Source: a virus
Length of the DNA stretch: 25,016 nucleotides
Reading direction: 5' to 3' (one strand)
IMG/VR virus record: IMGVR_UViG_3300028388_003903
Coordinates: 1-25,016 of that record
The position numbers and the translations under genes are program-made. The notes beneath the pieces were generated by a model, which saw only the letters and a program-made list of their open reading frames with translations, was not told the DNA's origin and ran no database searches. Positions 1-25,016 of the stretch are shown one piece after another (within the stretch, counting starts at the first letter, position 1; each line of letters begins with the position of its first letter).

Positions 1-315
1 CCGTCGCGTATCGCCGGGAAGTACCTTTTTGCACGGGTACTTCGCATCTAGCCTGGCTCGCCGCTGGCCGCATCGGCAAGGTAGCCCCAACCACCGCCGG
101 AGTTGTTTGTACCACCTGCCCGGCCACCATAACAAACGCTCGATCGCGGAGCCGACGCCATCGGCCCGAGTGATCCAGCACAACGCCACGGCCCAGGCGG
201 GACACGGCGGCGGTGCCTCCGACCATGCGCCACAATTCAATACTTCATGACACGCGGGGCAGACTATCGGCCCAGCCAAGTCTCCGAAAAAACGCCATCC
301 GCATTTACACGCCAT
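1..315 (-). CDS. Partial Cys-rich zinc-binding-like protein, open at left edge
   Basis: An ATG at 315 lies in another frame inside the last codons of the upstream tail gene, and the frame stays open for 105 codons to the window edge, so the C-terminus is missing. Visible cysteines are C3 and C5, then a CPAC knuckle (C19, C22), C28, C38, C46, and a late Pro-Cys-x-Cys with following Arg/Leu/Asp/Tyr-Pro (C80, C82, Y93, P94, C95). The late part resembles a recurrent motif of small prophage proteins (G-x-x-P-C-x-x-C-x-x-R...L-N-x-x-F-P), which is recalled family knowledge and not a search result. It continues the tail-end operon. No function can be assigned; a zinc-stabilised accessory virion or host-takeover protein is possible. 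Competing frames in this stretch are broken by stops. Confidence 0.6.
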   Translation of the reverse strand, partial: MACKCGWRFFGDLAGPIVCPACHEVLNCGAWSEAPPPCPAWAVALCWITRADGVGSAIERLLWWPGRWYKQLRRWLGLPCRCGQRRARLDAKYPCKKVLPGDTRR

Positions 316-991
316 CACTGCTAATAGCCACACTCAACGACGAAGGATCACACCCGTTCGTGACGGCGTTCAATGCCGTAGAATCGCTGACAATCGAAAC
401 GGCGGTTTCGCAATCGGTTCGACTGATGACGTTGTTACACTCCTCGTAGCACGGCGGCGATAGCTCGTATTCCCAATCGTCCAACACATCCGGCAATGAA
501 TAGTTGATCGTCCTGGTGTACCGGGCCAACGTCGGCGTTAAAGAACAAATTGTCGGCGTGGGGTATGGATTACTGCTTGGTGTGGCAAAACGTATTTGGC
601 CTGATCGGATAACCACTTGCAGGCCCAAACTGGTGCCCTCCGTCCCGATTTCCAGCGTCGCTAAATTGTAGTAATCAAAGCCGCCGCTAGTGCAAACAAA
701 CCCCGCCGCGCACCACTTCGTAGACGTGCAAGCGTTGACAATGTAGGTACCTGCGAAATTGGGGCATGTGCCGCTGACGCCTAGACAATCCGTCCCAACA
801 CTCCAAGGCACGCCGGTCATAGAACCGCTAATCGTCACGTTGGTGCGACGCGTTTTGATTGTGCCGTATGCCGTAGAGACACACTTGCACGCGTTGCCCT
901 TCAACACCGTGCAATTGCACGGACAGAGTGTCAAATGGTCGGGCGTCGAGTTTTGGCGGGCCAGGTGGCCGGACACGAGTTGTAATGGCAT
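305..991 (-). CDS. Cys-rich distal tail protein (hypothetical)
   Basis: A 228-residue protein starting at an ATG that overlaps the TAA of the preceding gene (TAATG), which favours this start over the longer upstream frame. It carries 15 cysteines, including a CPCNC cluster and ACKC near the N-terminus, and is otherwise rich in Thr, Ser and Gly as beta-structured tail proteins are. There is no signal peptide or membrane segment. The many cysteines could form disulphides once the virion is outside the cell, or bind metal. Its place after the tape measure and other tail genes suggests a tail-tip or fibre component. No specific family is recognised. Confidence 0.75.
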   Translation of the reverse strand: MPLQLVSGHLARQNSTPDHLTLCPCNCTVLKGNACKCVSTAYGTIKTRRTNVTISGSMTGVPWSVGTDCLGVSGTCPNFAGTYIVNACTSTKWCAAGFVCTSGGFDYYNLATLEIGTEGTSLGLQVVIRSGQIRFATPSSNPYPTPTICSLTPTLARYTRTINYSLPDVLDDWEYELSPPCYEECNNVISRTDCETAVSIVSDSTALNAVTNGCDPSSLSVAISSDGV

Positions 992-1809
992 TACGTACAG
1001 ACAACCGCGGTATCGATATTTTGAAGCGTTGAACCGTCGTAGGTTTGCTCGAGATCCGGTGAGTTCCATTGCACGTCCACAACCCCCGGATGCACCGCCA
1101 ACCAATCGCCGTTCAAACTCTCTTGGGCGGCGAGAATGTACATATTCGCCGGGATGGCGAACGGCCAGATATTGTGCACGGTCAGCGTCTTGGTGTTGCT
1201 GGCCAATGCTCCGCTGGTAATGCGAAACTCCGTACAAGTGGCGTTGCTTACGGTCGTGCCGGTGCGGGCGGCGATCCCGCCCCCTGGTGTTTGCACAATC
1301 TTCGCGGCACCGCCGCCGGTACTGCCTGCGTTCAGCACTACCGGCAACAATTTTTCGTCGCTTGCGTCGGGCGTGCCTAGTAGTCGAATTGCCCCGGAGC
1401 TGGCGGGCGTGAGTGCGAGTGCGGGCGTTGCGTAGTCACCGGACCCGGCCGCTACGGTCGCGAGCGCTACGCCGTCGATAACAGCCCGGCCGAGCTGCCC
1501 GTCGGCTAGCGGATCGATAAGAATTGCCGGCGGTTTATCGTCGTCCGCGTCGGCGGCAACGAAGACAACCTCGGTGGTAGCCTGGTCGAGATCCCAGACC
1601 ATGCCATCCAAGCCGACACAGTCAAACCGTGCTAAATCCTGGCCGGTGTCGTTGCGTATGACCGCCACGCGCGAGCTGGGATTGTAGCTTTCGGCGGTCG
1701 GCAAATCCAAATCCCGCAACTCGCCGCGGGCTTGCTGGTTTGCGAACGCGTTCCACCGATTCACCTCGGCGGCGCGGAATCGTGCGGGTTGTCCCTGGAA
1801 TCGATACAC
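991..1809 (-). CDS. Tail-tip/fibre-like structural protein (hypothetical)
   Basis: A 272-residue protein. The N-terminal part (about residues 1-30) is a short helical segment (RAAEVNRWNAFANQQ), followed by a beta-rich region beginning RVAVIRNDTGQDLARFDCVG. This layout resembles proteins that recur at the distal end of tail operons in planctomycete prophages (recalled, not searched). The start overlaps the stop of the preceding gene, and its own stop overlaps the next start, so the cluster appears translationally coupled. Low-complexity Ala/Gly/Thr stretches fit an extended fibre. It is probably a virion component of the tail tip; the exact role is unknown. Confidence 0.75.
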   Translation of the reverse strand: MYRFQGQPARFRAAEVNRWNAFANQQARGELRDLDLPTAESYNPSSRVAVIRNDTGQDLARFDCVGLDGMVWDLDQATTEVVFVAADADDDKPPAILIDPLADGQLGRAVIDGVALATVAAGSGDYATPALALTPASSGAIRLLGTPDASDEKLLPVVLNAGSTGGGAAKIVQTPGGGIAARTGTTVSNATCTEFRITSGALASNTKTLTVHNIWPFAIPANMYILAAQESLNGDWLAVHPGVVDVQWNSPDLEQTYDGSTLQNIDTAVVCT

Positions 1810-2237
1810 TACGCCCTCTGCATGCCGCTGGCAAGAATGTCCATTACGAGATTATCGGCGGCGTCGGCCACCCCTAGGATCGTAACCCAATCGCCGGCGG
1901 CCAGGTCTGACAACGGACCGATAGCCTTGGCTGTCAATCCGCTCACAACGTACGTTTCGCCCACAGTTAACGTGGCGCCTAAATCTACATTGCCCGGTGA
2001 AAACGCGAACGCCGCGTATCCGTCGGCTGCCGCTGGCGTGAGAAAGATGCCGGCGGCCTCTGCCTTGGCTGCGGCTCCCGTCGCGTTAGTCCCGTCGCAA
2101 CCGTAATATTTTGAGTCCGCGTCGTTCAAATAGCCGGGCTGTCCTTGCGTGACTGCCTCGCCAACTTGCACCGCAGCAATGACTGTGCTCGCGTCGTTGA
2201 CGCCCACGTTAGCCGCTGTTTGTGATAAATCTGCCAT
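1809..2237 (-). CDS. Small decoration-like tail/fibre protein (hypothetical)
   Basis: A 142-residue protein whose ATG lies directly next to the stop of the upstream gene. It is rich in Ala, Gly, Thr and Val, without charged clusters or membrane segments, and has alternating polar/hydrophobic patterning typical of small beta-barrel decoration proteins (for example GDWVTILGVADAADNLVMDIL at the end). It faintly recalls the DUF2190-like protein at 4863-5207. Position after the tape measure points to the tail tip or fibre base rather than the capsid. Family membership is uncertain. Confidence 0.7.
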   Translation of the reverse strand: MADLSQTAANVGVNDASTVIAAVQVGEAVTQGQPGYLNDADSKYYGCDGTNATGAAAKAEAAGIFLTPAAADGYAAFAFSPGNVDLGATLTVGETYVVSGLTAKAIGPLSDLAAGDWVTILGVADAADNLVMDILASGMQRA

Positions 2238-3041
2238 TTAGAGCCCCAATGCTGAAAACGAGGAGTAGCTTGCTATTTGATGCACGTAGACGGCCGCAGG
2301 TCTGGACACCAGCCGCTTCGCCGTGGTGTCCGCCTCGAGCGCGTACAGCACGTCGATTAGTTCCCAGCCGAGAATCCCCGTTACGTTGATGCGATCAAAT
2401 CGGAACGGAGGCGAATTAGGCCGGAAGCCAAACTGGTAACTGATGGGAAACTTGTCGCCGGTGCGTCGTCCGCGGGCCCCTAAGAACTTCACGGTACCGG
2501 CAGCCCGGCCGGCAAACGTGCCGCCGTTCACATGACCGACCAAACTCTCGATGATCCCCTGGTACGCGAGCGTCACACTGGCAACCGGCCAATGTTTGGT
2601 AATCGCAAACGTGCTGGCCGGCGTCAACTGCGGTCGCCCTTGGACCGCTCCGCCTTGCTGCACACCAATAGCACCGCCGAACTCCGGCGCGCGGCGACCT
2701 GGTGGCGCGAAACTGCGTGTGGCTACCGCTTGCGTCAGCGGTTCGTTTTGCGCGGAAACGTCGAACTCGTACTCGGTCTGATTAGCTTCGGGCGTGGGCT
2801 GGCTTCGATACGCTACCGAAAACTCGAAAAACTCATCGTCTCGCAGTTCAATAGCGGCGATGCCGTCCAGATACGCCGTTCTGCCGCCGGGAAACGTAAA
2901 CCGCGTCGGTAGCTGTGCGTCGAGCTCGGCCCGCGCGTCGGCGTAGGACGTTGCCCCGGTTACCTGCCAAGTAGTATTGGCGCTCGGGTTTTCCTCGTCG
3001 TTCAGCTCGCGCCGATTGGATAATTCGTACGCCGTGGCCAT
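2238..3041 (-). CDS. Distal tail/baseplate-like protein (hypothetical)
   Basis: A 267-residue protein whose ATG abuts the TAG stop of the tape-measure gene. In siphovirus tail operons this slot usually holds the distal tail protein or tail hub, and the composition (beta-strand-rich, aromatic residues near GWELIDVLYALEAD and a C-terminal hydrophobic patch) is compatible with that. No diagnostic motif was recognised. The assignment is by synteny only; a minor tail protein of another kind is equally possible. Confidence 0.7.
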   Translation of the reverse strand: MATAYELSNRRELNDEENPSANTTWQVTGATSYADARAELDAQLPTRFTFPGGRTAYLDGIAAIELRDDEFFEFSVAYRSQPTPEANQTEYEFDVSAQNEPLTQAVATRSFAPPGRRAPEFGGAIGVQQGGAVQGRPQLTPASTFAITKHWPVASVTLAYQGIIESLVGHVNGGTFAGRAAGTVKFLGARGRRTGDKFPISYQFGFRPNSPPFRFDRINVTGILGWELIDVLYALEADTTAKRLVSRPAAVYVHQIASYSSFSALGL

Positions 3042-4769
3042 CTACCCGAGCCCCCCTTGGGCGGCGATCTGGCCGAGTAGCTGCACCTGCCGGCGTGTCA
3101 ACGCGAGCAACTGCCCGAACTGCGTATCGGCATTACCTCCGACCGCCTGCGCTTGGGCCTGGGCCGGACCTGGCACCGCTTGCGGTGGCTGTTGCAATTC
3201 GGCCGGCGGTCCAATCGGGCGCCTGACGTTAGGCGGAATCCGGTCCGGTGGCGGTCGGCGGTTGTCTGCCGGTGCCCTACGCTGCCCTAGCCGGCTGGCC
3301 TGCTGCAAACGGGCGTTTAACTGCCGCTGAGCTCGAGCCAGCGCCGGTTCGAGCGTCGCCGCGAGATTGGCCTCGGTGAACACTCCCGCGAATACGCTTT
3401 GCATCGCTTCGGCCAACGCGGCCCCGCCGCGCAGGGCGGCCAATGCAATCTTGGGAATCGATGCGAACGCCTTATAGACCAGCTTGCCTAAGGCGCTGAA
3501 AAAACTGGTAGTAATTTTGCCGGCATTGTCCCACAGATACTCCACGCCGATCAGCACTTGTTGCGCGCCTTGTAGTGTCGCCACTTTGACGCCTGCCCAC
3601 GCAATCTGTGCGGCTAGCTTAAACTGGCCGCCCTTGAGTGCAGACACGATCCCGCCGAATGTCTTTTGAAACGTGGCGAACACCCTGCCGAAAGACTCGC
3701 GGACAAACTCGAACGCCGGGCCGAGTAAGCCGGCCTGGTGGGCTACGTACGCCACGCCCGCGCCGAGCGCTACCACGCCGGCGGCCACTGCCGCCACTGG
3801 TGCGCTAATCGTGCCGACCACGGCGGCCACTGCTCCCAGCGCCGTATGTAACCCGCTAATCGCCAGCCCTAACCCGGCCACGCCTCCGCCGACCACCGCC
3901 ACAGCCGTACCGACGGCCGCCAGGCCTGTGCCTACCGCAGCCACCACCGTCACCAGCTCGCGGTTCTGATCGATCCACTTGGCCACGCCCGCGCTGATCC
4001 CCGCGATGGTGTCCGCTATCTTGGTGATGGTCGGCGCCACTGCGGCGCCCAGTTTCAAGAACGAGGCTTGCACCGAACGCCCTACCCGGTTCATGGCGTC
4101 GCCCAGCTTGGCGGCGGCGTCGGCATCTTCCTGGCCGATGGTAATACCTAACTCTTTCGCCTCCGCGGTTAACGCTCGGATGCCCCCGGCGCCCTCATCG
4201 ATGAGCGGCTTAATCTGGCGGAAGTTATCGCCGAAAATCTCGAAGCCGAGCTGAGCGGCCAGAGTTTCGTTTTTCATCTTGCTGAGCGCATCGGCCAGCA
4301 CGAGAAATCTATCCTCCGTGCTCAGCCGGTTTAACTGCTGGGCGGACAGACCCAACAGCTCGATAGCTCGCTGGGCCGGGCCCATCTCCGTGGTGGCGTT
4401 CGCTACCCGCCGATTCATACGGAACAGCGCGGCCCCTACGGAATCGAGATTCGTGCCGCTTTGCTCGGCGGCAAACCCGAGCTCCGAGAGAAACGCCGCC
4501 GAGGCGTTGGTTCGGATTCCCAGCTTTTGGATTTCATCGCCGGCCGTTTGGAAGCTGCGCGTAGCTGCGGCGAGTGGACCGACGACGGCAGCCCCGAGCG
4601 CTTTGATGCCCGCCCCGGCCGCTGCGGCCGATTTACCGATAGAACCAATCCGCTCGCCGGTCCGGCTGAGTTTGGCCCCTAGGCCCTTCATGCCGCGCAC
4701 GAGCGGCGTATCGTCGCTGAATAGCTCGACGTACGCCTCGCCCGCTTTGACCGCCCCAGGCCTGGCCAT
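3042..4769 (-). CDS. Tail tape measure protein
   Basis: A 575-residue Ala/Gly-rich, largely helical protein. The N-terminal half has the TP901/tape-measure character (repeated heptad-like helices, ELGFAAEQSGTNLDSVGAALFRMNRRVANA, then LSTEDRFLVLADALSKMK and FGDNFRQIKPLIDEGAGG). A long hydrophobic Ala/Val/Gly stretch at about residues 270-345 is the expected membrane-active section. The C-terminal 100 residues are Pro/Gln-rich. The protein sets tail length; at about 0.15 nm per residue (published ruler relation) this would give a short siphovirus tail of roughly 85 nm. The start has a GAGG about 10 bases upstream. It sits downstream of the G/GT chaperones, as in lambda, with a DUF2190 gene in between. 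Confidence 0.93.
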   Translation of the reverse strand: MARPGAVKAGEAYVELFSDDTPLVRGMKGLGAKLSRTGERIGSIGKSAAAAGAGIKALGAAVVGPLAAATRSFQTAGDEIQKLGIRTNASAAFLSELGFAAEQSGTNLDSVGAALFRMNRRVANATTEMGPAQRAIELLGLSAQQLNRLSTEDRFLVLADALSKMKNETLAAQLGFEIFGDNFRQIKPLIDEGAGGIRALTAEAKELGITIGQEDADAAAKLGDAMNRVGRSVQASFLKLGAAVAPTITKIADTIAGISAGVAKWIDQNRELVTVVAAVGTGLAAVGTAVAVVGGGVAGLGLAISGLHTALGAVAAVVGTISAPVAAVAAGVVALGAGVAYVAHQAGLLGPAFEFVRESFGRVFATFQKTFGGIVSALKGGQFKLAAQIAWAGVKVATLQGAQQVLIGVEYLWDNAGKITTSFFSALGKLVYKAFASIPKIALAALRGGAALAEAMQSVFAGVFTEANLAATLEPALARAQRQLNARLQQASRLGQRRAPADNRRPPPDRIPPNVRRPIGPPAELQQPPQAVPGPAQAQAQAVGGNADTQFGQLLALTRRQVQLLGQIAAQGGLG

Positions 4770-4862
4770 GCTCGTTCAACCTCGTGGAAAAAACGCTGGC
4801 CCGTATCGCCGGCCGCCCGCGCCGGTTTTTTGCGGTGGTCCGGTCCACCCGCGCTTGCGAAA
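4770..4862 (-). other. Intergenic gap with GC-rich hairpins before tape measure gene
   Basis: This is one of the few real gaps in the operon (93 bases). On the minus strand it can form GGTGG/CCACC and CCGGC/GCCGG hairpins, with an A-tract after the first and TTTTTT about 20 bases after the second. The T run is too far from the stem for a standard intrinsic terminator, so it may be an attenuator, a processing site, or simply a leader that exposes the tape-measure ribosome-binding site. Confidence 0.35.
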
Positions 4863-5207
4863 TTACGGCGTTAGCATCTGCGGCGTTAGCTTAACGTCCA
4901 CATCCGCTACTCCGTTGCCGGCGTCCTCGACAGCTTTGCCGATGATCTTGTGAGTGCTGGCGGTGGTCGTTCCGCGCGTATTGCCCGCGTCCCAATAGAT
5001 CGTGTCACCGATTGACACCACGTCCGTACTTAGTTTGGGAATGTTGATAACGCCCTCGATCCTCAAACTACCTTTTTCGTTCGCCAGGATATCGTTCGGC
5101 ACCTGCCCCACGAGTTCACTTTCCACCACGATATCGCCGGCGGAAAGATTGCTACCCGGTGTGTAATCGATCAAATCGCCAGTGTGACGATACAGGCTAG
5201 TCGGCAT
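4863..5207 (-). CDS. DUF2190-like protein (decoration/tail)
   Basis: A 114-residue protein with the DUF2190 pattern: an N-terminal GD-initiated strand followed by LSAGDIVVESELVGQVPNDI, a middle segment SLRIEGVINIPKL, then VSIGDTIYWDAGN and a final IGKAVEDAGNGVADVDVKLTP, where a Gly-rich turn precedes the last strand. Members are small beta-barrel proteins usually found beside capsid genes as decoration proteins. Here it sits instead between the tail chaperone GT and the tape measure, and its start overlaps the GT stop by about 10 bases, which points to a tail role or a rearranged order. Confidence 0.8.
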   Translation of the reverse strand: MPTSLYRHTGDLIDYTPGSNLSAGDIVVESELVGQVPNDILANEKGSLRIEGVINIPKLSTDVVSIGDTIYWDAGNTRGTTTASTHKIIGKAVEDAGNGVADVDVKLTPQMLTP

Positions 5208-5825
5208 TGGATTTTCCCCTTGTGTGTTGCCTCAATTGACGGCGGTAAAACGCTTTGTAGTGGTCCGGGTGGAACTGCTCCGCGGCGGCCGACTTGTCGC
5301 CCAACGCGTTGCGGAAATTGGCTATCAACGACGCGGTATGGTCCCAGTCTCTACTGGCCTTTCCCTCCGCCATCCATACCAACTGACGAAGGGAATACGG
5401 CCCCGGCTCTACTCCGACGTAGCCGGCGAGCCGATAGACGATTTCCTCAACTGTGCGCGTAGTTGCGCAAACTCCGCTTTCGTTTCTTGGACCGCGTCGG
5501 CCAGCAGCTCCGCGCGTTCCTTCTGGAAAAAATTTTGTAGCGCATCTACCAGCGCCTCGGCTGCCGCCGGTACGACGTCGCCCACAATTCTTGCCTCGAA
5601 AGAGTCTCGATCGAGCGGCGCCGGCTTCCAGCGTTCGCACTCGGGCTGACACACGGCATACAGCGCATCGACTACGGTGTGGCTGCCGCGGAACCAGTCC
5701 CCGAAGTACATCTCGACTTTGCTCAGATCGACCCCCGCCGCTGCGCTGCGGCGCATGGCGGCCCAATCGATGGAAATGTGCCATTCGTGGCCCTGAGCGT
5801 CTTTGAAATTTGTAACGGTACTCAT
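5197..5825 (-). CDS. Tail assembly chaperone GT, -1 frameshift product
   Basis: After G there is an overlapping open frame in the -1 register whose end (EEIVYRLAGYVGVEPGPYSL, then LRQLVWMAEGKASRDWDHTA) is typical of the T part of tail assembly chaperones. The T segment has no usable ATG, GTG or TTG near its conserved part, so it must be reached by frameshifting. A perfect A-AAT-TTT heptamer followed in frame by T-TTT-TTC lies at 5526-5536 in the G frame. Slippage at either gives the same fusion of 209 residues, with the coordinates counted exactly (629 bases plus one re-read base). G and GT scaffold the tape measure during tail assembly, as in lambda. About 39 codons separate the slip site from the G stop, longer than in lambda. 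Confidence 0.8.
5409..5825 (-). CDS. Tail assembly chaperone G
   Basis: A 138-residue protein located between the tail tube and tape-measure genes, the canonical place of lambda gpG. The N-terminal half is a compact domain (HEWHISIDWAAMRR, then VEMYFGDWF, and VDALYAVCQPECERW), and the C-terminal part (about residues 85-125) is charged helix or coiled coil (QKERAELLADAVQETKAEF). The zero-frame product ends at 5409. A -1 slippery site within the helical part allows a minority of ribosomes to make the longer GT protein. It assists tape-measure folding and is not expected in the mature virion. Confidence 0.85.
   Translation of the reverse strand: MSTVTNFKDAQGHEWHISIDWAAMRRSAAAGVDLSKVEMYFGDWFRGSHTVVDALYAVCQPECERWKPAPLDRDSFEARIVGDVVPAAAEALVDALQNFFQKERAELLADAVQETKAEFAQLRAQLRKSSIGSPATSE
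5526..5536 (-). promoter_or_regulatory. Programmed -1 frameshift slippery site
   Basis: On the minus strand the sequence AAAATTTTTTC is read in the G frame as CAA AAT TTT TTC. It contains two overlapping X-XXY-YYZ heptamers in the correct phase, A-AAT-TTT and T-TTT-TTC. A weak GC-rich stem could form just downstream (two CGCG blocks), but no strong pseudoknot was identified. Confidence 0.8.
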
Positions 5826-5856
5826 CTTGCAGGTTCAGGCGTGTTATGGGCGTGTC

Positions 5857-6315
5857 TTATGGGCGGGTAGTTGGTAGCGCACCGCTGAGGAACGTCGGTG
5901 TCAAATCCGAGTCGGGCGTGGGCCGGAACACGGCTTCACAAATGACAATTCCCTCGAGATCTTGGGTTTCGTTCCAATTGGTGCATTTCCACATCGCGTC
6001 CAGCCCATCGGACCCCGTGGCGTCGGCGCCATCATAGGCGACCAGCTCCACCGCCGTACCGCCTTGGGCCGCGGTTTGAATGGCCAGGAAAGACGTATCG
6101 TCTTTATCCTTGACGAACGTAATATTGAGCGTCGCGTCCTTGAGCGTCGTTTCGTTCATCCGCCAACCACCCGAGCCGCGGCGGCTGGCATCGACCTCGC
6201 TCAAACTCACCTCGTAGTTGGCATCCCGGACCGCGTCCACCTCCGCGAATGTCGGCGATGCGTACGAGCCGGAATTGTAGAAAATCTCGCAATCTAAACC
6301 GCGAATGGTGCCCAT
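5857..6315 (-). CDS. Major tail tube protein
   Basis: A 152-residue protein with the pattern of siphovirus tail tube proteins: a short N-terminal strand, VDAVRDANYEVSLSEVDASRRGSGGWRM, in which the acidic/Arg/Gly loop precedes a Trp, then TLKDATLNITFVKDKDDTSF, and a C-terminal domain with the paired WKCTNWNETQDLEGIVICEAVFRP strand block. It lies directly upstream of the G/GT chaperones, the expected order. Two near-identical 10-base copies (GCGTGT..TTATGGGC on the plus strand) lie in the 31-base gap before G and have no obvious meaning. Confidence 0.88.
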   Translation of the reverse strand: MGTIRGLDCEIFYNSGSYASPTFAEVDAVRDANYEVSLSEVDASRRGSGGWRMNETTLKDATLNITFVKDKDDTSFLAIQTAAQGGTAVELVAYDGADATGSDGLDAMWKCTNWNETQDLEGIVICEAVFRPTPDSDLTPTFLSGALPTTRP

Positions 6316-6327
6316 CGTTGCTCCCCT

Positions 6328-6711
6328 TTACTTGATAGCTCCGGACCACAGCTCCGGTAGTTTGGTTCTTGCGGCGTCCATAGCCGGTCGCATGTACGGC
6401 CGCGGCTGTAAATGTCGGCGGCGGCGCGTGCCTTCCAACGCTGCCGGCGTAAACGTCTTGGCCCCCGGTAAACGCTCCGGACCGACCACTACGCTTTGCG
6501 TGGTAGCGTCCCAACTGTAAAAGATGAAACGCTTGAGAGTCCCGGTCCGATTGGTCGGCGGCTTGCCTGGTTGGCTCGGTTTCTTGCGCCGCCGGATCGA
6601 ACGCCTGGCGATCGTACGCACCAACGCCCCTTGGCGATTGCCTACCCGGGCCTTGGCGTCCGGGATTCGCCGGCGTTGGAACTCGAACCGTGGCTTGTAG
6701 TGAACTTTCAT
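6328..6711 (-). CDS. HK97 gp10-like tail completion protein
   Basis: A 127-residue, strongly basic protein. It has the characteristic gp10 layout: an Arg-rich N-terminal helix, a central RTGTLKRFIFYSWD beta segment, and a C-terminal RPYMRPAMDAARTKLPELW helix, close to the family RPFLRPA signature. Such proteins act at the head-tail interface or tail terminator. The start overlaps the stop of the preceding TM-protein gene by four bases (ATGA), and it precedes the tail tube gene, consistent with the role. Confidence 0.75.
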   Translation of the reverse strand: MKVHYKPRFEFQRRRIPDAKARVGNRQGALVRTIARRSIRRRKKPSQPGKPPTNRTGTLKRFIFYSWDATTQSVVVGPERLPGAKTFTPAALEGTRRRRHLQPRPYMRPAMDAARTKLPELWSGAIK

Positions 6712-7109
6712 CGGGATTCGATCTCACGCAACGCGCCGATGGCCGGGTCAAACTTGGATTTCATTTCCGGGTAGTGCGACTCGAGCGCGTGTAAGCCGTT
6801 GATTAACCCGCGGGCTGCCGCTCTCTGATTGGAAAGGATCATCGCCAACGTATCATGCGTGTTTTTGTGCGCTGGCCCTTGCGTATCCCGAATGATGTGT
6901 ACTTGCTCGTTGGTGTCTGCCGTTAGCGGCCCCTGTTTCTTGATCGCGTCCGCCGTAGCGCGGTTGGCTTCCACACCCGAGATGAAAAACGTTTTCAAAT
7001 CCGGCCCGAGGTACCGTATCAACTGATAGGCCGCGTATCCGCCCGCTAACAACAGTAGCAGAGAGGTGGATTGTGTCGCCTTGTCCCAAATCCAATCGAA
7101 AACTTCCAT
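6708..7109 (-). CDS. Small single-TM protein, holin/spanin candidate
   Basis: A 133-residue protein with one hydrophobic segment at about residues 15-33 (STSLLLLLAGGYAAYQLI) preceded by a short acidic N-terminus, then a soluble helical tail containing Thr/His/Gln-rich polar stretches. It is the third gene of a three-gene insertion (subtilase, secreted Pro-rich protein, TM protein) between tail completion genes. Membrane topology and size would fit a type III holin or an inner-membrane spanin subunit, but no family signature was recognised, so the lysis role is an inference from context. Confidence 0.65.
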   Translation of the reverse strand: MEVFDWIWDKATQSTSLLLLLAGGYAAYQLIRYLGPDLKTFFISGVEANRATADAIKKQGPLTADTNEQVHIIRDTQGPAHKNTHDTLAMILSNQRAAARGLINGLHALESHYPEMKSKFDPAIGALREIESR

Positions 7110-7113
7110 GGCT

Positions 7114-7833
7114 TTACTTTCGTCCCGCGGCGGCCAGGCCGACGGCGGCCGCCCGCATCGCTGCTAAATAATCCGGTACCGTCGCGATCTTTCCGAGCGC
7201 TTGGTTCATCGGCTCGCGCCAACCGTTCAACCAGTTGACTTGCTGACTGTCACCCTCGCGCTGAGCCAGGGTGCGCCGAACCGTGCCGACGATAGCGGCC
7301 TTCGCGGTCGCTAAGCCGGGGCATTGGCCCCGCTTGCACATCCCCTGCAATTCCACCACCGTCCCGCGGATCGCCGCGCCTAGTTGTCCGGCGGTCGTCG
7401 GATCGTTCAACGCTTCGGCTAACCGTTGGCTCATCTCCTCGATCGACGTAGGCGGCTCCGGTGGCGGTGGCTCCGGTGGCGGTGGCTCCGGTGGCTCCGG
7501 TGGCTCCGGCGGTTCTTGCGGCTGACCAATCCGCACCGTGTGCGTTGCATAGTCGATATTGGCTTCGGTGTCGGCCGCAATCAACGTAAATTGATAGCGT
7601 CCCGGGCTGCCGACCGCGAACCCCAGCTCGAGCGGCGAACACTGCAAGAACGACAATCCCGGTGGAGTGATCCAACGAAAACCGTCCCCGGTGCTCTCCG
7701 TGCCTCTTAGTACCACCAAATCGCCCGGGCGTGCCTCGCTAGGCGCCTCGATTACCGCTTTAGCTTGTCCCCACGCCGCGGCGGCCAGGCACAGCACAAG
7801 CGCCACGGCAGGCGCTATCTGTTTTCCTCGCAT
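7114..7833 (-). CDS. Secreted PKD-like protein with Pro-Glu linker
   Basis: A 239-residue protein with a clear signal peptide: MRGK, a hydrophobic core VALVLCLAAAAWG and a likely cleavage after AWGQAKA (about residue 26). Residues 27-105 form a single Ig/PKD-like beta domain (SEARPGDLVVLRGTESTGDGFRWITP, then GRYQFTLIAAD). A Pro/Glu-rich linker (about 108-130) joins it to a helical C-terminal domain (about 130-239) containing one CKRGQC pair. It would be exported and act in the periplasm or on the surface. It belongs to the subtilase/secreted/TM cassette. Possible roles are a wall-binding lysis accessory, a superinfection exclusion factor, or a lysogenic conversion protein. Confidence 0.8.
   Translation of the reverse strand: MRGKQIAPAVALVLCLAAAAWGQAKAVIEAPSEARPGDLVVLRGTESTGDGFRWITPPGLSFLQCSPLELGFAVGSPGRYQFTLIAADTEANIDYATHTVRIGQPQEPPEPPEPPEPPPPEPPPPEPPTSIEEMSQRLAEALNDPTTAGQLGAAIRGTVVELQGMCKRGQCPGLATAKAAIVGTVRRTLAQREGDSQQVNWLNGWREPMNQALGKIATVPDYLAAMRAAAVGLAAAGRK
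7451..7513 (-). repeat. Short tandem repeats coding Pro-Glu linker
   Basis: On the plus strand GGCTCCGGT and GGCGGTGGC units alternate. They encode (E/P)PPEPP repeats in the linker of the secreted protein. The near-perfect DNA repetition suggests length variation by slippage or recombination. Confidence 0.8.
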
Positions 7834-7863
7834 CTCTTACCCCTTCCTGGTCAAACGCTCGCT

Positions 7864-8994
7864 TTAAACCCACGTCAGCCGATCCGCGGCTAACGCGGTC
7901 AACAGTTCCTCGGCGATCGGAATACCCATACCGAATCGCACATCAAACCCCGGCGCGCCGGCATCTTCCATATTGCCTTTGAACACTGCCCGGATCGCCT
8001 CGATTGCTTTCCAGTCGGCCTGGCCTTCACGCCTGGCCCGCTCGATCATCAACGCCAGCAAGCCGGACCCGTACGGCGTCGCCATGCTGGTACCGCTCAT
8101 CGATCGATATCCCGAGCCGCGATTCGAAAACGACACGATATTGACGCCCGGACAACCCCAGTCGATCTGCGGCCCGCCACTGCTGAAATTCGCAATACGC
8201 TTGCTCGAATCGTACGCGGCCGTACACAAACACGATCGATAACGCGCCGGCCAACCGATCGTGTTGCGCCCGCGGTAGCCGCTATTGCCCGCTGCGGCGT
8301 TGACGATGCATCCCTTCGACCAGGCGTAATCAATCGCCTCGTTCGTCGGTCCGTAGCTTGAGCCTCCGCCGAGACTCATTGAAATCACGTCGGCGCCCTG
8401 ATCGGCGGCCCACCGGATACCGGCGGCAATGCCGGAACTGGACCCGCTGCCGCGATTACTGAGCACCTTACCGACAATCAACTCGGCTTGCGGCGCCACG
8501 CCGATGTAATTGCGTCCCAGCGCCGTGCCCGCACAATGCGTCCCGTGGCCGTTGCCGTCCCGGACCGACTCGCCGCGGATGAACGACCGCTCGGCGATTG
8601 GCTCCGGACCATCGGTGTGTTTTGTATAACCCGTGTCCAAGATTGCGATACGGACACTCTCGCCGGTGCCTTTCTCCCAGATCGGCGCCCACTCCTCCGG
8701 CCTCAAATGCCACAAAGTCGGCGCTTCAGCAAACACCTCGTCGGTCGGCTTGAAATCCGGCGGAATAGTAACCGGCGGATCGTTGTCAAAATCCGGCTCC
8801 CCAGCAAACACGCGGCGGATTTCCTCGGCGATTAACTCCTCGTATTCCGCCCACGGGATATCATTGGCCAGACACCGATTGCGCACGATCCGCCTGGCTT
8901 TGGCTTCGGTCCCGGCGTTATCGCCCGCGTCTCGCACCTGCTTAGCTAGGCGGCACGCGATAGCCCGCGCTTGTAATGATTCGTCCATATTCAT
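7864..8994 (-). CDS. S8 subtilisin-like serine protease
   Basis: A 376-residue protein beginning at an ATG that forms an ATGA overlap with the previous gene; the longer upstream frame is rejected. An N-terminal helical extension (about residues 1-90) precedes a complete peptidase S8 domain: catalytic Asp in ILDTGY (D120), His in GNGHGTHCAG (H150), oxyanion Asn in AAAGNSGY (N237) and Ser in GTSMATP (S303). The substrate-binding strand VISMSLGGGSSYG is present. There is no signal peptide. Subtilases are not part of the core siphovirus tail toolkit. The location between head-tail completion and tail tube genes, with a secreted and a TM protein following, suggests a virion-associated or lysis protease, which could be relevant for protein-rich planctomycete envelopes. 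Confidence 0.9.
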   Translation of the reverse strand: MNMDESLQARAIACRLAKQVRDAGDNAGTEAKARRIVRNRCLANDIPWAEYEELIAEEIRRVFAGEPDFDNDPPVTIPPDFKPTDEVFAEAPTLWHLRPEEWAPIWEKGTGESVRIAILDTGYTKHTDGPEPIAERSFIRGESVRDGNGHGTHCAGTALGRNYIGVAPQAELIVGKVLSNRGSGSSSGIAAGIRWAADQGADVISMSLGGGSSYGPTNEAIDYAWSKGCIVNAAAGNSGYRGRNTIGWPARYRSCLCTAAYDSSKRIANFSSGGPQIDWGCPGVNIVSFSNRGSGYRSMSGTSMATPYGSGLLALMIERARREGQADWKAIEAIRAVFKGNMEDAGAPGFDVRFGMGIPIAEELLTALAADRLTWV

Positions 8995-9422
8995 GCTTGG
9001 TACGTTAGCTCCACATACGAGGAGAAAAGCCGTTTGGTCCGCCAATGGTCTACGTCCCGAATCGTCGGCTGCCCGGCCGAAACGCACGAATAGCCGCTCG
9101 GCAGTCGGCTGGGTAGTAGCCCGTCGATGATCGCTTCCGCCAGCGTTTGGTCGGCGTCGGCCGTTGTATCTTCCGTCCCGGCTTCGAGGGGATCGAAAAT
9201 AGCCACGTGTAAGACGATGGACTCGGTTCGCAAACTGCGGGATACGAGGGTCGTCTCTCGAGTGAACGGAGCTACGAGTATTTCCGCCTCGACCAAACTC
9301 GCCCGATCCCGTTCCGGCGGTGTCCACACCGCTACCGGCGTGATCCCTCGAGCCGTAACGGCCGCCAGCGCCGCAATGGCCGCGGTCGCCTCGTCTCGCA
9401 CTGTCTTAAGCCGGCTAGGCAC
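8991..9422 (-). CDS. Minor tail/head-tail completion protein (gpZ/gpU-like position)
   Basis: A 143-residue protein with an N-terminal helix (SRLKTVRDEATAAIAALAAV) and a beta-rich middle containing SIVLHVAIFDPLEAG, ending in SSYVELTYQA. Helix followed by a sheet that ends near the C-terminus resembles tail terminator proteins, and gene order (capsid, connector, this gene, tail tube) supports that. It overlaps the preceding gene by eight bases and the subtilase gene by four. Assignment is mainly syntenic. Confidence 0.7.
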   Translation of the reverse strand: MPSRLKTVRDEATAAIAALAAVTARGITPVAVWTPPERDRASLVEAEILVAPFTRETTLVSRSLRTESIVLHVAIFDPLEAGTEDTTADADQTLAEAIIDGLLPSRLPSGYSCVSAGQPTIRDVDHWRTKRLFSSYVELTYQA

Positions 9423-9798
9423 TGGGCACCCTCACACTGTGAACGCGGTACGTCCCGCCGTCTCGGCCGTGATATTCCCATTCATCTAACCCCGGCGGCG
9501 CGGAAACCTGAAACGTCTCGTTGCCGTGGTCGTAGGTTACGGTGATCTTGTCGCCGGCTTGCGGCTCGACCTCCACCTCGCCCGCTCCCAAATCCAGCGT
9601 CAAATCGGCTCGCTCAATCAACCAATCCACCAACTGGCCTTTGACGATCATCTCGCCGATATCTGCCTCGAACTCTGTCTCGGCTTGGACTGCCGGCACC
9701 GCGGCGTTGCTGTCCGCGCCGCGGCTATAGGTGACTGTGCTGGCCACCAGCGCCCGGTTGGCCCTGAGTAACGCCCTGCCATCGTCCAGTAGTCCCAC
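9415..9798 (-). CDS. Head-tail connector protein (hypothetical)
   Basis: A 127-residue protein directly downstream of the major capsid gene and its terminator. The N-terminal segment LLDDGRALLRANRALVASTVTYSRG resembles the start of small head-tail joining proteins. The rest is beta-rich, with LTLDLGAGEVEVEPQAGDKITV and a C-terminal GTYRVHSVRV strand. It probably closes the portal exit or joins head and tail. No catalytic motif is seen. Confidence 0.7.
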   Translation of the reverse strand: MGLLDDGRALLRANRALVASTVTYSRGADSNAAVPAVQAETEFEADIGEMIVKGQLVDWLIERADLTLDLGAGEVEVEPQAGDKITVTYDHGNETFQVSAPPGLDEWEYHGRDGGTYRVHSVRVPSA

Positions 9799-9813
9799 CG
9801 GCGGCCCTCTTTC

Positions 9814-9852
9814 AAAAACCGGCGGCCCGTCAGCATCAAAACGGAACGCCGG
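9814..9852 (-). terminator. Intrinsic terminator after major capsid gene
   Basis: On the minus strand an outer CCGGCG/CGCCGG stem encloses an inner CCGT/ACGG stem and is followed at once by TTTTTG. It lies 24 bases after the capsid stop. A partial terminator here would let the capsid protein be made in excess over downstream tail proteins. Confidence 0.7.
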
Positions 9853-9875
9853 CCCCCCTTGCTAAACCCTGGCGT

Positions 9876-12041
9876 TTACGCCGCTCCCTTACTTCGCACA
9901 CCTGCCCGGTATTCCTGCTTGGCCGCGCCGAACGCGTGGTAACCCCGCATTTGGATACCGAGTTGATCAAAGTCGGCTTGCGCGGCTTCAACCCGCGGTT
10001 GGCGTTGTCCGTCCAAAAACACTACCTCAATCAACGGTAAATCCATCGGATCGGCTTGCAAGAAGAAATGCGTATCCGAGCCGTTGGTAACGCCGTTACT
10101 GCCAAGGTACGAAGAAACAATCGGCTGATATCTGGACTGGAACACGTTCGCGTTAGGAACCTTGTCCTTGGTCGAACTACCTCCGGTGTTGATGTTGGTG
10201 GCAACGTACAGCTCTCTTGCCGTGACTGCGAGAGCCGGCGGCACAACCAAAAATGTCGGCATGAGACCTAGCGGGTTGCCGTCTGGGTCTGTTTGCTCGC
10301 GAAACTTTTGCTCCGCTGTCTGCAAACTGGAACTTTGCAGGTTGCTCGCTGCACCGTCGAAATAGTTATTCCGGCCAGCTGTGTAGAATGTCGCCACGTC
10401 TGCTAGGTACTCTGTCCAAAACACTTGATTGATGCGGAGCGCCGCCCCGCGGCCCAAGCGTTGACGCACCGTATCAAACGCGCTTAAGTCGTCGTTCCGC
10501 AGATCCTCCAAACCAATGGCAAACAACCGCGCGTACAGATTAGCCTTATTCGTGTAGCTTTCCGCGCCCATCGTCGCGTGTTTAATCTCGCCTGATGGCC
10601 CCAGTTGCTCGTACTCAAATCCGCCGGTTAAAGCGTACCGCGTAACTGTCTTAAAATCAGTCACGGAAGCTATCTTCGCAATCCTCGCCCATTCCTGCTC
10701 TACGCTCATAAATCCGGCCATGATCGCCTTATTTGCCACGTTACTGAGCACGCCGCTCAAGTCGTAAGTGCTAGCGCCTCGCGCTTCGATTGGCGCATAT
10801 GCGGCCCGCAATACCTCTTCGCTGAATCTATAGCTATGGCCGCGGTACCCACCGCGCTGTGCTGCCATGTACATCAACTCCACGAGCGTTAACCCGCGCG
10901 GATAATGCCTATCCACTTGCTCAAGCGTCCGCTCGCTGTAGTTGGCCTCAAGATCGTACACGCCCGCAGCGCGTGCGAGCGCTGCCTCGACTACTTCGGC
11001 GGACTGTTCGCCGCTGCGGCCGGCCTGATGGCCCGGCGTGCTACCGTGGCGATGGCTGTTGCGCAGTAGTTGCAACTCGAAGTCGCGCGGATCGGGCTGC
11101 GTTTGCTGCGCTAAATTAAACTGGCTTTCCGCTTCGCTAGCGGTTAGCGTCCCCTGGCTCAAGAACCGGCCGAGAATATCGCCGTATTGCTGGTTGCGTT
11201 CCTCGCGACGTCGCGCTTCGTTCAGCATGGCCGTCACCGTCTGGCCGTTGCCACCACTGTTTCCACCGGCATTTCCAAATCCGGCATCCTGGCCGCCCTG
11301 CTGCCGCTGGGCGTTACTTTGGCCGCCGCCCTGGCTGCCAGTATCCCCGCCCGTTTCGGCCTTCCATGCAGCCTCTAGAGCGCGCAATTGCACATCGTTC
11401 AGAGTCGCCTTATCCCAACCTTTGGCCTCGAGCCACGCATCAAAACCCATCGTTTGACCTCCCGCGGCCGCTGCCGCAATCCTAGCCTCCGTCGAATCGT
11501 CGGCACCAATCGCCACGATCGACACTTCTCGCAGTTTGCCGGCTCGCACTACTGTTAGCGGTCCGGTAAACGTCTGCCCGTTGACGCGCACCCGTTGGCC
11601 CGCGTTCACCTTCTCCGTTCGCGTCGGTTCAATCCCCACGCTGGCTTGCCATGGGAACTCATCTTTGGCCGCCTCGATTATCTCCCGCGCGTCTCGCACC
11701 TGCCCACTGTCGCCGGTCGATCGCAAGCTGCCTTGTATCTCTATGCCATTGTCTGCGATGGCGGCCACACCCTGGCCGATCGGCCGCGTATGGTCGTGAT
11801 CTCGCAAAAGCGGTATTTTCTGACCCGTCCCGATCCCGCGCACGTCCACCACAACCGGATCGAAGTACCGCGGCACCCTCATTGCCCCGCCGCTGTACGC
11901 CCGAATCGCTACCGTAGGCTTGCGAGCCGGCGTATCGCCGGCGGCCTCCACGCCTGGCGTTACAACCGCTTGCGCCCGAATCGTCAATTCGGCGTTGCCG
12001 GCCGCTTCAATTCGCCGCTTCTGCCGTTTGTTCCTCGCCAT
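9876..12041 (-). CDS. Prohead protease-major capsid fusion
   Basis: A 721-residue polyprotein from the ATG at 12041, chosen because GGAAGG lies 9 bases upstream; a longer frame starts at 12107. Residues about 40-190 resemble S78-type prohead proteases: the histidine motif RDHDHTRPIGQG (H82, H84) and the serine motif WQASVGI (S134). A Gly/Gln/Asn-rich linker (about 231-265) follows, then a helical scaffold-like stretch, and from about residue 418 a Mu gpT-like major capsid domain (VANKAIMAGFMSVEQEW, then VTDFKTVTRYALTGG). Fused protease, scaffold and capsid implies self-cleavage during head maturation. It overlaps the portal gene by 35 bases. Confidence 0.9.
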   Translation of the reverse strand: MARNKRQKRRIEAAGNAELTIRAQAVVTPGVEAAGDTPARKPTVAIRAYSGGAMRVPRYFDPVVVDVRGIGTGQKIPLLRDHDHTRPIGQGVAAIADNGIEIQGSLRSTGDSGQVRDAREIIEAAKDEFPWQASVGIEPTRTEKVNAGQRVRVNGQTFTGPLTVVRAGKLREVSIVAIGADDSTEARIAAAAAGGQTMGFDAWLEAKGWDKATLNDVQLRALEAAWKAETGGDTGSQGGGQSNAQRQQGGQDAGFGNAGGNSGGNGQTVTAMLNEARRREERNQQYGDILGRFLSQGTLTASEAESQFNLAQQTQPDPRDFELQLLRNSHRHGSTPGHQAGRSGEQSAEVVEAALARAAGVYDLEANYSERTLEQVDRHYPRGLTLVELMYMAAQRGGYRGHSYRFSEEVLRAAYAPIEARGASTYDLSGVLSNVANKAIMAGFMSVEQEWARIAKIASVTDFKTVTRYALTGGFEYEQLGPSGEIKHATMGAESYTNKANLYARLFAIGLEDLRNDDLSAFDTVRQRLGRGAALRINQVFWTEYLADVATFYTAGRNNYFDGAASNLQSSSLQTAEQKFREQTDPDGNPLGLMPTFLVVPPALAVTARELYVATNINTGGSSTKDKVPNANVFQSRYQPIVSSYLGSNGVTNGSDTHFFLQADPMDLPLIEVVFLDGQRQPRVEAAQADFDQLGIQMRGYHAFGAAKQEYRAGVRSKGAA

Positions 12042-13527
12042 CCTCGACACCTTCCGTTTCGGTTTGCTGTTCTGCTGGGGGCGCCATGCTTTCCACCTCG
12101 ACCCCATACTCGGCGGCTAGCTCGCGATCGCGGGCCAGCTCCCGGTACCGCTGCCGGCGTTGTTCTTCCCAATCCAGCCCACGCCGCGCGTACTCGATGG
12201 CCCACGTCGTGGTACCGTTAACCAATTCCGTTTGCTGCCCGCTCGCTTCCTTTGCCCGGTCGACGTGCTCCGGCTCTGGCCACCGCCAGCCTACCGACCA
12301 CTCGCCAGCCGTGGCGGCAAACATCGCCGGCAGAAACCCGTTAATCAGCAGCGCCTCATCCAGCCACGACTCAAACACGCGGTCGAGGAAATCACGCTCG
12401 AGATACTGGCTGCGGTCCGCGGCCATCTGGCGGCCGAACGATTGCAGATCCAGCCGCCCGGAGGCGTAGTTGTAGTTGCTGGCGTCGCCCAGCGCGACTA
12501 CGGCCGGGACACTCATGGCCCGTGCAATCTCTCGCAGCAACGCCCGCACAAACTCGTCGAACGTGCTATTTGGATGCTCGGCTTTCAACTGCGCTAAACT
12601 CGAGCCCCACGGCACCGTGGTAAACGCACCGCGTTCAATCGGGATTCGATCCCAGCCGGCAATCGCCATATTCTCGGCGTCATCGTCCGGCGGATTCTCC
12701 GAGTATAAAATCGCCGCGAAATCGGCCGCCGTTTCCGCGGCTGTTACTGTCGCCAGCTCAAAACGCCGTAACAACGCGAATAACGGCAGCGCGGGCGTAG
12801 TGGCTGGTATACCCCGCAACTGTCCCGGCCGCTCGCGGCGGTAAACGTGCATTACTTCGCTGGCCGGTATCCAATCGGCCGTGATATCTTGTAGCCCTTC
12901 GGCATCGCCCGGATGAGCCCGCAACATCGAGTAGGCTTCCGGCTCGCCGGCACTGTCGAGCCGGATGCCGCTATCGTCCAGGCTCTGCACGGTGGCCACG
13001 GGATGATCCTCAAACTGATCGCACTCATAAAGCCGAACGTTTAGCTGCACGGGCGTACGCATCCCCGGCCGACTGTTGGAGAATACCGCGAACGCCTCGC
13101 CGTCCTGATACCACGCAAGAACGGCCGTGGTGAGTTTTTGCGCCAGCCGCCGCTGCGTGGCCCACGCGGCCCACTGGCGTTCTACCGTTTGGGCTGCCGC
13201 CCGCAGCTCCCGCAGCCGCTCGGCATCTGTCTCGCTGCCCTGGTACGTTAGCTGAAGCGTTGGCCCCGAGCCGACCGTATAAGCTGCGATGGTATTCAGA
13301 ATGCCTCGAGCGTAGCAGTTATTTGCCACCTCGTACCGACTCCGCTCGCGTAGCGTTTTACGGACCGCGGCGGAGTTAGCCGAGATGCTACTCAGCCCGT
13401 CCGCCATGCCCCAATGACGTCGGTTGTCCTCGGTGGTTTGAGCCGCGTCGTAACGTCCGCGCACGATCCGCCGGCCGTACATTGCCGGCCGCCTAAACGC
13501 GTGTTTTAGTGTTTGGAGCCACTTCAT
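12007..13527 (-). CDS. Portal protein, lambda family
   Basis: A 506-residue lambda gpB-type portal. Signs are the RTLRERSRYEVANNCYARGILNT-like segment near residues 58-80 (written here only in outline), TVGSGPTLQL, the stem-region EVMHVYRRERPGQLRGIP, and the C-terminal MSVPAVVALGD followed by NYNYASGRLDLQSF, all typical of this family. The protein forms the dodecameric DNA entry ring. Its ATG overlaps the TGA of the upstream LamG-SGNH gene (ATGA), so the inserted gene is translationally coupled to the portal. The acidic Glu-rich tail is common. Confidence 0.95.
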   Translation of the reverse strand: MKWLQTLKHAFRRPAMYGRRIVRGRYDAAQTTEDNRRHWGMADGLSSISANSAAVRKTLRERSRYEVANNCYARGILNTIAAYTVGSGPTLQLTYQGSETDAERLRELRAAAQTVERQWAAWATQRRLAQKLTTAVLAWYQDGEAFAVFSNSRPGMRTPVQLNVRLYECDQFEDHPVATVQSLDDSGIRLDSAGEPEAYSMLRAHPGDAEGLQDITADWIPASEVMHVYRRERPGQLRGIPATTPALPLFALLRRFELATVTAAETAADFAAILYSENPPDDDAENMAIAGWDRIPIERGAFTTVPWGSSLAQLKAEHPNSTFDEFVRALLREIARAMSVPAVVALGDASNYNYASGRLDLQSFGRQMAADRSQYLERDFLDRVFESWLDEALLINGFLPAMFAATAGEWSVGWRWPEPEHVDRAKEASGQQTELVNGTTTWAIEYARRGLDWEEQRRQRYRELARDRELAAEYGVEVESMAPPAEQQTETEGVEDGEEQTAEAAN

Positions 13528-16184
13528 AACGCGAATTTTTCTTTCCAGTTCTCAACGGACACGCGTAAAAGCTTGCTTAGATCGGCAATCAACAATGGAT
13601 CGTAAGTCGTCGGACTTTGCCGCACTGCGGTAGCAATTAAATCGGCAAAGTACGTCGCCGAACCAGCCGTCGGATGTAACCCCTGGCCAATTGTCGCGAT
13701 AGCGGCGATCTCCACGTCAGACCCAACCCCCGCCGCACCACTGGTGATGGTCTCGGACACCGTTAACGTGTTGGCTGTAGCGCCGGTAATCTGATACCAC
13801 CCCTCCACAACCGGCGTTCCCGCCAAGGCGGTCTGCTTAACGTAAACCCAACTGCTGCCGGGGATAACGAGCACTTCATCAAAGCCCCCGCTTTTGGTCA
13901 GCGTCAGCGTGCCATTGTCCCATGTAGCATCAGAAATCGCCAATTTGTGTGTCCGAATGCGCGGATCGTACCACGCTTGCAAGCTGCCGGTTGCCGGTGT
14001 CGCCCCTGGTGAAATTACCCCGTCGTCGCCGGACACTGGCAATTCCCAAATGCCATCGCTCATTTCGTAGAGGCTGACAAACTCCACGGTCGTCGGGTTA
14101 GCAAGTGCGGCTCGCATAAACCCGATATTCTGATTTGCGAAATCGTTTCGCCACTCGGCTAACCGCACACTGCCGGTAGCAGCGTTGCGGGCGTGCATGT
14201 ACAAGCCCGGCAACAAATAGCGTGGCGGCAGTTTGCCAGCGCGGCGGAAGGCTAGATCCCACGCTGTTTTTGTGCTTTCTGCGAGCTCTTGCCACACCTC
14301 CCGAGTGCGCACTTCTTGATCGCCTAACATAACAATGACCGCTTCGCGATCCGCTGGCACGACCGTCTTGACAAACGTGTCTATGTCGTGCTGACACATC
14401 GATTTGTCGCTGTCTTGCGTGTGCCCGTATCCTGCATACGACCAACTAGCGGCGCCTAGTCGCATAGCTGGCATGCTGTCGTCCGACTGTTTGTATTCCA
14501 GCCCAGTCAAAAACAGATATCGATTCGCCGCATCGTTAGGGTCATCCGTTGGAACAACGTCAAAGCCTCGCAGGAAATGCAGTTGGTCGCTGCCTGCCGT
14601 CCGCTGCCAAGAGTGTGTCACATCCACCTCGGCCAACAACTGAATGGTGCCGGCGTGCTGGGGATTGTCGAGATTTGACACAGTGATGACGGTCTCTGCA
14701 TTTTCCGAATCAATTGTTTTGACCTTGACCGCCTTAACCTGCTGCGACACGTCGCTAGCCACGCGATGGTAAATCCGGATGTACTGCGGTCCGTCCCATT
14801 CGTGATCCAGGCGATCCAAGCAGCCGCCATGTGACCAGTGATGGCCACTAGCGAAATTGACAACCGGCTTGATGGTCGCGCGTGAATACCGCGTCCCCGT
14901 CTGGTTGTATTGCTCAGGGATCGGATCGGTATCTTCTTGCATCGGCACGGTGAAAATGACAGAAATTGTTTGCCCCGCTAAACTCCCTGGGTCTGAATCG
15001 ACATTGAACGTGATCGTTGCTCCGGTTTGCGCGTCACCAACGCCAGCGCCCGCCGTGAACGCCGTCAAAATATAGTACACCGAATTGATCTTGACCTTCT
15101 GGCCGACAACCAGGTTTGGGCCATCGTAGGTCGCGGTGCAAACGCCGTCCGCCCAAGTCGAACTACTAATGGTGCGCGTTGTCTGATTTTCGACGACAAA
15201 ATCATTGCCTGTTCCAACGTCCTGCGAATTGCCGGTGAACCCTGATTCAGTATGCGTAAAAAAGTCTGCCACGACGCGCCCCATCGGCCGCCCGTAGTTA
15301 AGTTTGTCGTACGTCGGTCCGAACACACGAATGGGCGAATAGCTACCAAACGAGTCGGACAAGAAAATCAGCGTTGCAGGCCGATTCCCTGCAAGCCGGC
15401 TTGTAGCGACGCCCTTGTTTGTGTCGGCAATAATCTCGCCTGAGTAGCTGCCGAATAAATCGCTGTCATCCTCAAATCGCAGGCTGTGCTGGGAAGCAAG
15501 AATTGCGTCTGCCCCGATGATGTCTACGCCGTCGTCGATTAATGGCATGCGGCCCAAAACCGTTTTTCCGGCTAGCGTTGTGCCTGTGCGGTCGTAGGTT
15601 GGCGAGCCGCTGGAATAAATCGTTGCCGCTTCGCCTGCGGTTAACTCAGCATCCAACACGCATACGTCCGCAAACTTAGCAGATGCCCCGTGGTTAGGGG
15701 CGACGGCGTCCCGTCCCGTCAACGGTACAAACGACGCTGTGGAACTCAAAAACAACACCCCCGTGTCCACGTCGGGCATTGTGCCACCAGTGATTCGCTG
15801 CGTTCCGTCTACGATCAGGTTGTAGCCTCCACCACTGGGAAAAACGAATGCAAAATGATGCCACTCATTTTGCGATACCGCTGCACCGGGATTGTTGTTG
15901 GAAATCACGCCGTTGTCCTGATCGCGGGCTACAATGTGCAGCCCCCATGAACCCGCTGCGGCGTTCGTAATCAACTCCATCCGAATAAAAGCTCGATGAT
16001 TGGCATCAGCCGCAAACGGATAGCCCAGCTCGTACCAGGCGAGTAACGGTACGCCCCACGCGTTGGCGGTGCTAGGCGCGTTGATCCAGACGGACAGACT
16101 CTTGCCACTGGCGAGGATCTCCGCAAACACTGGATCATCCGTCCAGGCAGCATTTCGCCGCCCCGCTGACATTTTCAATGCCAT
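13524..16184 (-). CDS. LamG plus SGNH-hydrolase-like giant protein
   Basis: An 886-residue protein from the ATG at 16184 (a GGGA lies upstream; the longer frame would overlap the gpW-like gene). Residues about 25-195 form a LamG/concanavalin-like lectin domain: SLSVWINAP, NEWHHFAFVF, YNLIVDG and KFADVCVLDAELTAGE. From about 270 an SGNH/GDSL-type core begins (LIFLSDSFGSY, nucleophile candidate S278), interrupted by a beta insert (about 340-420), then VIVMLGDQE and a closing QGLHPTAGSATYFADLI with the catalytic His near residue 837. The usual Asp of the DxxH motif is Gln, and block III has GDQ instead of GxN. A small beta module (about 750-820) precedes the end. It probably binds and deacylates surface glycans as a tail-spike-like or cargo protein. 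Confidence 0.85.
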   Translation of the reverse strand: MALKMSAGRRNAAWTDDPVFAEILASGKSLSVWINAPSTANAWGVPLLAWYELGYPFAADANHRAFIRMELITNAAAGSWGLHIVARDQDNGVISNNNPGAAVSQNEWHHFAFVFPSGGGYNLIVDGTQRITGGTMPDVDTGVLFLSSTASFVPLTGRDAVAPNHGASAKFADVCVLDAELTAGEAATIYSSGSPTYDRTGTTLAGKTVLGRMPLIDDGVDIIGADAILASQHSLRFEDDSDLFGSYSGEIIADTNKGVATSRLAGNRPATLIFLSDSFGSYSPIRVFGPTYDKLNYGRPMGRVVADFFTHTESGFTGNSQDVGTGNDFVVENQTTRTISSSTWADGVCTATYDGPNLVVGQKVKINSVYYILTAFTAGAGVGDAQTGATITFNVDSDPGSLAGQTISVIFTVPMQEDTDPIPEQYNQTGTRYSRATIKPVVNFASGHHWSHGGCLDRLDHEWDGPQYIRIYHRVASDVSQQVKAVKVKTIDSENAETVITVSNLDNPQHAGTIQLLAEVDVTHSWQRTAGSDQLHFLRGFDVVPTDDPNDAANRYLFLTGLEYKQSDDSMPAMRLGAASWSYAGYGHTQDSDKSMCQHDIDTFVKTVVPADREAVIVMLGDQEVRTREVWQELAESTKTAWDLAFRRAGKLPPRYLLPGLYMHARNAATGSVRLAEWRNDFANQNIGFMRAALANPTTVEFVSLYEMSDGIWELPVSGDDGVISPGATPATGSLQAWYDPRIRTHKLAISDATWDNGTLTLTKSGGFDEVLVIPGSSWVYVKQTALAGTPVVEGWYQITGATANTLTVSETITSGAAGVGSDVEIAAIATIGQGLHPTAGSATYFADLIATAVRQSPTTYDPLLIADLSKLLRVSVENWKEKFAL

Positions 16185-16209
16185 TTCAAAAGCGTTCCCG
16201 TAAGCTAGT

Positions 16210-16422
16210 CTAGTCGGTCGATGGTGTCCCTGATGCACTGGGCGGAATCAGCTTTCCGAAGCGCAGCCCGCCCTTTTTCTTGGCGGTCGCATTTTTGGCG
16301 GCGAGGTATCGATCCGCTTTAATCAGCTCGTCGATGCTGCGCGCCTCGGTGCTTTCACCGTCCACCGCATGCTTTTTCGGTGTCCCCGCGGCCGTTTCAA
16401 TTTCATTGGATAAATCTGCCAT
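16210..16422 (-). CDS. gpW-like head-tail connector/small pre-portal protein
   Basis: A 70-residue protein. The N-terminus MADLSNEIETAAGTPKKHAVDGES and the middle SIDELIKADRYLAAKNA, followed by GLRFGKLIPPS, match small proteins placed just upstream of lambda-type portals, comparable in position to gpW (recalled similarity). It would help stabilise the packaged head. The large LamG-SGNH gene separates it from the portal, breaking the normal adjacency. Confidence 0.75.
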   Translation of the reverse strand: MADLSNEIETAAGTPKKHAVDGESTEARSIDELIKADRYLAAKNATAKKKGGLRFGKLIPPSASGTPSTD

Positions 16423-16499
16423 ACGCGCATACTAACACGCCGCTCTCGTTCCGCCCCTAGCTCGGCGGTAGTTCGTTCCAGCAGTGGAAAAGAGCCCTA

Positions 16500-16751
16500 T
16501 CAAGTCCGTTCGTAGGTCATAAATTTTCTGCCGCAATGCTGGCACACTCGCTGACGAATGATCCGGTTTAGTCGCCGGCGCGTGTACCAAACCCGAAGCG
16601 CCGTGCAACCGCAATCCGGGCACGCGATCCCCTGCCGCTCGGCCTCCCGCTCCGCTGACTCGGCCTCGGCCTGCCGTCGGAGCTCGCCGGCACAATACGC
16701 GCAATGCTTCCCGCCCGCCCTCTCGCAACCGCATCGCGCACAGCGTTTCAT
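16500..16751 (-). CDS. Double zinc-ribbon protein, NrdR-like C-terminal ribbon
   Basis: An 83-residue protein starting at an ATG that overlaps the terminase stop (ATGA). It carries two Cys4 sites: C4/C7 with C17/C20, and C44/C47 with C70/C73. The second ribbon ends RVCQHCGRKFMTYERT, very close to the NrdR zinc ribbon (RRRRECxxCGxRFTTYER), with Arg-rich connecting strands that would contact DNA. NrdR's ATP-cone is absent. In the late gene region an Ogr/Delta-like late transcription activator or a terminase partner is plausible. A 77-base gap separates it from the gpW-like gene. Confidence 0.8.
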   Translation of the reverse strand: MKRCARCGCERAGGKHCAYCAGELRRQAEAESAEREAERQGIACPDCGCTALRVWYTRRRLNRIIRQRVCQHCGRKFMTYERT

Positions 16752-18814
16752 CGGAGCCCCCTGTTGCGCCGCATCATTTCCGAACCCCGTACCGTCCCCC
16801 GCTTCGGCCGCTCGACCCGCCCGGCCATCGTCAGCCCTTGCAGACTCGCACCGACCGCCGCACCGATGAGACAATCCCATAGGTGGTTATCCCGCCCTGG
16901 CCGATTCTTCCACTCATCGACCCGCCGGCCGCGGCCCGAAACCTTGATCGCATACTCGGCCGTTAACTGATCGCATAGCATCTCATGCTCATGCGGCCGC
17001 GTACCGAACCAACTTACGCCGCTCTCGAGATCCCCGCGGAGGCGTTTAGCCACGATAGACTTCCACGCGTTGATATCGGCCAGTACTACCCGCGGCCCCG
17101 CTGGCTCCTTTGCCGTCCGGCAGAAATAGCCGGCTTTTTCGCCCGGCCGCTTTTTCCATTTTTCCATTGGTAGACTTGCCGCGCCCACGTACCTACCGTG
17201 AAACGGCATTACCTTTGCGTTGCGTTTCGCCAGCTCGTAAACGGTATCCTTAGACAGCTCGTAATTCGCATCGACTCCGAACCACGCCAGCCCCTCGAAC
17301 CGCTCGAACAGATAATTGGTCAGCGCCTCCAGCCCTCGCTCCCATGCACCTTCGACCGTCCGCTCTCCGGTCGCCTCGCGTAGCGTCGGGCTCAAATCAC
17401 GCAACGTGTAGTAGCGTTTGGTCTGCTCTGGCCAGCCTCCGTAATCGACAACGCGGCCGCGGAGATCCTTGCCCCACGCGACCACCATCCACGGCAATAG
17501 ATCCTGCTGAACATCGGCAAACGCCGTAACGCACTCGCACCACTCGGGGAGCTCGCCCCGCGTCGATCCGTCGTAACGCGTCACCACGTCGGCCAGCCGC
17601 AAACTTTCGACCCCCGCCTCCTCGGCCGGCCGCGGCTCGTTTTGCATTTCGGCCCAGAACGCGTATTCGTTGTCCGCCCATTTATCCATCGCGTACTGAA
17701 CGGCCGATAGTTGGTGCGGCTCGAATCGGGCCGGCCAGCTCGGTACCGCCCCCGCGTCCATCGCCTGGCGGTTGGCTCGGTAGAACTCGGTAGCGTCCCG
17801 AATGTCTTCATGCTCGCGGAGGCTATCGGCTCGGATTTCCCGATACCGCTGCCATAGCTTGATCGCCTCCGCGTCCGGCATCGCTCGCAATAGCTTGAAC
17901 TTGCGGCCGCGCCACTCCGGCGATTTATCGCGGCTGAGCAACGTATCGGCTAAATCGTCCGGCTCAATCACCGTGCAAGGACAAACCGCGGCGATCTTTT
18001 CCGCCGGGCCGGCCAGCCCCAGCACCGCCTTCGAGATTACGTTCAACCGCTTTTTGGTTTGCGTCGGCTGCTTGGCCGAGTCGTCGGTCTGCGGATCGTC
18101 GGGAATCGTCAAATCGGGCCGCACGGTCCGTCCATCGGCTCGCGTGTGCTGCAAGCCGCGGATCGCCCCGAGGAGCCCGGCCGCGTGAACCACTACCCCG
18201 GAACTGGCCGCGCCCTCCACGGTCGGAAATACCAGCCGCTTTCCGGTCCACGTGATCCGGGTACGCTCGCCGTCGAGTATCTGGCCGGCGGTCCGATTGT
18301 TGATACCTTCCAGCTTGCGGATCGGATAGCACGCCGCCGGATAGTGTTCGGCTAGCTTGTCGTTCGTCTCGATCTGCGCCTTAATCGCGTCGAGGATATC
18401 GCAGGCCTTGGGCCCGGTCGCCGCAATCGCCACGATGAACAACCGATGGCCGTAGACGATCGCCCAAAGAATCGCCGCAATGACCAGGCTCGTTTTCCCG
18501 GAGCCACGCGGCATGGCCAAGGCGAATTGCCCGCCGTTCAGAATCACATCCTCGAGCGTCTTAATTGCTTCGAGATGATCGTCGGACCAATCCAGATAGA
18601 ACAGCGCCGGGAAAAACGCCTCGCAGAACAGCCGCAGATTCAGCCGGCAACGCTCCACCAGCTCGGCCCCGTCCGGTGGCACCTTGGGGAGCGGCCCGAT
18701 ATCGCGGCCGCTGCGGGACTGCTCAGACTCGCGCCGCCGAGCGCGTTCCTTCCGGCGGTCGTAATCGCCGGGACCGCCTACAAACTCCTCCATGCCTGCG
18801 AAAATCCCTTGCAT
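16748..18814 (-). CDS. Terminase large subunit
   Basis: A 688-residue packaging motor. Walker A MPRGSGKTS is at about residues 101-109 (K107). A Walker B/coupling candidate is LTIPDDPQTDDS (D239, D240), followed by NVISKAVLGLAG. The C-terminal nuclease half has acidic residues in AFADVQQD, WFGVDANYE, and DNHLWDCLIGA, as in GpA/TerL-type nucleases. It translocates and cuts DNA at the portal. A second ATG at residue 8 has AAGGG upstream and may be the real start. No separate small terminase was recognised nearby; the NrdR-like or winged-helix proteins might take over that role. Confidence 0.93.
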   Translation of the reverse strand: MQGIFAGMEEFVGGPGDYDRRKERARRRESEQSRSGRDIGPLPKVPPDGAELVERCRLNLRLFCEAFFPALFYLDWSDDHLEAIKTLEDVILNGGQFALAMPRGSGKTSLVIAAILWAIVYGHRLFIVAIAATGPKACDILDAIKAQIETNDKLAEHYPAACYPIRKLEGINNRTAGQILDGERTRITWTGKRLVFPTVEGAASSGVVVHAAGLLGAIRGLQHTRADGRTVRPDLTIPDDPQTDDSAKQPTQTKKRLNVISKAVLGLAGPAEKIAAVCPCTVIEPDDLADTLLSRDKSPEWRGRKFKLLRAMPDAEAIKLWQRYREIRADSLREHEDIRDATEFYRANRQAMDAGAVPSWPARFEPHQLSAVQYAMDKWADNEYAFWAEMQNEPRPAEEAGVESLRLADVVTRYDGSTRGELPEWCECVTAFADVQQDLLPWMVVAWGKDLRGRVVDYGGWPEQTKRYYTLRDLSPTLREATGERTVEGAWERGLEALTNYLFERFEGLAWFGVDANYELSKDTVYELAKRNAKVMPFHGRYVGAASLPMEKWKKRPGEKAGYFCRTAKEPAGPRVVLADINAWKSIVAKRLRGDLESGVSWFGTRPHEHEMLCDQLTAEYAIKVSGRGRRVDEWKNRPGRDNHLWDCLIGAAVGASLQGLTMAGRVERPKRGTVRGSEMMRRNRGLR

Positions 18815-18820
18815 ACTCGC

Positions 18821-19180
18821 TCACAACGGAGAAGCCTGCCACACCCTCAAACATACACCGCCCGGCGGCTTTCCGCTCGCCCGCCGCAAGTACAGCTCGC
18901 AAACCTGGGCGTCATCGTCGAACAGTTGGTAATACTCGAGCACATCAAGCAACGCCTTAAGCACATTATCGAGATCCCGCCGGCGGTGGTCCGGTGGCGT
19001 GAGTGCGATCTTCAGCCGCACTTGCTCCGATCCGAACAGCCCCCGATAGGGCAACAGCTCCGCCCCGCACGCATCCCGGAACGCCTTACCCTCGGCTGCG
19101 ATGTAGAAACGGCCCCGCGCTTGTCGCCAATACCGATTGACCGATGGCGGATAGGGTAGCTCTAACTTGACACTTGGCAT
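18821..19180 (-). CDS. rusA: RusA-type Holliday junction resolvase
   Basis: A 119-residue endonuclease. The N-terminus LPYPPSVNRYWR is the family hallmark (PPSxNxxWR). The catalytic cluster RRRDLDNVLKALLD supplies D69, D71 and K75, and FDDDAQV supplies D90, matching the E. coli RusA residues D70, D72, K76 and D91. It resolves branched DNA before packaging. The ATG at 19180 lies within the end of the initiator-like gene (19-base overlap), and the much longer upstream frame is not used. Confidence 0.93.
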   Translation of the reverse strand: MPSVKLELPYPPSVNRYWRQARGRFYIAAEGKAFRDACGAELLPYRGLFGSEQVRLKIALTPPDHRRRDLDNVLKALLDVLEYYQLFDDDAQVCELYLRRASGKPPGGVCLRVWQASPL

Positions 19181-19938
19181 TGGCGCGCCCTTCTGGCTCG
19201 AATCGCTCGCGCCCTGGCCATCTCGGCCGCTAGCGCCGGATCTCGGCGCCGCGTCGGTACCGGCTCCCGCTTCGGTGGCCACCCGGCCGCGGCTGTCAGA
19301 CCTGGCCTGGCCCGCTTCAGCCGCAGACACAACGCACCTGGTCCGTACGCCTGGGTGTCGTACGCCTCGAGGATCGCCGCTACGTGGCTCCAATCCGTAC
19401 GCTCGGCTGCCTCGCGCACCAAGGCCGCGGAGTAGACCCCGAGCTCCTGAGCCCGCTCGACAATTGCCGCGCCCTCCTCCTCGGCCCTCCTAGGAGGTTC
19501 TTCTTTTGCGCTTCTAGGCGCTTCGGGTGTCACAATGTCCCCACGCTTGGACTCAATGTCCCCACGCTCGGACAGAATGTCCCCACGCTCGCAAAAAATT
19601 TTGGCCCGAGCCGGCACCAGTAGCGCCAACTCCGACCACACAATCCGGTAGTGATTGCTCACCGTCCCCAAGCGGTTTCGGCGCTTCACTACCACCAACA
19701 GAGACAAACGCACCAATGCGGCCAGCGCTCGCTTGATGGTCCGCTCTGTCACGTTCGAACGTACGGCTAGCGTCCGCACGCTCGGCCAAGCCTCCCGGCC
19801 GCGGCCGAAATCGTCGATGCACCGCAGAACCGATTTAGCGGTAGCCGGTGCAACGCCCAAACCGCGCGGCAAGACAGCTTCGGCCAGTAGCCCCAACTGC
19901 TCCGCGCGATCGAAATCAAACTCCGTTTGCCTTGGCAT
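19162..19938 (-). CDS. Winged-helix replication initiator-like protein
   Basis: A 258-residue protein. Residues about 35-105 form a winged helix of the type found in phage/plasmid initiators (AWPSVRTLAVRSNVTERTIKRALAAL, then a basic wing with NHYRIVW; the helix-turn-helix spans about 54-77). A linker contains three copies of a heptad with the core RGDI (about 114-135), then charged helices and an Arg-rich tail. GGGG precedes the start. The next gene is RusA, and no other replication gene is present, so this is the best initiator candidate, recruiting the host replisome. The coding sequence carries 21-bp direct repeats, as lambda O carries its origin. Confidence 0.8.
   Translation of the reverse strand: MPRQTEFDFDRAEQLGLLAEAVLPRGLGVAPATAKSVLRCIDDFGRGREAWPSVRTLAVRSNVTERTIKRALAALVRLSLLVVVKRRNRLGTVSNHYRIVWSELALLVPARAKIFCERGDILSERGDIESKRGDIVTPEAPRSAKEEPPRRAEEEGAAIVERAQELGVYSAALVREAAERTDWSHVAAILEAYDTQAYGPGALCLRLKRARPGLTAAAGWPPKREPVPTRRRDPALAAEMARARAIRARRARQCQVSS
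19534..19602. repeat. Three 21-bp direct repeats plus A/T tract, origin candidate
   Basis: Units start at 19534, 19555 and 19576. The 14-base core AATGTCCCCACGCT is identical in all three, including every synonymous position of the encoded CGT-GGG-GAC-ATT codons. The third unit runs into AAAAAATTTT (19593-19602). Iterons followed by an A/T-rich stretch inside the initiator gene are the arrangement of the lambda origin. Confidence 0.6.
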
Positions 19939-19947
19939 CCCTGCCCC

Positions 19948-20175
19948 TTATTGCAGCAGCAGTCCCAACAGCAGCAACCAACCCACGATCGACAGCGCCA
20001 TCAGTACGGCGCCCAGCATCTGTGAAGCGCGTTCAGGCTCATCGGGCGGCATCCAGTCTTGAGCGCAGTCTCGGCAGACCCTCGCCCGGTTCAGATAGTG
20101 CACTCCGCCGGACAACTCCCGGCCGCAACACGTACAAAACTCCCTAACCCGCAGCCTCCGCCGCTCCGCTATCAT
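19948..20175 (-). CDS. Small zinc-knuckle membrane protein
   Basis: A 75-residue protein. A four-cysteine site (CTCCG at 14-18 with C34-x-x-C37) lies in a basic N-terminal domain, and a C-terminal membrane segment spans about residues 52-75 (LGAVLMALSIVGWLLLLGLL). It starts 3 bases after the stop of the DUF1580-like gene. Function unknown; a membrane-tethered adaptor or exclusion protein is conceivable. Confidence 0.7.
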   Translation of the reverse strand: MIAERRRLRVREFCTCCGRELSGGVHYLNRARVCRDCAQDWMPPDEPERASQMLGAVLMALSIVGWLLLLGLLLQ

Positions 20176-20178
20176 CGC

Positions 20179-20766
20179 TTAGCCCTCCGCCAAGGCGATT
20201 AACCCGCCGTCCAACCGCTGTAGCGATGGCGAAGCGGCAACCGCTTTGCCTACTTGCGTGTACGCCACCCCCAACCGCTCGGCCAACGCTTTAGGCCGCA
20301 TCGGCTTGTCGTTTTTTTTCAAAATCTCGGTTATGCGGCCCGCTAAATCTGTGTAAGCAACCGCGTTGCCGGCCGGCCGCTTGCCACTCGGGCTGGGCGC
20401 CAGCACTTTACGTACCCGCTTCAGTCGCTCGATGCGCCCATCTGGGTCGGCCGGCTGGCGCGGTGTGGTCGCTTCCGTCAGCCGGCGGAAGAAATCTCGG
20501 ACCCAGGCCGGCTTGGTCTTTCTCCGACCGCCTTGCATCTGGGTTCTCAATCGAAACTGCTGACCGTTGACGGTACGACCTTTCATCGCCCATCGCCAAC
20601 AGGTGGCTGGGTGCGGCCGGTGGCCCGTTGTCATCTCGATGGCATCGGCCACAAGAAAAAAGCTCTCATCATGGTCAAGAACGTCTGCTGTAGGCTCCTC
20701 GTCGATGACCTCGAGCTCCGCCTCATCGGCGGAGGCTATTGCCTCAATGGCTGATGATAGATCCAT
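20179..20766 (-). CDS. DUF1580-like protein with C-terminal winged helix
   Basis: From the ATG at 20766 the protein has 195 residues. An acidic leader is followed by a DUF1580-like domain (SFFLVADAIEMTTGHRPHPA, CWRWAMKGRTVNGQQF, WVRDFFRRLTEAT), a domain known mainly from planctomycetes in which HP-x-T-x-x-RW motifs mark a MerR/HTH-like DNA-binding fold. The C-terminus (about 130-195; DLAGRITEILKKNDKPMRPKA, then LAERLGVAYTQVGKAV) is a winged helix. The frame also allows a GTG start at 20859 (226 residues) with GGAG 10 bases upstream, so the start is unsettled; the ATG has AAGGG 7 bases upstream. It probably regulates early genes or assists replication. Confidence 0.8.
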   Translation of the reverse strand: MDLSSAIEAIASADEAELEVIDEEPTADVLDHDESFFLVADAIEMTTGHRPHPATCWRWAMKGRTVNGQQFRLRTQMQGGRRKTKPAWVRDFFRRLTEATTPRQPADPDGRIERLKRVRKVLAPSPSGKRPAGNAVAYTDLAGRITEILKKNDKPMRPKALAERLGVAYTQVGKAVAASPSLQRLDGGLIALAEG

Positions 20767-20860
20767 AATGCTGCCCTTGTTTTTTGCTCGCCAAACTTGC
20801 GGCCGCCGAATGCGTAAAGCTGCCGCTTCCTCCCGCCACTGCTCGCCCCATAACACCACG

Positions 20861-21022
20861 TCAGAAAAGCTCCGGTTGCTTTAGTACTTCCGTAATGGCT
20901 CGATCGACGCGCCGCTCGAGCGTTCGGGCCCGGTCCAATGCCGCCCCGCTCTTGGTGCGGAAATAGTCCCGCTGGGCGTGCCGCATCTCGGCCACCAAAT
21001 CCGCCAGCTCCCGTAGTGTCAT
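20861..21022 (-). CDS. Small helical protein (hypothetical)
   Basis: A 53-residue protein whose ATG overlaps the TGA of the preceding gene (ATGA). Sequence TLRELADLVAEMRHAQRDYF is followed by LDRARTLERRVDRAITEVL and ends QPELF. This all-helical pattern, with RxxQxxYF and a final Leu-Phe, recurs in small early phage proteins of unknown function. It would form a helical hairpin. Strong translational coupling supports it despite its size. Confidence 0.75.
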   Translation of the reverse strand: MTLRELADLVAEMRHAQRDYFRTKSGAALDRARTLERRVDRAITEVLKQPELF

Positions 21023-21255
21023 GACGCCGCCTCCGGTTGTGGAATCCCGTAGTACTCCCGCAACCGCCGGTTTTCTTCGCGTATTCTCTGGCACAACTTC
21101 GCGGCATGCTGATAGGTAAACGCCTCGAGATCGGGGTCAGCCGCCATACACCCGATCATGCACAACGCGTGTCTTTCCTGTTGCAACTCGAACCGCCACA
21201 AAAACTTTTCGCCCGTGGCCAGCTCGATGCCATACTCGACCCGTACCCGTTTCAT
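21019..21255 (-). CDS. Small hypothetical early protein
   Basis: A 78-residue protein beginning MKRVRVEYGIELATGEKF; the ATG at 21255 overlaps the stop of the winged-helix gene upstream (ATGA), so the longer frame is not used. It has a short beta-hairpin, then CMIGCM and a helical region HAAKLCQRIREENRRLREYYG that could be a coiled coil. No family recognised. Confidence 0.7.
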   Translation of the reverse strand: MKRVRVEYGIELATGEKFLWRFELQQERHALCMIGCMAADPDLEAFTYQHAAKLCQRIREENRRLREYYGIPQPEAAS

Positions 21256-21569
21256 GCGAACAGCTCCTGTTGGCGATACTGCGGCGGCTCGGCCAATGCC
21301 CACAAATGCACCGGACGGCCGTACATACCCTCGATCGTTTGTGACTGGCGCGCCAACTCCCCGCGGCGAGTCAGATTCGTCATGGCCCGCCGTACGCTCG
21401 TAATCGGGGCGTGCGGCAACACCTGGGCTTGGATCGCCTCCGGGCTTGCGGAAAACCCCGGCCCCTGTTGTCGAAAATACGCCAGGATCTCCGCCTCTTG
21501 GCCCGCGGCCGCGTTGCGATACGCCCGCCGCTGCCGCCCATCCACCGGCGTCGTTGCGTAATAGGTCAT
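21252..21569 (-). CDS. Winged-helix DNA-binding protein
   Basis: A 105-residue protein. Residues about 20-85 fit a winged helix: EAEILAYFRQQGPGFSASPEA, then ITSVRRAMTNLTRRGELARQ as helix 3 and wing, and GRPVHLWAL as the last strand. It resembles proteins that adjust phage early transcription. It begins 14 bases after the terminator hairpin's T-tract on the minus strand, so its expression depends on read-through or a promoter of its own. It leads a run of ATGA-coupled genes. Confidence 0.75.
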   Translation of the reverse strand: MTYYATTPVDGRQRRAYRNAAAGQEAEILAYFRQQGPGFSASPEAIQAQVLPHAPITSVRRAMTNLTRRGELARQSQTIEGMYGRPVHLWALAEPPQYRQQELFA

Positions 21570-21582
21570 TTGCTACGCTCCC

Positions 21583-21621
21583 AAAAAGCCCACCGGCATA
21601 GCCTCATGCCGGCCGGTGGGC
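21583..21621 (-). terminator. Intrinsic terminator in early operon
   Basis: On the minus strand a GCCCACCGG...CCGGTGGGC stem (about 11-12 base pairs with a four-base CCGG bulge and loop GAGGCT) is followed directly by TTTTT. It stands between the helical small protein gene and the winged-helix gene, so it would stop or attenuate the leftward early transcript unless antitermination occurs. Confidence 0.8.
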
Positions 21622-21848
21622 GCTCGCACAACCTGCGGCACCAAACGCCGCAAGAATCACCGATGCCGAAAAATGCAGCAGAGATCACGCGCTGCTGCGC
21701 CGCGGGCGTAGGTCGCCACCCTCTCGCATAGCGGGGCCAGCCACACCGGGGCTTATGCTTTAGTCGGCGGTCTCCCCCGGCTCTACCGCTCAGCACACCC
21801 GTGGCACCGGGACACACCCGGCATAGGCCCCTTCTCAGGTATTTCCAG
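21588..21848 (-). ncRNA. Possible structured RNA upstream of the terminator
   Basis: About 260 bases without a convincing reading frame but with many local complements on the minus strand: CCGGG/CCCGG near the start, GCCGGGG/CCCCGG enclosing a 22-base loop, TGCGGC/GCCGCA, and the final terminator. The loop segment GCATA could pair with TATGC downstream of the stem to make a pseudoknot. No known RNA family was recognised. It could be a small RNA, a leader, or an antitermination site. Confidence 0.4.
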
Positions 21849-22127
21849 TTACGCCTTCACCTCGACCGGCTGGCCCGCCGACTCGTCGCGAAAGAGTCCG
21901 ATGATTAGCTCGATAAATTCGAGCAGCTCGGGCAGCTTCTCGATAATCAGCTCGATTAAATCCCCCCACGAACGCGTACTCGCGTCGGGGATAACTTCCT
22001 CGAAGTAATCCACTACCGCCGAACGGAAGCTCGGCAGCAGCAACAGGCCTCGCAGAATCAACTTTTGCCGCGCGTCTAAATCGCTCTCTCGGATCGCTTG
22101 ACGCACCGCACGTATCAGCCGCACCAT
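21849..22127 (-). CDS. Small helical acidic protein (hypothetical)
   Basis: A 92-residue protein: a basic amphipathic start (RLIRAVRQAIRESDL), a Leu-rich middle (RQKLILRGLLLLPSF), then Ile/Leu/Glu-rich helices (DLIELIIEKLPELLEFIELI). No clear TM segment, since acidic residues interrupt it; a soluble helical bundle or peripheral membrane protein fits. GGG is 9 bases upstream of the ATG. It is the second gene after the leftward promoter. Function unknown. Confidence 0.7.
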   Translation of the reverse strand: MVRLIRAVRQAIRESDLDARQKLILRGLLLLPSFRSAVVDYFEEVIPDASTRSWGDLIELIIEKLPELLEFIELIIGLFRDESAGQPVEVKA

Positions 22128-22142
22128 TTACAAACCCTTTCG

Positions 22143-22421
22143 CTAGACAAACTCGGTGGATACCGGATTGCTCGGCTTGCGGCCCGGAGTCTCCGGAGGT
22201 AACAACTTCCCCTCGGCGACGCGCTCCTCGAGCGTCGTTTTGCCTTGCGCCACCGCTCGGCGTGTCGCTTGATAGCATCGCTCATGACACCCGCGCTTGA
22301 CCGTGCCCTCAAGTGGCTCCAAGCACGCCACACACAAACCCTCGCGCTCCGCCCTGGCTACTCTCTGCCGTGCCGTCCGCTTCACCGTGATCCACCTCGG
22401 TTCCCAAACTAAAACTCGCAT
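22143..22421 (-). CDS. CxxC/CHxxC small protein, leftward paralogue
   Basis: A 92-residue basic protein, first gene of the leftward operon. The ATG at 22421 is preceded by AAAGGGG 8 bases upstream. A zinc-type site is visible: C30, C33, C45/H46 and C49 (GLCVACLEP, KRGCHERCYQ). It continues RRAVAQGKTT, VAEGKL and a proline-rich basic tail PPETPGRKPSN. Over a 42-residue block starting at KRG it shares 24 identical residues with the divergent gene at 22583-22930, so the two are paralogues. In the position occupied by cro in lambda. A DNA-binding regulatory role is inferred from this placement and composition. Confidence 0.8.
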   Translation of the reverse strand: MRVLVWEPRWITVKRTARQRVARAEREGLCVACLEPLEGTVKRGCHERCYQATRRAVAQGKTTLEERVAEGKLLPPETPGRKPSNPVSTEFV

Positions 22422-22470
22422 CACCGATGCCCCTTTCCACCTGATAGACATCCGTGCCGAGTAAACCAGC

Positions 22471-22494
22471 CGCCAGGCGGCGGCCACACTGGCG
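22471..22494 (-). promoter_or_regulatory. Hairpin at the 5' end of the leftward transcript
   Basis: CGCCAG and CTGGCG can pair around a 12-base GC-rich loop. With transcription predicted to start near 22492, this stem would form the extreme 5' end of the mRNA and might stabilise it or act in antitermination. Confidence 0.4.
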
Positions 22495-22498
22495 AAAA

Positions 22499-22527
22499 AA
22501 TATAGCGGTTCCCGGTTGCCGTGTCAA
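22499..22527 (-). promoter_or_regulatory. Strong leftward sigma70-type promoter
   Basis: On the minus strand a perfect -35 TTGACA (22527-22522), an exact 17-base spacer and a -10 TATATT (22504-22499). Transcription would start near 22492 and feed the whole leftward gene train. Nothing comparable was seen elsewhere in the window. Confidence 0.85.
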
Positions 22528-22539
22528 TTATTTTAACAC
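22521..22539. promoter_or_regulatory. Inverted-repeat operator candidate
   Basis: GTGTCAA-TTATT-TTAACAC: two 7-base arms matching at 6 of 7 positions around an A/T centre. It covers the -35 box of the leftward promoter, so a bound dimer would block RNA polymerase. Only one copy was found by eye. Confidence 0.55.
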
Positions 22540-22547
22540 AGAAAAGC

Positions 22548-22576
22548 TTGCAGTCTTTCGAAACCGTGGCACAATA
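22548..22576 (+). promoter_or_regulatory. Possible rightward promoter, leaderless start
   Basis: TTGCAG, 17 bases, ACAATA. The -10 is poor. The predicted start point falls on or next to the ATG at 22583, and there is no clear ribosome-binding site, so the transcript could be leaderless, as lambda cI mRNA from PRM is. Confidence 0.35.
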
Positions 22577-22582
22577 CGGGAC

Positions 22583-22930
22583 ATGCAGGCCAACGAAGAG
22601 ATAAAACGGCGTTTAGAAAAACTGATCCACGATGCGCAAGCACTCTATGCGCTCGTGGAACGTTCGGGCGCGCCTATGTTTCCGGCCGATGCGGCCCAGA
22701 ACCTGGCCAAGCGTATTTGCCTCGAGTGTGGCAAGCCCATAACCGCCGCCCAGCAAAGCAAAGCCAAACGCGGCGTGCACGAACACTGCTACCAACAGCA
22801 ACGACGCGCCATACGCGATGGGAAATATACAGATGCGGACCTGGTCGCTAGCGGGAAGCTAGCCCCGCCCCGAAAGCCGGGGCGGCCGCGCAACAAAACC
22901 GCATTGGAACGGGAAGGGGGAACGTCATAA
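22583..22930 (+). CDS. CxxC/HxxC small protein, rightward paralogue (repressor candidate)
   Basis: A 115-residue protein divergent from the leftward operon. The first 40 residues form helices (EEIKRRLEKLIHDAQALYAL) absent from its paralogue. Zinc-type residues are C46, C49, H66 and C69 (RICLECGKP, KRGVHEHCYQQ). The tail RKPGRPRNK is AT-hook-like (GRP flanked by basic residues). It lies where a lysogenic repressor gene would be, reads away from the promoter and operator, and may be translated leaderless. The added N-terminal helices could dimerise it. Longer upstream frames lack initiation signals. The repressor role is a hypothesis; no classical HTH is seen. Confidence 0.8.
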   Translation: MQANEEIKRRLEKLIHDAQALYALVERSGAPMFPADAAQNLAKRICLECGKPITAAQQSKAKRGVHEHCYQQQRRAIRDGKYTDADLVASGKLAPPRKPGRPRNKTALEREGGTS

Positions 22931-23045
22931 CTTCGACTGCATGACCGGAGGCTATCAGGCCTTTCGCTAGCGCTTCCGCCTCCGTCCGGTGCAGCATGCG
23001 GTCCAGCATATACCCCTCGAGAAACACTACGCACAGCTCGTTCAT
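22848..23045 (-). CDS. Small hypothetical protein, convergent overlap
   Basis: A 65-residue frame, MNELCVVFLEGYMLDRMLHR, continuing with EAEALAKGLIASGHAVEVMTF. AGGTG lies 9 bases before the ATG. The first 45 residues look like a compact alpha/beta protein; the last 20 lie over the 3' end of the plus-strand gene (83-base convergent overlap). If real it is antisense to the repressor candidate's 3' end. Coding support is moderate. Confidence 0.5.
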   Translation of the reverse strand: MNELCVVFLEGYMLDRMLHRTEAEALAKGLIASGHAVEVMTFPLPVPMRFCCAAAPAFGAGLASR

Positions 23046-23092
23046 TTAACGACACCTACTTAGTTCGCAGCTTTGACCAACAAAAAAAACGT

Positions 23093-23308
23093 ATGCCAGC
23101 CGAACGTCAGAAGCAATGCCCCACGTGCGGGCCGGTATTAGCCCGAAAAATCAGCACGTTAACTAAAAACGAAACGCTTGGTCTGGGTTTGCTTACCCTA
23201 TGCACTTGCGGCGCGGGAATCTTGGTGGCTCTCCCGTACGCGATCTACCGCGGCACCCGCGCCGCCGGTTGGCATTGCCCCCGCTGCGGCTCGCAAATCC
23301 TTGACTAG
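23093..23308 (+). CDS. Small zinc-ribbon membrane protein
   Basis: A 71-residue protein. CPTCG (about residues 9-13) and CPRCG (62-66) flank a hydrophobic segment (about 30-50, LGLGLLTLCTCGAGILVALPYAIY). This split-ribbon topology recalls LITAF-type domains, in which a hydrophobic hairpin inserts into a membrane between two halves of a Cys4 zinc site. It is in the lysogeny-side module and may be expressed from the prophage; superinfection exclusion is one possibility. Start chosen as the first ATG; a ribosome-binding site is not obvious. Confidence 0.7.
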   Translation: MPAERQKQCPTCGPVLARKISTLTKNETLGLGLLTLCTCGAGILVALPYAIYRGTRAAGWHCPRCGSQILD

Positions 23309-23353
23309 CCGGCGGAGGCGTGTAAGATGATCGAGCTCGCGCAACTTGCGCCC

Positions 23354-23390
23354 AAACGCCTATACGTTGGAAACGTAGACGGCGTTTTTT
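23354..23390 (+). terminator. Intrinsic terminator directly before the excisionase start
   Basis: AACGCC...GGCGTT outer stem and TACGT/ACGTA inner stem around loop TGGAA, followed by TTTTTT at the stem end. The ATG of the excisionase-like gene lies one base after the T-run plus C. The hairpin also covers any ribosome-binding site, so it would limit both transcription and translation of xis and int. Confidence 0.85.
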
Positions 23391-23391
23391 C

Positions 23392-23628
23392 ATGGATAGG
23401 CAGACACTCGGCCCGGAGCTGCGGGCCCTCATCAAGTCGGCGGTTGCAGAAGCGCTCGCCTCGGAATCGGCCGGCCGCCTGGCGTACACCTACCGCCAGG
23501 CCGGCGAGGCTTGCGGCCTGCCCTGGACTCGCATACGCGATGCGCACCACCGCGGCGAACTGCGGGCAAAACGCGTCGGCCGTACGTGGCTCATCACCCG
23601 CGCCGAACTCTTGCGGTGGCTGGGCTGA
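23392..23628 (+). CDS. Excisionase-like helix-turn-helix protein
   Basis: A 78-residue protein. A short N-terminal helix (ELRALIKSAVAEALASE) is followed by an HTH_17/MerR-like DNA-binding domain: LAYTYRQAGEACGLPWTRIRDAHHRGEL, written in outline as helix-turn-helix, then the wing RAKRVGRTWLITRAELLRWLG. It is translationally coupled to the integrase gene (TGATG). A Xis role in directionality control is the standard reading for such a partner. No ribosome-binding site is free of the terminator hairpin just upstream. Confidence 0.85.
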   Translation: MDRQTLGPELRALIKSAVAEALASESAGRLAYTYRQAGEACGLPWTRIRDAHHRGELRAKRVGRTWLITRAELLRWLG

Positions 23629-24791
23629 TGGCTAGCGTTCACTTTGACCCCGGCCGCAACGGCTGGCGGTTAACCGTCAGCGTCCGCGGCCAGCGCCGGC
23701 CGTTGTGGCTTGGCCCGATCTCGAAATCGGCAGCCCACGAGATAGCCGGCCACGTGCAAGAACTGGCCACCGCCGCCGAGCTCGCCATTACTCCCACCGC
23801 CGAGGCTGCCGCTTGGGCTCGCGCCGTCGGTCCCCGGATCTCACGCCGCCTAATTTCCTGGGGGATCGTCCGCCCGGCCGCCACGCGTTCCCATCTGCCG
23901 ACCACGTTAGGCCCGTGGCTCCGGTGGTATATCGATGGCCGCACTGACATACGGCCGAAAACCCGCAATCGCTACGAAAACACACGTAACAAACTTTTGG
24001 AGCACCTGGCCGCCGATCTGCCTTTAACCGAACTGACGCCTGCTGCCTGCGAACGCCTGGCCCGCAAGCTATACGCCGAACACGCCGAGAGCACAGCCGG
24101 CAAATTAATCAAAAACGCGCGCATGATGCTTGCGGCGGCTCAGAAAGAAAGAGTGATAGACGCCAATCCTCTGGCCGGCATCGTCGCCAAGTCCGGCACC
24201 GATAAAACCCGCGCCGTCTACGTTCCGGCCGAGTCCGTCCTCGCCATGATCGAAAAGGCAGAGCCCCTATGGAGGCTTTTGTTAGCTTTGGCAAGGTTTG
24301 GAGGGTTGCGCGGGCCGGAGGAACTGCTCGCCCTTGAGTGGTCGCATGTAGACTGGTCGGCCGGCCTGATCCACAACCACAGCCCGAAAACCGGCCTCCG
24401 CCACGTGCCCATTTTCTCCGAGCTCCGGCCCTACCTCGAGGATTACCACGCCGTAGCCCCGCACGCCCGCTACATTTGCCCGAAATACCGCACCGGCAAC
24501 GGCGCCGGCCCGATGCGCAAGCGCATTTACGCCATTGCCGACCGCGCCGGGGTGCAGCCCTGGCCAAAACCCTGGGTAAACCTCCGCGGCTCGGCTCGTA
24601 CGGATCTCGAGGCGCGTTTCCCCGCCCACGTGTGCGACGCCTGGCTCGGCCACTCCACCGCGATCGCCAAAAAGCACTATCTGCGCGTCACTCCCGAGCA
24701 CTGGGCCGCCGCTATCGGTGGTGCGCCGGCCGTTTCGCGTGGTGCGCCCCGTGGTGCGCCGAGCAATACACCAGCCGACACCAGCCGATAG
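23628..24791 (+). CDS. int: Tyrosine-family site-specific integrase
   Basis: A 387-residue tyrosine recombinase. An N-terminal arm-binding-like region (about 1-85) is followed by a SAM-like core-binding domain (about 90-180) and the catalytic domain. Catalytic residues: R228 (FGGLRGPEE), K254 (SPKTGLRHV), R320 (VNLRGSART), H342 (LGHST) and Y351 (KKHYL), with the usual nine-residue H-Y spacing. The His normally three residues before the second Arg is V317, as recalled for planctomycete integrases. The C-terminus is a low-complexity Gly-Ala-Pro repeat. The ATG overlaps the xis stop. It catalyses integration and excision at att sites. Confidence 0.94.
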   Translation: MASVHFDPGRNGWRLTVSVRGQRRPLWLGPISKSAAHEIAGHVQELATAAELAITPTAEAAAWARAVGPRISRRLISWGIVRPAATRSHLPTTLGPWLRWYIDGRTDIRPKTRNRYENTRNKLLEHLAADLPLTELTPAACERLARKLYAEHAESTAGKLIKNARMMLAAAQKERVIDANPLAGIVAKSGTDKTRAVYVPAESVLAMIEKAEPLWRLLLALARFGGLRGPEELLALEWSHVDWSAGLIHNHSPKTGLRHVPIFSELRPYLEDYHAVAPHARYICPKYRTGNGAGPMRKRIYAIADRAGVQPWPKPWVNLRGSARTDLEARFPAHVCDAWLGHSTAIAKKHYLRVTPEHWAAAIGGAPAVSRGAPRGAPSNTPADTSR

Positions 24792-24933
24792 CCAAACACG
24801 CAAAAACGTTGGGAAATCGCTATTTCTCGGCTTTCAGACTGCCCGGAGTACCCCGTAGGGGAGTCGGTCTTTTAACGTGTGCCGCTGGGGAAAGTGTGCG
24901 TGACCGTCTCACGTGGTGCGCCCCGTGGTGCGC
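24718..24933 (+). repeat. GTGGTGCGCC direct repeats around the int 3' end
   Basis: Five copies of GTGGTGCGC(C) at 24718, 24739, 24751, 24913 and 24925. The pair at 24738-24759 recurs identically (22 bases) at 24912-24933, 174 bases away, one pair inside int and the other in non-coding DNA. They may be arm-type integrase sites flanking attP. Confidence 0.6.
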
Positions 24934-25016
24934 GGCGGCCGCGGTTCTTTGATACCGCTACGGCGTTGTGAAGATAGGGAAAGTCGGCAAACTACCAAAA
25001 AAAGCAAGTCTGTAAA
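24792..25016 (+). other. Non-coding tail after integrase, possible attP region
   Basis: No convincing gene in 225 bases. It holds a weak hairpin-T run (24836-24873: AGAC/GTCT, CCCC/GGGG, then TTTT) that may terminate int transcription, the second repeat pair, and an A-rich tract near 24998-25006. Its place directly beyond int is where attP/attR is expected, but the core cannot be defined without host sequence. Confidence 0.4.

Follow-up and report, generated by a model that had tools for sequence, protein, structure and literature searches.

Phage decision switches are a textbook system and, to our knowledge, are built almost wholly from helix-turn-helix proteins. The locus described here raises the question of what serves in their place when the divergent early genes of a virus encode two small zinc proteins. 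The stretch analyzed, hereafter the window, is the whole IMG/VR record IMGVR_UViG_3300028388_003903 (25,016 nt), which is classed as linear and is therefore possibly a fragment.

Two Divergent Genes Encode Paralogous Zinc Proteins

Two genes diverge from a short intergenic region, and each heads an operon:

22143-22421, minus strand: short zinc protein gene, 92 aa, best start ATG 22421; heads the leftward replication/packaging/head operon
22422-22582, no strand assigned: divergent regulatory region, 161 bp
22583-22930, plus strand: long zinc protein gene, 115 aa; heads the rightward excisionase/integrase operon

The short gene also has an in-frame upstream start (GTG 22487), without backing from homologues. 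The first-pass annotation had described the two products as paralogues, identical at 24 of 42 residues from KRG onward. This was borne out by a local alignment score of 143 (1000 shuffles gave 28 ± 5, with a maximum of 49) and by an E-value of 6.8e-14 in profile comparison. Judged by these scores, the long and short proteins are true paralogues. Both share CxxC, RGxHxxC, a CYQxxRRA helix, a GK.T..xLVAxGKLxPP-like stretch and a PGR tail; the CxxC and (C/V)HxxC sites and basic tails reported earlier for both were confirmed from their sequences. The CxxC...RGxHxxC core is kept in 24 of 25 family members. The proteins are mostly basic (pI 7.6 to 10.6 across the family), and exact AT-hook cores (PRGRP, KRGRPK) are restricted to a few homologues (L052, L057, and L005).

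Family Assignment and Predicted Structure

Neither window protein matched any family in Pfam, PHROG, NCBIfam, or PADLOC or, by sequence, any solved structure, and no HTH_3 domain was matched above the Pfam cut-off in either. AlphaFold2 models, built with 6-8 sequences, gave the zinc core of both copies confidently (pLDDT about 90), with helices at residues 2-27, 35-42, 67-78, and 84-90 of the long copy and 15-27, 47-58, and 64-69 of the short copy. The extra N-terminal helices proposed earlier for the rightward copy are thus predicted as well, helices 2-27 and 35-42 preceding its zinc core. Foldseek returned no match with E < 1 in the PDB (both copies) or in BFVD (short copy), a weak alignment being that to the glucocorticoid-receptor DNA-binding domain (E 8). 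Since there was no significant structural match, the fold label was taken from the arrangement of the cysteines. Each protein is probably a finger of the treble-clef type (CxxC ... R-x-x-(H/C)-x-x-C), after which come a helix and a basic GR(K/P) tail. On this evidence, the long and short zinc proteins are a new protein family in a known layout.

An alternative role for such proteins would be at RNA polymerase, modulating host or phage promoters without specific DNA binding. TraR/DksA proteins, which carry a C4 finger without basic tails, bind RNA polymerase and not specific DNA, and the long/short proteins resemble them in combining an N-terminal helix with a small zinc finger of the CxxCGxxI type. 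Single weak matches were also obtained, to the DksA-like phrog_54 (E 0.0022) and to TraR TIGR02419 (E 0.073). However, only one member matched in each library, and a C4 finger matching either profile was found, weakly, in just 1 of 16 members and not family-wide. The second metal pair of the zinc proteins is HxxC, as against CxxC in TraR/DksA, and their basic GRP tails, long/short paralogue split and conserved divergent siting are atypical of TraR. Action at RNA polymerase is hence regarded as improbable.

The Divergent Pair Is Conserved in Relatives

Scans with single proteins (virus contigs, phage records, and the first genome scan) found no relatives, so that alignment profiles were needed. 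A profile from the alignment of both copies retrieved three virus contigs, in each of which the match was one half of a divergent paralogue pair. Iteration added the pairs of L007 and of the planctomycete genome contig L015, and a profile search of planctomycete genomes added G612, L052, L053, and L054. Looking for the pair in further planctomycete prophages, as had been proposed from the window alone, thus yielded nine more divergent pairs, found in contigs of viruses, genomes of planctomycetes and one prophage within a chromosome, giving ten in all (the window, L003, L004, L005, L007, L015, G612/L031, L052, L053, and L054). Every pair consists of one long copy, with an N-terminal helix and often M-D-x-x-x-I, and one short copy, and the pair-bearing virus records hold exactly two family copies each. 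The L054 and G612 pairs are located in host chromosomes or long host contigs, and a tRNA-Leu gene adjoins that of L054. The family is rare: it was found in 1 of 392 genomes sampled across the phylum, and in 6 of 397 within one order and 10 of 241 within one family, where remote members are included among the hits.

In the tree, long and short copies cluster (4 label changes, compared with 8.7 when shuffled), and the held-out pairs L052, L053, and L054 fall into the same long and short subfamilies. By both results, the duplication looks older than the phages.

Solitary copies also occur, short in L008 and L011 and long in L055, L056, and L057. The latter three, in chromosomal or contig-end settings, look like remnants. 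In L008 (5667-5974), the short gene is kept together with its promoter and palindrome, and no long gene stands at the expected place; this is perhaps a phage that lost its repressor.

Sidedness and Neighboring Genes

The long-gene side of the window carries the following genes:

23392-23628, plus strand: excisionase-like HTH_17 protein
23628-24791, plus strand: tyrosine integrase

An integrase was in view in seven loci (the window, L003, L004, L005, L007, G612, and L054). In all seven, the side of the integrase and excisionase is taken by the long copy, while the short copy points into the opposite operon. The operon headed by the short copy starts with recombination/replication genes (YqaJ-type exonuclease, RecT, RusA) or with CsrA, where YqaJ, RecT, and CsrA were identified by eye from sequence; in L005, it starts instead with sigma-factor genes. 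Typical prophage-expressed genes (GYF_2/DUF4282 membrane protein, HSDR_N-like) stand behind the long gene in L004, G612, and L005. The layout is that of two regulators facing away from each other, with one toward the integrase and the other at the head of the lytic operon.

Several further genes were noted around these loci. In L005 (6267-7443), two sigma-factor-like genes lie directly 3' of the short gene, the nearer matching Sigma70_r2 and r4. In L004, G612 (L025/L031), and L058, CsrA-like genes (recognized by eye) come after the short or zinc gene, and a tRNA-Met gene (CAT) is nearby in L004, L053, and L058. In the window, a LITAF-like zinc-ribbon protein (23093-23308) is encoded downstream of the long gene and ahead of the excisionase-like one, a subtilase (Peptidase_S8) gene lies amid the head/tail genes (7864-9327), and a 904-aa protein with a Laminin_G_3 (ConA-like lectin) domain (13524-16238) adjoins the portal gene.

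Absence of Classical Repressors

No HTH_3 or Peptidase_S24 protein was detected in the window, nor any S24 autoproteolysis domain by the Peptidase_S24 search, so the earlier statement that it holds no classical helix-turn-helix repressor or Cro stands by this search. The Pfam helix-turn-helix matches seen there were the HTH_17 protein noted above and an HTH_36 protein encoded at 19162-19938, within the lytic operon. Across the seven virus records, no HTH_3 or Peptidase_S24 match exceeded the cut-off; below it, G003 gave one HTH_3 fragment of 17 bits. Within the prophage region of G612, one 27-residue HTH_3 match lies near the RusA gene, away from the switch, and L015 carries an XRE-like HTH gene, recognized by eye, downstream of the short gene (2153-2458). 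Other regulators therefore exist in some relatives.

Promoters of the Two Genes

The intergenic region contains two predicted promoters and an imperfect palindrome:

22499-22527, minus strand: short-gene promoter, TTGACA - 17 bp - TATATT, sigma-70-like, 11 of 12 consensus matches
22521-22539, minus strand: imperfect palindrome GTGTTAA-AATAA-TTGACAC, overlapping the short-promoter -35; a candidate operator, not significant alone
22548-22575, plus strand: long-gene promoter, TTGCAG - 16 bp - CACAAT, weak, 7 nt before the ATG

None of 200 shuffles gave a promoter as good as that of the short gene, and a similar one is present in most homologous loci. The distance from its -35 to the long ATG is about 99-114 bp in most loci and 55 bp in the window, whose intergenic region is a shortened version. 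The palindromes near the short-promoter -35 are phage-specific, with perfect 8-bp arms in L003 and L008 only, and no operator motif shared by the short promoters was found.

Upstream of the long gene, the pattern across loci is TTGCRN, 16-17 bp, an AARAAT-like element, 6-8 nt and the ATG, with no Shine-Dalgarno sequence. This promoter is unconvincing at any single locus and convincing only in sum, its score over 12 loci, which share ancestry, being 83 against 70.3 ± 3.7. Because the window promoter stands 7 nt before the ATG and a Shine-Dalgarno sequence is lacking, the long-gene mRNA is probably leaderless. As read from these motifs, the intergenic design is lambda-like, with a strong short-gene promoter and a weak, apparently leaderless long-gene promoter.

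A Predicted Leader Hairpin at the Short-Gene Start Codon

The leader of the short gene is predicted to fold over its own start:

22415-22461, minus strand: leader hairpin over the short-gene start-codon region, -17.0 kcal/mol, z -2.05

Seven loci carry CATGGAY 26-37 nt upstream of the short ATG, and this element pairs with the region of the start codon, CATCCATG or a variant of it. The stems are about 6-9 bp in L004, L005, L008, L015, G612, L053, and L054; folding puts the AUG inside the stem in all of these (z -0.5 to -3.7) except L008, whose stem was read by eye. The window stem differs from the CATGGAY stem of its relatives and is likewise stable. The pairing was read by hand, because the arms were wrongly placed when the short leaders were aligned with MAFFT, and in this reading the stem was absent in L007, L003, and L052. 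Two compensatory changes (U-A to C-G in L053; G-C versus U-A at the outer pair) support the hairpin in this small sample. The start codon of the short gene is thus probably masked by a hairpin; a DNA palindrome or chance may also account for the conservation of the start region. Upstream ORFs were rejected as the cause of the conserved ATGGAY, since frame and length vary. No known RNA family was found at the switch.

A Conserved Palindrome at the Long-Gene Promoter

A 29-bp palindrome, CRYAAGTC-N13-(G)ACTTGCG, overlaps the long-promoter -35 at a constant position upstream of the long gene. In leave-one-out scoring, it was the best site in all nine loci (or came second, outscored by nothing but its own opposite strand), and it also occurs before the solitary L055 and near the remote relatives L033, L058, and L059. 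In the window, the distal half is missing:

22546-22553, plus strand: remaining proximal half-site GCTTGCAG

In the form CGCAAGTC-N13-GACTTGCG, the palindrome recurs in planctomycete chromosomes, mostly between genes. With the 13-bp spacing, 36 copies were counted in 11 host genomes against 5 for the reversed control, about sevenfold; the 14-bp spacing, a rough negative control on partly different records, showed no clear enrichment (24 against about 19). One copy (L064:2015-2043) lies directly beside a tmRNA gene. Given this enrichment in host intergenic DNA, the palindrome is a host-type site, not countable as an operator of the zinc proteins, and a host factor may bind it and so take part in the switch as well. 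An RNA hairpin was rejected, as departures from the consensus in one half are not matched in the other, and a DNA site is therefore preferred. LexA was rejected as the binder, with no good site before lexA (PF01726 loci in 10 host genomes); a LexA DNA-binding domain was absent from the G612 host genome and present in the other ten searched.

The palindrome bears on a second alternative, in which the switch is in fact operated by a host transcription factor bound to it, with the zinc proteins as accessories, for example in anti-repression, excision or takeover. Its enrichment in the hosts, its mostly intergenic placement and its position by the long promoter, shared by nearly all loci with a pair, are consistent with such a factor. 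However, it is degenerate in the window, it stands at the long and not at the strong lytic promoter, it is not found before lexA, and the conserved divergent paralogues would be left unexplained. A host factor is thus an unlikely candidate for the switch protein itself; next to action at RNA polymerase, it is nevertheless one of the two chief alternatives to the zinc pair.

The Pair as a Probable Lysis/Lysogeny Switch

The layout, the sidedness, the lack of other repressors and the age of the duplication together make a CI/Cro-like switch the best reading, and it is considered likely that the pair serves as the lysis/lysogeny switch of a temperate planctomycete phage. The first-pass annotation had proposed such a switch; the proposal now gains conserved divergence in ten loci, the same sidedness in seven of seven, lambda-like promoters and the absence of HTH_3/S24 repressors from the virus records, and its steps of DNA binding, tail contact with an A/T-rich operator, repression and antagonism stay predictions. 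The long copy would be expressed along with excisionase and integrase from its weak promoter, whose transcript is probably leaderless. Its extra N-terminal helix would serve dimerization, and by binding DNA it would repress the strong promoter that drives the short gene and the lytic operon. The role of early Cro-like antagonist would fall to the short copy, whose translation is probably gated by the start-codon hairpin.

The small, basic proteins and the exclusion-like genes among the long-side neighbors might point to a pair for toxin-antitoxin, superinfection-exclusion or other moron functions that is only located at the lytic/lysogenic boundary. This is very improbable, because such pairs are usually co-directional and variable, whereas in ten diverged loci the two genes each head an operon, the operons running in opposite directions, and neither protein matched a toxin or defense family.

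The CI/Cro-like reading can be extended, more tentatively, to a switch unlike any described, and it is possible, though rather doubtful as a whole, that anciently duplicated zinc paralogues replacing CI and Cro are combined with a leaderless repressor mRNA, a hairpin-gated Cro analogue and a palindrome, shared with host promoters, that links the promoter of the repressor with a host regulator in place of RecA/LexA. Full-text literature searches, incomplete in coverage, listed no title on a zinc-protein lysogeny switch or on lysogeny control in planctomycete phages. If the switch reading is true, the lambda layout can arise from unrelated parts, namely one family of small zinc proteins; it would also offer a handle on lysogeny in Planctomycetota and allow lysogeny genes to be annotated in metagenomic viruses that now seem to have no repressor.

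Comparison With Known Systems

The Ogr/Delta proteins of P2/P4 phages are small zinc proteins that control transcription; they are late activators present in single copy. The zinc pair differs from them in its cysteine pattern, and no profile match to them was obtained here. Planctomycete RGLCxxCY/HY zinc proteins (L033, L034, and L058-L061) share the cysteine core of the pair (profile E about 1e-10 to 1e-3). Unlike the pair, these are mostly solitary, in tandem or beside an HTH_17-type gene, with no long/short pair. A sister layout was observed among them in L033, L034, and L058, where an HTH_17-type gene, with RGLCxxC zinc proteins encoded after it, stands back to back with the gene of a small helical protein; in L033 and L058, the same palindrome lies between the divergent genes.

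In lambda, CI and Cro are divergent regulators, the larger on the integrase side and the smaller first in the early lytic operon, with a strong early promoter and a weak, leaderless-type promoter for the larger regulator gene. The zinc pair is alike in its divergent arrangement, its sidedness and its strong-versus-weak promoter design. In contrast to CI and Cro, both of its members are zinc proteins of a single family, without a helix-turn-helix or S24 cleavage domain, and the zinc-pair loci add a hairpin over the start of the small gene and a palindrome that is common to host intergenic DNA.
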